The translations under genes and the position numbers were made by a program. Below, piece by piece: positions 1 through 64,000 of a DNA stretch of 64,000 nucleotides. The stretch spans positions 806,001 through 870,000 of the forward strand of contig CP040678.1 in the NCBI GenBank assembly GCA_005954745.1. Direction: 5' to 3'. Numbering within the stretch: position 1 is the stretch's first letter; each line of letters opens with the position of its first letter. The notes under the pieces are model-generated. The model was not told the origin of the DNA, searched no databases, and worked only from the letters and a program-made list of their open reading frames with translations. The DNA comes from Halostella pelagica. GTDB lineage: Archaea > Halobacteriota > Halobacteria > Halobacteriales > Natronoarchaeaceae.

Positions 1-152
1 GTGTGCGAGCGTTTCAAAAAAGTGCCGCGATCGAATCCGTCGCCGTCCGCGGTGGTTCACTGCGCGACCGTCTGGTGTCCGTCGGCGGCCCGTTCGCGGA
101 CCGCCTAGATACTTCCATTGCCTCCTCTATCCGAGCTAGCTGAGTAGCACCT
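1..152. other. Window edge, no gene assigned
   Basis: This stretch lies downstream of the pantoate kinase stop codon. I see no open frame with haloarchaeal coding character, no tRNA-like fold and no clear terminator. It may be the end of an intergenic region that continues to the left. Confidence 0.5.
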
Positions 153-983
153 TCAACGCGGTATCGCGCCCGCAGAGTGGGTGTGACAGACTTCCGGGTC
201 GTACCCCGCATCCGAGAGTCCGGTTCCGAGCGCGAACACCGTCTCCCCGAGCATCGCCATCGACGCCTCGCCGTCGACTTCGCCGACGTCGCGGATCGCA
301 TCGCGGACCGTCTCGGTCAGCAGTCCCGCCTCGCGGGCGAACCGGCGCGAGGCGTAGATGAAACTCGTCAGCGTCGGCTCTCCGACGACGAGAGAGAGCG
401 CTTCCGTTCCCGCCTGCTCCAGCGCCTCGGTGTTGCCGCCGATCACCGTCTTCGTCGGGAGTTCGCCGAAAGTGACGTACTCTACCCTGGCGCGCCGCGG
501 GATCCCGTCGAGCAAGTTGTCCTGCGGTCCGCCCGGTTCGAGACGGATCGGGATACCGCCGCGAGCCTGCGCGACGACGTCGCCCAGTCCCGTTCCGGAC
601 TGTACCTCTGCCCCGTGGGCGATGGTGATAAGCTCGTTCTCGGAGAGCTGTCGCGAGAAGCGGCGGTTGGCGGCGAGCGCCGTTCCGAGCGCCATCGCGC
701 CGGAGACGCCGAACCCAGCGCCTATCGGTACCTCGGCCTCCGCAGAGACCCGCGCGGACACGTCGAGCGCGTCGAGGACGCGTTCGACGGGTTCCATCTC
801 GATACTCGTGTCGTCCAGGTACACTTCCGTTCGGTCGGCGGGGCGGACCTCGACCGTCACGCCGTCCGAGAGCGTCAGCCCCGCGCCCTGCGAGCCGGCC
901 TTCGTCGGGTCGTCGTGCTCGTGAGGCGTGAAAAAGCCCGTGATGTGTCCCGGAACGAAGGCGCTCGCCGCGTCGTCGCTCAT
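153..983 (-). CDS. Pantoate kinase (archaeal GHMP-family, CoA biosynthesis)
   Basis: The 276-residue protein belongs to the GHMP kinase superfamily. In archaea this family phosphorylates pantoate to 4-phosphopantoate, which phosphopantothenate synthetase then joins to beta-alanine in CoA synthesis. Seen: an N-terminal VPGHITGFF segment (about 10-18) and the glycine-rich ATP loop PIGAGFGVSGAM (about 86-97), the usual positions in archaeal pantoate kinases. I chose the ATG at 983 because it gives the expected length and puts FVPGHITG near the N terminus. The frame stays open upstream to 1247 and encodes a hydrophobic stretch, discussed separately. A decarboxylase that could supply beta-alanine (MfnA) is encoded at 35.4 kb. 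Other GHMP kinases are possible, but the motif set fits pantoate kinase best. Confidence 0.85.
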   Translation of the reverse strand: MSDDAASAFVPGHITGFFTPHEHDDPTKAGSQGAGLTLSDGVTVEVRPADRTEVYLDDTSIEMEPVERVLDALDVSARVSAEAEVPIGAGFGVSGAMALGTALAANRRFSRQLSENELITIAHGAEVQSGTGLGDVVAQARGGIPIRLEPGGPQDNLLDGIPRRARVEYVTFGELPTKTVIGGNTEALEQAGTEALSLVVGEPTLTSFIYASRRFAREAGLLTETVRDAIRDVGEVDGEASMAMLGETVFALGTGLSDAGYDPEVCHTHSAGAIPR

Positions 984-1323
984 TGCAACTACATCGGAGC
1001 GACCGTCGTTAACCGTTTTCCATCTGCTCCGCGGCGCATGCGTCCAGCAGTTCCACGACCGGCGAGACCCGAACGGACGAACGAGAAACACGATAGCTAT
1101 CGCGACGGCGATAGCCTCCGCCATCAGCGGTGCGAGCAGTCCGGTGACGACCAGCGCCAGGTCGTAGAGAGCCAGCGCTATCTGTAGCCACGTGCGACGA
1201 ACTGCGAAAGACGCGTTGAGCGTGCTGAGACGGCTCCTATCAGGCAATCACGAACGACCTTTTTGCGATTCGTCGTGGTACCAACTGACTGTACGTTCGA
1301 CAAGTGCCCGTCTCAGATACCTA
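984..1323. other. Gap between pantoate kinase and the next plus-strand gene
   Basis: About 340 bases. The minus-strand frame of pantoate kinase continues open through 984-1247 and encodes two hydrophobic runs (around 1070-1190), but with no separate stop it cannot be a normal independent gene. A T-rich run (ccttttttgcg-like, about 1257-1266) lies before the small plus-strand gene and may be part of its promoter. No RNA gene is evident. Confidence 0.4.
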
Positions 1324-1728
1324 ATGCTCCGGCACATCTTCTGCAGACGAGCGGCCGTTGCGAGCGCTTTCGTCGCTGTGGATTGCGCGGAGCGCGACGA
1401 CGCCCGCGAGCAGACGGCAACCGCGGCGAGAGAGCAGCCGCCCGTAGCCGACAGTGTTCCGGACCTGCCGGTCGAGGAACGCGTGGCCGAGTTAGCGCCC
1501 GAGTATCTCGAACCGGTGAGCGACGCGCCGCCGGAACTGGCGGTAACGCCGCTCGACAGTACTAGCGGCCCGTTCGGGACGTACTACGATTTCGCGGACT
1601 GGGCGCGGGCGTACGCAGACGGCGAACTGTCCGCCATCGAGTACGGCGAGATGGTCGCCGGCACCGTCGAGACGGAAGCGGCCATCGCTATCGCTCCGGC
1701 TCGGAGACCTCTCCGTTCGAACACATGA
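1324..1728 (+). CDS. Hypothetical acidic protein overlapping the FNT gene
   Basis: I do not recognise this 134-residue product. The N terminus is RR followed by a short hydrophobic run and a Cys (AAVASAFVAVDC), resembling a weak lipoprotein signal but with Asp before the Cys, which is unfavourable. The rest is acidic and Pro-rich and ends in a segment (PFGTYYDFADWARAYADGEL) that reads like a genuine folded domain. Its stop overlaps the next gene's start (ATGA at 1725-1728), which suggests translational coupling to the FNT channel. An upstream ATG at 1192 would give 178 residues with a basic, less natural N terminus. It could also be the decayed remnant of a longer gene. Confidence 0.45.
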   Translation: MLRHIFCRRAAVASAFVAVDCAERDDAREQTATAAREQPPVADSVPDLPVEERVAELAPEYLEPVSDAPPELAVTPLDSTSGPFGTYYDFADWARAYADGELSAIEYGEMVAGTVETEAAIAIAPARRPLRSNT

Positions 1729-2516
1729 GTTCACCAGAAACCCACCAGACTCCGTACGAGGCCATCCTCGACCAGGAGATAGAGACGGGATTAGAAGAAC
1801 TGAACCGATCGGCGACCGGCATCTTCCTCTCGGCGCTGTCGGCCGGCCTCGACATCGGATTCGGCCCGCTGTTGATGGCGGTGATGGTGACGTTGGCCGG
1901 CGGCAGTTACAGCGTCGCGACGACGGAGATACTCGTGGCCAATATGTACGCCGTCGGCTTCATCTTCGTCGTCCTCGGCCGCTCGGAGCTGTTTACCGAA
2001 CACACGACGCTCGCGGTGCTTCCGGTGCTTGGTGGACAGGCGACGGTCAAACAACTCGGCCGCCTCTGGGTGCTCGTCTACTCGGCGAACGTGGTCGGCG
2101 GCGCGGCCTTCGCCGTGCTGATGGTCACTATCATGCCGTCGGTCGGCACGATCGAGCCCCACGCGTTCGAGGAGATCGCGCTGACGTACACGACACAGGA
2201 CATCGTGACGCTGGTCGCAGGCGGCGTCCTCGCCGGCTGGATGATGGGGCTGGTCTCGTGGCTGGTCAGCGCCGCCCAGGAGTCTATCAGCCGCACCTTC
2301 TTCGTCTGGCTCGTCACGACAGCTATCGGACTAGCACACCTTCCTCACTGCATCGCCGGCAACGTCGAGATAGTCGCCGGCCTGATGGCGTCGTCTGAGG
2401 TCGTCTTCATGGACTACGCGGAGTTCCTGCTCGCCGCGACCGTCGGCAACGCTATCGGCGGTACCGTCTTCGTCGCACTGCTGAAGTACGGCCACGTCGT
2501 CCGCGGTTCGCAGTAG
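1725..2516 (+). CDS. Formate/nitrite transporter (FNT) family channel
   Basis: This 263-residue membrane protein has about six transmembrane helices. FNT proteins are pentameric channels for small monovalent anions such as formate, nitrite or hydrosulfide. Seen: the helix pair LSAGLDIGFGPLLMAVMV, the segment FIFVVLGRSELFTEHT, and the re-entrant region HLPHCIAGNVEIVAGLM, whose His/Asn lie where the family keeps its central His and downstream G-N. The sequence resembles the YfdC-like branch more than FocA or NirC, so the substrate is not assignable. It overlaps the preceding small gene by 4 bases and converges on aspS. Confidence 0.85.
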   Translation: MSSPETHQTPYEAILDQEIETGLEELNRSATGIFLSALSAGLDIGFGPLLMAVMVTLAGGSYSVATTEILVANMYAVGFIFVVLGRSELFTEHTTLAVLPVLGGQATVKQLGRLWVLVYSANVVGGAAFAVLMVTIMPSVGTIEPHAFEEIALTYTTQDIVTLVAGGVLAGWMMGLVSWLVSAAQESISRTFFVWLVTTAIGLAHLPHCIAGNVEIVAGLMASSEVVFMDYAEFLLAATVGNAIGGTVFVALLKYGHVVRGSQ

Positions 2517-2570
2517 AGCGGTCCGAAAATCCGTACCGTCCCGTCGACCCGGCGTCTTGGTCAGAGGCTC

Positions 2571-2686
2571 AGACGCTGACGGTCTCGCGGGAACGCCGTT
2601 GGACTTCGCTCCGCTCGTCCAACGAGTACCCGCTCGACAGGCACGTTCTCCCCTACGGCGAGAGACGCTGACGGTCTCGCGGGAAC
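2571..2686. repeat. 24-bp direct repeat: duplicated 3' end of aspS
   Basis: An identical 24-bp segment occurs at 2571-2594 and 2663-2686, 92 bp apart. The second copy is inside the aspS coding end; read on the minus strand both give the C-terminal peptide FPRDRQRLS. The outer copy lies downstream of the aspS stop in the gap between the FNT gene and aspS. This looks like a partial duplication of the gene's 3' end, or the footprint of a recombination event. Confidence 0.75.
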
Positions 2687-3954
2687 AGCACCGCTTCGCG
2701 GATGTTGTCGAGACCGAGCATCGTCATGACGAGGCGCTCGCCACCGAGACCCCATCCGGCGTGCGGCGGCATGCCGTACTTGAACATCTTGGTGTAGTAC
2801 TCGAACGCGTCGGGGTCGAGTCCCTGCTGTTCGAACCCTGCGACCAGGTGGTCGTATCGGTGTTCGCGCTGACCGCCGGAGACGAGTTCCATCGACGGAT
2901 GCATCAGGTCGAATCCGGTCGAGAGCGTTTCGTCGTCGTCGTGGTCCTTGATGTAGAACGGCTTGATCTCGCTGGGCCAGTCGGTGATGAAGTAGTGTTC
3001 ACCGACTTCCTCGCCGAGAGCGTGCTCGCCCTCAGTGGGAAGGTCGTCGCCCCAGACGAGTTGTTCGTCGAGTTCGCCCGTCGCGTTGATGCGCTCGATG
3101 GCCTCCTCGTACGTGAGACGGGGGAAGTCGCCCGAAGGCGCTTCGAAGTCCTCGTAGCCGAGCGTCTCCAGTTGCTCCTGGCAGTTCTCGGCGACGCCCT
3201 CGTAGGCGGCTCTGACGACCGCTTCGCAGGCGTCCATCGCGTCCGAGTGGTCGTAGAAGGCGCTCTCGAAGTCGATCGAGGTCGCCTCGTTGAGGTGTCG
3301 CGGCGTGTTGTGTTCCTCGGCACGGAAGATCGGGCCGATCTCGAAGACGCGTTCGAGGCCGGAGCCGACCATCAACTGCTTGAACAGCTGCGGGCTCTGG
3401 TTCATGAACGCCTCCTGCCCGAAGTACGTGATCGGGAACAGCTCCGTCCCGCCTTCAGTACCGGTCGCGACGATCTTCGGCGTGTTGATCTCGGTACAGT
3501 TCAGGTCGCGGAACTGCTCGCGGACTGCGCGGAGGACCTCGGCGCGGATCTCGAAGATGGCTTTCGACTCCTCCATGCGCAGGTCGAGCGTCCGGTTATC
3601 CAGTCGCGTCGAGATGTCGGCGTCGACCTTGCCCGACGGGTCGAGCGGCAGTTCCGGGTCGGCCGGAGCGACGACTTCGACGTCCTCGGGAACTATCTCG
3701 ACGCCCGTCGGGGCGCGCTCTTCCTCCTCGACGGCACCGGAGACCTGCACCACGCTCTCGCGGTTGACGTTGACGCCAGTCTCCACGAGGTCGTCGTCCA
3801 TCTCGTCTTTCTCGAACTTGACCTGGATCTTGCCGGTCGTGTCCCGAACGATGAGGAATGCGATGCCGCCGAGGTCGCGGATCTCGTGTGCCCACCCGGC
3901 GACGGTGACAGTGTCGCCCGGTTCGGCGTCCGCGGTGTAAGTCCTGTTCTCCAT
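2653..3954 (-). CDS. aspS: Aspartyl-tRNA synthetase (archaeal/eukaryal type)
   Basis: This 433-residue class II synthetase is full length for archaea and charges tRNA with aspartate. Seen: an N-terminal OB-fold anticodon domain (about 1-100, [17 protein letters not shown]), motif 2 around [20 protein letters not shown] (about residues 210-230), and motif 3 near the C terminus ([16 protein letters not shown]). The canonical ending [15 protein letters not shown] is intact. The GatB subunit encoded at 13.6 kb fits a non-discriminating enzyme that also makes Asp-tRNA(Asn), but I cannot prove that here. A TATA-like box lies about 25-33 nt before the start. Confidence 0.95.
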
Positions 3955-3978
3955 ACCATCCCGTTCTGCCGGCCCAGT

Positions 3979-3987
3979 CTTAAAAAC
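3979..3987 (-). promoter_or_regulatory. TATA-like box of aspS
   Basis: On the minus strand the sequence reads TTTTTAAG, 25-33 nt upstream of the aspS ATG. This is the spacing expected for a leaderless or nearly leaderless haloarchaeal transcript. Confidence 0.55.
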
Positions 3988-4023
3988 CGTCTTTTCACTC
4001 GTCGCCTGTCAGCCCACCACAGT

Positions 4024-4040
4024 GGAAAGAACTACTTTCC
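4024..4040. promoter_or_regulatory. Perfect inverted repeat GGAAAG-N5-CTTTCC before the Lrp gene
   Basis: A 6-bp perfect inverted repeat with a 5-nt spacer lies 22-38 nt upstream of the Lrp start codon, over the expected TATA/BRE position. A dimeric Lrp-type protein bound here would block the promoter, so autoregulation is the likely role. This is inference from position and symmetry. Confidence 0.5.
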
Positions 4041-4061
4041 GGGGACTGATTACCCGGACGT

Positions 4062-4532
4062 ATGAACGAGGACCCGCTCGACGACCTCGACAAGCGGATC
4101 ATCCACACGCTTCAGAGGGACGCTCGCAAGACATCCGCGAGCACGATCGCCGAGGAAGCCGACGTTTCCGCAAGCACGGTCCGAAACCGCATCCGAAATC
4201 TGGAGGAGACCGGCATACTCACCGGGTACAACCCCGAGGTGAACTACGAGAAAGCGGGTTATCAGTTGCTGACGCTTATCATCTGTACCGCACCGATCCC
4301 GAAGCGCGAGGAACTCGCGCAGGAAGCCCTCGAAGTCCCCGGTGTCGTCGCCGTCAGGGAAGTCATGACCGGCACCGAAAACGTCCACGTCGAGGCGATC
4401 GGCACCGACGGCGACGACCTGAGCAGGATCGGTCAGGACCTGAACGCGATCGGCCTGGAAATCGTCGACGAGGACCTGATCCGCAACGAGTACGAGAACC
4501 CGTTCCACGGGTTCGAGGTCGACGGACTGTAA
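4062..4532 (+). CDS. Lrp/AsnC family transcriptional regulator
   Basis: This 156-residue regulator has an N-terminal winged helix-turn-helix (about 8-60, LDDLDKRIIHTLQRDAR through VSASTVRNRIRNLEETGIL) and a C-terminal RAM/AsnC ligand-binding domain (about 70-150) ending ENPFHGFE. Such proteins act as dimers or octamers that sense amino acids. It sits upstream of an APC-type amino acid permease on the same strand, so that permease is a natural target. A palindrome lies at its own promoter. The start at 4062 leaves a short N terminus before the HTH, as is usual for the family. Confidence 0.9.
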   Translation: MNEDPLDDLDKRIIHTLQRDARKTSASTIAEEADVSASTVRNRIRNLEETGILTGYNPEVNYEKAGYQLLTLIICTAPIPKREELAQEALEVPGVVAVREVMTGTENVHVEAIGTDGDDLSRIGQDLNAIGLEIVDEDLIRNEYENPFHGFEVDGL

Positions 4533-4830
4533 CTGCTTTTTTCGCACCCTCCGGAGTTCTGATCGCTTTGACAGAACTCGTTCCCTCTGCAGGGTCCCGG
4601 CCACACGTACCGCTGAGCGCCGGCCCCCGGACGATCAGTCCTAGAGGACGATGCAACAAAATAAGGTAATTATACTACCGAATCCGCAATTCAATCGGGT
4701 TGTTTATCGTGTTCCGGGGACTACAACCGGGTACGGAGACAGACAATGTCATCGACACAGCCACGCCTCTACCGGTTCGTAACCGCACGGATGTCCGCTC
4801 ACAGACCACACCGCGTTCCGGACCGAGGCC
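4533..4830. other. Upstream region of the TrkA-N/permease pair
   Basis: About 300 bases. After the T-run it contains an AT-rich block around 4660-4710 with two candidate TATA elements: TAATTATACT at 4668-4677 and TGTTTATCG at 4701-4709. Either would leave an untranslated leader of roughly 100 nt. A 30-codon open frame (4746-4838) begins in this leader and runs 8 bases past the start codon of the next gene. No RNA gene is evident. Confidence 0.45.
4537..4542 (+). terminator. T-run terminator after the Lrp gene
   Basis: A run of six T residues follows the Lrp stop codon by four bases. Oligo-T tracts are the usual archaeal transcription stop signal. Confidence 0.5.
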
Positions 4831-5277
4831 ATGGCTAAGAACCAACAGCTACCCGCCGGCGAGAACGAGAGGTCCGCGGCCGACTCGGGCATCTACGTCG
4901 TCGGCGACGACAGTATCGCTATCGGTCTCGCCAGAAAACTGGCCGACCGCACACCGACTGTATTCGTCAGCGCGGACGATTCGTTCGCCGAAGCCGCCGA
5001 GCGCGCCGACCTCGACGCACGACGCGCGGACGTGACCGACCCGTGGTCGCTCGACACCGTCGGTATTCGGGGCGCTGACATCGTTGTAGCTGCCTCCCGG
5101 CGTGACGACCGGAACATTCTCACCGCACAGATCGTCCGAACGAGGTTCGACGTGGACGATGTCGTCGTCCGACTCGACGACCCGACCAACAGCGACGCGT
5201 TCAACGATATCGACGTCCGGACGGTCTGTCTGACCTCGGTTCTCGCGAACGAGATAGTCGACCAGTTGACGCAGTAA
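4831..5277 (+). CDS. TrkA-N-like nucleotide-binding protein paired with a permease
   Basis: This 148-residue protein has a single Rossmann/TrkA-N fold (about 20-145): strand IYVVG, then alternating helices and strands ending in the core HDIVVAASRRDD-like region (ADIVVAASRRDD, about 85-96). RCK/TrkA-N domains bind NAD(H) or ATP and gate transporters. The usual GxGxxG loop is replaced by GDDSIA, so nucleotide binding may be altered. The gene ends 3 bases before the permease start, so the two are almost certainly co-transcribed and this protein probably modulates that permease. Confidence 0.8.
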   Translation: MAKNQQLPAGENERSAADSGIYVVGDDSIAIGLARKLADRTPTVFVSADDSFAEAAERADLDARRADVTDPWSLDTVGIRGADIVVAASRRDDRNILTAQIVRTRFDVDDVVVRLDDPTNSDAFNDIDVRTVCLTSVLANEIVDQLTQ

Positions 5278-5280
5278 ACC

Positions 5281-7488
5281 ATGACGAAGGAACTAGAACG
5301 AGATCTCGGGTTGTTCGCAGTGATCGCTATCAGTATCGGCGCGATGGTGGGGAGCGGGATATTCATCCTCCCCGGCCTCGCACTCAAGACAGCAGGGCCG
5401 GCCGTCATACTCGCGTATTTGCTCGCCGGCGTCCTCGTCTTGCCCGCGGCGCTGAGCAAAGCGGAGATGGCGACCGCGATGCCGGAAGCCGGCGGGACGT
5501 ACATCTACATCGAGCGCGGAATGGGGCCACTGCTGGGCACGATCGCAGGCGTCGGTACCTGGTTTTCGCTATCGTTCAAAGGCGCGCTCGCGCTCGTCGG
5601 CGGCGTCCCGTACCTGCTCTATCTGTTCGACCTCCCGGTCAAACCGGTCGCGATCGGACTTGCGGCCGTCCTCATCGCGGTCAATCTCTTCGGCGCGAAA
5701 CAGACCGGCCGCCTCCAGATCGGTATCGTCGTCGTGATGCTCGCGGCGATGGTGTGGTTCGTCGTTGGCGGGCTACCCTCCACGACAGCGTCGTACTACG
5801 GCGGGTTCTTCGACAAGGGGTCGAACGGCCTCCTCGCGGCGAGTGGTCTCGTCTTCGTCTCGTACGCGGGCGTGACCAAGATCGCGAGCGTCGCGGAGGA
5901 GGTCGAAGACCCCGACCGGAACATCCCGCTCGGGATCCTCATCTCGCTCGTCTTCACGACGCTCCTGTACGTACTTATCGTCGTCGTGATGGTCGGTGTG
6001 ACCCCGCCCGACCTCCTCAGCGACTCCGGCGTCCCGATGATCCACGCGGCCGAGGCGACGCTCGCCTGGCCGGGCGTCGTCGCTATCATCGTCGCGGCGG
6101 TCCTGGCTCTCATCAGCACCGCAAACGCCGGTATCCTCTCATCGTCGCGATACCCCTTCGCGATGGCGCGGGACGACCTCGCGCCCGAATCGCTCACAGA
6201 GATCCACGAGAACTGGGGGACGCCGGTCCGGGCGATCACGCTCACCGGGGGCGTGATGCTCGTACTCATCGCGTTCGTCCCGATCCTCGAGATCGCGAAA
6301 CTGGCGAGCGCCTTCCAGATCATCGTGTTCGCGCTGGTCAACGGCGCGGTCGTGGCGTTCCGCGAGGGGAACGTCGGCGAGTACGACCCCAGTTTCGAAT
6401 CACCGCTGTACCCGTGGACACAGATCGCGGGTATCCTCGGCGGCCTCCTGCTCATCGGCTATATGGGAACTATCCCGCTGGTCGGTGCGGCCATCATCAC
6501 CGTCGGGTCCGGACTGTGGTACTTCTACTACGCCCGCGACAACGTCGACCGCGAGGGTGCCGCGACGGACGTCGTCCGGCGCTCCGTCGGCAAGCGGGCC
6601 GTCGAACGGACGAAGTCGACCTTCGAGGACGTCGACGGATACGAAGTACTGGTCGCCGTTACCGAGACGACGGACGAAGCGCGCGAACGCTCGCTCATCC
6701 GGATCGCCGCCGACATCGCCCGCGAGAACGACGGGAGCGTCACGATCGTGCGGTTCGACGAGGTTCCCGACCAGGCGCCGCTGCAACAGGCGTCGCAGAC
6801 GCAGTCCCCGGCGGACGTCGAGTTCGAACGTCGTACGTCGGACCTCACCGCCGAGTTCGACGTTCCGGTACAGTACGGCGAGATCGTCAGCCACGACACC
6901 GAGCGAGCGATCGTCAACTTCGCGGAGCACGAGGAGGCCGACTTCCTCCTTCTCGAACGAGCGGACGACCCGCTATACGCCCCGCTTCTCGGTTCGAACA
7001 TCGAGTGGGTCTCGCGCCACGCTCCGTGCGACGTGTTGCTGATCGAAGAACGCGATCTGGCCGGGATCGACGCAATCACCGTCGTCACGGACCGCGGTCC
7101 GTTCGACCCGCAGAAGATCGCCATCGCTGACGCGCTGGCGAGCGAGGCCGGGGCACGCATCGACCTGCTCTATCCGGTAGAGCGCAACGCAACGACGGCG
7201 CAGCGAGAGACCGTCGAGGACTATCTCTCGGAGCTTGAATCGCTCTGCTCCGTGCCGGTGAAACGCTCGGTTGTCCCGACCGACGACCCCACGGAGGACT
7301 TCGTCGCTGTGACGGATCCCGCCGACGTGTTGATCATCGGAACGGACGGCGGCCGGATCCACGGGAACCTGTTCGGACGGCCGGCGGACTGGATCGTAGA
7401 TAAAGTCGACTGCACGGCGATCCAGGTCCAGCCAAACGGCTCTCGGCCGGGGTTGTTCCGTCGCCTCTTCGAACGGGTCGTGTTCTGA
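5281..7488 (+). CDS. APC-family amino acid permease fused to two UspA domains
   Basis: This 735-residue protein starts with a twelve-helix APC-superfamily permease (about 1-430). It opens with GLFAVIAISIGAMVGSGIFI, the family's signature substrate-binding helix 1 with its G-S-G-I break. The C-terminal third carries two universal stress protein (UspA-like) domains, about 455-590 and 600-725. UspA tails can bind ATP or AMP and may tune transport to energy state. Such permease-Usp fusions are known in haloarchaea. The upstream Lrp regulator and the TrkA-N partner suggest regulated amino acid or polyamine uptake; the exact substrate cannot be told. Confidence 0.88.
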   Translation: MTKELERDLGLFAVIAISIGAMVGSGIFILPGLALKTAGPAVILAYLLAGVLVLPAALSKAEMATAMPEAGGTYIYIERGMGPLLGTIAGVGTWFSLSFKGALALVGGVPYLLYLFDLPVKPVAIGLAAVLIAVNLFGAKQTGRLQIGIVVVMLAAMVWFVVGGLPSTTASYYGGFFDKGSNGLLAASGLVFVSYAGVTKIASVAEEVEDPDRNIPLGILISLVFTTLLYVLIVVVMVGVTPPDLLSDSGVPMIHAAEATLAWPGVVAIIVAAVLALISTANAGILSSSRYPFAMARDDLAPESLTEIHENWGTPVRAITLTGGVMLVLIAFVPILEIAKLASAFQIIVFALVNGAVVAFREGNVGEYDPSFESPLYPWTQIAGILGGLLLIGYMGTIPLVGAAIITVGSGLWYFYYARDNVDREGAATDVVRRSVGKRAVERTKSTFEDVDGYEVLVAVTETTDEARERSLIRIAADIARENDGSVTIVRFDEVPDQAPLQQASQTQSPADVEFERRTSDLTAEFDVPVQYGEIVSHDTERAIVNFAEHEEADFLLLERADDPLYAPLLGSNIEWVSRHAPCDVLLIEERDLAGIDAITVVTDRGPFDPQKIAIADALASEAGARIDLLYPVERNATTAQRETVEDYLSELESLCSVPVKRSVVPTDDPTEDFVAVTDPADVLIIGTDGGRIHGNLFGRPADWIVDKVDCTAIQVQPNGSRPGLFRRLFERVVF

Positions 7489-7506
7489 CGAGTCGGGCCG
7501 CCAGTA

Positions 7507-8211
7507 TCAGTTCGCGTCTTTGGCGCCGTTTACCGTCGCCGCGACGGCGTCGACGCCGTCCGCGTGGACCAGGTCGCCGACGACCACCACGTCGGCGTGT
7601 TCGGCCATTCCGTTCGCGGAGTCGTAGTCGTGGATGCCACCGCCGTAGAACAGCGTCGCCTCGTCCAGCGCGCCCGCCGCGGCGCGGACCGTCTCGGGGT
7701 CGCCAAGCGTGCCCGAGTACTCGACGTACACTATCTCCTGACCGAACATCTCCTCGGCCACCTCCGCGTAGGCGGCGACGTCGTCGGGACTGAGGTCACA
7801 GTCCGCCTCCGTGTACGTGGCGACGCTCGCCTCGGGATTCATCACGATGTACGCTTCCGTCGTGATGCGGTCCCACGGCAGGTTTTCCTCTAAGCGTGCC
7901 CACTCCTTGTGTGCGCCGACGGTCCAGAACGGGTCGCCCGCGTTGAACACCGTCGGGATGAGATACCCATCGAGGGCGTCGTCGTTGACGGCCACCTCCG
8001 GCGCGCTCGGTTCGAGATACAGCGGCACGTCGTACGTCGCACAGGCGTCTATCACGCGTTGCATCTTGTCGGTGGTCATGCCGGTCGTCCCACCGATCTC
8101 GATGGCGTCAGTCCCGGTCGCACAGACGTCCTCGTACGTTTCTCCCTCGACGAGGTCCTTGTCCGGATCTATCTTCACGATGTGGTCCCAGTCGGCCCAC
8201 GGTGCGGTCAT
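7507..8211 (-). CDS. Geranylgeranylglyceryl phosphate synthase
   Basis: This 234-residue (beta/alpha)8-barrel enzyme forms the first ether bond of archaeal lipids, joining sn-glycerol-1-phosphate to geranylgeranyl diphosphate. Seen: N-terminal HIVKIDPDK, the [14 protein letters not shown] phosphate/metal region, YLEPSAPE, and the C-terminal phosphate loops [23 protein letters not shown] and [11 protein letters not shown]. All match the family, and the length is typical of the haloarchaeal group. A TATA-like GTTTTAG element lies about 23-32 nt upstream, pointing to a leaderless transcript diverging from the RidA gene. Confidence 0.95.
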
Positions 8212-8310
8212 ATCCGTTCAATCAGAAAGGTCGGCTAAAACCCCTTCGAAAGGTTCGGTTCGCGGGACGTGCGCGTCAATATTTTCTGCACGGGGGTCTG
8301 GGGTGAACGT

Positions 8311-8703
8311 ATGGAACGCGAGACGATCCAGTCAGGAACGGAGTGGGAGTCGACCGTCGGCTATTCGCGCGCTGTCCGGGCAGGTGACGAGATCCACGTT
8401 TCTGGCACCACTGCGACGGACGACGACGGGGATCTCGTCGGCGTCGGCGACCCGTACGCCCAGGCCGAGCAAGCGCTCTCGAACGTCGAACGGGCGCTGG
8501 AACGACTCGATGCGACCCGTGCGGACGTGGTCCGAACACGGCTGTTCGTCACAGACGTAGACCGGTGGGACGAGATCGGTCGCGCGCATCGGGAGTACTT
8601 CGACGACGTGCGCCCGGCGACCAGCATGGTGCAGGTCGAGCGATTGGTCGACCCGGAGATGGTCGTAGAAGTGGAGGCGGTGGCGAAAGTGAAGACGGAG
8701 TAG
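8311..8703 (+). CDS. RidA/YjgF family enamine-imine deaminase-like protein
   Basis: This 130-residue protein spans one Rid domain. RidA proteins form trimers and hydrolyse reactive enamine/imine intermediates made by PLP enzymes. Seen: the opening SGTEWESTVGYSRAVRAGD, the central QAEQALSNVERALERLDA helix, and TRLFVTDVDRWDEIGRAHREYF with RPATSMVQVERLVDPEMVVEVEAVA. The Arg of RPATS is in the usual substrate-carboxylate position, but other subgroup-specific residues are not clear, so it may belong to a Rid subgroup other than RidA itself. I chose the ATG at 8311 because it sits just before the conserved domain and 23-34 nt after an AATATTTT box. Confidence 0.9.
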   Translation: MERETIQSGTEWESTVGYSRAVRAGDEIHVSGTTATDDDGDLVGVGDPYAQAEQALSNVERALERLDATRADVVRTRLFVTDVDRWDEIGRAHREYFDDVRPATSMVQVERLVDPEMVVEVEAVAKVKTE

Positions 8704-8755
8704 TCGGTGCGTCAGAGTCCCGAACCTCGGAGGTATCCGGTACCGTTGACCGCGT

Positions 8756-10705
8756 TCAGCCCTCGATGTCGTCTACATTCCGTCCGGTGAACGTGCGCGA
8801 ACCGTACCGAACGATGACGTACCGAGCGTCGTCGGGTATATCGACTGTGATCGAATCGCCCTCCTCGACGGTCGTTCCGGACTCGCCCCAGTTGACGGCG
8901 TTTTCGCCGGACTGAGTCGGGAACGCGACGGATATCTTACCCGCGTCGACGGGTTCGCCGCCGTCGTGCGTGACCTCTACCTTGTCACCGTCCACCCGCT
9001 CGAGTTCGACGGACACGTCCGGGAGAACCGTTTGTCGGGTCATCTCGACCGTCTCGCTACTGCCGGTCCACTCCACCGACACCTCGGAACCGATATCGGC
9101 GTCGAGTTCGATGCGGTCACCCTCGGACAGTTCGTCGTACGTTTCGCCGAACTGGGTCGACGCTCGTTCGTCGTCGACCAGCACTTGATACTTGCCGATA
9201 TCGCTCTCTATGGCGGACCGGCCGTGGTCGCCGCCGTACACGAGGTACGTCGTCTGGTCCTCCCGGCGGACGTAGAAGTACCCCGGCGGGCGGACGTGGA
9301 ACGAGAAGACGCTCGTCCCGTAGCTCGAATTGCCTTCCGTGACGGTCGCCATGACCGACACCCAGTCGTTGAGAGTCACGTCCTCGATGACGATCTCGTC
9401 GCCCGTCGTCAGCGTCTCGTGGTACTCCGAGAGCGGCACCTCGTCGTTCTCGCTGCTCCGCCGATCGTCGCGCGAGCGGTGCTGAAGTTCGAGGCCTTCC
9501 GTATCGGCCTGCTGTTCGCCGGTGTACGTGATCGTCAGTTCCGACGTGTCCGGATCGTAGTCCGGTTCGAACGCCGATCTGTCGTGAACGATCTCCCGAG
9601 CGAGGTAATCGAACGTCTCCTCGTCGTCCGGGTCCTCCCACCGGACGCGGACGTGCGAGAACGGGGCGGCGGTGACGGTTATCTCGTCGCCGTTTTCGAC
9701 GGTATCGTACTCGTCTTCGAACTGTACGGGCGCTTCCTCGCCTTCGACCTCGATCGTCAGCGTCGACGCATCGACGGCTTCGTCGCCCCGGTGGCGGAGC
9801 GTCGCTTCGCCAGTCTCGTCGTCGTATTTGACCCAGAGCCGCGCGTCCGGCGACGCCTCGTAATCCGGCCGGGGTGGCCGTTCGTACACGACGGTCACGA
9901 CGCCGCGACGGCCGTCCTGCTCGATGCTTTGCTCTTCGACTCCGTCGCCCCAGTTGTCGTCGACCATGGACTGGAGCTTGCTCTCGTCGACCGAAGACTC
10001 GTCGTCGAACAGCACAACGGTCGTGATCCGTCGGGTCCGTTCCTCGATCTGCGTCGTTGCGTACGCGGTCGCGTCGACGCTGTCAGCGTCGAGCGAGTCG
10101 GCGAGGCCCGCCCGGTTCTCGTCACTGTCGCCTCTGAAGACCCGGACGTACTGTTCGTCGGTGAGAGGTTTCAGAACCGCAGTCACGGACTCGTCCTCGG
10201 AGAGGTTCTCGATCGAACCCTTAGCGGCGGCCCGTGCGGCGTCGAGACCGGCGTCCCACGCACCGCCGTCCGTCAGTCCGCGCGCGCTGATGTGCCGACC
10301 GTCCGTCGTCGTCGACGCCGTATTGTCCGGCGCGTCGATGTCGGAGCTGCTGAACGACCCAGCAAGACAGACGATCTGTCCGTCGCGGTCTCCGTACGTT
10401 GCGGCGACGGCCCTGTCGATATCCGACAGGCCGAGTCCGTACTGCTCGGAGAGGCCCGCGCCGTAGCGGCCCTCTTCCTCCGGCGAGAGCACGTATACGC
10501 GAGTCGCCTCGTTGCCCTCGATAGCCGAGGGAACCGCGCCGAGCGCGGTGACGAGCCCGTCCGGGAGGGACTCGTTCTCACCGTCCTGGCCGTCGGTAGT
10601 CGTCGTCTCGTCCATCGATCGCGTGTCGTCTGCACGGGACAGACAGCCCGCTGCAAGCGTGAAGCCGCCCGCTACGAGCAGACTGCGTCGGTTGGTGGGG
10701 ACCAT
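8756..10705 (-). CDS. Secreted lipoprotein with four tandem beta-sandwich-like repeats
   Basis: This 649-residue protein has a twin-Arg-like N terminus and a clear lipobox (GFTLAAGC, Cys about 21), then a Thr/Asp/Glu-rich linker, so it is probably a membrane-anchored lipoprotein facing outside. The N-terminal half (about 50-280) is of unknown type. The C-terminal half has four related units of about 70-75 residues (about 285-355, 386-462, 483-560, 573-645), each with a pattern like L-hydrophobic-HDGGEPVDA, then YDTVENGDEITV, then a V-x-V-R-W ending. They recall the beta-rich C-terminal domains of archaeal pilin-like proteins. No enzyme motif was seen. A TATA-like TTTTATTTATG lies just upstream. 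Confidence 0.75.
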   Translation of the reverse strand: MVPTNRRSLLVAGGFTLAAGCLSRADDTRSMDETTTTDGQDGENESLPDGLVTALGAVPSAIEGNEATRVYVLSPEEEGRYGAGLSEQYGLGLSDIDRAVAATYGDRDGQIVCLAGSFSSSDIDAPDNTASTTTDGRHISARGLTDGGAWDAGLDAARAAAKGSIENLSEDESVTAVLKPLTDEQYVRVFRGDSDENRAGLADSLDADSVDATAYATTQIEERTRRITTVVLFDDESSVDESKLQSMVDDNWGDGVEEQSIEQDGRRGVVTVVYERPPRPDYEASPDARLWVKYDDETGEATLRHRGDEAVDASTLTIEVEGEEAPVQFEDEYDTVENGDEITVTAAPFSHVRVRWEDPDDEETFDYLAREIVHDRSAFEPDYDPDTSELTITYTGEQQADTEGLELQHRSRDDRRSSENDEVPLSEYHETLTTGDEIVIEDVTLNDWVSVMATVTEGNSSYGTSVFSFHVRPPGYFYVRREDQTTYLVYGGDHGRSAIESDIGKYQVLVDDERASTQFGETYDELSEGDRIELDADIGSEVSVEWTGSSETVEMTRQTVLPDVSVELERVDGDKVEVTHDGGEPVDAGKISVAFPTQSGENAVNWGESGTTVEEGDSITVDIPDDARYVIVRYGSRTFTGRNVDDIEG

Positions 10706-10721
10706 CGGCTACGTCTTCTCT

Positions 10722-10735
10722 ATCCACATAAATAA
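10722..10735 (-). promoter_or_regulatory. TATA-like box of the repeat lipoprotein
   Basis: On the minus strand an AT-rich run (TTTTATTTATGTGG) lies 17-30 nt before the ATG. It stands out from the GC-rich surroundings and fits a TATA box with a leaderless start. Confidence 0.5.
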
Positions 10736-10775
10736 AACCAACTATGATATCGCCTGAGCAGAAGTTGGCATCGCC

Positions 10776-13313
10776 TTACGCTTCCGCCTGCCAGTCTTCG
10801 ATCCGGTCGGCGCTGACGCCCTCGACGTCCGCGGCGACCGCGTCGGGGTCGGCGTCGGTCAGGTCGTCCAGGCTCTCGATGCCGGCCTCGACGAGTTTCT
10901 CTGCGGTTTTCGCTCCCAGACCGTCGAGCGCTTCGAGATCCGTGCCGGAGTCGCTCTCGCGGGCCTGATACTCGCGGTAGTTGCAGATAGGACAGCCGAG
11001 TTCCCAGGGCTCGTCGTCGCCGTTGTGGATGTGGAGTTCCGGCAGGTCGTGTTCGTCACAGCGGTCGTCGGTGACCTCGAGCTCGCCGCGGCGCGGGAGC
11101 GGCAGCGAGTAGTCGCAGTCCGGGTAGCGGGTGCAACCGACCAGCCGGGAGCCGTTTCGGAGCTGTTTGATGACGAGTTCGCCGTCGTGGTCATCGTGGC
11201 AGTTCGGACAGTCGCCGATAACCGGTCCTTCGCCTGCCTCGTCGGCCTTGCACTGCGGGCAGCCGTGGACGAACGTCTGCCGCCCGGCGAGCATCTTCAC
11301 GTGCTGGAGTTCGTGCTCCTCGCACTGCTCGTCCAGGATGAGCGGCTTACCCGTGTTTGGCAGCGGGAGCGTGTACTCGCAGTCGGGGTAGCCGTCGCAG
11401 CCGACGAACGCGGATCCGTGAGAGCTACGGCGCACGAGCAGGTCGTGGTCGGACTCCGGACAGGGGCCGAGCGTCTTATCGGCTTTCAGCGATTTCCGGA
11501 GGTGATCCCCGATCTCCTCTCGGGAATCGATCAGCGACTCGAACACCGTCTCCAGCATCTCGCGGGACTCGTCCGTGACGTTGTCGAGCGTCGCCTCGCC
11601 CTCCGCAATCGCGGTCATGTCGGCCTCTAGCTGGCTGGTCATCTCCTCGCTTGTCACGCGGTCGGCGAACTCCTCGGCCGCTTCGACGACGGCCATCGCT
11701 AGCTGGGTGGGTCGCGGCGGGTCGTTCTCGACGTAGCCGCGGTCGTACAGCTTTTCGATGGTGTTGTGGCGGGTCGACTTCGTCCCGATCCCCATGTCCT
11801 CCATCGTCTCGATGAGCCGAGACTGGCCGTAGCGTCGGGGTGGCTGGGTCTGCTTTTCCTCCATACGGACGTCGGTAACCGACAGTTCTTCGCCCACGTC
11901 GACGTCGGGCACGTAGTTCTCGCTCGTGGAGAGGTACGGGTAGACGTCGTGGTAGCCCGGTTCGACCAGACGCTTGCCGTTGGCCTTCAGCGTGAGGCCG
12001 TCCGTGACCGCGACGACTTTGAGGTGTTCCCAGGTCGCGGCCTCGGCGACGGTTGCGAAAAACCGCCTGACGACGAGTTCGTAAACCTCCCACTCGTCGT
12101 CGCTCAGTTCGCCTGCGCTGGGATGTTCGCCGGTGGGGTGGATCGGCGGGTGGTCGGTCGTCTCCTCGTCGCCGCGGGTTGGGTCGATCCCGTCGAGTTC
12201 GAGCAGCGACTCGGCGTCGTCGCCGAAATCGCCGTGTCCGACGAACTCGTCGAGGAGCGCTTCCGGATCCAGGTCGTCGGGGTAGACCGTGTTGTCCGTC
12301 CGCGGGTAGGTGATGAACCCCTCGGTGTAGAGGTCCTCGGCGATACTCATCGCGCGCTGTGCGGAGTAGCCGAGGCTGCCGGCCGCGCGGATGAACTGCG
12401 TGGTGTTGAACGGTGCCGGGGGCGCGTCCGTTCGCGTGCGGCGGTTGACGCTGTCGACGGTGACCGCGTCCGCTTCGGCCAGCGTCGCGTGCGCCGCGTC
12501 GGCGTCGTCCTCGTCCCAGACGCGTTCGGCCTCGTTGCCGTCCTCGTCGCGGTAGAAGTACTGAGCCTCGAACGCGTCGTCTTGCTCGCCCGTCGCCTTC
12601 AGCAGGTCTGCGTACAGTTCCCAGTAGTCCTCGGGGTCGAACGCCTGGATCTCGCGCTCGCGGTCGACGATGAGTTTCAGCGTCGGCGACTGCACGCGGC
12701 CGACACTGATGAAGTCCTCGCCGAGTTGCCCCGCGGTGAGCGAGAGAAAACGCGTCAGCGCCGCACCCCAGATCAGGTCGATTATCTGGCGGGCCTCGCC
12801 CGCCGCCGCGAGGTCGAAGTCGAGGTCCTCGGGATTCGCGAACGCGTCAGTGACTTCGTTTTCCGTGATCGATGAGAAGCGGACCCGCTTGATCGGAACG
12901 TCCTCGTTCACGTCGCGGACGAGTTCGTACGCCTCCTTACCGATGAGTTCGCCCTCGCGGTCGTAGTCCGTGGCGATGGTGACCGCGTCAGCCTCCCGGG
13001 CGAGTAGTCGGAGCGTCCGGACGATGTTCTCCTGAGTCGGCTTCTTCTCGATGCTCGCATCGATCAGTTCGACCGGCTCAACGTCGCGCCAGTCGCTGTA
13101 CTCGTCGGGGAAGTCGACGCCGACCACGTGGCCGGAGAGGCCGACGCAGCGCTTCCCGCCCCACTTGTAGACGTTGACGCCGTTGCGCCGTTCGGCGTCG
13201 GCGCTCTCGCCGCTCAGGATGTCCGCGATCCGTCGCGCGGCGTTGTCTTTCTCCGTTATTATCAACTCCACCGCGTACCACCCCGTCGTCGATCCTGTGT
13301 CGTCATTCGACAC
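10776..13313 (-). CDS. topA: DNA topoisomerase I (type IA)
   Basis: This 845-residue enzyme relaxes negative supercoils by single-strand passage. Domains in order: Toprim (about 14-150, LIITEKDNAARRIADIL and the acidic TDYDREGE), the type IA catalytic core with the active-site Tyr at about 336 in GFITYPRTDN, and GIGTKSTRHNTIEKL (about 500). A C-terminal tail follows with several topoisomerase zinc fingers (C-x-x-x-D, GCDGYPDCEYTLPLP and GCTRYPDCDYSLPLP) and a final helix-hairpin-helix region (about 780-845, LDGLGAKTAEKLVEAGI). The length is usual for haloarchaea, and no intein or frameshift is visible. Confidence 0.97.
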   Translation of the reverse strand: MSNDDTGSTTGWYAVELIITEKDNAARRIADILSGESADAERRNGVNVYKWGGKRCVGLSGHVVGVDFPDEYSDWRDVEPVELIDASIEKKPTQENIVRTLRLLAREADAVTIATDYDREGELIGKEAYELVRDVNEDVPIKRVRFSSITENEVTDAFANPEDLDFDLAAAGEARQIIDLIWGAALTRFLSLTAGQLGEDFISVGRVQSPTLKLIVDREREIQAFDPEDYWELYADLLKATGEQDDAFEAQYFYRDEDGNEAERVWDEDDADAAHATLAEADAVTVDSVNRRTRTDAPPAPFNTTQFIRAAGSLGYSAQRAMSIAEDLYTEGFITYPRTDNTVYPDDLDPEALLDEFVGHGDFGDDAESLLELDGIDPTRGDEETTDHPPIHPTGEHPSAGELSDDEWEVYELVVRRFFATVAEAATWEHLKVVAVTDGLTLKANGKRLVEPGYHDVYPYLSTSENYVPDVDVGEELSVTDVRMEEKQTQPPRRYGQSRLIETMEDMGIGTKSTRHNTIEKLYDRGYVENDPPRPTQLAMAVVEAAEEFADRVTSEEMTSQLEADMTAIAEGEATLDNVTDESREMLETVFESLIDSREEIGDHLRKSLKADKTLGPCPESDHDLLVRRSSHGSAFVGCDGYPDCEYTLPLPNTGKPLILDEQCEEHELQHVKMLAGRQTFVHGCPQCKADEAGEGPVIGDCPNCHDDHDGELVIKQLRNGSRLVGCTRYPDCDYSLPLPRRGELEVTDDRCDEHDLPELHIHNGDDEPWELGCPICNYREYQARESDSGTDLEALDGLGAKTAEKLVEAGIESLDDLTDADPDAVAADVEGVSADRIEDWQAEA

Positions 13314-13425
13314 TGGTTAGGCCCACGCCGGCCCTAAACCTTTCGGGGTAAATCGCCGGAAAGCGCGGGTGTGCGGGCGTATGCGCTCGGATACGTGCGT
13401 CCGTGCGCGACGACTAACCGGTGGT

Positions 13426-13494
13426 CGTTGATGGTGGCCGTCGGATGTCGCTGATGGTGATCATCGTATGTCGCTGATGGCGGCCACTGACCGA
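13426..13494. repeat. Three imperfect 23-bp tandem repeats
   Basis: The gap between topA and gatB holds three consecutive 23-bp units (13426-13448, 13449-13471, 13472-13494), each opening with CGYTGATGG. Units 1 and 2 share most positions; unit 3 decays at its end. No coding role is seen. Repeats this short and few are not a CRISPR array. Confidence 0.6.
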
Positions 13495-13587
13495 CTGCAT
13501 CGGTGATCGCTGACAGTCAGAGACCGCTGGCCGATACCGATAGCTGACGGCGGTCGGTCACGGCGTTCGACCGGCGACGCGTCACAA

Positions 13588-15075
13588 TCAGTCGTCCAGT
13601 TCGGCGCGCAGCAGTTCGTTGACGGTGCCGGGGTCGGCGCTCCCGCCCGTCTCCTGCATAACCTGGCCGACGAGGAAGTTGATCGCGCCGTCGTCGCCGT
13701 CGTAGTAGTCCTCGACCGCGTCGGGGTTGTCGGCGACCGCCGCCTCGACGGCCTGTTGGACTTCGCCTTCGCCCGTTTTGCCCAGCCCCTCCTCCTCGAC
13801 GACCGAGTCGGGGTCGGTGCCGTCGTCTAGCATCCGACGGAGCACCGTCTCGCGGGCGTTCTTGGCGGTTATCTCGTCCTCGGCGACGAGTTCGACCAAC
13901 CGGTGGACCTCGTCGAGTCGGTTCTCGACGTCCGTTATCTCTATGTCGCGGTAGTTGAGTTCCCCGAGCAGGTTGTCGGCGACCCACGTCGCCGCGAGGT
14001 CCGGGTCGAACTCGCCCGCCAAGTCCTCGTAGAAGTCCGCCACCTGCTTCGTCGAGGTGAGTTTCGACGCGGCCTCCCCGCTCAGGTCGTACTCGTCGCG
14101 GAACCGCTCGCGGCGTGCGTCGGGGAGTTCCGGGATATCGATCTTCTCTTTCCAGTCGGCGACCTGTAGCGGCGGCAGGTCGGCCTCGCGGAAGTAGCGG
14201 TAATCCTTCTCCTCCTCCTTCGAGCGCATCGAGACGGTGATGCCGCGGGACTCGTCCCAGTGGCGCGTCTCCTGTTCGACTTCGCGGCCGCGCTGGACGG
14301 CGTTTTTCTGGCGCGTCTCCTCGTAGGCCAGCGCCTTCTCCGCGCCCTTGTGGCTGGTGATGTTTTTCACCTCGGTGCGGTTGGCCGCGTCGAGCGCCGA
14401 CTCGTCGATGTCGCCGTCATCGCCGACCTCCTCGCCGGGAACCAGACTGAGGTTGGCGTCGACCCGGAGGCTGCCGTCGCGCGTGCTGTCGAACACGCCG
14501 AGATACTCCAGCACTTCTTCGAGTTTGGCGAGGAACGAGCGTACCTCGTCCGCCCCGCGGAAGTCGGGCCGCGTCACTATCTCCATCAGCGGCGTTCCAG
14601 CGCGGTTGTAGTTGATAAGCGTGTACTCCGCCGTGTCGATGCTCCCGCCCTGGTGCTGGAGGCTTCCGGGGTCTTCCTCCAGATGTGCCCGGCGAATGCC
14701 GACGGTCCGGCGCTCGCCGCTTTCCGAGAACTTCAGTTCGCCGTCCTGACAGATCGGCGCGTCGTACTGCGTGATCTGGAAGTTCCTCGGCAGGTCCGGG
14801 TAGTAGTAGTTCTTCCGGTGAAAGGCCGTTTCCTCCGGGATATCGGCGTCTATCGCCTTCCCGATTTTGACGGCGGCCTCGACTGCGCCCTCGTTGAGAA
14901 CGGGGAGGGCACCCGGGAGGCCGAGACAGACGGGACAGGTGCGCGTGTTCGGTTCGGCGTCCGACGCGTCGGTCGAACAGCCACAGAAGATCTTCGTGTC
15001 CGTCTCCAGTTGGACGTGGACTTCCAACCCGATGACAGTCACGAGTTCCTCAGATCGGGCTGCCTGTGCGGTCAT
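13588..15075 (-). CDS. gatB: Asp-tRNA(Asn)/Glu-tRNA(Gln) amidotransferase subunit B
   Basis: This 495-residue subunit phosphorylates the misacylated Asp- or Glu-tRNA and, within the GatCAB complex, converts it to Asn- or Gln-tRNA. Seen: the family opening VTVIGLEVHVQLETDTKIFCGC with the CxC and CPVCLGLPGALPVLN zinc-site cysteines, FHRKNYYYPDLPRNFQITQYD, and a helical C-terminal YqeY-like tRNA-binding tail (about 350-495). GatA and GatC are not in this window. It is transcribed away from the condensin operon, sharing a 150-bp promoter region with it. Confidence 0.96.
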   Translation of the reverse strand: MTAQAARSEELVTVIGLEVHVQLETDTKIFCGCSTDASDAEPNTRTCPVCLGLPGALPVLNEGAVEAAVKIGKAIDADIPEETAFHRKNYYYPDLPRNFQITQYDAPICQDGELKFSESGERRTVGIRRAHLEEDPGSLQHQGGSIDTAEYTLINYNRAGTPLMEIVTRPDFRGADEVRSFLAKLEEVLEYLGVFDSTRDGSLRVDANLSLVPGEEVGDDGDIDESALDAANRTEVKNITSHKGAEKALAYEETRQKNAVQRGREVEQETRHWDESRGITVSMRSKEEEKDYRYFREADLPPLQVADWKEKIDIPELPDARRERFRDEYDLSGEAASKLTSTKQVADFYEDLAGEFDPDLAATWVADNLLGELNYRDIEITDVENRLDEVHRLVELVAEDEITAKNARETVLRRMLDDGTDPDSVVEEEGLGKTGEGEVQQAVEAAVADNPDAVEDYYDGDDGAINFLVGQVMQETGGSADPGTVNELLRAELDD

Positions 15076-15173
15076 TACGCCTCGGTTCGGTGCGGGTCGG
15101 TTAAAGGCTAACGGGAACAGTCGCTCCGTCTCGCGCCTACTACCGTCCCGGCCCGGTAGGATAATGTCATAAT

Positions 15174-15184
15174 TCTTTTATATG
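15174..15184 (+). promoter_or_regulatory. TATA box of the condensin (smc) operon
   Basis: The sequence CTTTTATATG stands in an AT-rich island (about 15162-15187) inside GC-rich surroundings. It is about 43-53 nt before the ATG of the small coiled-coil gene, implying a short 5' leader of roughly 20 nt. Confidence 0.6.
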
Positions 15185-15226
15185 TCTGACACACGTTTAT
15201 GGATCCGGAACTGTCCTTTTACTCGT

Positions 15227-15526
15227 ATGGCCGGTAACAGAGTCGAGGAACTGGAGGCGACCGTCGCGGAACTGGAGTCGACGGTCAAAGGACTGACCGA
15301 GGAACTGGTCGAAACGAAAGAGCGCATCCGAGTACTGGAGTCGGAACTCGACGCCGAAACGCCGTCGCGGTCCGCCGACGTACGGGCCGCACCGACCCAG
15401 GAAGCCGCTCCTGACGAGGTTCAGGAAGCGGCGTCCGAAGCGGCTAAGGAGGGTGAACCCCAGGGGGAAAACGAGGAGGAAGAAACGGACGACTCCGGAC
15501 TGGGCGACGACATCATCGTGGCGTAG
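15227..15526 (+). CDS. Small coiled-coil protein upstream of smc
   Basis: This 99-residue protein has an N-terminal coiled coil (about 4-45, heptads such as VEELEATVAELESTVKGLTEEL) and then a long acidic, Ala/Glu-rich tail ending DDSGLGDDIIVA. It has no enzyme motif. It sits 30 bases before smc in the same direction, in an operon with smc and scpA, so it probably works with the condensin or is simply co-expressed. I chose the ATG at 15227 because the coiled coil begins there; an upstream ATG at 15182 lies inside the promoter. I recognise it only as a conserved haloarchaeal type of small protein. Confidence 0.8.
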   Translation: MAGNRVEELEATVAELESTVKGLTEELVETKERIRVLESELDAETPSRSADVRAAPTQEAAPDEVQEAASEAAKEGEPQGENEEEETDDSGLGDDIIVA

Positions 15527-15556
15527 TCGGGGGTTCGTCCGCCCCACGAGCAACCC

Positions 15557-18500
15557 ATGCACATCAAAGAGCTCGTCCTTGAAAACTTCAAAAGCTTCGG
15601 GCGGAAGACCCGGATCCCGTTTTACGAGGACTTCACGACCGTCAGCGGCCCGAACGGTTCGGGAAAGAGTAACATTATCGACGCGGTGCTTTTCGCGCTC
15701 GGCCTGGCCAGAGCGCGAGGTATCCGCGCACAGAAACTCACCGACCTGATCTACAACCCCGGCCACGAGGACGGCGGGTCGGCCGGCGGCGGCGCTCGCG
15801 AGGCGAGCGTCACGGTCATCCTCGACAACGAGGACCGGACGGTCGAGCGCGCACAGGTCGTCAACGCCGCCGGCAGCGAGGACGTCGGCGACGTCGACGA
15901 GATAACGATCAAGCGACGCGTCAAGGAGACCGAGGACAACTACTACTCCTACTACTATCTGAACGGCCGCTCCGTCAACCTCTCCGACATCCAGAACCTG
16001 CTGGCGAGCGCAGGCGTCACGCCGGAGGGGTACAACGTCGTCATGCAGGGCGACGTGACCGGCATCATCAACATGACGCCACACGAGCGCCGGGAGATAA
16101 TCGACGAGATAGCCGGCGTCGCGGAGTTCGACGCGAAGAAGGAAGACGCCTTCGAGGAACTGGAAGTCGTCGAGGAACGCATCGACGAGGCGGAGCTACG
16201 CATCGAGGAGAAGGCCCAGCGCCTCGAACAGTTGAGCGACGAGCGAGAGGCGGCACTCGAATACCAGTCGCTTCGGGAGGACAAAGAGGAGTACGAGGGC
16301 TATCTCAAGGCCGCCGAACTGGAGGACAAGCGCGAGGGTCTGGTAGAGACGCGCGAGGACGTCGAGCGCAGAGACGCCGAACTCGACGAACTCCAGCGCG
16401 CTCTGGACGAAAAGCAGGGCAAAGTCGTTCGCCTGCAAGAGGACCTAGAGGATTTAAACGCCGAGATAGAGCGGAAAGGCGAGGACGAACAGCTCCGGAT
16501 CAAAAGTGAGATAGAGGAGATCAAAGGCGAGATATCGCGGCTAGAGGACAAGATCGACGCGGCCGAGGAAGCCGTCGAGGACTCCGAACAGACCCGCCGC
16601 GAAGCGTTCGTCGAGGTCGACCGGAAACAGGAGGAGGTCGGCGAACTGGAGAGCGACATCCGCGAGACGAAGTTGGAGAAGTCGTCGGTCAAGGCCGACG
16701 TTCAGGAGCGGGAGTCGGAGATAGAGACGCTTCAGACCGAGATAGACGCCATCGACACCGAGTACGACGAGGTGAAAGCCGAACTCCAGGAGCGAAAGGA
16801 GGAACTGGAGGAGCGCAAGACGGAGAAAAACGACCTCCAACGCGAGCAGGACCGCCTGCTCGACGAGGCGCGACGCCGGTCGAACGCGATAAGCGAGACG
16901 GAAGACGAGATAGACGACGCCCGCGACGAGTTGCCGGAACTCCAGGCCGAACTGGAGGACCTGCGGGACGAACTCGCGAAGGCACGCAAGAACGAGGACA
17001 ACATCGCAGGCGTCGTCGAGGACCTCAAACGCGAGAAGCGCGAGTTACAGGACGATATCGAGGACGTGGAGGACAGCCTCCAGGCCAAACAACAGGAGTA
17101 CGCGGAACTCGAAGCGCGCGCCGACGAGAGCGGCGACTCCTCGTACGGCCGCGCGGTTTCGACTGTGCTAAACGCCGGCAAGGGCGGCGTCCACGGCACC
17201 GTTGGCCAACTCGGGAGCGTGGACGAACGCTACGCGACGGCCTGCGAGACGGCGGCGGGCGGCCGCCTCGCGAACGTGGTCGTCGACGACGACGGTGTCG
17301 GCCAGGAGTGCATCGAGTATCTCAAATCGAAGAACGCGGGGCGGGCGACGTTCCTGCCGATCACCGAGATGCACAACCGCTCGCTTCCGTCCGCACCGAA
17401 CGACCCGGGCGTAGTCGACTTCGCGTACAACCTCGTCGATTTCGCCGACGAACACGCGGGCGTGTTCTCGTACGTCCTCGGCGACACGCTGGTCGTCGAG
17501 GACATGGACACGGCCCGCGAGTACATGGGCGACTACCGCCTCGTGACGCTGTCCGGCGAACTCGTCGAGAAAAGCGGCGCGATGACCGGCGGGTCGAAAA
17601 GCGGCTCGCGCTACTCCTTCTCGAAGACCGGGAAGGGCCAGCTAGAGCGCGTCGCCGAGGAGATAACGGCCCTGCAGGACGAACGGGACTCGCTCCGCGA
17701 GGACCTCCGCGGCGTCGAGGAGCGACTCGACGACGCGCGCGACCGGCAGACGGAGGCCGCCGACCAGGTTCGGTCCATCGAGAGCGAGATCGAATCGACC
17801 GAGACGGAGTACGGGTCGGTCGAGGAGCGGATCGCCGATATGGAGGACGAACTCGACGAACTCCGCGCGGAACGCGACGACGTCGACGACCGGATGCAGG
17901 AGATCGAAGACGAGATCGGAGAGAAAGACGAGGAGATCGCGGCCGTTGAGGGGGAGATCCACGAACTCGAAGACGAACTCTCGGATTCGCGGATCCCCGA
18001 ACTCACCGCCGAGATCGAGGAACTTGAGGGCGAGATAGACGAGTTCGAGCAGCGGCTCTCGGACCTCGACGGCGACCTGAACGAGTACCAGCTAGAGAAA
18101 CAGTACGCAGAGGAGTCCATCGAGGAACTCCACGAGACCATAGAGGAGGCCCAGAACCGCAAAGCCGAGAAGGAGGCCGCGATAGCGGAGTACGAGGCCG
18201 AAATCGACGACCACGAGGAGAGACTCGACGGGAAGCGCGAGGCCGTCGAGGAACTGGAAGCGGAACTCGCGGAGCTGAAAGGCGAACGCGACGACCTCAA
18301 AGACGATCTGCGCGAGGCCAAGGCGGTCCGCGACGAACAGAGGGAGAAAGTCGACACCGTCGAAACCAAACTGGAGAGCCTCCGCGAGCGCGAAGAGCAA
18401 CTGGAGTGGGAGATTGAGGAACTCGAATCCGAGGTCGGCGACTACGACCCGGAGGACGTTCCGGACCACGACGAGGTCGAGGCCAACATCGCGCGACTCG

Positions 18501-19132
18501 AGACGGAGATGGAGGCGCTCGAACCGGTGAACATGCTCGCTATCGAGGAGTACGACGAGGTGCAGGAGGACCTCGACGAACTCGAAGCGGGCAAGGCGAC
18601 GCTCGTCGAGGAGCGCGACGGCATCCGGGAGCGTATCGACTCCTACGAGGCCCAGAAGAGAGAGACGTTCATGGAGGCGTTCGAGGCGATCAACGAGCAG
18701 TTCGAGGATATCTTCGCCCGCCTCTCCTCCGGGTCGGGGACGCTCCACCTGGAGAACGAGGACGACCCGTTCGACGACGGCCTGACGATGAAGGCCCAGC
18801 CCGCGGACAAACCGATCCAGCGCCTGGACGCGATGTCCGGCGGCGAGAAGTCGCTGACGGCGCTTGCCTTTATTTTCGCGATCCAGCGGTACAACCCCGC
18901 GCCGTTCTACGCGCTGGACGAGGTCGACGCCTTTCTCGACGCGGCGAACGCCGAACGCGTCGGCGAGATGGTCGACGAACTCGCCGGCGAGGCGCAGTTC
19001 GTCGTCGTTTCGCACCGCTCGGCGATGCTCGACCGCTCGGAGCGCGCCATCGGCGTAACGATGCAGGACGACAACGTTAGCGCGGTGACCGGTATCGACC
19101 TGAGCGGGGACGGGGTGCCCGCGGATGACTAA
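15557..19132 (+). CDS. smc: Chromosome segregation ATPase Smc
   Basis: This 1191-residue protein has the full Smc architecture: N-terminal ATPase lobe with Walker A GPNGSGKS (31-38), a long coiled coil, a globular hinge (about 530-680, SYGRAVSTVLNAGKGGVHG to the TGGSKSGSRYSFSKTGK tail), a second antiparallel coiled coil, and the C-terminal lobe with signature MSGGEKSLTALAF (about 1090) and Walker B FYALDEVDAFLD (about 1117). Smc dimerises at the hinge and with a kleisin loops and compacts DNA. The kleisin partner ScpA follows with an 8-base overlap. No truncation is seen. Confidence 0.98.
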   Translation: MHIKELVLENFKSFGRKTRIPFYEDFTTVSGPNGSGKSNIIDAVLFALGLARARGIRAQKLTDLIYNPGHEDGGSAGGGAREASVTVILDNEDRTVERAQVVNAAGSEDVGDVDEITIKRRVKETEDNYYSYYYLNGRSVNLSDIQNLLASAGVTPEGYNVVMQGDVTGIINMTPHERREIIDEIAGVAEFDAKKEDAFEELEVVEERIDEAELRIEEKAQRLEQLSDEREAALEYQSLREDKEEYEGYLKAAELEDKREGLVETREDVERRDAELDELQRALDEKQGKVVRLQEDLEDLNAEIERKGEDEQLRIKSEIEEIKGEISRLEDKIDAAEEAVEDSEQTRREAFVEVDRKQEEVGELESDIRETKLEKSSVKADVQERESEIETLQTEIDAIDTEYDEVKAELQERKEELEERKTEKNDLQREQDRLLDEARRRSNAISETEDEIDDARDELPELQAELEDLRDELAKARKNEDNIAGVVEDLKREKRELQDDIEDVEDSLQAKQQEYAELEARADESGDSSYGRAVSTVLNAGKGGVHGTVGQLGSVDERYATACETAAGGRLANVVVDDDGVGQECIEYLKSKNAGRATFLPITEMHNRSLPSAPNDPGVVDFAYNLVDFADEHAGVFSYVLGDTLVVEDMDTAREYMGDYRLVTLSGELVEKSGAMTGGSKSGSRYSFSKTGKGQLERVAEEITALQDERDSLREDLRGVEERLDDARDRQTEAADQVRSIESEIESTETEYGSVEERIADMEDELDELRAERDDVDDRMQEIEDEIGEKDEEIAAVEGEIHELEDELSDSRIPELTAEIEELEGEIDEFEQRLSDLDGDLNEYQLEKQYAEESIEELHETIEEAQNRKAEKEAAIAEYEAEIDDHEERLDGKREAVEELEAELAELKGERDDLKDDLREAKAVRDEQREKVDTVETKLESLREREEQLEWEIEELESEVGDYDPEDVPDHDEVEANIARLETEMEALEPVNMLAIEEYDEVQEDLDELEAGKATLVEERDGIRERIDSYEAQKRETFMEAFEAINEQFEDIFARLSSGSGTLHLENEDDPFDDGLTMKAQPADKPIQRLDAMSGGEKSLTALAFIFAIQRYNPAPFYALDEVDAFLDAANAERVGEMVDELAGEAQFVVVSHRSAMLDRSERAIGVTMQDDNVSAVTGIDLSGDGVPADD

Positions 19133-20126
19133 TCAGCGAGCGGACGACGCGGCCCGCGAGGAAGGCGACGAAGACATCCCGTTGAACATCGCGGGCCACG
19201 ACGACCGCGACCCGCCGGGGACGGACGAGAGCGCGCTCCCCGGCGGCGAGAGCGAGGACGGCGACGGGGAAGGAACCGACAGCAACAGTGACGCTTCCGC
19301 AGGTGTCGACGAACTCGTGCCCGAGGAGGAAACCGACGAGGACGAGGTCGAACCCGTAGAGTTGCTCGTCCAGTTGGCGAAGGAAGACGAGATAGACCCG
19401 TGGGACATCGACATCGTCGCGGTGACCGACAAGTTCCTCGACCGACTGGACGAGGTCGACCTGCGAACGTCCGGTCGGGCGCTGTTCTACGCGAGCGTTC
19501 TCCTGCGGATGAAAGGCGACGGCCTGCTTTCGGAGGACGAACCGGAGGACGACGAGCCCGAACCGTGGGAAGCGCCGCTGGAGGGCGGGGGCGAGGCACC
19601 CCCGCCGGATCATGACCCGGTCGAAGGGTTAGAGCGCGAGATGGAACGCCGACTGGACCGAAAGCGGGCCCGCGGGACGCCGGAGACGCTGGACGAACTC
19701 GTCCGAGAGCTACGGGAAGCCGAGCGCGACTCGCGATGGAAGGAGTCCCGCGAGTACGACACCAGCGACTCCGCGTCGGGGTTTCAGCGGGGCACGCAGA
19801 CGCTCGACTATCGCAGCGGTGACGACATGCGCGTCGACGACGAACCGACGCAAGACGAGGTCACGAGCAACACGCACGAGGAGGACATCGAGACGGTGAT
19901 CGACGACGTCCGGTCGACGCTATCGGAGCAGTACGACGCCGGCCGAGACGAAGTGCTGTACGCGGAGATAGAGGACGCAGGCGGCACGCGCGTTCAGACG
20001 TTTCTCGCTCTGCTCTTTCTCTCGAACCGGGGGCAGGTTCGCCTCCAGCAGGACGAACTGTTCGGCGACCTCTGGGTGCAGGACCCGAACTCGGGGACCG
20101 CCTCCGACGGAGCGGTCGCGGACTGA
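19125..20126 (+). CDS. scpA: Segregation and condensation protein A (kleisin ScpA)
   Basis: This 333-residue kleisin bridges the Smc heads. After a long acidic, low-complexity N terminus (1-75) comes the conserved ScpA core beginning VEPVELLVQLAKEDEIDPWDIDIVAVTDKFLDRL (about 75-110, quoted in part) with LFYASVLLRMKGDGLL. The C-terminal winged-helix part (about 255-325) carries VQTFLALLFLSNRGQVRLQQDELFGDLWV. The gene starts 8 bases inside the end of smc, showing translational coupling. The acidic extension is longer than in bacterial ScpA but ordinary for salt-adapted proteins. ScpB is not encoded nearby. Confidence 0.95.
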   Translation: MTNQRADDAAREEGDEDIPLNIAGHDDRDPPGTDESALPGGESEDGDGEGTDSNSDASAGVDELVPEEETDEDEVEPVELLVQLAKEDEIDPWDIDIVAVTDKFLDRLDEVDLRTSGRALFYASVLLRMKGDGLLSEDEPEDDEPEPWEAPLEGGGEAPPPDHDPVEGLEREMERRLDRKRARGTPETLDELVRELREAERDSRWKESREYDTSDSASGFQRGTQTLDYRSGDDMRVDDEPTQDEVTSNTHEEDIETVIDDVRSTLSEQYDAGRDEVLYAEIEDAGGTRVQTFLALLFLSNRGQVRLQQDELFGDLWVQDPNSGTASDGAVAD

Positions 20127-20305
20127 CCCCGCGGCTGTAAGTCGTGAGAAGAATCGACATCTCAGCGGTGCGGACGTTCTTCAGTGGCGTACAGGCGACA
20201 GTACGACCGAGCGCCCGACCAGCGGGCTGCGTTCGGGTCCGGATGCGAAAATCCATGTTAACACTCACCATAACACTGATAGCCTAGCGTCGCGTACGTC
20301 CGCGC

Positions 20306-20425
20306 ATGACTCCAACGAAAATCCGTGAACGTCTCTCCGAAGTCGACGACAAAGTCGACCCGGAGGAGTACGTCGCCGCACTGCAGTACGTCCGGGGGCA
20401 CCCGGAACGAACGGCCCGAGAGTAA
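20306..20425 (+). CDS. Possible 39-residue peptide
   Basis: A short open frame with haloarchaeal codon bias (mostly G/C third positions) encodes a mixed-charge, probably helical peptide (MTPTKIRERLSEVDDKVDPE at its start, ending HPERTARE). An AT-rich segment (TAACACTGATAG, about 20270-20281) lies about 25-35 nt upstream and could be its promoter. I do not recognise a family. The size makes the call uncertain, and it could be a chance frame. Confidence 0.35.
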   Translation: MTPTKIRERLSEVDDKVDPEEYVAALQYVRGHPERTARE

Positions 20426-20516
20426 GCAGGTGTTAGTCGGGGTTGTCGACGGGGAACTGCGTAAACGGTCGACTCTTTTTACTGGGTCAACGGCGACTGA
20501 TCGAACGGGGGAAAGT

Positions 20517-21011
20517 ATGGCAGATTCACCAGACAGAGATACGACGGCCGACACGACAACGACCGGTGACCAGCGAGCGACGGGCGACCGTCGAACCGTC
20601 GACGACCGCACCGTCGACCTCCGCGGATCGAAACTACTTGCCGGTCTCGCGTCGCTGATCGGGGCCTGGATAGCCGTCTCACCCTTCGTGTACGGTGACC
20701 TCGGTGGGGCCACGCAGTTAGACGCCGCCGGGTGGAACAACATCATCATCGGCGCGGCGATATTCCTCGTCGCCGGATACAACTTCTACCGGATGTCGCA
20801 GGATATGAACGTGAGCGAGGCGGCCGCCGGACTGACTCTACTGCTCGGCCTCTGGATCGTCGTCTCGGCTATCGCCGTGTTCGACATGGGGACGACGGGA
20901 CTGTTGTGGAGCACGGTCGTCAGCGGTCTGGTCGCCGCGGCTATCGGCGGGTACAACGCGTACAAAGGCCGGCAGGCCCGCGATACTCGGACGGCGGCCC
21001 GGACGACGTGA
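20517..21011 (+). CDS. SPW-repeat membrane protein
   Basis: This 164-residue protein has a hydrophilic N terminus (1-38) and four transmembrane helices in two SPW units. Unit 1 has SLIGAWIAVSPFVYG then WNNIIIGAAIFLVAGYNFY; unit 2 has LLLGLWIVVSAIAVF then WSTVVSGLVAAAIGGYNAY. The SPW family is named for this Ser-Pro-Trp-like motif and its function is unknown. I chose the start at 20517, after a GGGGGAAA purine-rich stretch; an open frame reaches further upstream but has no hydrophobic or domain content. Confidence 0.8.
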   Translation: MADSPDRDTTADTTTTGDQRATGDRRTVDDRTVDLRGSKLLAGLASLIGAWIAVSPFVYGDLGGATQLDAAGWNNIIIGAAIFLVAGYNFYRMSQDMNVSEAAAGLTLLLGLWIVVSAIAVFDMGTTGLLWSTVVSGLVAAAIGGYNAYKGRQARDTRTAARTT

Positions 21012-21257
21012 TCAGTCCGCCGTCCGCTCCGTGGTCGACCAGGCCTGCGTGACGCGGTGGGATGCGATGTGGTACTGTGTAGCGAGAACTGCGAACGCGA
21101 CGAGCGACAGCGCGAACAGCGCCGGGTAAACCAGAGAGACGTGGTGGTAGAAACCGTTGAGTAACTGTGCGACGGCGACGAGGACGGGAACCACCGAATA
21201 GGTGATTGTACGGCCCGGATCCGCCCGAGCCAGCGCGAAAAAGTCCGATTCCATCAT
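21012..21257 (-). CDS. Small two-helix membrane protein
   Basis: This 81-residue protein has two predicted transmembrane helices (about 17-35 and 43-62) and a polar C terminus. I do not recognise a family. An in-frame ATG at 21296 would add 13 polar residues; I prefer the ATG ATG pair at 21252-21257 because it gives a compact protein. It converges on the SPW-repeat gene, with the stop codons directly adjacent. Its function is unknown. Confidence 0.6.
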   Translation of the reverse strand: MMESDFFALARADPGRTITYSVVPVLVAVAQLLNGFYHHVSLVYPALFALSLVAFAVLATQYHIASHRVTQAWSTTERTAD

Positions 21258-21463
21258 GGTAAGCTTCTCTTTCCGAGGGAAGGTGACTACTGCCATGAGC
21301 CTTCTGGTCGGGTAATCGTCGCAAGGGTGAGATGTCCCCGTGCGGAACGCGTCGCGCGAAGCGAACGCATCGTCGCCTGCGACTCACACTTGCGACTGGA
21401 CGCCGCTGACGAACGTCGACGCCTCGGGGTAGAGATTCTCTGTACGGGAGACAGCCGGCAGTA

Positions 21464-22309
21464 TCAGCGGTAGTCGTCGACGAGCAGGTCGACGCGCTCT
21501 CTGGTCTCCTCGGGGACGGCCTCGGAGGGCGTGTTGATAGCGCCGTCGAGCGTCGACCCGCAGTCGCACGCTCGGTCGTCGGGCAGTTCTCGGACCGCCC
21601 GTTCGACGACCTCTTTGATGGCGCCCTCGTTCGCCGCGGCGTTTTCGAGCACCTCCTGCAGGCTCACTTCGCTGTCGGCCTTCCAGACGTCGTAATCCGT
21701 GACGCCGGTTACCGTCGCGTAACACAGTTCCGCCTCCCGCGCGAGTTTCGCCTCCGGGATGGCCGTCATCCCGACCACGTCCCAGTCCTGCGCGCGGTAG
21801 AACTCGCTCTCGGCGCGCGTCGAGTACTGCGGCCCCTCGATACAGACGTAGGTACCGCCGACTTCACAGTCCGCGTCGGTCGCACGGGTCGACTCGCCGA
21901 GATGGTCGACCATGTGGGGGCAGTACGGTTCCGCAAACGCCGCGTGGACGACTATCCCGTCGTCGAAAAACGTCGGGGTTCGGTGTTTCGTTCGGTCGAA
22001 CGTCTGGTCCGGGACGACCAGGGTCCGCGGCGGGAGGTCCTCGCGGAGGCTCCCGACCGCATTGCTCGACAGCACGCGTTCGACGCCGAGTTGCTTCAGC
22101 GCGTGCACGTTGGCGCGGTAGGGAACCTCCGTCGGTGAGTACTGGTGGTCGCGGCCGTGTCGCGGCAGGAACGCCACCTCCCGTCCGGCGAGTTCCCCGA
22201 CCGTGATGGGCGCGCTCGGGTCGCCGAAAGGCGTCGAGATGTCTTCCTCTCGGACGTTCTCCAGCGGAAGGGCCTCGTAGATGCCGCTGCCGCCGATAAA
22301 GCCTATCAT
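21464..22309 (-). CDS. mtnP: S-methyl-5'-thioadenosine phosphorylase
   Basis: This 281-residue enzyme splits methylthioadenosine (a polyamine and methionine-cycle by-product) into adenine and 5-methylthioribose-1-phosphate. Seen: the phosphate loop IGFIGGSGIYEALPLE, FLPRHGRDHQYSPTEVPYRANVHAL, SSNAVGSLRED, the substrate region TYVCIEGPQYSTRAESEFYR, and VGMTAIPEAKLAREAELCYATVTGVTDYD. The purine-recognition Asp follows in this last segment, as in MTA phosphorylases. A phosphoribosyltransferase gene lies just upstream in the same direction and could re-use the released base. A hairpin covers the bases just before its ATG. Confidence 0.93.
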   Translation of the reverse strand: MIGFIGGSGIYEALPLENVREEDISTPFGDPSAPITVGELAGREVAFLPRHGRDHQYSPTEVPYRANVHALKQLGVERVLSSNAVGSLREDLPPRTLVVPDQTFDRTKHRTPTFFDDGIVVHAAFAEPYCPHMVDHLGESTRATDADCEVGGTYVCIEGPQYSTRAESEFYRAQDWDVVGMTAIPEAKLAREAELCYATVTGVTDYDVWKADSEVSLQEVLENAAANEGAIKEVVERAVRELPDDRACDCGSTLDGAINTPSEAVPEETRERVDLLVDDYR

Positions 22310-22311
22310 GG

Positions 22312-22328
22312 CCGGGACTGCGTCCCGG
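22312..22328. promoter_or_regulatory. Short hairpin at the mtnP start
   Basis: CCGGGAC-TGC-GTCCCGG forms a perfect 7-bp stem with a 3-nt loop, 3-19 nt upstream of the mtnP ATG. An AT-rich run (22333-22343; GATTTTTGTAG on the minus strand) sits at TATA distance. It could be an operator over the transcription start, or a structure limiting ribosome access. Confidence 0.4.
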
Positions 22329-22408
22329 GACTACAAAAATCGGTCCCTCGTCGCGGGGCTTCGACACTCGGAGTTCCCGCTGGCCTCCGCAACGCGCGCC
22401 GGGCCGCC

Positions 22409-23101
22409 TCAGTGTGCGAGCGTCCAGGTCCCGTCCTCACCCTCGATTTCGCCGCGGCGCTCCATCTCGGAGAGCACCTCGTCCAGGCGGTCCGGTTGCG
22501 CTATCTCCATCTCGATCCGCTGGACGTCGTGGTACTCTGCGAGGTAGTGACGCACGTCCTCGCGGTCGAACGTCTCCTGATCGGCCTTCTCCATGACGCC
22601 GACTGTCAGTTCGATCATGTCCTCGATGAAGTTCCACGGATAGACCATCCACGTCCACTCCGTCAGTCGCTCGCCGACGTACTCCGGTTCGAACTCGCTG
22701 GTCTGGAGCAACTGGAGCGTCGCGGTCCGGACCTCGCCGGGATTGCGCTCTCTGACGTACTCGTCCGCGCGCTTTATCGACCCGCCAGTGTCGGCGATGT
22801 CGTCGATGATGAGTACGTCCTTGCCTTCGACGCTCCCCTCCGGCATCGGATAGCGGACCTGCGGTTCGTCGGCCTTCTCGGCGGTGCCGACGTAATGTTC
22901 CATCTTCAGACTGGTGAGATCGTCGAGGCCGAGGAAGTCACAGATGCACCGCCCGGCGAACCACCCGCCGCGGGCTAACGCGACGATCACGTCGGGTTCG
23001 AACTCGTCGTCCCTGACCTCGGAACTCACGTCCCGGCAGAGCCCGTAAATGTACTCCCAGTTGGTGATCGTGCAGTCGAAGTCCTCCGGAAGGTCGCTCA
23101 T
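22409..23101 (-). CDS. Purine-type phosphoribosyltransferase
   Basis: This 230-residue protein carries a type I PRTase fold. The PRPP-binding loop VLIIDDIADTGGS lies at about 95-107, and the earlier VIVALARGGWFAGRCICDFLG matches the flexible-loop region of hypoxanthine/guanine or xanthine PRTases. A C-terminal tail (about 175-230) reads like a small winged helix or helical extension. It probably salvages a purine base with PRPP; the exact base is not clear. It lies 99 bases upstream of mtnP in the same direction, which supports a salvage role. Its upstream neighbour is divergent. Confidence 0.85.
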   Translation of the reverse strand: MSDLPEDFDCTITNWEYIYGLCRDVSSEVRDDEFEPDVIVALARGGWFAGRCICDFLGLDDLTSLKMEHYVGTAEKADEPQVRYPMPEGSVEGKDVLIIDDIADTGGSIKRADEYVRERNPGEVRTATLQLLQTSEFEPEYVGERLTEWTWMVYPWNFIEDMIELTVGVMEKADQETFDREDVRHYLAEYHDVQRIEMEIAQPDRLDEVLSEMERRGEIEGEDGTWTLAH

Positions 23102-23187
23102 GGACGGCAGTCGCGCGCCTCGACACTTAACCGTTTACAGGAAAGCGAGAGAAAGGTTTTATTCCGAGAAGCAGAGTCGGTTCAGAT

Positions 23188-24582
23188 ATGGTCGTCCGCC
23201 ACAGTACGACTCGCCGTGCAGTCGTCGCCGCAGTCGCCGCCGCTCTCTCCGGGTGCGCGTCGTCCGACGAGTCCCCGTCGACGGAGACTACCGCGAACCG
23301 GTCATCTACACCGTCTACCACCGGTGAGAACACCACTACCGAACAGGAGTCGACCGACCCGCCCGAATCGCCTGGCGAAGTCGCGAGAGCGTTCGTGACG
23401 CGGCTGAACGAAGGTGAGTTCCAGGACGCGGCGGACCTGTTCGACGATGCCCTCTCCCGGCAGGTGTCTGCCACGCAACTACAGGGTATCTGGTCGCGAC
23501 TCCAGGCGTCGCTCGGGCCGTTCGAGGAGATATCGGCCGTCGAACGTCGCTCGGACCCGCCGCGCGCCGAGGTCATCGTCAGAGTCACGTTCGAGAACGG
23601 TTCTCGGGCCGTTCGTCTCGTCGTCGACGACGAGAACGCTATCGCGGGACTGCTGTTTCTCGAACCGTACTCCCCGCCGACCTACGCCGACCAGTCGGCG
23701 TTCACGGAACGCGAACTCACCCTCGACGGGGACTGCGAACTCGGAGCCACGCTCTCGGTTCCCGACGGTGACGGCCCGTTCCCGGGCGTCGTGATCGTCC
23801 ACGGGTCAGGCCCGCAGGACCGCGACGGCACTATCGGCGTCAACAAGGTGTATCAGGACCTCGCGTGGGGGCTCGCCTCGAACGGCGTCGCAGTCCTCCG
23901 GTACGACAAGCGAACCTACGAGTGTTCAGTGTCGCCCGAGGAGGCGACGGTCGACCGTGTCGTCACGGACGACGCGCTCGCGGCGGTCGCGAAACTCCGC
24001 GACGCCGCCCCCGTCCGGCCGGACGGCGTCGCCGTCGTCGGCCACAGTTTCGGCGGCGCTGTCGCGCCCCGTATCGCCGAGCGGGACGGGAACCTGTCCG
24101 GGATCGCCATGCTCGCGGGGAACGCCAGACCGTTGTATCAGCTTCTGCCCGAACAGAACCGGTACATCGCGGAACTCGACGGAACCGTCACCGACGCCGA
24201 GCAAGAGCGGATCGAGCGGTTCGAGGAGGCTGTCCGCCGCCTCGACGAGGGCGAGGTCGACCCGGAAGAAACGATAGCGGGGCAACCGGCGCGGTTCTGG
24301 CTCAGCGTGAAAGAGTACGACCAGGTCGAGACTGCGGCGGGCCTCGACATCCCGCGGCTGGTCTGTCAGGGGAAGCGGGACTGGCAAGTCAGCCCCGACG
24401 CGGATTTCGAGCGGTGGCGGTCCGCGCTGGGAGACGAGGCGACGTACCGGCTGTACGACCGACTCAACCACCTGTTCATGCCGGGCGAGGGACAGTCGAC
24501 GCCGGTGAATCAGATACAGACGGGCAACGTCGCCGAGTCCGTCGTCGACGACGTTGCGGCGTGGCTACCCAGCGATACGTAG
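23188..24582 (+). CDS. Lipoprotein alpha/beta-hydrolase with N-terminal DUF3887-like domain
   Basis: This 464-residue protein starts with a twin-Arg-like signal and lipobox (VAAALSGC, Cys about 22), then a Thr/Ser/Glu-rich linker (25-60). Residues about 62-150 resemble a DUF3887/NTF2-like domain (EVARAFVTRLNEGEFQDAADLFD). From about 175 runs an alpha/beta-hydrolase: HGSGPQDRDG oxyanion region, nucleophile elbow GHSFGG, and a likely catalytic His in LNHLF near the end. It is probably an extracytoplasmic esterase- or peptidase-like enzyme of unknown substrate. A protein with this pairing of an NTF2-like domain and a hydrolase is known in bacteria too. Confidence 0.82.
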   Translation: MVVRHSTTRRAVVAAVAAALSGCASSDESPSTETTANRSSTPSTTGENTTTEQESTDPPESPGEVARAFVTRLNEGEFQDAADLFDDALSRQVSATQLQGIWSRLQASLGPFEEISAVERRSDPPRAEVIVRVTFENGSRAVRLVVDDENAIAGLLFLEPYSPPTYADQSAFTERELTLDGDCELGATLSVPDGDGPFPGVVIVHGSGPQDRDGTIGVNKVYQDLAWGLASNGVAVLRYDKRTYECSVSPEEATVDRVVTDDALAAVAKLRDAAPVRPDGVAVVGHSFGGAVAPRIAERDGNLSGIAMLAGNARPLYQLLPEQNRYIAELDGTVTDAEQERIERFEEAVRRLDEGEVDPEETIAGQPARFWLSVKEYDQVETAAGLDIPRLVCQGKRDWQVSPDADFERWRSALGDEATYRLYDRLNHLFMPGEGQSTPVNQIQTGNVAESVVDDVAAWLPSDT

Positions 24583-24708
24583 AGGGTATCGCGCGTCGGT
24601 CGGCGTCCGTCGCGAATCCGCTATCGCACTTCGTTGCGACCCGGCTATCGCACTTCGCGTTAGGTCCCTCGCACCAGATTCATGTCGGGGCCGGGAGACA
24701 CCACGAGC

Positions 24709-25614
24709 ATGGACAGCGTACGCGCCCTGCAGGTCGACGCCTTCACCGACGAACCGCTCTCGGGAAACGCCGCGGGGGTGGTTCCGGACGGCGACGGCCT
24801 CACGGAGGCACAGATGCAGGCTATCGCCCGCGAGTTCTCTCTCAGCGAGACGGCGTTTCTGCTCCCGAGCGGTCCCGCCGACCGAAAGGTGCGGTATTTC
24901 ACGCCGTCTCAGGAGGTGGACCTGTGCGGTCACGCGACTATCGCCGCCCACGCGCATCTCCACGAGGACGGCGTGATCGAGGCGGGCACGCACACGCTTG
25001 AGACGAACGTGGGCGTCCTCGACATCGAGGTCGCCGAGGACGGAGCGGTGTGGATGACGCAGGACGACCCGACGGTCCGTCCGGTCGACGTCGACTACGA
25101 GCGACTCGCGACCGTTCTCGGCGTGCCGGTCGGATCCCTCCAGGACGTCGGCGCGGACATGCCGTCGGCAGTCGCGTCCACGGGACTTCCCTTCCTCGTC
25201 GTCCCCGTGAACTTTCTCGAACACGTCGGAAACGCGGACCCTGACATGGCGGCCGTCGAGGAACTCTGCGAGGAGTACGACGCGACTGGCCTCTACGCGT
25301 TCACCTTCGACACGCTGGAGGGGGATGCGACGTTGCACGCGCGGATGTTCGCACCGGGGGCAGGCGTGTCCGAGGACCCGGTCACTGGAACGGCGAGCGG
25401 AGCGGCGGGCGCGTACCTTCGTGAGGTCAGCGCCTTCGACGGCGAACTGCCCGACGAGATGGTGTTCGAACAGGGCCACTTCGTGGACCGCCCCGGCAGA
25501 GTCCGGGTCCGCGTCGGCGAGACGGTCCGCGTCGGCGGCGACGCCGCCACTGCGATAGACGGAACGCTGTCGGTGCCGGCCGCGGACGACGACGACGACA
25601 TACTGGAGGCGTAG
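24709..25614 (+). CDS. PhzF family isomerase-like protein
   Basis: This 301-residue protein has the DAP-epimerase-like double fold. Seen: the start VRALQVDAFTDEPLSGNAAGVVPDG, the SETAFLLPS segment with the family's catalytic Glu (about 47), CGHATIAAHAHL, and the C-terminal EDPVTGTASGAAGAYLRE. PhzF acts in phenazine synthesis in bacteria, but most homologues lack known substrates and catalyse proton shifts on small acids. I prefer the start at 24709 (MDSVRALQVDAF) to the ATG nine codons earlier because the family begins right at this motif. No phenazine genes are nearby. Confidence 0.88.
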   Translation: MDSVRALQVDAFTDEPLSGNAAGVVPDGDGLTEAQMQAIAREFSLSETAFLLPSGPADRKVRYFTPSQEVDLCGHATIAAHAHLHEDGVIEAGTHTLETNVGVLDIEVAEDGAVWMTQDDPTVRPVDVDYERLATVLGVPVGSLQDVGADMPSAVASTGLPFLVVPVNFLEHVGNADPDMAAVEELCEEYDATGLYAFTFDTLEGDATLHARMFAPGAGVSEDPVTGTASGAAGAYLREVSAFDGELPDEMVFEQGHFVDRPGRVRVRVGETVRVGGDAATAIDGTLSVPAADDDDDILEA

Positions 25615-25705
25615 AAGACGTCGGACGGTTGCGCCGCGGTCGAGGAACGCGGCTATGCGTCGATGGGCGACGGAGCGACTGGCCCCTTCACTCTGATAGT
25701 CGCTG

Positions 25706-26164
25706 TCACTTTTGCTTGCACGGCGGTAATCGAACGACTGAGAGCCAGAACTGCTGGAGAGACTGGATCGCTTCGATGAACTCACTGGGGTCGACCGGTT
25801 TCGTCAGGAACGCGTTCGCCTGCAGTTCGTAGGACTTGACGATATCCTCCTGGGCTTCCGAGCTTGTAAGAACAATTACTGGAAGGCGCTTCAGGTCGGG
25901 ATCGTTGCGGATCTCCTTGAGCACCTCGTCGCCGTCTTTCCGCGGGAGATTGAGGTCGAGGAGGACCACATCCGGACACGGCGCGTCCTCGTAGTCCCCG
26001 CGTTGATGGAGGAAATCGAGCGCTTCGACCCCGTCGGTCGCGACGTGGAGTGTGTTGGCGATCTGACCCTCCTTGAATGCCTCTTCCGTTAGCCGGACAT
26101 CTCCCGGATTATCCTCGACGAGGAGTATCTCTGCTCGGTCAGCGGAAGAGTTCTGTTCACTCAC
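25706..26164 (-). CDS. Response regulator (single receiver domain)
   Basis: This 152-residue protein is a lone receiver domain: acid pocket EILLVEDNPGD (Glu17, Asp18), phospho-acceptor Asp at about 70 in VVLLDLNLP, switch Thr/Ser in VIVLTSSEAQEDI, and conserved Lys in FLTKPVDP. It has no output domain, so it passes phosphate to or binds a partner, much like Rcp1-type regulators of photoreceptor kinases. The start is a GTG (26164) overlapping the end of the upstream histidine kinase by 8 bases, so the pair is translationally coupled and this is its likely target. Confidence 0.88.
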   Translation of the reverse strand: MSEQNSSADRAEILLVEDNPGDVRLTEEAFKEGQIANTLHVATDGVEALDFLHQRGDYEDAPCPDVVLLDLNLPRKDGDEVLKEIRNDPDLKRLPVIVLTSSEAQEDIVKSYELQANAFLTKPVDPSEFIEAIQSLQQFWLSVVRLPPCKQK

Positions 26165-29100
26165 TGTATGTGCTTTCGGCGGGCAGGGTGAATGAAAACG
26201 TCGATCCCTCCCCAACCGCTGAGTCGACCCATATCTCCCCGTCGTGGCGCTCGGCAATGCGCTCACAGAGCGCGAGCCCGATCCCCGTCCCCGAGTGGGT
26301 ATCCGACGCGTGGAGGCTCTGGAACACATCGAATACCCTGTCCGCGTCGTCCGGGTCGATGCCGATCCCCTCGTCGCTGACCGATATCACCCACTCAGAA
26401 CCGTTCCGTTCGGCCGAGACGTCTATTCGAGGGCGCTCCTCGCCGCTGTACTCGATGGCGTTGGAGAGTAGGTTCTGAAACACCTGACGCAACTGCCCCT
26501 CGTCACCCTCGACGCATGGAAGTGGGTCTGCCGTGATCTCGGCGCCGCTCTCCTCGATCCGCACTTTGAGATCCGAGCGGACATCGGCGAATATTTCCTC
26601 CAGTTCGACGGCCTCGAACTGGTTTCCTCGCATATCGACCCGAGAGTACTTGAGCAGTCCTTCGATCATGTCGCGCATTCGGTCGGCCCCGTCGACTGCG
26701 AAGTCGATAAACTCCTGACCGTCCTCGTCGAGTTCGTCGGCGTACCGTTTCTCGATCAACTGGAGGTAGCTCGACACCATTCGAAGAGGCTCCTGAAGGT
26801 CGTGGGAGGCCGCGTAGGCGAACTGTTCCAGGCGCTCGTTGGACGTTTCGAGTTCGTCGATCAGCTCTTCGAGTCGCTGCTCGCGCTCGACCTGTTCGGT
26901 AATGTCCTGTGCCGCCCCACGGAACGAAACGACGTCGCCGTCGACGGTCTCCGGTATCCCCTGAAGCCGAAGCCAACGCATCTCTCCACTGTCCGTACAG
27001 ACTCGGACATCTGCGTCGAAGGGGTCGCCGGAGGCGAGCGCGTCCTCGACGGCATCCTCGACGATCGGCTGGTCGTCCTCGTGGTACATGTCGATGGCCT
27101 CGTTCAGCGGTGGTTCCCCGTCGTCGGGCAGATCCAGAACTTCGAAGATGTGGTCGGTCCAGAACACGTCCTGCGTCTGCGGGTCGATCTCCCAGCCGCC
27201 GACGTCCGCGATACGTTCAGTCTTCTCGAGCAGGTCGAGTGTCCGTTCGAGTTCGGCTTCGCGTTCGACCTGCTCCGTGATGTCCTGGGTGAAACTTAGC
27301 CCGGCGAATATCTCGTCGTCGGCGTCGCGTAGCGGTGTCACCCACACCTGCCAATGTCGGCCCCCGAATTCGGTTCTCGCGCTATCGGTCGTGCCGTCCT
27401 CGACGGCGGCGCGGAACAGCGGTTCGAGATCCTCGACTGTGTCCGGCGGGAATATCTCCGTCATTCTTTCGCCTTCGAGCCGGTTCGAGCTTGGCAGGGT
27501 GTCACCGAGTACGGCCCCTGCAGTCAGCGTGTACCGGAGGTCCGGGTCGTACACCCCGACTGCACCGTTCGGGAAGTGCTCGGCGAGCGTCCGGTAGCGC
27601 CGCTCGCTTTCCTCTAACTGACGCTCGCGCTCCTTTCGCTCGGTGATGTCCTGACCAGTACCGACGATGCGGCTGATCTCGCTGTCCTCGTCGTACACTC
27701 TGGTTCCTTTGGCGTGGACCCAGCGGATTTCGCCGTCGGGGCGGACGATCCGGAACTCCCCGTCGAAATCATTCTCCGGGAGCGCCGTGAACTCCTCCCG
27801 AACGCGCTCGTGATCGTCGGGATGGACCACATCGAGAAACGACAGCGGCTCGTCGTACAGGCTCTTCCGATCGATCTCCCACACTTTCTCGAACGCGGGG
27901 TTGATGTAGATGAACTCCTCGGCGTCAGGCGTGGCCATCCAGACGACCTCCTCTAAGTTCTCCGCGAGTATCCGGAACTTCGCCTCGCTCTCGCGAAGTT
28001 CGTGTTCGGCCTCCCGTCGCTCGGTGATGTCCTGTACGACGAGCATTCCCGCGGAGACCTCGCCCTCGCTGTCCCTGACGGGGAGCGTGTTGGCGTGGAG
28101 ATACCGGCCCCCGTATTCGACTTCGAAGGTGTTCGTTTCGCCCTCGAGGGCGGCCAGGTAATACGGCTCGATATCGTCGAGCAGGCTGTCCGGATGAATG
28201 TCGTAGATGTGGCTTCCGACGCGGTTCTGCGGTGAGATGTCGAGCGCGTCTAGGAGTTGTCCACCGACAGCGGTGTAACGCAGGTCTCGGTCGAACAGTC
28301 CGACCGACCCGTTCGGGAAGTTCTCGACGAGCGTCCGGTACCGACGCTCTGACTCCTCTACCTTCCGTTGCTGTTCGATCCGTTCAGTGATGTCCCGAAC
28401 GACGCCGACGTGTCTCTCCTCGCCGTCGCCAACCTGAAGCGTCGAGAAGGTTCTCTCTGTGGGGACGGAGGTACCGTCCGCCGTCTGGATAACCGCTTTC
28501 ATCGTTCGGTCGGTCCCTTCTCCGTCCATCGTTGTCCGCATCTCTCGGGACTGTTCGATCGCGTCCTCGTCGACGAGCGAGGCGTGTTCGCCGACCAGTG
28601 TCTCGTGGTCGTAGCCGGTTAGGTCCGCGTACGCGTCGTTAACCATCGTGAACCGTCCGTCATCGTCTTTCACGTAGATCCCGTGGTCGATCGTTTCGAC
28701 GATCGTCTCGTATCTTGCCAGTTCGCGCTCGCGCTCCGTGCGCTCGGTGATGTCCTGAGACATCCCGAGTGCGGCGAGTATCTCGCCGTCGTCGTCCCGA
28801 ACCGGGACGAACTGGAACTGGAAGACCCGGTCACCGAGTTCGGTCTCGAACGTATTCGACTCTCCCTCTAGCGCGGTCTCGTACCGCGGAGCGAGGTCGT
28901 CGGCCAACTCCTCCGGGAGCGCCTCGTGGACCGACTGCCCCTCTATCTCGTCGATGGGTACCCCGGCCACGTCCAGCGGACTCCCGCCGACCGTCCGATA
29001 GCGGAGGTCCTCGCCGACGAGGGAGACGGCCCCGTTCGGGAAGTGCTCGGCGAGCGTCCGGTACCGGCGCTCGGATTCCTCGAGTTCGCGCTCGTGCTGT

Positions 29101-30311
29101 CTGCGTTCTGTGATGTCGCGGTCCGAGACGATCAGCGACACGACCTCGTCCTCGTCGTTCGTGACGGGTCTGAAGACGCCGTTGAGGACGTACTCCGTGC
29201 CGTCCGGCCGTGTGAGGTCGGCCTCGAAATCGACGTACTCGCCGCCTGCGGCGCGCTCGACCCACTGCTCGACGTCCGACTGTACTCCGTCGTCTTCTTG
29301 CCACCACGGCGTCTCCCAGAACGCCTCGCCGGTGACATCGTCGAGGTCGGCGTCGATGTACTCCATCGCCGTCTGGTTGATATCGAGCACCGTCCCGTCG
29401 GGTTCGAGCAAACCGGCGAGGATGTTCGGGTCCTCGAAGACGGCTTCGAACTGGCGCTCTTTCCGACGGAGTTCCCGCTGGTACTCCGTCTGTTCGGTGA
29501 TGTTGCGAACGACGCAGACGTATCGCCCATCGTCAAGTTCCGTCAGGGATAGATCCTGCGGAAACGAACTGCCGTCCTTGCAGAGTGCGGTCGCCTCGCC
29601 CCGCCAGCTACCCTCCTCGAACAGCGCCGGCAGAACCTCTGATTCGAAACGTTCGATCTCGTCGTCGTCGTAGCACAGTCGCCAGGATTCGCCAAGGAAC
29701 GTCTCGGGGTCGTCGTAGCCGTAAATATCGGCGTGGGCCTGGTTGGCGAACACGTACTCCTCGTTCTCGTCGAGGATCGCGACCCCGTCGACGGTGTTCT
29801 CTCTCGCCGCCGAGCGGGCCGCGAGTTCTCGCTCGCGCTCGCTCTCTGTCTCGCCCGTTCGGGACCGTTCGTCATGCTCGCTCTCCGTTTCGCCCGTTCG
29901 GAACCGTTCGTCATGCTCGCGAACGGTCCCGACGACGCCCTGTACGGTGTCGTCCGCTTCGAGCGGGTTCACCCGTACCTCACAGGGAACCAGTTGTCCC
30001 CCGGCAGTTCGAACGTCAAGTTCGTACCGTTCGCCTCGGTCGCCGGGATCGGTGCGGATCCGCTCTATCTCGCGTTCGAGGGCCGGACAGTCGTCGTGGA
30101 GTTCGGAGACGTGTTCGCCGAGGAGGTCCTCTCGCGCGTATCCGGTCATCTCGACCAGAACGTCGTTGACCGCGGCGAACTGACCGTCGGCATCGAGTTG
30201 ATAGACCCCGTCGCCGATCGCGTTCACGAGCGTTTGATAGCGTTCGCGGGCCTCTGTGTCGTCTATGTCGCCCCAGAACGCCGTTCCAGAGGCCTCAGCC
30301 CGTTTGCTCAT
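26157..30311 (-). CDS. Sensor histidine kinase with nine PAS domains
   Basis: This 1384-residue kinase has no predicted membrane segment and should be cytoplasmic. Nine PAS units precede the kinase: about 24-150, 160-285, 290-410, then three repeats of a two-PAS module at about 412-653, 654-902 and 903-1150. Each module opens with an RRYRTL...FPNG motif. HisKA holds the phospho-acceptor His at about 1170 (YAASHDLQEPLRMV), and HATPase at about 1262-1380 contains the N-box (QNLLSNAIEYSG). The downstream gene is its response regulator. A 39-bp tandem repeat encodes a 13-residue duplication between PAS1 and PAS2. The ATG at 30311 is preferred because upstream residues have no domain content. Confidence 0.9.
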   Translation of the reverse strand: MSKRAEASGTAFWGDIDDTEARERYQTLVNAIGDGVYQLDADGQFAAVNDVLVEMTGYAREDLLGEHVSELHDDCPALEREIERIRTDPGDRGERYELDVRTAGGQLVPCEVRVNPLEADDTVQGVVGTVREHDERFRTGETESEHDERSRTGETESERERELAARSAARENTVDGVAILDENEEYVFANQAHADIYGYDDPETFLGESWRLCYDDDEIERFESEVLPALFEEGSWRGEATALCKDGSSFPQDLSLTELDDGRYVCVVRNITEQTEYQRELRRKERQFEAVFEDPNILAGLLEPDGTVLDINQTAMEYIDADLDDVTGEAFWETPWWQEDDGVQSDVEQWVERAAGGEYVDFEADLTRPDGTEYVLNGVFRPVTNDEDEVVSLIVSDRDITERRQHERELEESERRYRTLAEHFPNGAVSLVGEDLRYRTVGGSPLDVAGVPIDEIEGQSVHEALPEELADDLAPRYETALEGESNTFETELGDRVFQFQFVPVRDDDGEILAALGMSQDITERTERERELARYETIVETIDHGIYVKDDDGRFTMVNDAYADLTGYDHETLVGEHASLVDEDAIEQSREMRTTMDGEGTDRTMKAVIQTADGTSVPTERTFSTLQVGDGEERHVGVVRDITERIEQQRKVEESERRYRTLVENFPNGSVGLFDRDLRYTAVGGQLLDALDISPQNRVGSHIYDIHPDSLLDDIEPYYLAALEGETNTFEVEYGGRYLHANTLPVRDSEGEVSAGMLVVQDITERREAEHELRESEAKFRILAENLEEVVWMATPDAEEFIYINPAFEKVWEIDRKSLYDEPLSFLDVVHPDDHERVREEFTALPENDFDGEFRIVRPDGEIRWVHAKGTRVYDEDSEISRIVGTGQDITERKERERQLEESERRYRTLAEHFPNGAVGVYDPDLRYTLTAGAVLGDTLPSSNRLEGERMTEIFPPDTVEDLEPLFRAAVEDGTTDSARTEFGGRHWQVWVTPLRDADDEIFAGLSFTQDITEQVEREAELERTLDLLEKTERIADVGGWEIDPQTQDVFWTDHIFEVLDLPDDGEPPLNEAIDMYHEDDQPIVEDAVEDALASGDPFDADVRVCTDSGEMRWLRLQGIPETVDGDVVSFRGAAQDITEQVEREQRLEELIDELETSNERLEQFAYAASHDLQEPLRMVSSYLQLIEKRYADELDEDGQEFIDFAVDGADRMRDMIEGLLKYSRVDMRGNQFEAVELEEIFADVRSDLKVRIEESGAEITADPLPCVEGDEGQLRQVFQNLLSNAIEYSGEERPRIDVSAERNGSEWVISVSDEGIGIDPDDADRVFDVFQSLHASDTHSGTGIGLALCERIAERHDGEIWVDSAVGEGSTFSFTLPAESTYSE
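29842..29919. repeat. 39-bp tandem duplication inside the kinase gene
   Basis: Two copies (29842-29880 and 29881-29919) match at 36 of 39 positions. In the protein they give back-to-back 13-residue EHDERFRTGETES-type units, in frame, in a hydrophilic linker between PAS1 and PAS2. This is probably a recent slippage-type duplication. Confidence 0.85.
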
Positions 30312-30506
30312 ATGGACGGTAAAACACTTCGAGATGGATAAGGTTCCTGTCCGGTAATCGTACCACGGAGACGCGAGTATTTCTCGACGGAACCCGCTCC
30401 GGGCTTCGGACACTACTCCTCGATCCGGCGGACGACGGCGATATCTGTGTACCCCGGCCGCGGCCGACACGGAAAGCGTATTGTGTTCCCGGGCGTCGCC
30501 GTGCGT

Positions 30507-31061
30507 ATGCCTGGAGCACGCGTTACGAGCGGTGAGCGGGTCACGCTCCGGACGATCGAACGAGAGGACATTCCGTTCCACCAGCGGGCCTTCGCGAACC
30601 CCGAGATCCGGTATCCGACCGGCAACCCGGTCAGGAACCGGGAGCAGACCGAAGTATCGGACCAAGACGACGGTAGCGACAGCTTCCTCGTCTGTCTCGA
30701 CGCGGACGATGCCGGCCCCGGACAGCCGGACGAGGACGACGTGCAACGGATCGGCGCAGTGTACGTCGGAGACGTCGATTACCGGCGTCCGGAACTGGGC
30801 TACTGGCTCGCTCCGGAAGCCCACGGCGAGGGCTACGGCGCGGAGGCAGTCTCGCTCGCGATCGACTACGTCTTCCGGACGTACGACCACCCCGCCGTGG
30901 GTGCGGGGGCGTACGACTTCAACGACGCGTCCCGCGGCCTGCTGGAGTCACTCGGGTTCACTGAGGAAGGCCGCATCCGCAAGGACCGGTTCGTCGACGG
31001 GGAATACGTCGACCTGGTACAGTACGGGCTGCTCCGTCAGGAGTGGCGTGAACGGGAATAA
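30507..31061 (+). CDS. GNAT family N-acetyltransferase
   Basis: This 184-residue protein has a GNAT fold: RVTLRTIEREDIPF start, the GYWLAPEAHGEGYGAEAVSLAIDYVF stretch (about 96-125) with the acetyl-CoA pyrophosphate loop pattern (H-G-x-G-Y-G), and a C-terminal SLGFTEEGRIRKDRFVDGEYVDLVQYGLL. It resembles ribosomal-protein alanine or small-molecule (RimJ-like) acetyltransferases. The substrate is unknown. I chose the ATG at 30507; the open frame reaches further upstream but that part is basic and unlike the family. Confidence 0.85.
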   Translation: MPGARVTSGERVTLRTIEREDIPFHQRAFANPEIRYPTGNPVRNREQTEVSDQDDGSDSFLVCLDADDAGPGQPDEDDVQRIGAVYVGDVDYRRPELGYWLAPEAHGEGYGAEAVSLAIDYVFRTYDHPAVGAGAYDFNDASRGLLESLGFTEEGRIRKDRFVDGEYVDLVQYGLLRQEWRERE

Positions 31062-31084
31062 CGGACTCGTATCGGCCGAGACTG

Positions 31085-31984
31085 CTACAGTTCGGCTCCG
31101 CAGTTCATACAGAACGACACCGACTCCTTGTTTCGGTGCCCGCAGTCGCCGCAGGCGACACCGTCCGCTGCCGCGTCGCCGTCGTCGAACGCGTTCGTCG
31201 CGTCGCCGGTGTCGCCGGCGCTGGTCGCGGTTTCGTCGTCCGCTGTCGCCGCGCCAGCATCGCCGGCAGCGCCGTTGTCCGCCGAACCGGCTTCGGCGTC
31301 CGCACCGGCATCTGCCGACGCCGTCCCGGTTCGAACTGTCTCGTCGTCTCCGTGGGCGGCCGGCGTCCCCGTTCGCGTTCCGGTGGTCGGCGACCCCCCG
31401 TCGGGTTCGTCGGCGACGTTCGACTCGTCCATCTCCTCGTTTACACCGGCGGATGGTCCGGTCGTTTCACCCACGGTAGTTCCCGGACCGGACGACCCGC
31501 TCACAGTAGCTCCCGTTCCGGTCGTCTCGCTCACAGTAACCCCCGGCCTGGACGACCCGCTCACACCGGCGTCCGGTCCGGTCGGACCGGACGGATCGCG
31601 CCGGCCGTTCGGTTCCGCAGCGGCGGTGTCGCCGTGAACTCCGTCGTCGACGGCGGCCCGGATCTCCTCTCGGATCACCGTCTGGTCGACGACGCTCGTC
31701 TCCTCGTCGATGACGCTTGACATCGTCCAGTAGAACGCGGCGGACTTGCCGATCTGCCAGACGAGAACGCCGACGACCGCCGAGACGGCGGCGAGCGGTA
31801 CGTTGGCCGCCGCCCGAGCCTCGTCGACCGCCCCCGTGTTCCCCAACTCGTTGAAGAGGATATCGAGGGACTCACCGAGGCCTGCCGATATCCCGGCGAT
31901 GGCGATCGCCATACCGACGACGAACGACCCCGACGCGAGGAGGCGGTAGTACGCCGCCCATCTCACTGCCACTTTCGTATCCAT
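31085..31984 (-). CDS. Zinc-ribbon membrane protein with low-complexity linker
   Basis: This 299-residue protein has two hydrophobic helices (about 12-35 and 60-85), a long Gly/Ser/Thr/Ala-rich disordered linker (about 115-265) built from degenerate repeats of the type TGPDAGVSGSS and PGVTVSETTG, and a C-terminal zinc ribbon with four Cys (CGDCGHRNKESVSFCMNCG). Such layouts often belong to membrane proteins that place a zinc ribbon in the cytoplasm. I do not recognise a function. The repeat-rich middle is coded by imperfect 30-odd-base repeats between about 31450 and 31600 and is likely to vary between strains. Confidence 0.75.
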   Translation of the reverse strand: MDTKVAVRWAAYYRLLASGSFVVGMAIAIAGISAGLGESLDILFNELGNTGAVDEARAAANVPLAAVSAVVGVLVWQIGKSAAFYWTMSSVIDEETSVVDQTVIREEIRAAVDDGVHGDTAAAEPNGRRDPSGPTGPDAGVSGSSRPGVTVSETTGTGATVSGSSGPGTTVGETTGPSAGVNEEMDESNVADEPDGGSPTTGTRTGTPAAHGDDETVRTGTASADAGADAEAGSADNGAAGDAGAATADDETATSAGDTGDATNAFDDGDAAADGVACGDCGHRNKESVSFCMNCGAEL

Positions 31985-32089
31985 ATCACATATGACAGTA
32001 CTCGTCCGTTAAAACGTCTTTGTCGGGATAGATACTGCCGGGAGACACGGTAGACCGGACGACAACGCGGATCCGCGGTGCGGAAGACG

Positions 32090-32105
32090 TACTCGATACT
32101 GAGTA
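32090..32105 (+). promoter_or_regulatory. Candidate TrmB operator 1 upstream of ppsA
   Basis: The sequence is TACT-CGATACT-GAGTA, an exact match to TACT-N7-GAGTA, the motif reported for the sugar-responsive regulator TrmB of Halobacterium. It lies about 115 nt before the ppsA start. Confidence 0.65.
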
Positions 32106-32127
32106 GGAACTCTGACATCGAAGAACG

Positions 32128-32143
32128 TACTCGCTTTCGAGTT
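32128..32143 (+). promoter_or_regulatory. Candidate TrmB operator 2 upstream of ppsA
   Basis: The sequence TACT-CGCTTTC-GAGTT differs from TACT-N7-GAGTA only at the last base. It lies about 25 nt upstream of the likely TATA region (AAAGTACTTTAC, 32166-32177). For TrmB a position upstream of the TATA box goes with activation, which suits a gluconeogenic gene. Confidence 0.6.
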
Positions 32144-32165
32144 GGAACTATTCCCCACCGTTCGC

Positions 32166-32177
32166 AAAGTACTTTAC
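32166..32177 (+). promoter_or_regulatory. TATA region of ppsA
   Basis: AAAGTACTTT is a perfect 10-bp palindrome, continuing to TAC, 28-39 nt before the ppsA start codon. It fits a TATA box for a leaderless mRNA. Confidence 0.45.
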
Positions 32178-32204
32178 TGGCGTCGTGGTGTTTTCGGACA
32201 CAGT

Positions 32205-34544
32205 ATGCCAGTATTGTCACTGGAGGAGACCGGGGCCGAAGACATCGACGCCGTTGGCGGGAAGGGAGCCTCACTCGGCGAACTTACGGGTGCCGGGCTG
32301 CCGGTGCCGCCCGGATTCGTCGTCACTGCTGGAACTTACAGGACGTTCATCGAGGAGGCAGGTATCGACGAAGAACTGTTCGAGGTGGTCGACGTCGACG
32401 TGGAGGATTCCGCCGCACTGTCCGAGGCCGCGGACCGCGCACAGGAACTGATCCTTGGCGCGGAGTTCCCCGAGTTCCTCCGGAAGGAGGTACTCGGCGC
32501 GTACGCGGATCTGGGTGACGGGAACGCGTTCGTCGCGGTGCGCTCCTCGGCCACCGCGGAGGACCTTCCGGACGCGAGTTTCGCGGGCCAACAGGAGACG
32601 TACCTCAACATCACCGCGGAGGACCTGCTCGACCGCGTGCGCGAGTGCTGGGCGTCGCTTTTCACCCAGCGTGCGATCTACTATCGGCAGAACCAGGGGT
32701 TCGACCACAGCGCCGTCAACATCGCCGTGGTCATCCAGCAGATGGTCGACGCCGAGAAAAGCGGGGTCATGTTCACCAGCCACCCGTCGACGGGCGACCC
32801 TCGAATGATCATCGAGTCCGCGTGGGGTCTGGGTGAGGCGGTCGTCTCCGGGTCGGTGTCGCCGGATAACTACGTCATCGACCGCGAGAGCGGGAGCACC
32901 GAGGAGATCACCGTCGCGGAGAAGAAAGTGATGCACGTCCGGGACGAGGAGACCGGCGAAACGGTCGAGCGGCCCGTCCCCGACGAGAAACGCGAACAGC
33001 GCGTCCTCTCGGACGAGGAACTCGACAGCCTCCGGCAGATGGGCGAACGAGTCGAGGACCACTACGGCACGCCGCAGGACGTCGAGTGGGCCATTTACGA
33101 GGGTGACGTGTACATGCTCCAGTCGCGGCCGATAACGACTATCGACGACGGCGACATCGGCGAGGCCGAGGAGTCCCGTATCGACGGCGACATCGGGACC
33201 GACGCCAAGGCCGAGGCGTCCACGGACGGGAGCGGGGCCGTCAAAAGCGCGAGTAACGGGTCCGACGCTCGCGACGACGTACTCGTCAGCGGTCTCGGGT
33301 CCAGTCCCGGCGCGGCGAGCGGTGCGGTGCGTATCGTCGGTAAACTGGACGAACTCGACAAGGTGGGCGACGGCGACATCATCGTCACCGAGATGACGAC
33401 GCCCGACATGGTGCCGGCGATGAAGCGGGCGTCCGGCATCGTCACGGACGAGGGCGGGATGACCAGCCACGCCGCCATCGTTTCACGGGAACTCGGCGTC
33501 CCCGCCGTCGTGGGTGCCAGCAACGCGACGACGGTGCTTTCCGACGGCCAGTTCGTCACGCTGGACGGCGACAAAGGGGCCGTCAGGGAGGGCCACGAGC
33601 AGCAGGAAAAACAGCGGGAACCGATCGAGGACGCACGCCCGGAGACGCCGGTGAAGCCGATGACCGCGACGGAGGTCAAGGTAAACGTCTCCATCCCCGA
33701 GGCGGCCGAACGCGCGGCGGCCACCGGCGCGGACGGCGTCGGCCTGCTTCGGATCGAGCACATGATCCTCTCGCTCGGACAGACGCCCACCAAATACATC
33801 GAGGAAAACAGCGAGCGCGCCTACGTCGACGAGATAGTCGACGGCGTCCAGCGCGTAGCCGAGGAGTTCTACCCGCGCCCGGTCCGGACCCGGTCGCTCG
33901 ACGCGCCGACCGACGAGTTCCGCGAACTCGAAGGCGGCGAGGACGAACCAGAGGAACACAACCCGATGCTCGGCTACCGCGGTATCCGCCGCAGCCTCGA
34001 TACGCCGGAACTGTTCAAACTCGAACTCGAAGCGTTCCGGCGACTGTACGAGATGGGGTACGACAACATCGAGATGATGTTCCCGCTGGTCAACGACGCT
34101 GAGGACGTGCTCCGGACGAAGAAGCTCATGGAAGACGTCGGGATCGACCCCGAGAAACGAACGTGGGGCGTGATGATCGAGACGCCCGCGTCGGCGCTCG
34201 GCGTCGAGAAGATGGCCGAAGCGGGCATCGACTTCGCTAGCTTCGGCACGAACGATCTCACGCAGTACACCCTCGCGGTCGACCGTAACAATGGGAACGT
34301 CGCGGACCGCTTCGACGAACTTCACCCCGCCGTTCTCAACCTCATCGGAACGACTATCGAGACCTGCAGGGAGTACGATGTCGATACGAGCATCTGCGGA
34401 CAGGCCGGATCCAAGCCGAAGATGGTGCAGTTCCTCGTCAACGAGGGCGTCAGTTCCATCTCGGCGAACATCGACGCGGTTCGCGACGTGCAACACGAGG
34501 TCAAACGCGTCGAGCAGAAACTGATGCTGGAATCGGTCAGATAG
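32205..34544 (+). CDS. ppsA: Phosphoenolpyruvate synthase
   Basis: This 779-residue enzyme converts pyruvate and ATP to PEP, AMP and phosphate for gluconeogenesis. Domains: N-terminal pyruvate phosphate dikinase ATP-grasp (about 1-330; GGKGASLGELTGAGLPVPPGF, ADDLPDASFAGQ-type AEDLPDASFAGQQETYLN), mobile domain with phospho-His at about 422 (EGGMTSHAAIVSRELGVPAVVG), and C-terminal PEP barrel (about 470-775) with the catalytic Cys at about 731 (SICGQAGSKP). Length and motifs are normal. The ATG at 32205 follows two candidate TrmB sites, so expression is probably raised when sugar is scarce. Pyruvate kinase (42.6 kb) runs the opposing step. Confidence 0.97.
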   Translation: MPVLSLEETGAEDIDAVGGKGASLGELTGAGLPVPPGFVVTAGTYRTFIEEAGIDEELFEVVDVDVEDSAALSEAADRAQELILGAEFPEFLRKEVLGAYADLGDGNAFVAVRSSATAEDLPDASFAGQQETYLNITAEDLLDRVRECWASLFTQRAIYYRQNQGFDHSAVNIAVVIQQMVDAEKSGVMFTSHPSTGDPRMIIESAWGLGEAVVSGSVSPDNYVIDRESGSTEEITVAEKKVMHVRDEETGETVERPVPDEKREQRVLSDEELDSLRQMGERVEDHYGTPQDVEWAIYEGDVYMLQSRPITTIDDGDIGEAEESRIDGDIGTDAKAEASTDGSGAVKSASNGSDARDDVLVSGLGSSPGAASGAVRIVGKLDELDKVGDGDIIVTEMTTPDMVPAMKRASGIVTDEGGMTSHAAIVSRELGVPAVVGASNATTVLSDGQFVTLDGDKGAVREGHEQQEKQREPIEDARPETPVKPMTATEVKVNVSIPEAAERAAATGADGVGLLRIEHMILSLGQTPTKYIEENSERAYVDEIVDGVQRVAEEFYPRPVRTRSLDAPTDEFRELEGGEDEPEEHNPMLGYRGIRRSLDTPELFKLELEAFRRLYEMGYDNIEMMFPLVNDAEDVLRTKKLMEDVGIDPEKRTWGVMIETPASALGVEKMAEAGIDFASFGTNDLTQYTLAVDRNNGNVADRFDELHPAVLNLIGTTIETCREYDVDTSICGQAGSKPKMVQFLVNEGVSSISANIDAVRDVQHEVKRVEQKLMLESVR

Positions 34545-34611
34545 CGCCGGACGGAGAGCCGTCCCGTTCGGAGCCAGTTCTTTTTGTCTCTCGGCGCGCG
34601 AGAAACGTGTA

Positions 34612-35370
34612 ATGGAGAGATCGTGGGCTATCGTTTTCGTGGTCGCGCTGGTCGCTCTCGCGGGTTGCGGCGGTATCTTCGGCGACGGACCATGGCCCGA
34701 CGATGCGTCGGCGCACCCGCCGGGCGTGTCGCCGTCTGGTCTCGAAGACCCGAGTTCGCTGTCGTCGGCGCACAACGAAAGCCTGGTCGACGAGTCGTAC
34801 GAACTCACCGTACACCAGGAGGTGACGTTCATCCGGGACAACCGGAACGTTACGACCGGCTCCGAACGCGTTGTTACGATGGCTGACGACGGCGAGTTTC
34901 TCGTCGAAGCGAGAACGCACGGTTCCGAGACGGTGAACGAGACGGTCTGGGCGAACGGGTCGACGGCGTACGTCCGTACCGAACAGGACGACGAGGTCCA
35001 GTACGACCGCCGGGACGCGTCGCGGTTCCGGTCACAGCTCTCCGGCTACAGCCTGCTCTACGAATACCTCGCCGCGGGCGAGTTCGATGTCACGTCCGTC
35101 GACCGACGCGACGGCCGGACGTTCGTTACACTGCAGGCAAACGAGTTCTCGGGGGGAGGGATCGGCACTAACTTCCAGACCGTCCAGACCTACGAGGCGA
35201 GGGCGGTCGTCGACGAGAGGGGGCAGATCCACGAACTGACAGTCCACATCGAGGGGTCCCAGAGCGGGACGCCCGTGGTGCTTGACATCTCGCTCCAACT
35301 CGACACCGACGGCTCAGCCGACGTATCGCGACCGGACTGGGTCGACGAGGCGCGAGAACGCAATCACTAA
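34612..35370 (+). CDS. Haloarchaeal lipoprotein of unknown function
   Basis: This 252-residue protein has an N-terminal hydrophobic helix with lipobox VALAGC (Cys about 19), then a Pro/Ser/Asp-rich linker, then a beta-rich domain (about 60-240) with repeated [13 protein letters not shown]- and [16 protein letters not shown]-type strands. It looks like one of the haloarchaeal secreted lipoproteins with a LolA-like or outer-surface beta fold. I do not know its ligand. It is on the same strand between ppsA and mfnA, but the gaps suggest independent transcription. Confidence 0.8.
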
Positions 35371-35395
35371 ACGGCCGTCGCGGGTATCGGTACCC

Positions 35396-36466
35396 ATGCG
35401 AGCCGAGCCGCAGGACTTCGGCCGGGTTCTCTCTTCGATGTGTACGGAACCGCATCCGGCCGCCCGCGAGGCAGCCGAGCGCTTCCTCGCGACGAACCCC
35501 GGCGACCCCGGAACGTACGAGACGGTTTCCGAACTGGAACAGCAAGTAGTCGACGCGCTCGGGACGATAACCGGTGTTGACGACCCCGCTGGCTACGTCG
35601 CAAGCGGCGGCACCGAGGCCAACATTCAGGCGCTCAGGGTTGCACGTAACGTCGCCGGCGGCGCGCCGAACGTCGTCGCCCCCGAGAGCGTTCACTTCAG
35701 CTTTCAGAAAGCTGCGGGCCTCCTCGACGTGGACCTGCGGCTGGCACCGCTCGACGACGACTACCGCGCCGACGTAGACGCCGTCCGCGGCCTGGTCGAC
35801 GACGAGACGGCGCTCGTCGTCGGGGTCGCCGGCACGACGGAGTACGGCCGAGTCGACCCGATTCCGGCGCTGGGCCGGGTCGCCGGCGAGATCGACGCCC
35901 TGTTACACGTCGACGCCGCGTGGGGCGGGTTCGCGCTTCCGTTTACCGACCGCGAGTGGAACTTCTCGCACGCCCCGGTCGACACGATGACTATCGATCC
36001 GCATAAACTCGGCCAGGCGGCGATCCCGGCCGGCGGGTTCCTCGCCCGCGATGATGCGTTACTCGACGCGCTCGCCGTCGATACACCGTATCTGGAGTCG
36101 ACCAAACAGGCGACGCTGACGGGGACGCGCAGCGGCGCGGGCGTCGCCAGCGCGGCGGCGGCTATCGAGGAACTGTGGCCGGACGGTTACCGCGAGCAGT
36201 ACGAACGCTCCCTGGCGAACGCGGAGTGGTTAGCCGACGCACTCGAAGACTGCGGCTACGACGTCGTCGATCCGGAACTACCGCTGGTGTCGGCCGACGT
36301 GCCGACGCCGGAGTTCGAGGCGCTGCGGGACGCCGGATGGAAGCTATCGCGGACCGGCGACGACGAACTCCGCGTGGTCTGCATGCCACACGTCACTCGG
36401 GAGATGCTCGAGGCGTTCGTCGACGACGTGAACGCGGTTCGTCAGCAACGAAACGTCAATACTTAG
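35396..36466 (+). CDS. mfnA: MfnA-type PLP decarboxylase (aspartate or tyrosine)
   Basis: This 356-residue enzyme is a group II PLP decarboxylase. Seen: [15 protein letters not shown] (about 70-84, phosphate cup), [11 protein letters not shown], the aspartate-region [12 protein letters not shown], and the PLP Lys at about 204 in [16 protein letters not shown]. In methanogens MfnA makes tyramine for methanofuran; in other archaea the family decarboxylates aspartate to beta-alanine for CoA. The latter fits a haloarchaeon and the pantoate kinase gene in this window, though both lie far apart. The start at 35396 gives the short N terminus usual in the family. Confidence 0.9.
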
Positions 36467-36491
36467 GGGGTCCCCTTCACATCTCACGTAC

Positions 36492-37100
36492 GTGACGTTC
36501 CCCGCCGGCCCTGCGGTCGATGCCCTCCTCACATCAGCCCTCGAACCCGTCAGAGTTCAGCTGATCGGCCCCGATTTCAGCGCCGTCGAAACAGCTGTCA
36601 GGACAGCGACAGGAGTGAGCGGTCTATTGTTGATCCTGCTCTACTCGTTTCTCATCGCGTTCGTCCTCCCGCTCCCGAGTGAGGTCGTTCTCATCCCCGG
36701 CTACGCCGGGATGGGGTTCGCGCTCCCGTCCTCCGTCCAGTTCTCGCTCGTCATCCTCGTCAGCGCCATCGGCAAAGCGGCCGGAAGCGTCCTCGCGTTC
36801 CATCTTGGCCAGGAAGCGAAGCAAGCCGGCCCGGTCGTCAGATACCTCCGCCAGTCCCGGTTCGAGATAGTCGAGTACTCGGAGAAACGGGCCGTCGAAC
36901 TGGCGCGAGAGTACGGGTACGCGGGGCTGGCGCTCGCGCTCTGCGTCCCGGGGTTTCCGGACACTATCTCTATCTACGCGTTCGCGGTGCTAGAGCGCGA
37001 CTACTACCGGTTCGCGGTAGCGACGTTCGCCGGGAGCGTCGGTCGCCTGGTCGTCACGATGGGGGTAGCCGGTAGCGCGGTTTCTATTTTCGGCCTGTGA
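36492..37100 (+). CDS. VTT/DedA-like membrane protein
   Basis: This 202-residue protein starts with GTG and has about four to five transmembrane helices. Seen: an N-terminal hydrophilic part, then LLLILLYSFLIAFVLPLPSEVVLIPGYAGMGF and later a GKAAGSVLAFHLGQEA pattern typical of VTT/SNARE-associated (DedA-like) proteins, with FPDTISIYAFAVLERDYYRFAVATF. Related proteins act as lipid scramblases or flippases. No catalytic motif is visible. It follows mfnA by 25 bases on the same strand and may be co-transcribed. The function is a broad guess from family resemblance. Confidence 0.7.
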   Translation: MTFPAGPAVDALLTSALEPVRVQLIGPDFSAVETAVRTATGVSGLLLILLYSFLIAFVLPLPSEVVLIPGYAGMGFALPSSVQFSLVILVSAIGKAAGSVLAFHLGQEAKQAGPVVRYLRQSRFEIVEYSEKRAVELAREYGYAGLALALCVPGFPDTISIYAFAVLERDYYRFAVATFAGSVGRLVVTMGVAGSAVSIFGL

Positions 37101-37419
37101 CCGTCCGCCAACGATGTGGCGTCTTCCGGTTCCGACTACAGGCGGGTGCTCGTTCTATACGCACGTCGTGCCGGGCCCCGTCGGGTGGCGTGTCGCGACC
37201 GGACCGGTCAGACACTGTCGGCCGCGCGTCGTTGAACGGGTTCGCTGGCCGGCCCACCGGCTACACACAGACAGTGATAGCCGGCAGTAAACGGTCGCTC
37301 CGCGGCGCAAGCGCCGGTTCGTCCAGCCGGTACCGATAGCAAAGCGACGCGTTCACTGGGGTGCATGCGGACGACCGAAATCGGCGGGTTTTACACCCGC
37401 AACGCAGAGAGAGCATAGT
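37101..37419. other. Intergenic region before metG
   Basis: About 320 bases with no convincing gene. A 6-bp perfect hairpin (CGGCGC-AA-GCGCCG, about 37302-37315) lies midway, and a second hairpin covers the metG promoter. The rest shows no repeats, no RNA fold I can recognise and no start-codon-led frame with haloarchaeal protein character. Confidence 0.45.
37384..37400 (+). promoter_or_regulatory. Hairpin over the metG TATA region
   Basis: GCGGGT-TTTAC-ACCCGC is a perfect 6-bp inverted repeat with a 5-nt loop, ending 20 nt before the metG ATG. The loop TTTAC is the best TATA-like element at the proper distance, so a regulator binding here would control initiation. Confidence 0.45.
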
Positions 37420-39498
37420 ATGAGCCACGATGAGTTCCCTACTGACGACCCTGCAGTGGTGACGTGCGGGCTGCCGTACGCGAACGGCGACCTGCACATC
37501 GGACACCTGCGGACGTACGTCGGCGGCGACGTGTTCTCGCGCGCGCTGGAGACGATCGGTCAGGAGACGGCGTTCGTCTCCGGCTCCGACATGCACGGCA
37601 CTCCCATCGTCGTCCAGGCCGAACAGGAGGGCGTCGACCCCGAGGAGTTCGCCCTCGACTGGCACGAACAGTACCGCGAGACGTTCCCGAAGTTCGCTGT
37701 CGACTTCGACAACTACGGTCACACCCACGACGAGACGAACACGGAACTCACGCTCGAAATCGTCGAGAAGTTGGAGGAGGAAGGGTACGTGTACGAGAAG
37801 GAGATCAAAGTGGCATGGGACCCCGAGAACGACCAGCCGCTCCCCGACCGCTACGTCGAAGGGACCTGTCCCTACTGCGGCGAGCAGGCCCGCGGCGACG
37901 AGTGCGACGAGGGGTGCGGTCGCCATCTCGAACCCGGCGAGATCGAGGATCCGGTCAGCACTATCACCGGCAATCCCGCGGAGTACCGCGACCGGACGCA
38001 CAAGTTCTTCCGCGTCTCGGAGCTCTCGGACTACCTGACCGAGTTCCTCGACCGCCTCGGAGGGACCTCGAACGCCCAGAACCAGCCCCGCGAGTGGATC
38101 GAGTCCGGCCTGCAGGACTGGTGTATCTCCCGCGACCTCGACTGGGGGATCGACTATCCGGGCGAGGAGGACCTCGTGCTGTACGTCTGGGTCGACGCGC
38201 CAATCGAGTACGTCGCCTCCACGAAGCAGTACACCGAGCGCGTCGGGAAAGAGGAGTACGACTGGGAGGAACCGTGGAAAGGCGACGGAGAGATCGTCCA
38301 CATCATCGGCCGGGACATCATCCAGCACCACACCATCTTCTGGCCGGCGATGCTCCGTGTCGCCGACTACAACGAGCCCCGCGCCGTCATGGCGAGCGGG
38401 TTCATGACGCTCAACGGTCAGGGCTTTTCCACCTCGCGCAACCGCGCGGTGTGGGCCCGCGAATACCTGGACGAGGGGTTCCACGAGGACCTCCTGCGGT
38501 ACTATCTCGCCACGAACGGCGGGTTCCAGCAGGACGTCGACTTCTCCTGGGAGAAGTTCCAGGAGCGCGTAAACGGCGAACTCGTCGGCACCGTCGGCAA
38601 CTTCCTCTACCGGAGCATGCTGTTTGCGTACCGGAACTACGAGGGGACGCCGGACGCTGACGTGTCGGACGAGGTGCGCGAGCGTATCGAGGACGCCGTC
38701 GACGAGTTCCGCGGGGCGCTCAACGACTACTCGCCTAGGAAGGCGAGCGAGGCGGCCATCGACCTCTCGCGGTTCGGAAACGAGTACATCCAGCGAAACG
38801 AACCCTGGAAGCTCGTCGACGAATCGCCGGACGAGGCCGAGCAGGTCATCCGCGACTGCGTCCAGATCGCCAAGGCCGTCGCGGTCCTGATGGAACCGTT
38901 CACGCCGGGCAAGGCCCAGCGTCTCTGGGAGCAACTCGGCGAGAGCGGCGGCGTCGGCGATGCCACGGTCGAGGCGACGCTCGAAGCGCCTCCCGAAACG
39001 TTCGACGAACCCGACGAACTGTTCGACCAGATCGAAGACGACCGCGTCGAGGACCTCAACGAGAAACTCGAATCGCGCGTCGAGGAGGCGACCGAAAGCG
39101 ACGAAAGGGTTGACGAGGAAAGCGAAAACGAGATGTCAGACGAGGACAGCGCGGACGCCGACTTCGAACCGCTCGCCGACGACCGCATCAGCTTCGACGA
39201 GTTCAAATCGGTCGACATGCGCGTCGGCCACATCGAGGACGCCGAGGGGATCGAGGGCGCGGACGACCTCGTCCGCCTCGAAGTCGACGTCGGCCCCGAG
39301 ACCCGCCAGATCGTCGCCGGGCTCAAGCAACTACACGACGTCGACGACCTGCCCGGGACCGACGTGGTCGTCCTCGTCAATCTGGAAGCGGCGGAACTGT
39401 TCGGCGTCGAGAGCAACGGTATGGTGCTCGCGGCGGGCGAGCAGGCCGACCTGCTCACCACCCACGAGGACGCCGAGCCGGGGACGAAGATCCGGTAG
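37420..39498 (+). CDS. metG: Methionyl-tRNA synthetase with C-terminal tRNA-binding domain
   Basis: This 692-residue class I synthetase charges initiator and elongator tRNA(Met). Seen: PYANGDLHIGHL (HIGH motif, about 16-29), the Cys-rich zinc knuckle CPYCGEQARGDECDEGCG (about 150-167), the KMSKS-equivalent FSTSRN (about 336) in which Lys is absent but Ser-x-Ser-Arg is retained, an anticodon-binding helical domain (about 390-540), an acidic linker, and a C-terminal EMAP-II/tRBD OB-fold (about 590-692; DFEPLADDRISFDEF). The tRBD often exists as a separate protein but is fused here. The length is usual for Halobacteria. Confidence 0.97.
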   Translation: MSHDEFPTDDPAVVTCGLPYANGDLHIGHLRTYVGGDVFSRALETIGQETAFVSGSDMHGTPIVVQAEQEGVDPEEFALDWHEQYRETFPKFAVDFDNYGHTHDETNTELTLEIVEKLEEEGYVYEKEIKVAWDPENDQPLPDRYVEGTCPYCGEQARGDECDEGCGRHLEPGEIEDPVSTITGNPAEYRDRTHKFFRVSELSDYLTEFLDRLGGTSNAQNQPREWIESGLQDWCISRDLDWGIDYPGEEDLVLYVWVDAPIEYVASTKQYTERVGKEEYDWEEPWKGDGEIVHIIGRDIIQHHTIFWPAMLRVADYNEPRAVMASGFMTLNGQGFSTSRNRAVWAREYLDEGFHEDLLRYYLATNGGFQQDVDFSWEKFQERVNGELVGTVGNFLYRSMLFAYRNYEGTPDADVSDEVRERIEDAVDEFRGALNDYSPRKASEAAIDLSRFGNEYIQRNEPWKLVDESPDEAEQVIRDCVQIAKAVAVLMEPFTPGKAQRLWEQLGESGGVGDATVEATLEAPPETFDEPDELFDQIEDDRVEDLNEKLESRVEEATESDERVDEESENEMSDEDSADADFEPLADDRISFDEFKSVDMRVGHIEDAEGIEGADDLVRLEVDVGPETRQIVAGLKQLHDVDDLPGTDVVVLVNLEAAELFGVESNGMVLAAGEQADLLTTHEDAEPGTKIR

Positions 39499-39540
39499 AG
39501 CATCCGGCAGTACGCCGACTGAAATTCGTTTTCTAACGCG

Positions 39541-41235
39541 TTACAGTCTGTACGTATCGATCCGCCGCGCCGCGACGAGGTACGCGACGGGGACCGCCGC
39601 GAGGACGAGGACGACGAGGAACCAGCCGACCGATTCGAGCGTCGACGCGGACGGTGTGAGACCGAACGGCAACCGCTCGGACAGGAGGACGCTCCCGATT
39701 CGACGGGCCGTCAGCGAGGCGGTGAACACGGCACCGACCTGACCGACGGTCAGCAGCAACGAGAACAGGCCGAACGCGGCCTTGCTCGGGAGGACCGCCG
39801 ACCGTGACGCCGTCACATCGATCGATTCGAACCGGGGAAACAGCGCCCCGAACCCCGCGGCCAGGACGGAGCCAGCGACGACGCCGACGGGAGCGGCGAC
39901 AGTGACGGCTACCGCCTCCGCGCGGGGAACCCCCGCGGCGGTCGCGGTCCAGGCGGCCCCGAGCGTTGTCAGCGGTGCGACGAGCAGTACTGCGGCGAGG
40001 ACCGTCCCGCGGACCGCCGTCCGGCCGTCCGACCGTGCGGTCAGTAGCGTCGGTAGCGTCGCGCCCTGATTGCCGAGCACGTTGAGCGGCGACGCGGCAC
40101 CCGCCGCCCACGCGCCGTAGAAAACCACCAGCCAGGGCGCGTACCAGGGGAGCGACCCGCTTGTGAGCAACTGCTCGAACAGGGGAAACGCGAACAGCAG
40201 GGGCACCGCGACGAACAGCGACTGCATCGGCGCGCGGTATGCTCGCACCAGCGTCACGGCGGCGACCCCGGCGGTGCCCTGCCGCCGACAGACGGTCGAT
40301 AGCAGCCGTCCGAGGCGTCCTGCCGGAGCAGTCCCCGCATCTTCGGGTTCTGTCGCCTGCGTACCGTTGTCTTCCGCGCGGTCGACGTACCACGCGTACC
40401 GCGCGGCCCTCACGGTGGCGAGGACGCCCACGGGGAACAGGACGGCGGCCAGCGACACTGCGCCGACGGCCGCAAGCGACGACGCCGACGCTCCCGGCGT
40501 GGTGAGCAGTGCGAGGTCGTCGAGCCATCCCAGCGGCGAGGCGAGGACTGCCGGTTCGATGGTCTGGGCGACGGTGACGAACTCGCCGCTGAACATGAGC
40601 CAGAAGTAGATCGCGCCCGCGGCGACGCCCAGGACGGGCTTGAGCCGGGAGAGCGTCTCGGACCGCCGGAAGACGCCTTTGAGGAACAGCCCGACCGGAT
40701 ACCCCACTGCACACGACGAGAGCAGGACGACGGCACCGGCCGCGACGCCGCCGGCGAACGGGAGCGGCGTCCCCGCGCCGACAGACAGCCCGGCGTACAC
40801 GACGGCGACCGGGTAGGCGATCCAGGGGATATACTGGGCCAGACTCGACAGGAAGAGACCGCCCGCGACGTCTTTGGGCGGCCGGATCGTCAACATTCCG
40901 TCGGCGTTGTCTACCTCGCCGTAGGAGCCGACGCCGCTGACGACCATGAACGCCGCCAGGAACACCCAGGTTGCGGCCGCGGCGAGGGGTGCGTGGGTCA
41001 GAGCGCCGTCGTCGCCCGCCGCGAGCGACGCGCCAACGTCCCGAGCCGCGTCGAACGCGAGCGGAGACACGACAACGAACCCCAGGACGCCGACCGCGAG
41101 GAGCGCGAGCCAGACGTCCTGGTCGCGTATCTTGCGGGCCGCCCGACGGAGTTCGGTCTTGGCGATAACGGCGCTGATGGCAAGTGCCGGAAGCGCCCCG
41201 TCTCGGGACGACTTGGTTTCGCCCGCGGAACTCAT
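39541..41235 (-). CDS. ABC transporter permease
   Basis: This 564-residue membrane protein has about twelve hydrophobic helices. It belongs to the ABC-2-like permease type, with paired helix clusters and soluble loops but no nucleotide-binding motif. It overlaps the ATPase gene by 4 bases (41232-41235), so the two form one transporter. The small N-terminal cytoplasmic part is consistent with an exporter. No signal for the substrate is visible. Its Ala/Val/Leu-rich composition makes domain comparison uncertain. Confidence 0.85.
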   Translation of the reverse strand: MSSAGETKSSRDGALPALAISAVIAKTELRRAARKIRDQDVWLALLAVGVLGFVVVSPLAFDAARDVGASLAAGDDGALTHAPLAAAATWVFLAAFMVVSGVGSYGEVDNADGMLTIRPPKDVAGGLFLSSLAQYIPWIAYPVAVVYAGLSVGAGTPLPFAGGVAAGAVVLLSSCAVGYPVGLFLKGVFRRSETLSRLKPVLGVAAGAIYFWLMFSGEFVTVAQTIEPAVLASPLGWLDDLALLTTPGASASSLAAVGAVSLAAVLFPVGVLATVRAARYAWYVDRAEDNGTQATEPEDAGTAPAGRLGRLLSTVCRRQGTAGVAAVTLVRAYRAPMQSLFVAVPLLFAFPLFEQLLTSGSLPWYAPWLVVFYGAWAAGAASPLNVLGNQGATLPTLLTARSDGRTAVRGTVLAAVLLVAPLTTLGAAWTATAAGVPRAEAVAVTVAAPVGVVAGSVLAAGFGALFPRFESIDVTASRSAVLPSKAAFGLFSLLLTVGQVGAVFTASLTARRIGSVLLSERLPFGLTPSASTLESVGWFLVVLVLAAVPVAYLVAARRIDTYRL

Positions 41236-42005
41236 CGTTTAACCGTTCTTTCGCCGTCGTCCGCGGCGGCGTCCTCGCGAGTGAGGTCGAGAAACGCCGT
41301 TTCGAGGTCCACTTCGTTGGTGGACTCCGCGCGCTGTTTCAGCGCCGAGGGCGACCCTTCGGCGACGAGTTCGCCGTCGTCGATGACTCCGACTTCGTCG
41401 GCGAGTTCGTCCACCACGGGGAGGATATGCGTCGAGAGGAACACCGTCATGTCCCTTTCGGCGAGTTCGGCGAGGGTGTCCCGCATCGTCCGAGCGGCGC
41501 GCGGGTCGAGGCCGCTCGTCGGTTCGTCGAGGAGGACCACATCCGGGTCGTGCAGTATCGTCCCGATGACGCCGACTTTCTTTCGCATCCCCGTCGAGTA
41601 CGATGACACTCGCCGGTCGGCGTCGGCCGCGAGGTCGAACCGGTCGAGCAACCGCTCGATGCGGTCGGTCGCCTCGGCCTCGGGGAGTTCGTGCAGGCGG
41701 GCGACGTACCGGAGGTGTTCCCGCCCAGTGAGTTCGTCGAACACCGGCGGATCCGCGGGCAAAAATCCGATCCGCTCAGTGATTCCTGCGCGGTCAGTGA
41801 GTGACGCGCCGCTCACCGTCGCGGTGCCCGCCGTCGGCTTCGTCAGCGTCGTTAGCATTCGCATCGTCGTGGTCTTGCCCGCACCGTTCGGGCCGAGGAA
41901 GCCGTACACCGTCCCGGACGGGATCGACAGCGACAAGTCGGAGACCGCCACTTCCTCGCCGTACCGTTTCGTGAGTCCGTCGGCGACGATGGCCGCGTTG
42001 GTCAT
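41232..42005 (-). CDS. ABC transporter ATP-binding protein
   Basis: This 257-residue ATPase has Walker A GPNGAGKTTT (about 37-46), the signature YSTGMRKKVGVIG (about 135-147), Walker B VVLLDEPTSGLDPRA (about 155-169), and a switch His in STHILPVVDELAD. The layout matches the ABC-2 exporter class in which the signature is not the strict LSGGQ. Overlap with the permease gene downstream shows co-translation. A TATA-like ATTTAAT (42094-42102, minus strand) lies about 90 nt upstream, implying a leader. Confidence 0.93.
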   Translation of the reverse strand: MTNAAIVADGLTKRYGEEVAVSDLSLSIPSGTVYGFLGPNGAGKTTTMRMLTTLTKPTAGTATVSGASLTDRAGITERIGFLPADPPVFDELTGREHLRYVARLHELPEAEATDRIERLLDRFDLAADADRRVSSYSTGMRKKVGVIGTILHDPDVVLLDEPTSGLDPRAARTMRDTLAELAERDMTVFLSTHILPVVDELADEVGVIDDGELVAEGSPSALKQRAESTNEVDLETAFLDLTREDAAADDGERTVKR

Positions 42006-42093
42006 CGGTTATCACCCGACTGGAGACGCTGTGGACCGCACGAGGCACCGAAGTGCGTCGGTGAACGGTCATCTCTGGAGGTCCGTTCCATGG

Positions 42094-42102
42094 TCGAATT
42101 AA
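42094..42102 (-). promoter_or_regulatory. TATA-like element of the ABC operon
   Basis: On the minus strand GAATTTAATTCG appears in an AT-rich patch (about 42090-42107). It is about 90-100 nt before the ATPase gene and would leave a leader of about 65 nt. Confidence 0.4.
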
Positions 42103-42189
42103 ATTCAACGGGGCAACAAATGCATTCCGTACCGGCCCGGAGAAAACGCTCTTCGATACTGCCTTCGGGGGTTGTGGGAGGCCGCGGCG

Positions 42190-42480
42190 TCAGATATCGT
42201 CGACGAGTTCGGCGAAGTTATCGGTATCCTCTATCGCCATCGTCTGGGTGTCGAGGCCGTGGCGCTCGATGGACAGCGCGACCTGGAAGGCGTCGTCCTG
42301 GTCCTCTACATCGTATATGACGATGAAATCGTACTCGCCGAGCGTCGCATAGGACTCTTTGAGTTCGGCGTCGTGGTTGTTCTCTATCTCTGCAGCGATC
42401 TCCCCCCACAGCGTCGCGAGTTCCTGTACGTTCTGGAAATCGCGGTCGGTAACCGTCGTCATCGCTGCGTATGTTGGCAT
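42190..42480 (-). CDS. GYD-domain protein
   Basis: This 96-residue protein carries a GYD domain, a small ferredoxin-like alpha/beta fold of unknown function named for its Gly-Tyr-Asp motif (here GEYDFIVIYDVED, about 48-60). I chose the ATG at 42480 because MPTYAAMTT opens a normal family-length protein; the open frame reaches further upstream only by chance. It diverges from pyruvate kinase with 91 bases between the starts. Confidence 0.8.
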   Translation of the reverse strand: MPTYAAMTTVTDRDFQNVQELATLWGEIAAEIENNHDAELKESYATLGEYDFIVIYDVEDQDDAFQVALSIERHGLDTQTMAIEDTDNFAELVDDI

Positions 42481-42571
42481 GAGCGGGACTGCAACGGCAA
42501 CGCGGAAAACCGTTCTCCCGAGGGCACGCGGAACGCCGTCCTTTTTGACGCAGACGGCGTAGCCGGAACGC

Positions 42572-44326
42572 ATGAGAAACGCGAAGATCGTTTGCACCCT
42601 CGGGCCGGCGTCGGACTCGCGGGAGACGATCCGGAATCTGGCGGACGCCGGTATGACGGTAGCCCGCCTCAACGCGAGCCACGGCTCGCACGAGGACCGC
42701 GCGGCCCTCGTCGACCGAGTCCGGTCAGTCGACGACGAGACGGAGAACCCGCTCGCAGTGATGGTCGACCTCCAGGGGCCTGAGATACGGACCGCGCCCA
42801 TCGACGACACTGTTCACCTCGACTCGGGCAGCGAGATCCGGTTCGTTCAGGGCGAAACCGCGACGCCCGAGGAGGTCGGCCTCTCGCTGCCCATCGAGGG
42901 CGTCGAACCCGGCGACAGCATCCTGCTCGACGACGGCCGCATCCAGACGACTGTCCAGCGTGTGGAGGGCGACGCGGTCGTGGCCCGCGTCGACGATGGC
43001 GGCGACCTCGCCGGTCGGAAGGGCGTCAACATCCCCGGCGTCGACCTCGACCTCGACGTCGTGACGGAGAAAGACCGCAGGGACCTCGAACTCGCCGCGG
43101 AGCGTGACGCCGACTTCGTCGCGGCCTCGTTCGTCCGCGACGCGGACGACGTGTACGAGGTCGGCGGCGTTCTGGAGGAGCTAAACGCCGACATCCCGAT
43201 CATCGCCAAGATAGAGCGGGCGGGTGCAGTCGAGAACCTCGACGGGATAATCGACGCCGCGTACGGCGTAATGGTCGCCCGCGGCGACCTCGGCGTCGAG
43301 TGCCCGATGGAGGACGTGCCGATGATCCAAAAGCGCATCATCCGGAGCTGCCGCGACGCGGGCGTGCCGGTCATCACCGCGACGGAGATGCTCGACTCGA
43401 TGGTCCACGCCCGTCGGCCGACCCGCGCGGAGGCGTCCGACGTGGCAAACGCCGTCATCGACGGGACCGACGGCGTGATGCTGTCGGGAGAGACCGCCAT
43501 CGGCGACCACCCCGTTCGCGTCGTCGAGGCGATGGACCGCATCGTTCGGCAGGTCGAACGCAGCGCGGAGTACGAGGAACTGCGCGAGCAGCGCGTCCCG
43601 GCCGCCGCGGACGCCCGCACCGACGCGCTCGCGCGGTCGGCCCGCTACCTCGCGCGAGACATCGGCGCGAGCGCTATCGTGGCGGCCAGCGAGTCCGGAT
43701 ACACCGCGCTGAAAACCGCGAAGTTCCGCCCGGGCGTCCCCGTCGTCGCGTCGACGCCGAACGACCGGGTCCGACGGCAACTCGCGCTGTCGTGGGGCGT
43801 CAACGCCCAGTATGCGCCCCTCTCCGACGAGGGGGCGGACGCGGTCATCGAGAACGCGGTGCAGGCGGCGCTGAACGCCGGCGTCGCCGAGAGCGGCGAT
43901 ACGGTCGTCGTGCTCTCGGGCATGATGACTGAACTCGAAGGCGCGAGCACGACGAACATGCTCAAGGTCCACGTCGCCGCCGAGACGCTCGTGACGGGCC
44001 GGAGCGTGGTCGGCAACCGCGTTATCGGCCCGGTCGCACGCACCGCGGACGGGGACCTGTCGTCGGTGCCGGAGGGAGCGATCCTGACGCTCGACGAGAC
44101 GTTCGACGGCGAGTTCGCCGGAGACACCGCGAAACTGGGCGGCGTGGTGGATGCCTCGCCCGGCGTGACCGGCTACCCGGCAATGGTCGCGCGGGAACTC
44201 GGGATCCCGATGATAAGCGACGCGACGCTCGAGGTCCCCGACGGAACTGTCGTCACGCTCGACGCCGAGCGCGGCGTCGTCTACGAGGGCGACGTCGCGT
44301 CGGCAGAGGCGGACCGAATCCGCTGA
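42572..44326 (+). CDS. pyk: Pyruvate kinase with C-terminal PEP-utilizer domain
   Basis: This 584-residue enzyme makes pyruvate and ATP from PEP. Seen: N-terminal barrel with MRNAKIVCTLGPASDSRETI, the catalytic Lys region IAKIERAGAVENLD and the metal-binding segment MVARGDLGVE, and PTRAEASDVANAVIDGTDGVMLSGETAIG, followed by the C-terminal alpha/beta domain. Beyond the usual end is an extra domain (about 470-584) homologous to the PEP-synthase mobile domain, where the phospho-His motif has become GVTGYPAMVAREL. This extra domain is known in Bacillus-type pyruvate kinases. I saw no TrmB-like site upstream. The start at 42572 fits the conserved N terminus. Confidence 0.95.
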   Translation: MRNAKIVCTLGPASDSRETIRNLADAGMTVARLNASHGSHEDRAALVDRVRSVDDETENPLAVMVDLQGPEIRTAPIDDTVHLDSGSEIRFVQGETATPEEVGLSLPIEGVEPGDSILLDDGRIQTTVQRVEGDAVVARVDDGGDLAGRKGVNIPGVDLDLDVVTEKDRRDLELAAERDADFVAASFVRDADDVYEVGGVLEELNADIPIIAKIERAGAVENLDGIIDAAYGVMVARGDLGVECPMEDVPMIQKRIIRSCRDAGVPVITATEMLDSMVHARRPTRAEASDVANAVIDGTDGVMLSGETAIGDHPVRVVEAMDRIVRQVERSAEYEELREQRVPAAADARTDALARSARYLARDIGASAIVAASESGYTALKTAKFRPGVPVVASTPNDRVRRQLALSWGVNAQYAPLSDEGADAVIENAVQAALNAGVAESGDTVVVLSGMMTELEGASTTNMLKVHVAAETLVTGRSVVGNRVIGPVARTADGDLSSVPEGAILTLDETFDGEFAGDTAKLGGVVDASPGVTGYPAMVARELGIPMISDATLEVPDGTVVTLDAERGVVYEGDVASAEADRIR

Positions 44327-44376
44327 CCGCGGTGTCGACCCGCGGACTTTTCACTCCGGCGGGGGAACGACCAGCT

Positions 44377-44706
44377 ATGACCGCAGGTCCGGGAGCCGAC
44401 GGCGGTGACGACGCCGCACTCGACGAAAGAAGCCCCGCGTCCGACGGCGAGAACGGAGCGGGAGACAGCGAACCCACCACGCCCGACGAGCGGAGCGACG
44501 CGCCCGACGATGAACGAACTGACCGCGACGGGGAGTCCGACGGGTGGAAGTTCGGACTCGACGAGGTTGACGAGGACGGCGTCGTCGACGACCGAGAGTC
44601 GATAGAACCGGGGTCGCCGACGCTCGAGAACTCCCTTTTCGTCCTCCTCGGCGCTCTCGTTACGATCGGGATCATCGTCCGCGTAGCGATGGTTTTCGCC
44701 GTCTGA
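44377..44706 (+). CDS. Small acidic single-pass membrane protein
   Basis: This 109-residue protein has an acidic, disordered N terminus (about 1-55), then a short motif GWKFGLDEVDEDGVVDDRE, and one hydrophobic C-terminal helix (about 85-107, NSLFVLLGALVTIGIIVRVAM). This layout is a recurrent haloarchaeal family whose function I do not know. It follows pyk by 50 bases on the same strand and may be co-transcribed. I chose the ATG at 44377 because the acidic region starts right after. Confidence 0.65.
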   Translation: MTAGPGADGGDDAALDERSPASDGENGAGDSEPTTPDERSDAPDDERTDRDGESDGWKFGLDEVDEDGVVDDRESIEPGSPTLENSLFVLLGALVTIGIIVRVAMVFAV

Positions 44707-44753
44707 CCCGCGCGGACTGCTTGACGCACCAGTTCCGGGACGTCCCTGCAAAA

Positions 44754-44767
44754 CTGTTAATCAACAG
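44754..44767 (+). promoter_or_regulatory. Inverted repeat CTGTT-N4-AACAG at the nfeD promoter
   Basis: A 5-bp inverted repeat with a 4-nt spacer (CTGTT-AATC-AACAG) lies 19-32 nt before the NfeD start, where a TATA box would be. It could be the TATA element plus an operator; evidence is only positional. Confidence 0.3.
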
Positions 44768-44785
44768 GGGTTCTAACAGTCTGAC

Positions 44786-45421
44786 ATGGCCCCGACTCTA
44801 CTGCAGGTCCTGGGCGGTGAGGGCAGTCTCCCCCTCCTGTTGACCGTCGCAGGATTTATACTCGTCATCATGGAGGCGTTCGCCCCGGGCGCGCATTTCA
44901 TCGTTCTCGGTGTCGCCCTGCTCCTGGCTGGACTCCTCGGTCTCGCGCTCGGCAGTCTGGCATCGCCGCTCGTTCTCGCCGGTCTCGTGTTCGCTATCGG
45001 GGCGGTCTCGCTGTTCGTCTACCGCGAGTTCGACTTCTACGGCGGCAAAGGGGCCGGCCAGACGAGCGACTCCGACGACCTCGCCGGCAAGACCGGTCGC
45101 GTCACCGAGCGAGTGACCGAAACGGGTGGCGAGGTGAAACTCAAAAACGCCGGGTTCAATCCCTACTACCGGGCTCGAAGCCTGGACGGCGACATCGACG
45201 AGGGCGAGGAGGTCATCGTCGTCGACCCCGGTGGCGGGAACGTCGTCACCGTCCAGTCGGTCGAAACTGACCAACGTGACAACATAGACCGTGAACTCGC
45301 CCGCGAACGCGCCGGCGAGAGCGACTCGCCCGACGACGCACCTGCGGACGACGATACCGATCTTGACGGCTCAGACACGGACTCCATCGAAACGGACGCC
45401 GAGCGAGAGAGTACGGGCTAA
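44786..45421 (+). CDS. NfeD-family membrane protein
   Basis: This 211-residue protein has about three transmembrane helices (about 15-90) and a C-terminal OB-fold NfeD domain (about 103-160, GKTGRVTERVTETGGEVKLKNAGF), then an acidic tail. NfeD proteins pair with stomatin-like (SPFH) proteins and are thought to act in membrane microdomains or membrane-protein quality control. The SPFH gene follows 63 bases downstream, the usual arrangement. It lacks the N-terminal ClpP-like protease of long NfeD forms, so it is the short form. Confidence 0.85.
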   Translation: MAPTLLQVLGGEGSLPLLLTVAGFILVIMEAFAPGAHFIVLGVALLLAGLLGLALGSLASPLVLAGLVFAIGAVSLFVYREFDFYGGKGAGQTSDSDDLAGKTGRVTERVTETGGEVKLKNAGFNPYYRARSLDGDIDEGEEVIVVDPGGGNVVTVQSVETDQRDNIDRELARERAGESDSPDDAPADDDTDLDGSDTDSIETDAERESTG

Positions 45422-45484
45422 CGTCAGCGGTCAACGCCTTTCAACACGGGAACGCTTTTTACGTCCCTGTCCTAAGGTAACAAT

Positions 45485-46639
45485 ATGTCGTCACTGACAA
45501 TCCTGCAGTCGGGGCTCACGCCCAGTCTGACGCTCGTCGCCCTGCTGTTTCTGGTGCTAGCGATCGTCACCGTATACAGCATGGTCGAGATCGTCGACGC
45601 GACCGAGAAGCGAGCGTTGACGGTGTTCGGCGAGTACCGGAAACTGCTCGAACCCGGTATCAACATCGTTCCGCCGTTCGTCAGCAACACGCACCGCTTC
45701 GACATGCGGACACAGACACTCGACGTCCCTCGACAGGAAGCGATCACGCGTGACAACTCCCCCGTCACGGCCGACGCCGTCGTGTACATCAAGGTGATGG
45801 ACGCGAAGAAAGCCTTTCTCGAAGTCGAAGATTACAAGCGCGCCGTCTCCAACCTCGCCCAGACGACGCTTCGTGCCGTCCTGGGCGACATGGAACTCGA
45901 CGACACGCTGAACAAGCGCCAGCAGATCAACTCGAAGATCCGCACGGAACTCGACGAGCCCACGGACGAGTGGGGGATCCGCGTCGAGAGCGTGGAGGTC
46001 CGCGAGGTCAACCCCTCGAAAGACGTTCAGCAGGCGATGGAGCAACAGACGTCCGCGGAGCGCCGCCGCCGCGCCATGATCCTCGAAGCGCAGGGTGAAC
46101 GGCGGAGCGCCGTCGAAGAGGCGGAAGGCGAGAAGCAGTCCAACATCATCCGTGCGCAGGGTGAAAAGCAGAGCCAGATCCTCGAAGCGCAGGGTGATGC
46201 TGTGTCGACCGTCCTCCGCGCCAAGTCGGCGGAGTCGATGGGCGAACGCGCCGTCATCGACAAAGGAATGGAGACGCTCGAATCCATCGGACACGGCGAG
46301 TCCACCACGTTCGTCATGCCGCAGGAACTCACCTCGTTGGTCGGTCGGTACGGCAAGCACCTGACCGGCAGCGACGTGAAGGGGAACGGCGACGTTCTCA
46401 ACAGCCTCGACTTCGACGAGGAAACCCGGCAGATGCTCGGTCTGGACGATATCGACAAGATCCTCGGCCAGATCGACGAGGAGGCGGAGATGGACGTCGA
46501 AGCGATGGAGCAGGAGGCCCAGGCCATCAAGGAGGGTCAGGACCCGGCCGATATCCGCGACCCCAACAAGGTCATAGAGGAGATGGACAAGGACTTCCAG
46601 GGCGAGGAACGAACCGAGGGCGAGTCGACTGACGACTAG
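45485..46639 (+). CDS. SPFH/stomatin-like protein
   Basis: This 384-residue protein has an N-terminal membrane anchor (about 12-33), the band-7/SPFH domain (about 40-210) with VRTQTLDVPRQEAITRDNSPV-type (here MRTQTLDVPRQEAI), then a long charged helix with repeated EAQGE/RAQGE units (AILEAQGERRSA, IIRAQGEKQSQ, ILEAQGD), and an acidic C terminus. SPFH proteins build ring or cage scaffolds in membranes. Paired with the upstream NfeD gene, it belongs to a known stomatin-NfeD module. A T-rich box (CTTTTTACG, about 45453) lies near the start. Confidence 0.92.
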   Translation: MSSLTILQSGLTPSLTLVALLFLVLAIVTVYSMVEIVDATEKRALTVFGEYRKLLEPGINIVPPFVSNTHRFDMRTQTLDVPRQEAITRDNSPVTADAVVYIKVMDAKKAFLEVEDYKRAVSNLAQTTLRAVLGDMELDDTLNKRQQINSKIRTELDEPTDEWGIRVESVEVREVNPSKDVQQAMEQQTSAERRRRAMILEAQGERRSAVEEAEGEKQSNIIRAQGEKQSQILEAQGDAVSTVLRAKSAESMGERAVIDKGMETLESIGHGESTTFVMPQELTSLVGRYGKHLTGSDVKGNGDVLNSLDFDEETRQMLGLDDIDKILGQIDEEAEMDVEAMEQEAQAIKEGQDPADIRDPNKVIEEMDKDFQGEERTEGESTDD

Positions 46640-46677
46640 CGAAGACATTATACGCCCCACGGTGCAAGAGCGAGTGA

Positions 46678-47292
46678 ATGCCCGGTTCCCGCGACGTCGA
46701 CGAGAGCAAGCGTGCCACGCTTCGGCGGTTCGCCGCGTTCGGAGCGGCGAGTCCGCTGACGCGGTTCCGAGACGACGCTGACGACGGGGACCGGAACGAC
46801 GCCCGCGACGCTATCGCCGGCTATCTCACGACGACGCCGGGCGCACACTTCTCCAAGGTCCGTGACGACCTCCAGCTAGGCACAGGCGAAACCCAGCACC
46901 ACCTCCGGGAACTGGAATCGAACGGAGCCGTCGAGAGCCGGAAAGACGGCGACTATCGGCGGTTTTTCCCCGCCGGCCGGTTTTCGGAGTTCGAACAGGT
47001 GGCGCTGGGCTACCTCCGACGGGACACGGCCCGCGGAATGTTGCTCGAACTCCTCCGAACTCCTGATGCCACCGGGTCCGATCTGGCGGACGCGCTGGAC
47101 GTTTCACGTCCGACAGTCAGCAAGTACGCGGGCGAACTGGAGACTGCGGGACTGCTATCACGCGAGGACGGGTACGCCGTCGAGGAACCCGAGACGGTGC
47201 TGACGCTTCTCGTCCGGTACGCCGACTCGTTCGACGCGGACGCGGTCGCCTTCGCGGCGACGGCGGACGACCTGATCCGGTTCGACCCCTGA
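46678..47292 (+). CDS. Two-domain winged-helix transcriptional regulator
   Basis: This 204-residue protein has two HTH segments. The first (about 35-95, IAGYLTTTPGAHFSKVRDDLQLGTGETQHHLRELES) and the second (about 115-175, RGMLLELLRTPDATGSDLADALDVSRPTVSKYAGELETAG) both read as winged helices. This resembles haloarchaeal predicted transcription regulators with two wHTH copies. Its ligand and targets are unknown. It follows the SPFH gene by 38 bases on the same strand and could regulate the module or act elsewhere. Confidence 0.78.
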   Translation: MPGSRDVDESKRATLRRFAAFGAASPLTRFRDDADDGDRNDARDAIAGYLTTTPGAHFSKVRDDLQLGTGETQHHLRELESNGAVESRKDGDYRRFFPAGRFSEFEQVALGYLRRDTARGMLLELLRTPDATGSDLADALDVSRPTVSKYAGELETAGLLSREDGYAVEEPETVLTLLVRYADSFDADAVAFAATADDLIRFDP

Positions 47293-47788
47293 AATTTTCC
47301 CGCTCGACGGCACACCGTCGGCGAAGGACACCGTTGCCGTACCGGCGGAAATTGGGAACTTGGGCCGGCCGTCCTCGCACATCTCTCCGACAGTACCGGA
47401 CAGTCACCCTGAACCGGGGGAACGCGGCGAGGAGACCGCCAGCGTGTATCCTCGCTAAACGACGCCGTCCGGATCGTTCGGTGCGCCGGCGAACTCGGCT
47501 TCGACAGCAACGAGCGATTCTGGGCGGTCACCGGCGACACGACGGCCACGCTACCGAGTGCGGACGTAGCCGAACGACTGATCCCAGGCGGAACGACGAG
47601 CGTCGCTGTCAGGACACGAGAGCCTGATCAGCGCGGAAAAAGCGGAGACCGTTTTGGGGTGGACCGCCGAGCGGTCGTGGCGGGACCTGCGGTGACCGAC
47701 CAGTAGTTCGTAGGGTTTGTCGTAACTGTGTATCGGTATTCGCCGACCCCCGTCGGGAAGAGACCGAACTGAATCACGACAGTTCCTA
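47293..47788. other. Gap with a possible decayed gene
   Basis: About 500 bases. One plus-strand frame (about 47447-47703) reads with haloarchaeal-like composition (LNDAVRIVRCAGELGFDSNE, RFWAVTGDTTATLP) but has no good start. A second frame just upstream (about 47410-47460) ends at a stop near the join. Together they look like one gene broken by a frameshift. I cannot name a family. No RNA gene or repeat is apparent. Confidence 0.35.
47410..47706 (+). pseudogene. Candidate frameshifted remnant
   Basis: The upstream frame gives SPEPGERGEETASVYPR then a stop; shifting by one frame at about 47447 continues with SLNDAVRIVRCAGELGFDS and runs to a TAG at 47704. The second part is acidic, G/C3-biased and lacks a start codon in the right place. 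This suggests a coding sequence broken by an indel. The family is unknown, and a chance open frame is quite possible. Confidence 0.3.
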
Positions 47789-48028
47789 TCAGACGCTGAC
47801 TTTCCAGGTCGTACTGGAGGAGTATCCCCACTTCTCGACGTCCACGTCGCACGTTCCGTTCTGGATGGCGGTCATGTTGGTGCCGACTTCCTTCGCAGTC
47901 ATGTCGAGTTCGTCGCCGATGAGTCGCGATTTGAAGTAGGTCTTCGTCTCGGCTTTCTCGCGGAGATACTGGAGGATGCGCGACTGCTTGTCGTTCAGGT
48001 CGGCGGTCGTGGAGGCGGTTGTGCTCAT
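47789..48028 (-). CDS. Small winged-helix-like protein (DUF7123 type)
   Basis: This 79-residue protein reads as a compact winged helix: LNDKQSRILQYLREKAETKTYFKSRLIGDELDMTAKEVGTNMTAIQ in overall pattern, ending in the EKWGYSSSTTWKVSV wing. It matches a small haloarchaeal family of unknown role (I recall the DUF7123 label, not checked). A GGAG element sits 6-9 bases before the ATG, a more explicit ribosome-binding site than most genes here. It may be a DNA-binding regulator or nucleoid-associated protein. Confidence 0.8.
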   Translation of the reverse strand: MSTTASTTADLNDKQSRILQYLREKAETKTYFKSRLIGDELDMTAKEVGTNMTAIQNGTCDVDVEKWGYSSSTTWKVSV

Positions 48029-48318
48029 ACTTACTCCAATGGTAGTTGCACCCTTAGTGGGTTTGGTACACGAGGTTAATCCGCCGCAGTCTTGCGATTA
48101 TCAACATCCGTAATCGGCGTCCGAACCGAGAACGACGACCGGTTGGTACGAGAAGGAAACCGGGGCTTACCGGCGCAGTCGAACCGAAAGCAGAGGAGGA
48201 GTTCCCGAAGCAGCGGCGACACGATCCGGATTCGAATCGGGTGCAGAGAGTGCGATCACGGCCCCGTTGCGTCTCCGAATCCAGAAAGTTCTTGGTCGCA
48301 CGCCCGCGACTGGCGACA
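48029..48318. other. Divergent gap before the glycosyltransferase
   Basis: About 290 bases between two divergent genes. A near-palindrome CCGGATTCGAATCGG (about 48226-48240) resembles a T-arm but has no tRNA context. AT-rich bits near 48090-48115 could hold promoters. No gene is seen. Confidence 0.4.
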
Positions 48319-50133
48319 ATGAATCGACGGGCGGTCGAAGTCAGCGTCGTCCTCCCCGCGTACAACGAGGAGGCGACGATCCGTTCCACGGTCGAGACGA
48401 CCGTGGCCGCGCTCGCGGGCTTTCTCCCGCGGGACGGGTTCGAGGTGATCGTCGCGGAGGACGGCTGTGACGACTGCACCCCCGAGATCGCGGACGAACT
48501 CGCGGCCGACGACGAGCGCGTTCGGCATTTCCACAGCGACGAGCGACTCGGACGCGGCGGTGCGCTCGAACGCGCGTTCGAGGCCGCCGAGGGGGAGACG
48601 CTGGTCTATTTCGACACAGACATGGCGACGGACATGCGCCACCTCGAAGAACTCGTCGAGAGCGTCCGATCGGGCGAGTACGACGTGGCGACGGGGTCGC
48701 GGTGGATCGACGGCCGGGAAGCCGACCGTCCGGCGAAACGGGGCGTACCGAGCAAGGGGTTCAACTTCCTCGTTCGCCGCTTTCTGTCGTCGTCGCTGCG
48801 GGACCATCAGTGCGGGTTCAAGGCGTTCGACCGGGACGCACTGTTTGCGCTTCTCGACGACGTGGAGGACGACCACTGGTTCTGGGACACCGAGGTACTC
48901 GTCCGTGCCCAGCGGGCGGGCTACCGCATCAAGGAGTTCCCCGTCGAGTGGACGCCGAAAGGCGACACGAAAGTCGACCTCGTCCGGGACGTGTTCGGGA
49001 TGGGGAGCCAGATCCTTCGCACCTGGTGGCAAGTCGCCGTCAGCCCCCGGATCGACCGCCGCGTAACCGTCGTCACTGGGACGCTGCTGACGGTCGTGGC
49101 GATAGCCCTGATGACCCAGTATCTCGACCCGTCGACGGTGCTTTCTCACGTGGCTGCCGCCGACCGCGGGCTGGTCGCTCTGTCCGCGGTGATCTACCTG
49201 CTCTCGTGGCCGCTCCGCGGGGCACGCTACCGCGATATCCTTACGGAACTGGGGTATACGGAACGGATAGGCTTCCTGACGGGGGCCATATTCATCAGTC
49301 AGACCGGGAACCTCGTGTTCCCCGCCCGAGCGGGCGACGCTGTCCGGGCGTACGTCGTGAAGGCCCGGCGGTCGATCCCGTACCCGACAGGGTTCGCGTC
49401 GTTGGCCGTCGAGCGCGTGTTCGACCTCCTCACCATCACGGCGCTCGCGGGCAGCGTCCTGATCGGTCTCGTCGTGACCGGTGAGGCGGGCACACTCCAG
49501 TCGGCCGTCCTCGGCACCGACAGCGAAAGCGGGCGGCTCGCAGTCGCCGTGGCGGCCGGGGTCGGCGGAGCGGCAATCGCCGCCGTTGCGCTCATCGTCG
49601 CCACCGCGCGCTCGGACCGGAACCTCGTCCGCGAAGGCGTCTCTCGCCTCAGTTCGGACAGCTACGCGCGGTACGTATCGGGCGTGATAGAGCAGTTCGC
49701 CGGCGACGTTCAGACGGTCGCGAGCGACAGTCGCTCCTTCGCTCGGGTCGGCGCGACCAGCCTCCTCATCTGGGGGCTTGACGTAGTGACGGCTATTGTC
49801 GTGCTGGCGGCGTTCGACGGCGTCTCGCTCTCGCTTCCGACGCTCGTCGCCGTCGGATTCTTCGCCGTCAGCGTGGGCAACCTCGCCAAGGTGTTGCCGC
49901 TCTCGCCGGGAGGCGTCGGGCTGTACGAAGGGGCGTTCACCGTGCTGGTCGTCGGTCTGACGCCGATAGGCTGGTCCGTCGCCGTCGGCGCGGCCATCGT
50001 CGACCACGCGGTGAAAAACGCCGTCACCGTGGTCGGCGGCCTCGCGTCGATGATCGCGCTCAACGTGTCGCTGACGACGGCCGTCGAAGAGAGCGCCGAG
50101 GCCCGCGAGAGCCCCACAGTCGACACCGAATGA
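48319..50133 (+). CDS. GT2 glycosyltransferase fused to flippase-like membrane domain (AglD-like)
   Basis: This 604-residue protein has an N-terminal family 2 glycosyltransferase (about 1-240: VSVVLPAYNEEATI, the metal-binding DTD in LVYFDTDMATD, and HWFWDTEVLVRAQRAGYRIKE), then a membrane domain of eight or so helices (about 255-580) of the lysylphosphatidylglycerol-synthase-like/UPF0104 type. This fusion matches haloarchaeal AglD, which transfers mannose to dolichol phosphate in S-layer N-glycosylation. I assign the dolichol-phosphate sugar synthase role from family; the sugar is not certain. It starts at 48319 since the GT2 fold begins there. Confidence 0.82.
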   Translation: MNRRAVEVSVVLPAYNEEATIRSTVETTVAALAGFLPRDGFEVIVAEDGCDDCTPEIADELAADDERVRHFHSDERLGRGGALERAFEAAEGETLVYFDTDMATDMRHLEELVESVRSGEYDVATGSRWIDGREADRPAKRGVPSKGFNFLVRRFLSSSLRDHQCGFKAFDRDALFALLDDVEDDHWFWDTEVLVRAQRAGYRIKEFPVEWTPKGDTKVDLVRDVFGMGSQILRTWWQVAVSPRIDRRVTVVTGTLLTVVAIALMTQYLDPSTVLSHVAAADRGLVALSAVIYLLSWPLRGARYRDILTELGYTERIGFLTGAIFISQTGNLVFPARAGDAVRAYVVKARRSIPYPTGFASLAVERVFDLLTITALAGSVLIGLVVTGEAGTLQSAVLGTDSESGRLAVAVAAGVGGAAIAAVALIVATARSDRNLVREGVSRLSSDSYARYVSGVIEQFAGDVQTVASDSRSFARVGATSLLIWGLDVVTAIVVLAAFDGVSLSLPTLVAVGFFAVSVGNLAKVLPLSPGGVGLYEGAFTVLVVGLTPIGWSVAVGAAIVDHAVKNAVTVVGGLASMIALNVSLTTAVEESAEARESPTVDTE

Positions 50134-50203
50134 CGATAGCAATCACTGAAAGTCAATGTACACCAGATCGCACGATTGCGCTGCGATCTGCGTGTAAACC
50201 GTT

Positions 50204-50731
50204 TCAGTAATCACTATCGTACTTGTCCGTGACGAACGGCCCCAGCGCCCCGGCGACGGCGTGGGTCAGCGCTGACTCCCTGTCGATAATACCGTCCGTC
50301 AGCGCACCCGCTGCGCCCTGGCGTTCCGCGACGTTCTCGGCGTCGAGCAGGTCGTCCATCACGGGTCCAAGTTCCTCGCCGGCGCGCACGCGCTCTGCCA
50401 CGTGGTCGGGTAGACGGAGGCTCGGCCCCCCGCCGCGGCCCGTCCGGACGCCGTCGGTGACGGCCGCCCACATGACGAGAAAGAGGTCGTTACCGCCATC
50501 GATAGTCGCGACGCCGCCTTCAATGCCGACGCCGAGGTCGTACTCACCGGAACGGAGCGCTCGCCGGGCGCGGTTTTTCGCACCGTCGACCGTCTCACCG
50601 TGTCCGCGCGGTTGTTTGCTCACGCCCGATTCGACCGGAACCGGAACGATATCGACGTTGCCGAGGCCTGCAAACGCCGCTTCGGTCGCTTCGACTTTCA
50701 CCGGGTTCTCGCTTCCCAGGCTGACGCGCAT
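50204..50731 (-). CDS. DUF84/YjjX-type inosine/xanthosine triphosphatase
   Basis: This 175-residue protein belongs to the DUF84 family that hydrolyses ITP and XTP to keep deaminated bases out of nucleic acids. Seen: MRVSLGSENPVKVEATEAAF, SGVSKQPRGHGETVDGAKNRARRAL with its acidic DGA, and DLGVGIEGGVATI. Haloarchaeal members are short like this. I chose the ATG at 50731 because the conserved N-terminal strand begins there. The gene converges with the AglD-like gene and diverges from tfb. Confidence 0.85.
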   Translation of the reverse strand: MRVSLGSENPVKVEATEAAFAGLGNVDIVPVPVESGVSKQPRGHGETVDGAKNRARRALRSGEYDLGVGIEGGVATIDGGNDLFLVMWAAVTDGVRTGRGGGPSLRLPDHVAERVRAGEELGPVMDDLLDAENVAERQGAAGALTDGIIDRESALTHAVAGALGPFVTDKYDSDY

Positions 50732-51030
50732 ACTGTACTGACGGGATCTCGTCGGTGAAGAATGTCGTGTGGTTGTCCCCGAAACGGCGGAAACAGGGCC
50801 ATCCGACAGCGACACTCGACTAACGCCGAGTACCTCCGTTTGCGGGGTCGATCATCCTGTTTGAATCTTTCCTTTATTACCGCTCAAACCGCTACGGATA
50901 GCCGTTTCACCGGTAACCTCTTCGAAATACCGAAACGTTTATATGAGGTCGTTCCAAAGTCCGTACAAGGAACCACCTCCGGGATTTTTCCATCGAATCC
51001 TGCCCGGACAGCTTCCGCCCTCTCGTACAA
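50732..51030. other. Divergent promoter region of tfb
   Basis: About 300 bases with no gene. It holds the strong tfb promoter (CGAAACGTTTATATG at 50931-50945) and about 85 bases of 5' leader before the ATG. The leader shows no obvious structure beyond a few short GC-rich inverted stretches. Confidence 0.5.
50938..50944 (+). promoter_or_regulatory. TATA box of tfb
   Basis: TTTATAT preceded by a purine-rich BRE-like CGAAACG is the best archaeal core promoter in the window. Transcription should begin about 25 nt downstream, giving a leader of about 60-65 nt. Confidence 0.75.
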
Positions 51031-51999
51031 ATGACCGAGAACACCCGAACACGCGCACGCAACCAAGCGGACGAAAGCGAGACCGAAACACAGGACGAGA
51101 CGCTGTCGTGTCCCGAATGCGGGGGGCAGCTCGTCAACGACGAAGAACACGGCGAGACGGTCTGTAACGACTGCGGTCTCGTCGTCGAGGAAGATTCGGT
51201 CGACCGCGGTCCGGAATGGCGTGCGTTCGACGCACAGGAGAAAAACCAGAAGAGTCGGGTCGGCGCGCCCACGACGAACACGATGCACGACAAGGGCCTG
51301 TCGACCAACATCGACTGGCGCAACAAGGACGCATACGGCAACTCCCTCGGCTCGCGCCAGCGCGAGAAGATGCAGCGTCTTCGCAAGTGGAACGAGCGCT
51401 TCCGAACCCGGGACAGCAAGGAGCGCAACCTGAAGCAGGCGCTCGGCGAGATCGATCGGATGGCGTCGGCGCTCGGCCTCCCGGAGAACGTCCGCGAGAC
51501 CGCGTCCGTCATCTACCGCCGCGCGCTCGAAGAGGACCTGCTGCCCGGCCGCTCTATCGAGGGCGTCTCGACCGCTTGCGTTTACGCCGCCGCGCGCCAG
51601 GCTGGCGTGCCGCGCAGTCTCGACGAAATCGCCGAAGTGAGCCGCGTCGAGAAAAACGAGGTCGCCCGCACGTACCGCTACGTCGTCCGGGAACTGGGCC
51701 TGCAGGTCCAGCCGGCCGACCCCGAGAGCTACGTCCCGCGGTTCGCGTCGGGGCTCGACCTCTCGGACGAGGCCGAACACCGCGCCCGAAAGCTGCTCCA
51801 GAACGCCAAGGAGAAGGGCGTCCACAGCGGCAAGTCGCCGGTCGGCCTCGCGGCCGCCGCCGTCTACGCCGCAGCCCTGCTGACCAACGAGAAGACCACG
51901 CAGGCCGCCGTCAGCGAGGTCGCGGACATCTCCGAGGTCACCATCCGCAACCGCTACCACGAACTGCTGGAAGCGGAAGAGAGCCTCGGCCTGGCGTAG
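51031..51999 (+). CDS. tfb: Transcription initiation factor IIB (TFB)
   Basis: This 322-residue protein is a full TFB: N-terminal zinc ribbon (about 28-60; CPECGGQLV and CNDCGLVVEEDS), a B-reader/B-linker (about 62-110, GPEWRAFDAQEK through RSRQREKMQRLRKWN), and two cyclin repeats (about 120-210 and 220-315). It recruits RNA polymerase to TBP-bound promoters. Haloarchaea carry several TFB paralogues; which one this is cannot be told from one copy. No C-terminal or loop abnormality is seen. Confidence 0.97.
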   Translation: MTENTRTRARNQADESETETQDETLSCPECGGQLVNDEEHGETVCNDCGLVVEEDSVDRGPEWRAFDAQEKNQKSRVGAPTTNTMHDKGLSTNIDWRNKDAYGNSLGSRQREKMQRLRKWNERFRTRDSKERNLKQALGEIDRMASALGLPENVRETASVIYRRALEEDLLPGRSIEGVSTACVYAAARQAGVPRSLDEIAEVSRVEKNEVARTYRYVVRELGLQVQPADPESYVPRFASGLDLSDEAEHRARKLLQNAKEKGVHSGKSPVGLAAAAVYAAALLTNEKTTQAAVSEVADISEVTIRNRYHELLEAEESLGLA

Positions 52000-52207
52000 C
52001 GACCGTTTGCGCTGCGGTCGCGCGTCTTCGGCGCTCCCGCGACAAAAGCTCGACCGAAACTACTCCCGTTTCACTTCGCTCGCTATGCTCGCGCCGTTCA
52101 CTCGTCGTGCTCAAAACCCGCGTATTTTTGCCATCGCGGAAATCGAAGGTTTCCACTGAGACCGCTCGCGGGAATCACGCTCGTCCGCTGGCCTGCCCTT
52201 CCCCGTA

Positions 52208-52241
52208 GACGGACACGCTCCGCCCTGCGGAGCGGTCCGTC
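52208..52241. promoter_or_regulatory. Long hairpin of unknown role
   Basis: GACGGAC-a-CGCTCCGC then CCT then GCGGAGCG-GTCCGTC: a 15-bp stem with one bulged A and a 3-nt loop. It is more stable-looking than any other structure noted here. It is about 210 nt past the tfb stop and about 145 nt before the small zinc-peptide ATG. It has no following oligo-T run, so it is not a standard archaeal terminator. It could be a small RNA fold, a protein-binding operator or a cruciform. Confidence 0.6.
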
Positions 52242-52355
52242 TCGGCCGGCATAGTCCGCCAAGCGCATCACTGGCAGCTCTCTCCTGGTCCGTCGAATCG
52301 AATATATGGTTCCTGACAGTGAGACAGCGTCTCGCGGGCACTCGACTCACGAAAC

Positions 52356-52363
52356 GTATATCC
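52356..52363 (+). promoter_or_regulatory. TATA box of the small zinc-ribbon peptide
   Basis: CGAAACGTATATCC has a BRE-like CGAAACG followed by TATAT, close in form to the tfb promoter. Spacing to the ATG (52388) is 25-32 nt, fitting a leaderless mRNA. Confidence 0.65.
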
Positions 52364-52387
52364 GTCATCGCAACTGGTGTTCTGGTA

Positions 52388-52501
52388 ATGACTGACCCCC
52401 AGTACAAGTGTACGAACTGCAGTCGCGAACTGAGCTACCAGACCACCAAACACAACGGCTGTCCGGACTGCGGGTTCGTACCGCTCCACAGCGCGGACTG
52501 A
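52388..52501 (+). CDS. 37-residue zinc-ribbon/rubredoxin-like peptide
   Basis: This tiny protein has two Cys pairs, CTNC and CPDC, separated by 17 residues, typical of a zinc ribbon or rubredoxin-like knuckle (YKCTNCSRELSYQTTKHNGC pattern, then PDCGFVPLHSAD). Small proteins of this kind are common in haloarchaea and usually go unannotated. The leaderless promoter at the right distance supports it as a gene. Its role is unknown; zinc-finger microproteins often regulate transcription or stress responses. Confidence 0.8.
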   Translation: MTDPQYKCTNCSRELSYQTTKHNGCPDCGFVPLHSAD

Positions 52502-52610
52502 TCCGAGTCCAGCGACGACGGACAGTCGTTCGGAAGACGATCACGGCGGGCCGTACGCACACCCTGCAGCGAAACATCCCCTTTTTGCCGCACGCGCTCC
52601 AGATCTAACC

Positions 52611-53294
52611 ATGAACTTCGACTCCTTCGTCCTCGCGGCGGCGACCGCCGACCTCGACGACGAAGCGGCCGCTCGCGAACACGCAGACGCCGTCGAGTTC
52701 CGGATGGACCTCGCGGACGACCCGCTGGACCAACTCGACGCGTACGACGGCGTCCTCCCGATCATCGCCACCAACCGCGCCGAGTGGGAGGGCGGTGAAG
52801 CCGACGACGCCGGCCGCCTCGACGACCTCGCGACGGCGTCGGAGTATGACATCGTCGAGGCCGTCGACGTGGAACTGAACGCCGTGCGACACGGCGGCGG
52901 CAGCGGCGTGGTCGAACACGCCAGGGACCACGACGCCACCGCCATCGCGTCGCTACACGATTTCGACGGGACGCCCACGGCGGACGAGATGCGGGAGATG
53001 CTCGCCGACGCCGTGGCCAACGCCGACGTTGGCAAGCTAGCCGTCACGGCGACCGACCCCGCCGACGTGCTGACGGTGCTGATGCTCACCCGGGAGTTCA
53101 CCGCGCAGGGCGAGACGGTTGCGACGATGGCGATGGGTGAGCCCGGCCGTCACTCACGGGCCGTCGCACCGGTGTACGGGTCCAGTATTGGCTATGCGCC
53201 GGTCCACTCCGACGAGGCGACCGCGCCCGGCCAGTACGACCTGGCGACGCTTCGTGACCTGGTCGAGCAGTTGCGCTCGAAACCCGAAGCTTAA
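52611..53294 (+). CDS. aroD: 3-dehydroquinate dehydratase (type I)
   Basis: This 227-residue (beta/alpha)8 enzyme dehydrates 3-dehydroquinate to 3-dehydroshikimate. Seen: VEFRMDLADDPLDQL, a catalytic His in ASLHDFDG (about 119), and the Schiff-base Lys in VGKLAVTATDPAD (about 141). GEPGRHSRAVAPVYGSSIGYA is the usual C-terminal region. Aromatic pathway genes for the preceding steps (DHQ synthase II, ADH synthase) lie within 1-4 kb on the other strand. The length is at the short end, as in other archaea. Confidence 0.95.
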   Translation: MNFDSFVLAAATADLDDEAAAREHADAVEFRMDLADDPLDQLDAYDGVLPIIATNRAEWEGGEADDAGRLDDLATASEYDIVEAVDVELNAVRHGGGSGVVEHARDHDATAIASLHDFDGTPTADEMREMLADAVANADVGKLAVTATDPADVLTVLMLTREFTAQGETVATMAMGEPGRHSRAVAPVYGSSIGYAPVHSDEATAPGQYDLATLRDLVEQLRSKPEA

Positions 53295-53323
53295 CCATCG
53301 GCCGGTTGGTATGAGCGGGCAAC

Positions 53324-53728
53324 ATGGGTCGTTTACGGTCAGCGGTCGCAGTCGGCCTCGCGCTTCTGTTTCCCGGTCTGGGACACCTGTACCTGCGTCA
53401 GTGGGTGCGGGCGATACTCTGGTCGGCGCTCTGGATCCTGGCGGCGCTGCTTTTGCTCCCCGACCCGGCGACGGGCGGAACGTCGGCGGAACGGATGCTG
53501 TCGACCGTCGAGAGCATGTCGCTTCAGGCGCAGTTCGTCCTGCTGTCGCTGATACTGTTCAACGTGATCGACGCCTTCGTCATCTCGGTCCAGCAGGCGC
53601 GGTACGACCCGGACGCGGTCCACTGTCCGCAGTGCGGCGGGGAAGTCGACGAGGACATCGACTTCTGTCACTGGTGTACGACGCGTCTCGGCAACCCGAG
53701 CGAGGAGGAGTCGACTACTTTTCGATGA
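53324..53728 (+). CDS. Zinc-ribbon membrane protein
   Basis: This 134-residue protein has two or three transmembrane helices. The first part reads LLFPGLGHLYLRQWVRAILWSAL, which resembles a TM2/DUF-type membrane motif, followed by another helix (about 62-85). A C-terminal zinc ribbon with four Cys follows (CPQCGGEVDEDIDFCHWC, about 101-118). I do not know its function. Its 3' end overlaps the convergent DHQ synthase II gene by 14 bases. Confidence 0.75.
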   Translation: MGRLRSAVAVGLALLFPGLGHLYLRQWVRAILWSALWILAALLLLPDPATGGTSAERMLSTVESMSLQAQFVLLSLILFNVIDAFVISVQQARYDPDAVHCPQCGGEVDEDIDFCHWCTTRLGNPSEEESTTFR

Positions 53729-54890
53729 TGCTCTCCTCGACTGCCTCGCCGAAGTGGCGGGCAGTGTCCTCGTAGTAGACTTTGAGTCGGTCGTCCGTTT
53801 CGAGGTCGGTGACGGCCTTGCGACCGTCCTCGGCGGCGACTTTGACGGTCTCCGCGTTCTGTATGAGCGTCTCGAAGCGGTCGCCGTTATCGGCTTCTAG
53901 TTCGACCCGGAACATCGGGCGCTGTTCGATCTTCGCCCGGCCGACGATGGCCTCTCTAGTGTTTCCGTCAGTGTCGACTATCTGGACTTCGTCGCCGCTG
54001 CGGATCTCCGAGAGGTATTTCGTGCCGCCGTCGGGCGTGCGGACGTACGCGTGAACCGCGCCGGCGTTGACGCGAAACGGGCGCGAGGCAACGTACGGCG
54101 ACTCGGCGGTCTCAGCGTGGACGAACACGAGGCCGCGGGACATCGACCCGACGAGCATTCCCTCGTCGTGGTCCATCAGCGACCCCGTGTCGACGCAGAC
54201 GCGGTCGGCGCTCCCGGCGCGTTCGACCTCGCGGATGGTCGCCCACTCCAGGTCGAGCGTCTCGCGTTCGGCCTCGTCGCGCACGGCGACGGTCTCACGT
54301 ATCTGGTCTGGGTCGTCGGTGTCAAGCAACACGGCGTCCGTGCCGATCTCCAGCGTTTCGAAGGCGGTCTTCGCCTCCTCCGCCGTCGTGACGCCGGCGA
54401 TCAGTTCCGTCTCGTCGCCGATGCGGGCGATGAGGTTCTCCAGCGGAATGATCGTCCAGTCCTCGCCGACGACGATAGTGTAGTCTGCCTCGTCTGCGGC
54501 GGCCTCGGCGAACGCCTCGTACTCCTCGTCGAAGATGCGGACGTACGCGCCGTTCGCCCGTTCGTCCTCCCGGCGCAGCGTCGACAGGTCGGCCGACCCG
54601 GAGTAGTCGGCAGGTAGGTCGACCGTCCCGTCGCCCTCGCCGTCCTTGCCGACGACGTAGGCGTCGGCCTCCGCCGCGTCCTCGGACTCGGGGTCGTCGA
54701 TCACGTCCACGTCCCCACCGGTACGGAACGCGGCCACGTTGACATCGCCGAGTTCGCGCACTCGCCCGACGTCGCCTTCGTCCACGAGTACCCAGTCCAC
54801 GCCGGACTCCAGACCGGCGGTGATCCGCCTGCGTCGCGCATCCCAGTCGCCGACGCTCTCGTCGGCTTTGAGCCACACTGATCGTGTCAT
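53715..54890 (-). CDS. 3-dehydroquinate synthase II (archaeal)
   Basis: This 391-residue enzyme belongs to the archaeal family that makes 3-dehydroquinate from 2-amino-3,7-dideoxy-threo-hept-6-ulosonate using NAD, unlike bacterial AroB. Seen: MTRSVWLKADESVGDWDARR, EYEAFAEAAADEADYTIVVGEDWTIIPLENLIA, and the conserved MLVGSMSRGLVFVHAETAESPYVASRPFRVNAGAVHAY region (quoted in part). It shares its strand with the ADH synthase gene three genes upstream, forming the early archaeal shikimate branch. I placed the start at 54890 since the family starts with MTRSVW-like residues. Confidence 0.92.
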   Translation of the reverse strand: MTRSVWLKADESVGDWDARRRRITAGLESGVDWVLVDEGDVGRVRELGDVNVAAFRTGGDVDVIDDPESEDAAEADAYVVGKDGEGDGTVDLPADYSGSADLSTLRREDERANGAYVRIFDEEYEAFAEAAADEADYTIVVGEDWTIIPLENLIARIGDETELIAGVTTAEEAKTAFETLEIGTDAVLLDTDDPDQIRETVAVRDEAERETLDLEWATIREVERAGSADRVCVDTGSLMDHDEGMLVGSMSRGLVFVHAETAESPYVASRPFRVNAGAVHAYVRTPDGGTKYLSEIRSGDEVQIVDTDGNTREAIVGRAKIEQRPMFRVELEADNGDRFETLIQNAETVKVAAEDGRKAVTDLETDDRLKVYYEDTARHFGEAVEESIIEK

Positions 54891-54975
54891 ATTGCACCAC
54901 TCGAATGGGGCGGGCATGAACGTGGCGGAATCGGCATTAACGGGTGACCCACAGGTCGGCGACCGTCCCGCCGTC

Positions 54976-55752
54976 TCAGCAGATCTGCCAGCCGCCGTCG
55001 ACGTGGACCAGTTCGCCGGTCACGTAACCGGCCTGCTCGCTGGCGAGAAAGAGCGCGGCTCCGGCGAGGTCCTCCGGCCTTCCCGCACGGCCCTGCGGAA
55101 CCGGCTTGAGAAAGTTGCCTCCCTCCGCTTCCTCGGTCCACCCCTCGTCGATCTCGGTCGCGATCTGGCCGGGCGCGATGCCGTTTACTCGGATCCCGTC
55201 CTCGGCAAGTTCGAGTGCCGCGCCGCGGGTGATCATCCTCACCGCGCCCTTCGAGGTGTCGTATGCGACCTGGCCGTGCTGTGCGAGGTTCGAACTGATC
55301 GATGCCGTGTTGACGATCGCACCGGGGTCGTCGCGCTCTATCATGTCGTTGGCGGCGACCTGACAGCCGACGAACACGCCGCGGACGTTCACCCCGAGCA
55401 GTCGGTCGAGTTCGGTCGGGTCGGTTTCGCGGATCGACCCTCCGCCGAAGACGCCGGCGTTGTTCACCATCACGTCGACGCCGCCGAACCCGCGGGCGGC
55501 CTCGACGAGCGAGCGCACCTCGTCCGGCGCGGACACGTCCGTCCGAACGAACTCCGCGTGCCCGCCGGCGTCCTCGATCGCTTCGTGCGTCGGCAGGTCA
55601 GCATCGACGTCTTTGGGTTCCTCGCGCAGGTCAGCGACGATGACTGTCGCTCCCGCGTCGCCGAACGCCGTCGCGATGGCCCGGCCGATACCTGAACTGC
55701 CGCCGGTTACTATCACTGTTTCGTCTGTGAAGTCGAAGGTCGTCTGGCCCAT
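54976..55752 (-). CDS. Short-chain dehydrogenase/reductase
   Basis: This 258-residue SDR has a cofactor loop TGGSSGIG (about 16-23), NNAG (about 92-95), and the active-site Tyr-Lys (YDTSKG, about 160). An Asp/Asn-type Asp ending strand 2 (VIVADLREE) favours NAD(H). The substrate is unknown. It sits between the ADH synthase gene and the DHQ synthase II gene on the same strand, so it may belong to that transcription unit, or be an insertion that does not take part in aromatic synthesis. It is a common family and hard to assign. Confidence 0.88.
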   Translation of the reverse strand: MGQTTFDFTDETVIVTGGSSGIGRAIATAFGDAGATVIVADLREEPKDVDADLPTHEAIEDAGGHAEFVRTDVSAPDEVRSLVEAARGFGGVDVMVNNAGVFGGGSIRETDPTELDRLLGVNVRGVFVGCQVAANDMIERDDPGAIVNTASISSNLAQHGQVAYDTSKGAVRMITRGAALELAEDGIRVNGIAPGQIATEIDEGWTEEAEGGNFLKPVPQGRAGRPEDLAGAALFLASEQAGYVTGELVHVDGGWQIC

Positions 55753-55794
55753 GGCGACGCGTACGAGCGTGAGCGAGAAAAACGGTAGGGAAAC

Positions 55795-56589
55795 TTACGC
55801 TTCGACGGCCAGACCGGAGTCAAGAAGCGCCTCGTCGGCGCTGGCGTCGTCGTGGACGACGTCGGCGATGGCCCGCGCGATGCCCTCCGGGTCGTCGTGC
55901 TGGAAGACGGAGCGACCCATCGAGACCCCGGATCCGCCGGCGTCCATCACGCCGCGGACCATCTCCAGCGTCTCGCGGTCGGTGCCTTTGCTCCCGCCCG
56001 CGATGACGACCGGAAGGCGGGTCGCCTCGACGACGCGTTCGAAACTCTCCGCGTCGCCGCTGTAGCCGGTTTTGACGATGTCGGCACCGACCTCTTCGGC
56101 GAGGCGGACGGCGTGGCCAAGCGCTTCAGGGTCTTTCGAGTCCACGCCGGGGCCGCGGGCGTACGCCATCGCGAACACGGGCATCCCGAGTCGGTCGGCC
56201 TCTGCGGTGAGTTCACCGAGATCAGCTATCTGGTCCGGTTCGTGGTCGCTCCCGACGTTGATGTGGAAGGAGACGGCGTCCGCGCCGGCCCGGACCGCTT
56301 CCTCGACGGTTCCGGTTACGCGCTTGTCAGCCTGGTCCGGTCCGATCGTCGTAGAGCCGTTCAGGTGGACGATGTACCCCCGTCCGTTCTTGTTGTCGTG
56401 GACGCGTGGCGCGATACCTTTCTGGGTGAGCACCGCGTCAGCGCCGCCACGAGTCACCGCGTCGATGGTCGACTCGATGTGTTTCAGGCCCGTTACCGGG
56501 CCGAGCGTGATGCCGTGGTCCATCGGGACGATGACGTAGTTCCCGTCTGTCCCGATGCGGTCGAGACGCGCGTCGATGCCGGAACTCAT
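55795..56589 (-). CDS. 2-amino-3,7-dideoxy-threo-hept-6-ulosonate (ADH) synthase
   Basis: This 264-residue class I aldolase-like enzyme catalyses the first archaeal step to 3-dehydroquinate, the route that replaces DAHP synthase. Seen: DGNYVIVPMDHGITLGP (about 15-31), the Schiff-base Lys in DIVKTGYSGDAESF, and VIAGGSKGTDRETL with GGSGVSMGRSVFQ phosphate loops. It lies just downstream of trpA on the same strand with 27 bases between, so it belongs to the trp-aro unit. A fructose-1,6-bisphosphate aldolase of the same family is the main alternative, but the motif set and context favour ADH synthase. Confidence 0.9.
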   Translation of the reverse strand: MSSGIDARLDRIGTDGNYVIVPMDHGITLGPVTGLKHIESTIDAVTRGGADAVLTQKGIAPRVHDNKNGRGYIVHLNGSTTIGPDQADKRVTGTVEEAVRAGADAVSFHINVGSDHEPDQIADLGELTAEADRLGMPVFAMAYARGPGVDSKDPEALGHAVRLAEEVGADIVKTGYSGDAESFERVVEATRLPVVIAGGSKGTDRETLEMVRGVMDAGGSGVSMGRSVFQHDDPEGIARAIADVVHDDASADEALLDSGLAVEA

Positions 56590-56616
56590 GGTGTGTGAAT
56601 GATTATCATGTCTGCG

Positions 56617-57453
56617 TTATGTGTGTTCGGGTTCTGGCACGCGTTGCGCGTAGCCGGACTCCGCGCCCTCCGTGAGTTCGCGGGCCTTCGCTTCGAGGTC
56701 CGCCGCCACGTCCTCGGCGGGGCGGGCCTCCCTGTGGCCCTCGGCGACGATGTCGACGAGCGCGGACCCGACGATGATTCCGTCGGCACCGCCCGTGACG
56801 ATTCGCTCGGCGTGTTCGCCGGTCTTGATGCCGAAGCCGACCGCTTTGGGAACGTTCCACTCTGTCAGCCTGGCGAGCGCGTCGTCGGTCTTGTCGCTTA
56901 CGTCGTCGCGTGCGCCGGTAACACCCAGACGCGCTTGGACGTACACGTAGCCCGACACCTGCTCCATGATGCGTTCGAGTCGTTCGCCCTCAGTCGTCGG
57001 CGCGACGATGAACACGAGGTCGAGACCGAGGTCGTCGCAGGCGTCGCGGAGCGGACTGGCCTCCTCCGCGGGCAGGTCCGGAACGACGATACCCTCGATG
57101 CCGACCTCGGCGGCGCGCTCGACGAACGGGCGCGGGCCCGCGTCCGAACCGAACTGGTAGATGAGGTTGTAGTACGTCATGCAGACCAGCGGCACGTCTA
57201 CGTCCAACTCCCCGACGAACTCGAAATACGTCTCGGGGGTCATCCCCGCCTCCAGTGCGCGGGTCACCGCACCCTGGATGGTCGGCCCTTCAGCGACGGG
57301 TTCGGAGAACGGCAGGCCGAGTTCGATCACGTCCGCGCCGCCGCGGGCCAGCGCCTCAACGTACGCCTTCGAGGACTCGTAGTCCGGGTCCCCGACCGCA
57401 AGATACGGGACGAACGCGGGGCCGTCCGCGAACGCCTCGTCGATGCGGCTCAC
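56617..57453 (-). CDS. trpA: Tryptophan synthase alpha subunit
   Basis: This 278-residue subunit cleaves indole-3-glycerol phosphate to indole and glyceraldehyde-3-phosphate. Seen: [11 protein letters not shown] (about 14-24), the first catalytic Glu in [11 protein letters not shown] (Glu44), and Glu55 in VAEGPTIQ where most enzymes have the catalytic Asp (Asp60 in Salmonella). The later loops [24 protein letters not shown] and [14 protein letters not shown] are normal. The swap to Glu keeps an acid at the site, so the enzyme is probably active but altered. It overlaps trpB by 4 bases and is followed by the ADH synthase gene. Confidence 0.95.
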
Positions 57454-58688
57454 AGTCCACCTCCGGTGAACACGTCCATGTCCGGCGCGGCGGCGATGTC
57501 TCGTTTCCCGGTTTCCTCGATCACCGATTCGAGGTCCTTGTCCCCGCGCCCCGAGACGTTGATGATCGTCACGTCGCCGAGTTTCTCCGGGTTCTCGTGG
57601 GCGAACCCGAACGCGTGGGCGGTCTCGAGTGCCGGGATGATCCCCTCGTCCTGCGAGAGGCGGTGGAACGCTTCCAGCGCCGCGTCGTCGTCGACGGTGA
57701 CGGGCGTGACGCGGTCTTCGTCGACGAGGTGGGCCAGTTCCGGGCCGACGCCGGCGTAGTCGAGTCCCGAGGAGACGCTGTGAGATTCCATGATCTGGCC
57801 GTCGGTGTCTTGCAGGAGTTTGGTGCGCGCGCCGTGGAGAACGCCTTCGTCGCCTGTCGACAGCGACGCGGAATTAGGCGCGACGCCCTCCTCCTCGTTC
57901 ACTTCCAGCGAACTCCCGCCGGCCTCGACGGCGTAGAGGTCGACCTCCGCGTCTTGGGTGAACTCGTGGAACGCCCCCATCGTGTTCGACCCGCCGCCGG
58001 CGCAAGCGAGGACGCTATCGGGGAGTCGTCCGGTCTGCTCGCGGATCTGCTCGCGGGCCTCCTCGCTGATCACCGACTGGAAGTCCCGGACCATCCGCGG
58101 GAACGGGTGCGGGCCGACGACGCTCCCGATGACGTAGTGGGTGTCCTCGACGTTCGTCGCCCAGTCGCGCATCGTCTCGTTTATCGCCTCCTTCAGCGTC
58201 CCGCGGCCGATCGTGACGGGGTTTACCTCGGTCCCGTTGAGCCGCATCCGGAACACGTTGGGTCGCTGGCGGTTGATGTCGCGCTCGCCCATGTACACCT
58301 CGCAGGGCATTCCGAGGTGGGCAGCGGCCATCGCCGTCGCGGTGCCGTGTTGTCCTGCGCCGGTCTCGGCGACGATCCGCTCCTTGCCCATGTACTTCGC
58401 GAGCAACACCTGCCCCAGCGCGTTGTTCAGCTTGTGCGCGCCGCCGTGGACGAGGTCCTCGCGCTTGAGATACACCTCGCTGTCGTAGCGCTCCGACAGC
58501 TGTTCGGCGTGCTGGAGCGGCGTCGGCCGTCCGCCGAAGTCCCGGAGCCGACGCCGGAACTCGTCCATGAAGCCGTCCTCGTTGTCGAGGACGTAGCGCT
58601 CGTAGGCGTCCTCCAGTTCCTCTATCGCCGGCATCAGCGCCTCCGGCACGTACTGTCCCCCGTACTCTCCGAACTTGCTCGTACTCAT
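57450..58688 (-). CDS. trpB: Tryptophan synthase beta subunit
   Basis: This 412-residue PLP enzyme joins indole and serine. Seen: [20 protein letters not shown] at the start, the PLP Lys in [11 protein letters not shown] (about 93), and [12 protein letters not shown] (about 114). Also [13 protein letters not shown] (glycine-rich phosphate loop) and [10 protein letters not shown] near the end. Length and motifs fit the normal TrpB1 type that partners TrpA. Four-base overlaps at both ends show translational coupling with trpC and trpA. Confidence 0.97.
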
Positions 58689-59440
58689 CGTGTTAGTCTC
58701 TCCGTGTTCGCCCGCGGGTCGCCGTCCATGATCGCAGAGCCGACGAGCAGTCCGTCGGCCCCGGCGTCTTGCATCCGCGTCACGTCTTCTCGCGTCGCTA
58801 TACCGCTCTCGGCAATGAGTGTCACGTCTCGCGGTGCCGCGGGCGCGACCCGCTCGAACGTCCCCAGGTCGACCTCTAGCTTCGCCAGGTCGCGGTTGTT
58901 CACGCCGACGATATCGGCGTCCGCCGCGACTGCCCGCTCGAGTTCCTCTCGCGTGTGGACCTCCACGAGAACTTCGAATCCGCGGTCGCGCGCGGCGGCG
59001 ATCAGGTCCGCCAGGTCGTCGCCGACGAACCGTGCGATGAGGAGGACGACGTCCGCCTCGACCGTGTCTAACTGCGCTTCGCGCAGGACGAAATCCTTCC
59101 GCAACACGGGCACGTCCACCGCTGCCCGGACCCGCCGCAGGTTCTCGGGCGACCCGTCGAAATGCTCTGGTTCGGTCAGTACGGACAGCGCCGCCGCGCC
59201 GCCCTCGACCATCGCCGTCGCCAACTCGACCGGGTCCGCCTCCGTCTTCCCCTCGGTCGTCGGACTCGTGGGCTTTACCTCCGCTATCACCGGCGCGCGG
59301 TCGTCGGCTTCGGTGGCCGCCAGCGCGTCCGGCAGCGACCGGGCGTCAACCGAGAGCCGGTCTCGGCTCTCGTCTCCGCGCTCTCTGGCGGTGTCCAGAA
59401 TGGATCGAACCGCCGGTGCGACCTCGTCAGCGTTCATCAT
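58685..59440 (-). CDS. trpC: Indole-3-glycerol-phosphate synthase
   Basis: This 251-residue barrel enzyme closes the indole ring from CdRP. Seen: [15 protein letters not shown] (about 57-71; the catalytic Lys keeps its place, though SPS is SPT), [45 protein letters not shown] and [15 protein letters not shown]. All steps from the substrate Lys to the phosphate-binding region are present. First gene of the minus-strand trp-aro cluster, with a TATA-like box (TTATGTA) 23-29 nt before the ATG, so the mRNA is likely leaderless. Confidence 0.96.
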
Positions 59441-59462
59441 CGTACATTAACGGACGGATTTG

Positions 59463-59469
59463 TACATAA
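59463..59469 (-). promoter_or_regulatory. TATA box of the trp-aro operon
   Basis: On the minus strand TTATGTA lies 23-29 nt before the trpC start. A related TGTACATAA/CGTACATTAA pair (plus strand, 59461 and 59441) repeats 20 bp apart and overlaps this box, so a regulator could bind both turns of the helix. Confidence 0.5.
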
Positions 59470-59545
59470 GGCTTGCGGGAACAGCGCGGCAGTAAATTAA
59501 TAATTGGATAGTATAGTGCATAGTACGAGTTGAAAGTAACTAGAT

Positions 59546-59923
59546 ATGGACAGACGAACACTCCTCAAATCCGGGGCCGGGATCGCAGGCGCGGCCAGTT
59601 TCTCCGGGATCTGGTGGGGCACGCGGGACGATCTATCGGTACGCGTGACGAACACCGCCCGAGAACTCGAGGACGTGACACTGACGGTCCGGACGCCCGA
59701 CGGCGAGCGCGTGTACCGAGACGCGTTCGAGGTTCCCGAAGATCAAACCGTCGAACGGCACGATATCGTGGGTCCCGGCGAGTACGAAGTTGCTATCTCT
59801 GCCGGCGGACACGCGTTCGAGCGCACCTATGACCTGCAGTTCTGTCACGACCCGCTGGTCTACGTCGATGTCGGTCCCGGCTCCCTCATTGGCATGGGTT
59901 CACACTGTCGGAGACTGTGGTGA
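59546..59923 (+). CDS. Small exported protein with twin-Arg-like signal
   Basis: This 125-residue protein has an N terminus DRRTLLKSGAGIAGAASFSG, a twin-Arg-type signal with a short hydrophobic core, then a beta-rich domain (about 30-110; LSVRVTNTARELEDVTLTVRTPDG-like strands) and two Cys near the C terminus. It is probably exported through the Tat route, as is common in haloarchaea. No family was recognised. The upstream 60 bases are AT-rich (AAATTAATAATTGG) compared with the rest of the window. Confidence 0.65.
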   Translation: MDRRTLLKSGAGIAGAASFSGIWWGTRDDLSVRVTNTARELEDVTLTVRTPDGERVYRDAFEVPEDQTVERHDIVGPGEYEVAISAGGHAFERTYDLQFCHDPLVYVDVGPGSLIGMGSHCRRLW

Positions 59924-59946
59924 GTCCACAGTTACAACAGCCCCTA

Positions 59947-60726
59947 TCAGACCATATCGCCTTTCCCGCGGCCTGACGGGTTCTGTTCGAGCGTGGGGAT
60001 CTCGCCCGTCTCGGCGAGGCTCTGGAAGCGGTCGAGCGACTTCTCGGCGATAGTCTCGGGCACGATGTCGAAAGCGTCCATTACGGCGTTGCTCACCGAA
60101 CCGCCCGGCGGGTCGAAACGGAAGCGGACCGTCACCTCCGTCCCCCGGTCGTCCGGTGCCGGGCCGAAGCGCACCGAACCCTCGTTGGGTAGCGTCGCGC
60201 CCTCCAGCGACTCCCACTCTACGAGTTCGCCGGGCCGGTCCGTCACGACTCGTGCGTCCCACGCAAGCACCCGGCCGAGCGGCCCACGAACTTCCCAGTG
60301 CTGGCGGTTTTCGCCCGTCGGCGTCACGTCCGCGAAGTGCGCCATGATCCGCGGCAGTTGCTCCGGGTCGCGCCACATCTCGTAGAGTTCCTCCGCCGGC
60401 CGTCCGATGGTGACGGAGCGTTCGACTTCCGTCGCCTCGGGGGGCGCGCCGGTCTCGTCGCGTCCGAGAACCGCGCCGCTCGCATCCGCGCCCCGCGCGG
60501 TCGAACGTTTCCCCCTGACCCCGCGGTACGTGAGCCAGCCGCCGACGGCCGCAAGCACCGCGCCGCCGAGCGACCGCCGTTTGATGCCGGCCGCGACGAG
60601 CGCTCCGCCGACCGCCGCCGCGCCGACTCGTTCGGCGGTGTGAACGTCCACGCCAGTCGGCTGGTCGGCCCGCACGTCCGCCACGTCCCGCGACTCGTCG
60701 CCGGACTCTGTCGGCCGCGCGGTCAT
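59947..60726 (-). CDS. SRPBCC-domain protein with N-terminal membrane segment
   Basis: This 259-residue protein has an N-terminal low-complexity part and two short hydrophobic runs (about 31-50 and 51-68), then an SRPBCC/START-like ligand domain (about 95-235; VERSVTIGRPAEELYEMWRDPEQLPRIMAHFADVT onward, quoted in part). Such domains bind lipids or polyketide-like ligands. DUF2892-type helices with a cyclase-like domain are known in bacteria. The ATG at 60726 was chosen because TARPTESGDE begins a plausible start; the frame further upstream has no domain. It converges on the preceding small protein. Confidence 0.78.
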   Translation of the reverse strand: MTARPTESGDESRDVADVRADQPTGVDVHTAERVGAAAVGGALVAAGIKRRSLGGAVLAAVGGWLTYRGVRGKRSTARGADASGAVLGRDETGAPPEATEVERSVTIGRPAEELYEMWRDPEQLPRIMAHFADVTPTGENRQHWEVRGPLGRVLAWDARVVTDRPGELVEWESLEGATLPNEGSVRFGPAPDDRGTEVTVRFRFDPPGGSVSNAVMDAFDIVPETIAEKSLDRFQSLAETGEIPTLEQNPSGRGKGDMV

Positions 60727-61023
60727 CGTGATGCCCCCGCGTCGCTCAGATAGTTTCGTCCCGATTCGTCGGCCCTCTCGACTACCGCATCGAGTGATAC
60801 TGACGGACGGAAGCCAGTGGCGAATTTCGCGGGGACGTTCCCGCGGAATATCTGAAACAGTTCCGTCCGACAGTATGACCCTTTGACGATGGCGCTCAGT
60901 AGCATACGGTATCTCCCCCACCGTACTACTCCACAGGACCGGCATTGTATGTTGGCCCGGGGGAACAACGCCACGGCTCGAACCGGGCGAATGTTCAAGG
61001 CCTCGACGGTCCTCCACCGGTAC
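60727..61023. other. Divergent gap before the MGMT-like gene
   Basis: About 300 bases with no gene. An inverted repeat (CGCGGGGA-CG-TTCCCGCG, about 60828-60845) lies in the middle. An open frame upstream of the MGMT-like start (from 60883) exists, but its N-terminal part has no family content. Confidence 0.4.
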
Positions 61024-61482
61024 ATGGAAGACGCCGGCATCTATGCGCGGGAATCGCCGTATCTAGAGCGATTCGTACAGATAGGTATCGCCAGCGGACG
61101 GGTTATGAGCGTCTCGTTCCCTTCGGCTCCCGAGGACAACGCGGACGGTGAACACGAACTGCTCGACCGTGTCTTCGCGTATCTCCAGGGCGAAACGGAC
61201 GATTTCGCGGACGTTCAGGTCGCGCTCACGGTTCCGACCGACCAGCGGGCGGTACTGGAGACGGTCCGGGACGTGCCGTACGGGGAGCAACTGACGGTCG
61301 AAGCGCTCGCCCGGATGACACCGGGGCTCAGCGGCGACGAGGAGGACGACCAGCGGACGGTTCGAACGGCGCTTTCGGAGAACCCCGCGCCGCTCCTGAT
61401 ACCGGACCACCGCGTGCGCGACGGGCCGAGCGCCGCCCCGCCGCCGGTCGAGCAGCGACTGCGGTCGCTAGAGGGACTCTAG
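61024..61482 (+). CDS. MGMT/alkyltransferase-like protein lacking the active-site Cys
   Basis: This 152-residue protein resembles O6-alkylguanine-DNA alkyltransferases. After an N-terminal extra part comes the winged-helix DNA-binding region: LETVRDVPYGEQLTVEALARMTPG (about 78-102; PYGE plus the R-finger helix) and the C-terminal loop LIPDHRVRDG (about 125-135). In true MGMTs this loop is PCHRV with the reactive Cys; here the position is Asp128. So it cannot dealkylate by Cys transfer, and may only recognise damage, as alkyltransferase-like proteins do (usually with Trp there). The start at 61024 gives the usual length for haloarchaeal homologues. Confidence 0.82.
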   Translation: MEDAGIYARESPYLERFVQIGIASGRVMSVSFPSAPEDNADGEHELLDRVFAYLQGETDDFADVQVALTVPTDQRAVLETVRDVPYGEQLTVEALARMTPGLSGDEEDDQRTVRTALSENPAPLLIPDHRVRDGPSAAPPPVEQRLRSLEGL

Positions 61483-61833
61483 GCGCGGCCGCACGAACAT
61501 CTCGAAGAGATACAGCGAGAGGGCGGCGAGAGCGAGCAGCGTCACTCCGCCGTCGCCGATGGCGACGTCCTCGACGATGAGGACGTACCCCTGTACGAGA
61601 CCGGTGAGGACGAACAGTCCACCGGCGACCCGCAGCCCCATTTCGTCGGGGTTGCGGACGCGCAGCAGTACGCCGAACGCGACCATCACCAGCGAGAAGG
61701 CCAGGTCAGTGAGTACGCCCGCCGTCGCGTTGCCCGTTGCGACTGCGACCGCGGCGATGACCAGATAGACCAGACCGACCGCAAGCGTCAGCGTGCGGAC
61801 GTTCAGATATCCTGTCGGACGTAACTGTTTCAT
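61468..61833 (-). CDS. Small four-helix membrane protein
   Basis: This 121-residue protein has four likely transmembrane helices with short loops (about 14-33, 40-58, 67-84, 92-113). It has no motif I recognise. It overlaps the end of the MGMT-like gene by 15 bases, convergently. Function unknown. Confidence 0.7.
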   Translation of the reverse strand: MKQLRPTGYLNVRTLTLAVGLVYLVIAAVAVATGNATAGVLTDLAFSLVMVAFGVLLRVRNPDEMGLRVAGGLFVLTGLVQGYVLIVEDVAIGDGGVTLLALAALSLYLFEMFVRPRLESL

Positions 61834-61955
61834 GTATCTCGGGGGGATGGCCCCGCGACAGTCTTCACTGACGAGGTCTCGTCAGCGTATTCGTCCAGCG
61901 GAGTCACGTTCGGACCGACTCAGAGCGGCCGGAAGTGCCTTTCGACGAATCCGGG

Positions 61956-62981
61956 CTACGTCCAGTCGACGCCGACCCCTTCGTGGACGACGAACTCCAG
62001 TGCGTTCACCAGGTAGTGTGCGACGACGACGGTGAACAGGCTTCCGGTGACGATGAACGCCGCCGCGAGCACGAACCCGAGCGTTCCCGTGACGGCGATA
62101 CCGCCGGGGCCCTGCATACCGTGACCGATAGCGAACGCGACCGTCGAGACGACGGCCATCGTCCACGGCGAAACGGCGAAGCCCGTCGAGATAACGCCGA
62201 TGAGCGCCGCCCGGAACAGCAGTTCCTCGAAGACGGCGATCACGGGAAGGACGGTCCCGAGCAGGACCACCCACCCCGTCAGCGAGTCCGGAGCGAGCAG
62301 TTCCCGGAGGCCGTCGTCCGTGTCGATACCCAGTCGCTGGAACAGCATCGCGGTCCCCTCGTTCGCGGCGTAGAGCGTCAGACCGAGGCCAACTCCGATC
62401 AACAACGCGGGCCATCCCGTATTCCCCGGTGCCGTCGTGACGCCTAGCGCCGACATCGGTATCTGCGTGTACCAGGCCGCCCCTACGAGCAACGCTCCCA
62501 GTAACCCCTGCGAGAACGCGACGTTGACCAGCAACGCCCCGGTGGAGAATTCGATATCGTCCTCGTCAGTCCGGGTCGTCTCGTGGGACGGCGTGCCGGG
62601 CGGAAACGGGTTCCGGCTCTCGCCGTCGGACTGACGGGCCCGTGGCTCGGTCGGTGCGTCCCCACCGAGCTCCGGATTCGTTCCCTGTCCGTCACCGTCT
62701 ACGCTCGGTCTTGGAACGCGTTGGTCGTCCGGGGATTCGTCGGGTGCGGGTCCGGGAGACGGTTCGGACGGTGACTCTGAGGGGGGTTCCCGGGTGACAA
62801 ACTCCGTGTCGTCGGTGGGGAGGCCGGCCGCATCGCTGTCGTCGGTCATCGCTGACTGCGTCGCTCGGGAGAGTAACAGCAAAAGCGAAAGAACGACGAG
62901 CGAAAAACCCGCGAACGCCGTCGCATCGAACTGCGACGAGGTCGTGCTCGCTTCGCTCGCCAAGACCGCCCAGTCAGGCAC
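61956..62981 (-). CDS. CPBP family intramembrane metalloprotease
   Basis: This 341-residue protein starts with a membrane segment (about 22-38), then a long hydrophilic Pro/Ser/Asp-rich linker (about 45-140), then the CPBP/CAAX protease-like domain (about 150-335). Motif 1 AVFEELLFRAALIG has the catalytic Glu-Glu and Arg; motif 2 FAIGHGMQG and motif 3 HYLVNALEF carry the likely zinc-binding His residues. CPBP proteases act inside membranes, often on prenylated or stress-related proteins. It follows lonB by 8 bases in the same direction, an arrangement common in haloarchaea that may link membrane proteolysis by both. Confidence 0.88.
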   Translation of the reverse strand: MPDWAVLASEASTTSSQFDATAFAGFSLVVLSLLLLLSRATQSAMTDDSDAAGLPTDDTEFVTREPPSESPSEPSPGPAPDESPDDQRVPRPSVDGDGQGTNPELGGDAPTEPRARQSDGESRNPFPPGTPSHETTRTDEDDIEFSTGALLVNVAFSQGLLGALLVGAAWYTQIPMSALGVTTAPGNTGWPALLIGVGLGLTLYAANEGTAMLFQRLGIDTDDGLRELLAPDSLTGWVVLLGTVLPVIAVFEELLFRAALIGVISTGFAVSPWTMAVVSTVAFAIGHGMQGPGGIAVTGTLGFVLAAAFIVTGSLFTVVVAHYLVNALEFVVHEGVGVDWT

Positions 62982-62989
62982 GGTCGGGC

Positions 62990-64000
62990 CTACTGCGGAC
63001 TGGGGCTACCGCGGCCGACCTGCCGTTCGAGGGCCGAACCGGTGATGCTCTTGATACGCTCGACGAGACCGTCGTTTTCGGTTTCGCCGGCGAGTGCGAC
63101 CTCCAGCACTTCGCTGAGGTGCGAGACCGGGATGATCTCGATCTGCTCCTCGTACTCGTCTTCGATCATCACGTCCTGCTCGTTCGCGGCCGGGATGATA
63201 ACCGTATCGAGGCCGGACTTGGCGGCCGCCTCGATCTTGTGTGTGACGCCGCCGACCGGGAGTACGTCGCCCCGGACCGACAGCGACCCGGTCATCGCCA
63301 GGTCCTGTCTGACCGGCGCGTTCTCAAGCGCGGAGATGACGGCCGTCGCCACCGTGATAGAGGCGGAGTCGCCGTCGACGCCCTGCTGGCCCGCCTGAAC
63401 GAACTGGATGTGAACGTCCTTCTCCGAGATGTCCTCGTCGGAGAACTTCTTGATGATGGCGGAGACGTTCTGGACGGCCTCCTCGGCCATCTCCTGCAGT
63501 TTCCCGGTGGCGATCACCTGTCCGGGGCCCTGGCTGGGTGTGACCTCGGCCATCACGGGGAGGACAATACCGCTGTCCTCGCCCATGACCGCGAGGCCGT
63601 TGACGCGGCCGACCACGTCGCCTTCGGAGACGGTGAGTTCGTAGTCCTTGCGCCGCTCGATGTAGTCGTCGGCGAGTTGCTGTTCGATGGAGCGACTGCG
63701 GCGCTTCGCCTGAAGCACGTGGTCGCGAGTGGTGAACTCGGCGTCCTCGGCGCGGGCGATGTCGCCCGCGACCCGCACCAGGCCGCCGAGGTCGCGCAGT
63801 TTCAGCGTCAGGTGACCCTTGCGTCCCGCGCGGCGCTTGGCTTCGAGGATGACCTCCTCGATCGCTTCCTGCGTGTAATGCGGCAGGCGGCCGTCCTTCT
63901 TGACCTCCTGTGCGATGAAGCGCGCGTACTTGCGCCGCATCTCCGGCGTCTCCTCGATGGTGTCGTCCATGTACACCTCGTACCCGTACCCCTTGATGCG
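62990..64000 (-). CDS. lonB: ATP-dependent protease LonB, C-terminal part (gene runs off the right edge)
   Basis: Only the 3' end of the gene is in the window; the frame stays open to base 64000 (its last residues read [13 protein letters not shown]). It encodes part of the AAA+ lid and the Lon protease domain: [42 protein letters not shown], and the Ser-Lys dyad (Ser codon 63365-63367 in GVDGDSAS; Lys codon 63236-63238 in [10 protein letters not shown]). LonB is the membrane-anchored archaeal Lon and degrades misfolded and regulatory proteins. Its membrane segment would lie beyond the window. CPBP protease follows 8 bases downstream. Confidence 0.96.

Follow-up and report, generated by a model that had tools for sequence, protein, structure and literature searches.

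A conserved predicted TrmB operator and a species-specific second palindrome upstream of ppsA in Halostella pelagica

Results

The ppsA locus and its two operator-like sequences

The gene for phosphoenolpyruvate (PEP) synthase, ppsA, lies near the middle of the window (the whole 64-kb stretch of Halostella pelagica DNA analysed here), where it is preceded by a promoter core, two operator-like sequences and a divergent gene. These features are listed below by their positions in the window, with distances counted from the ATG of ppsA.

31085-31984, minus strand: divergent gene (ORF) for a 299-aa putative membrane protein with a C-terminal zinc ribbon (PF13240 Zn_Ribbon_1, 25.2 bits, barely above cut-off)
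32090-32105, plus strand: distal site, TACTCGATACTGAGTA, at -115; a perfect palindrome, operator-like and species-specific
32128-32143, plus strand: proximal site, TACTCGCTTTCGAGTT, at -77; a conserved predicted TrmB operator
32161-32177, plus strand: ppsA promoter core, TTCGCAAAG (BRE-like) followed by TACTTTAC (TATA-like); conserved
32205-34544, plus strand: ppsA, phosphoenolpyruvate synthase, 779 aa (NF005057, 946 bits; TIGR01418, 930 bits; both above cut-off)

The ppsA product contains the Pfam domains PPDK_N, PEP-utilizers and PEP-utilizers_C. Its promoter core is conserved as TTCGCAA/GGAA-N-CTTCTTTA in nearly all of the ppsA upstream regions compared, and the proximal site stands upstream of the BRE/TATA elements, with 26 bp between its end and the TATA-like box. 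Farther off, on the minus strand at 26157-30890, is a very large ORF whose translation resembles that of a sensor histidine kinase containing many PAS-type repeats.

Previous studies on Halobacterium salinarum established TACT-N(7-8)-GAGTA as the TrmB consensus (PMC3794607; PMC4158304). A first-pass annotation of the window claimed that TACTCGATACTGAGTA at 32090-32105 matches this consensus exactly and that TACTCGCTTTCGAGTT at 32128-32143 misses it by one base, and both statements were confirmed, the single mismatch of the proximal site being at the last base. Because the distal site is a palindrome of the form TACTC-N6-GAGTA, it matches the consensus on both strands. It is also the sole exact N7/N8 match in the 64-kb window, for which dinucleotide shuffles gave 0.18 expected matches and a maximum of 2. 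When the 220-bp intergenic region was shuffled, one site with at least 9 of the 10 fixed palindrome bases appeared in 1.2% of cases, and two such sites in 0.005%.

The scan of the whole genome that had been proposed for this motif was run, and it was of little help: seven exact palindromes were found in 3.94 Mb, mostly within genes, together with hundreds of sequences with one mismatch, so that chance matches are too many. Genome-wide motif counts (345 matches with at most one mismatch vs 107 for the reversed control) were accordingly rejected as evidence. By itself the motif is weak evidence, and it is the comparative evidence that is decisive.

Conservation of the proximal site across haloarchaea

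For comparison, 80 haloarchaeal ppsA loci were collected and joined with the window to give 81 regions, each comprising up to 300 bp before the start codon. Every site was scored by the number of matches among the 10 fixed bases of the palindrome TACTC-N6-GAGTA, in a position window of -90 to -70. A palindrome scoring at least 7/10 starts within these limits in 71 of the 81 regions (mean 3.9 and maximum 9 in dinucleotide shuffles) and one scoring at least 9/10 in 25 regions, against 0.035 expected; as the 81 regions come from related genomes, albeit of many families, these counts are not independent observations. When the spacer length was varied as a control, an excess was seen at the 6-base spacer only, barring a weaker N10 signal, which we attribute to a second left-hand ACTC in Natrialbaceae.

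The operator starts cluster at -76 and at -82 to -86 in the haloarchaeal ppsA regions. The distance from the operator end to the TATA-like box falls into two spacing classes, of about 25 and about 31 bp, that are roughly half a helical turn apart. Alignment of 70 sites showed that the core bases A-(C/T)-T-C and G-A-G-T are nearly invariant, and that the outermost base at each end of the published consensus is free to vary. The one mismatch of the proximal site therefore sits at a position that is variable throughout the class, and A-Y-T-C-G-N4-C-G-A-G-T may serve as a sharper working consensus than TACT-N7/8-GAGTA. All four congeners examined have the proximal site at exactly -77 (TACTCGGAAGCGAGTT, TACTCGGAACTGAGTT and, in two of them, TACTCGGATCCGAGTT). 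When conservation before ppsA in relatives was checked, then, it was the proximal site that was retained, and we conclude from this comparison that the site, as a predicted operator, is ancient and has been kept across most of the haloarchaeal class.

TrmB and the presence of the site

The genome encodes a single haloarchaeal TrmB, a protein of 354 aa with a TrmB helix-turn-helix and a sugar-binding domain (NF047392 equivalog, 618 bits vs a cut-off of 500), as well as at least three further proteins with a sugar-binding domain. The neighbourhood of trmB includes a second TrmB-like gene, along with genes for a sugar ABC transporter, a Gfo/Idh-type dehydrogenase and an aldo/keto reductase. Equivalent kinds of genes, plus one for glucose dehydrogenase, surround trmB in Haloarcula argentinensis, and the arrangement is the one reported for HAH_1548 and HAH_1557 in Haloarcula hispanica. 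The upstream region of trmB itself contains partial matches to the motif, for example TACTCGGTTTTCGGTA, and autoregulation is conceivable.

A search of 49 genomes for TrmB orthologues recovered a close one (61-88% identity) in 46. The three TrmB-less genomes, those of Halovivax asiaticus and two Natronomonas, have no intact ppsA palindrome (0/3). In a class-wide draw of 193 genomes, in which ppsA was located as well, 27 were without a TrmB orthologue at E 1e-60. Promoters were read in 11 TrmB-less genomes from six genera and in 39 TrmB-bearing ones, the latter hand-chosen to cover many genera. A score of at least 8/10 at ppsA was reached in none of the 11 TrmB-less genomes vs 22 of the 39 with TrmB (Fisher p = 0.001), and one of at least 7/10 in 2 of 11 vs 28 of 39 (p = 0.004), both tests ignoring kinship. 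The TrmB-linked difference persisted when only the best value per genus was used (p = 0.019). Within a single genus (g6), the two TrmB-bearing species score 8 and 9, and the TrmB-less one scores 6. A profile search with NF047392 confirmed the absence of TrmB in 11/11 and its presence in four controls. The TrmB-less genomes have retained a recognisable ppsA promoter core, so their ppsA regions can be compared with the others. The link between TrmB and the site is not an obligatory one, since several lineages (L212-L214, L216-L221 and L239) have kept a TrmB orthologue and lack the ppsA operator, in agreement with the rewiring described previously (PMC10817205).

Other candidate targets

A site of the same type, TACTCAATTTCGAGTT, is located at -72 from the ATG of gapII (the gene for the gluconeogenic type II GAPDH) in this genome, about 27 bp before a TATA-like element, and a comparable site is present at -69 to -72 in 5 of the 6 other members of the family in which the gene was located. 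Both gapII and ppsA are bound by TrmB according to a published study (PMC10817205). We also considered fbp and rejected it, there being no site of at least 8/10 near the FBPase-family gene of this genome, which may not be an orthologue of the Haloarcula fbp.

In H. pelagica, gapII and gapI-pgk are divergent (C1, about 291472-291769, outside the window). A near-palindrome, TATTCAGATATGAGTA, overlaps the likely start codon of gapI; it is also present in genome G001 and, in weaker form, in G002 and G003. TrmB might conceivably work as an activator/repressor switch between the two GAPDH genes.

The distal site

Nothing comparable to the distal site was found at its position in any of the four congeners examined (0/4). 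The suggestion that the distal sequence, as the exact match, is the better site is thus not supported; it is the "one-mismatch" proximal site that is conserved. At an offset of 38, the flanks of the distal site (ACG before and GGAACT after) agree with those of the proximal site, and GGAATT follows the proximal site in two congeners. On account of these similarities, the distal palindrome may have arisen by copying of the proximal operator, probably recently, and is confined to H. pelagica among the species examined. TrmB could plausibly bind it.

The first-pass annotation further suggested that the pair might give cooperative binding. The spacing of 38 bp between the two sites corresponds to about 3.6 helical turns, and simple side-by-side cooperation is therefore not favoured. 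Within the first set of 81 regions, the window alone has two sites scoring at least 8/10, and a double operator at constant, phased spacing was not found to be kept together in the congeners. The suggestion of cooperative binding is thus not supported. A haloarchaeon of the second genome set (G178) has two operator-like sites before ppsA, at -126 and -92, that is, 34 bp apart.

Discussion

We consider it about 90% probable that the proximal palindrome (32128-32143) is the operator by which haloarchaeal TrmB controls ppsA. The earlier claim that a TrmB operator precedes the ppsA TATA region is supported in this respect by the fixed position of the site, its absence in TrmB-less genomes, the operator at gapII and the published binding of TrmB at ppsA in two species. 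TrmB sites upstream of BRE/TATA are associated with activation, and sites downstream of it with repression (PMC4158304). Given that the proximal site is located upstream of BRE/TATA, activation of ppsA in the absence of sugar is the best prediction. We infer binding, release by sugar and activation at this ppsA from published work in other species. Under sugar scarcity, a dimer of TrmB would occupy the proximal palindrome just upstream of BRE/TATA and activate ppsA, so that pyruvate would be channelled into PEP and on to gluconeogenesis; in the presence of glucose, TrmB would leave the palindrome and ppsA expression would fall.

It is possible, though in our judgement doubtful, that both palindromes are functional operators, and that as a pair they make the control of ppsA by TrmB stronger or cooperative in H. 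pelagica. The distal palindrome scores a perfect 10/10, the occurrence of two sites of at least 9/10 by shuffling of the intergenic region is very unlikely (0.005%), and G178 also has two sites, yet the distal site is absent in 4/4 congeners, every other region of the first set has at most one strong site, and a spacing of some 3.6 turns would place the two dimers on nearly opposite faces. As the distal palindrome lies between a pair of divergent genes and about 106 bp away from the start of the zinc-ribbon gene (31085-31984, minus strand), it might instead serve this gene and not ppsA. Such a role is unlikely, as the distance to the TATA-like element of the zinc-ribbon gene is about 85 bp, compared with 25-31 bp at ppsA and about 27 bp at gapII, and as we know of no link between the zinc-ribbon gene and sugar metabolism.

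As for the proximal site, haloarchaea possess several TrmB-like paralogues, and with at least three more sugar-binding-domain proteins in this genome the conserved palindrome might be the target of a different regulator that recognises a similar sequence. This is very unlikely, however, because the site is missing specifically where the NF047392 equivalog is missing, its motif is the one published for TrmB, and ChIP has placed TrmB itself on ppsA in two species. The genome contains hundreds of matches with one mismatch, and exact palindromes are found inside genes too, as would be expected if both matches were chance occurrences of a short motif; for the proximal site this is excluded by fixed-position conservation across the class, and for the two sites together we regard it as extremely unlikely. 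The distal site taken alone could possibly be a chance match or a silent copy. TrmB control of ppsA through the proximal palindrome is thus the reading that we adopt.

Control of ppsA by TrmB is already known, and the ppsA operator described here is a known switch. What is new is that the operator is conserved throughout the class in an almost constant position and is missing where there is no TrmB; the sharper consensus and one lineage-specific second copy are new as well. The TrmB site of ppsA appears not to be a peculiarity of Halobacterium, but an old promoter element in most TrmB-bearing haloarchaea, Haloarcula included. To the question raised as to whether the ppsA site of Haloarcula has lost its function (PMC10817205), conservation argues that it has not. 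A more speculative proposal, which we think somewhat improbable, is that the ppsA operator is under TrmB selection throughout the class, even in the sugar-using Haloarcula, where TrmB control of ppsA was reported to be absent, and that its duplication in H. pelagica has created a two-site promoter with an altered sugar response.

Comparison with known systems

TrmBL1/Tgr of the Thermococcales is a related regulator of the TrmB family that is released by sugar and activates when bound upstream of BRE/TATA. Its glycolytic motif, TATCAC-N5-GTGATA (PMC4158304), is unlike the haloarchaeal palindrome, and upon reading was seen in neither the proximal nor the distal site.

In Har. hispanica, a ChIP-seq peak with the motif is located in the ppsA promoter, while deletion of trmB left ppsA expression unchanged under the conditions tested (PMC10817205). 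The system of TrmBHar (HAH_1548) resembles that of H. pelagica both in the motif at the ppsA promoter and in the ABC transporter neighbourhood of the regulator gene. The Haloarcula species examined have CACTCGAAATCGAGTG at -85 or -86, about 9 bp farther from the start codon than the proximal site of the window.

ChIP-qPCR in Hbt. salinarum showed TrmB to be present at the ppsA promoter without glucose and gone within two minutes of glucose addition, and ppsA is down 3.6-fold on glucose (PMC3794607). The TrmB (VNG1451C) system of that species and the one described here are alike in motif class (TACT-N7-8-GAGTA), target gene and regulator family, the motif likeness being judged by the published consensus. 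Occupancy and activation were measured in Hbt. salinarum, whereas in H. pelagica they are predicted. The second, perfect palindrome before ppsA is a feature of H. pelagica by which it differs from the Hbt. salinarum system.
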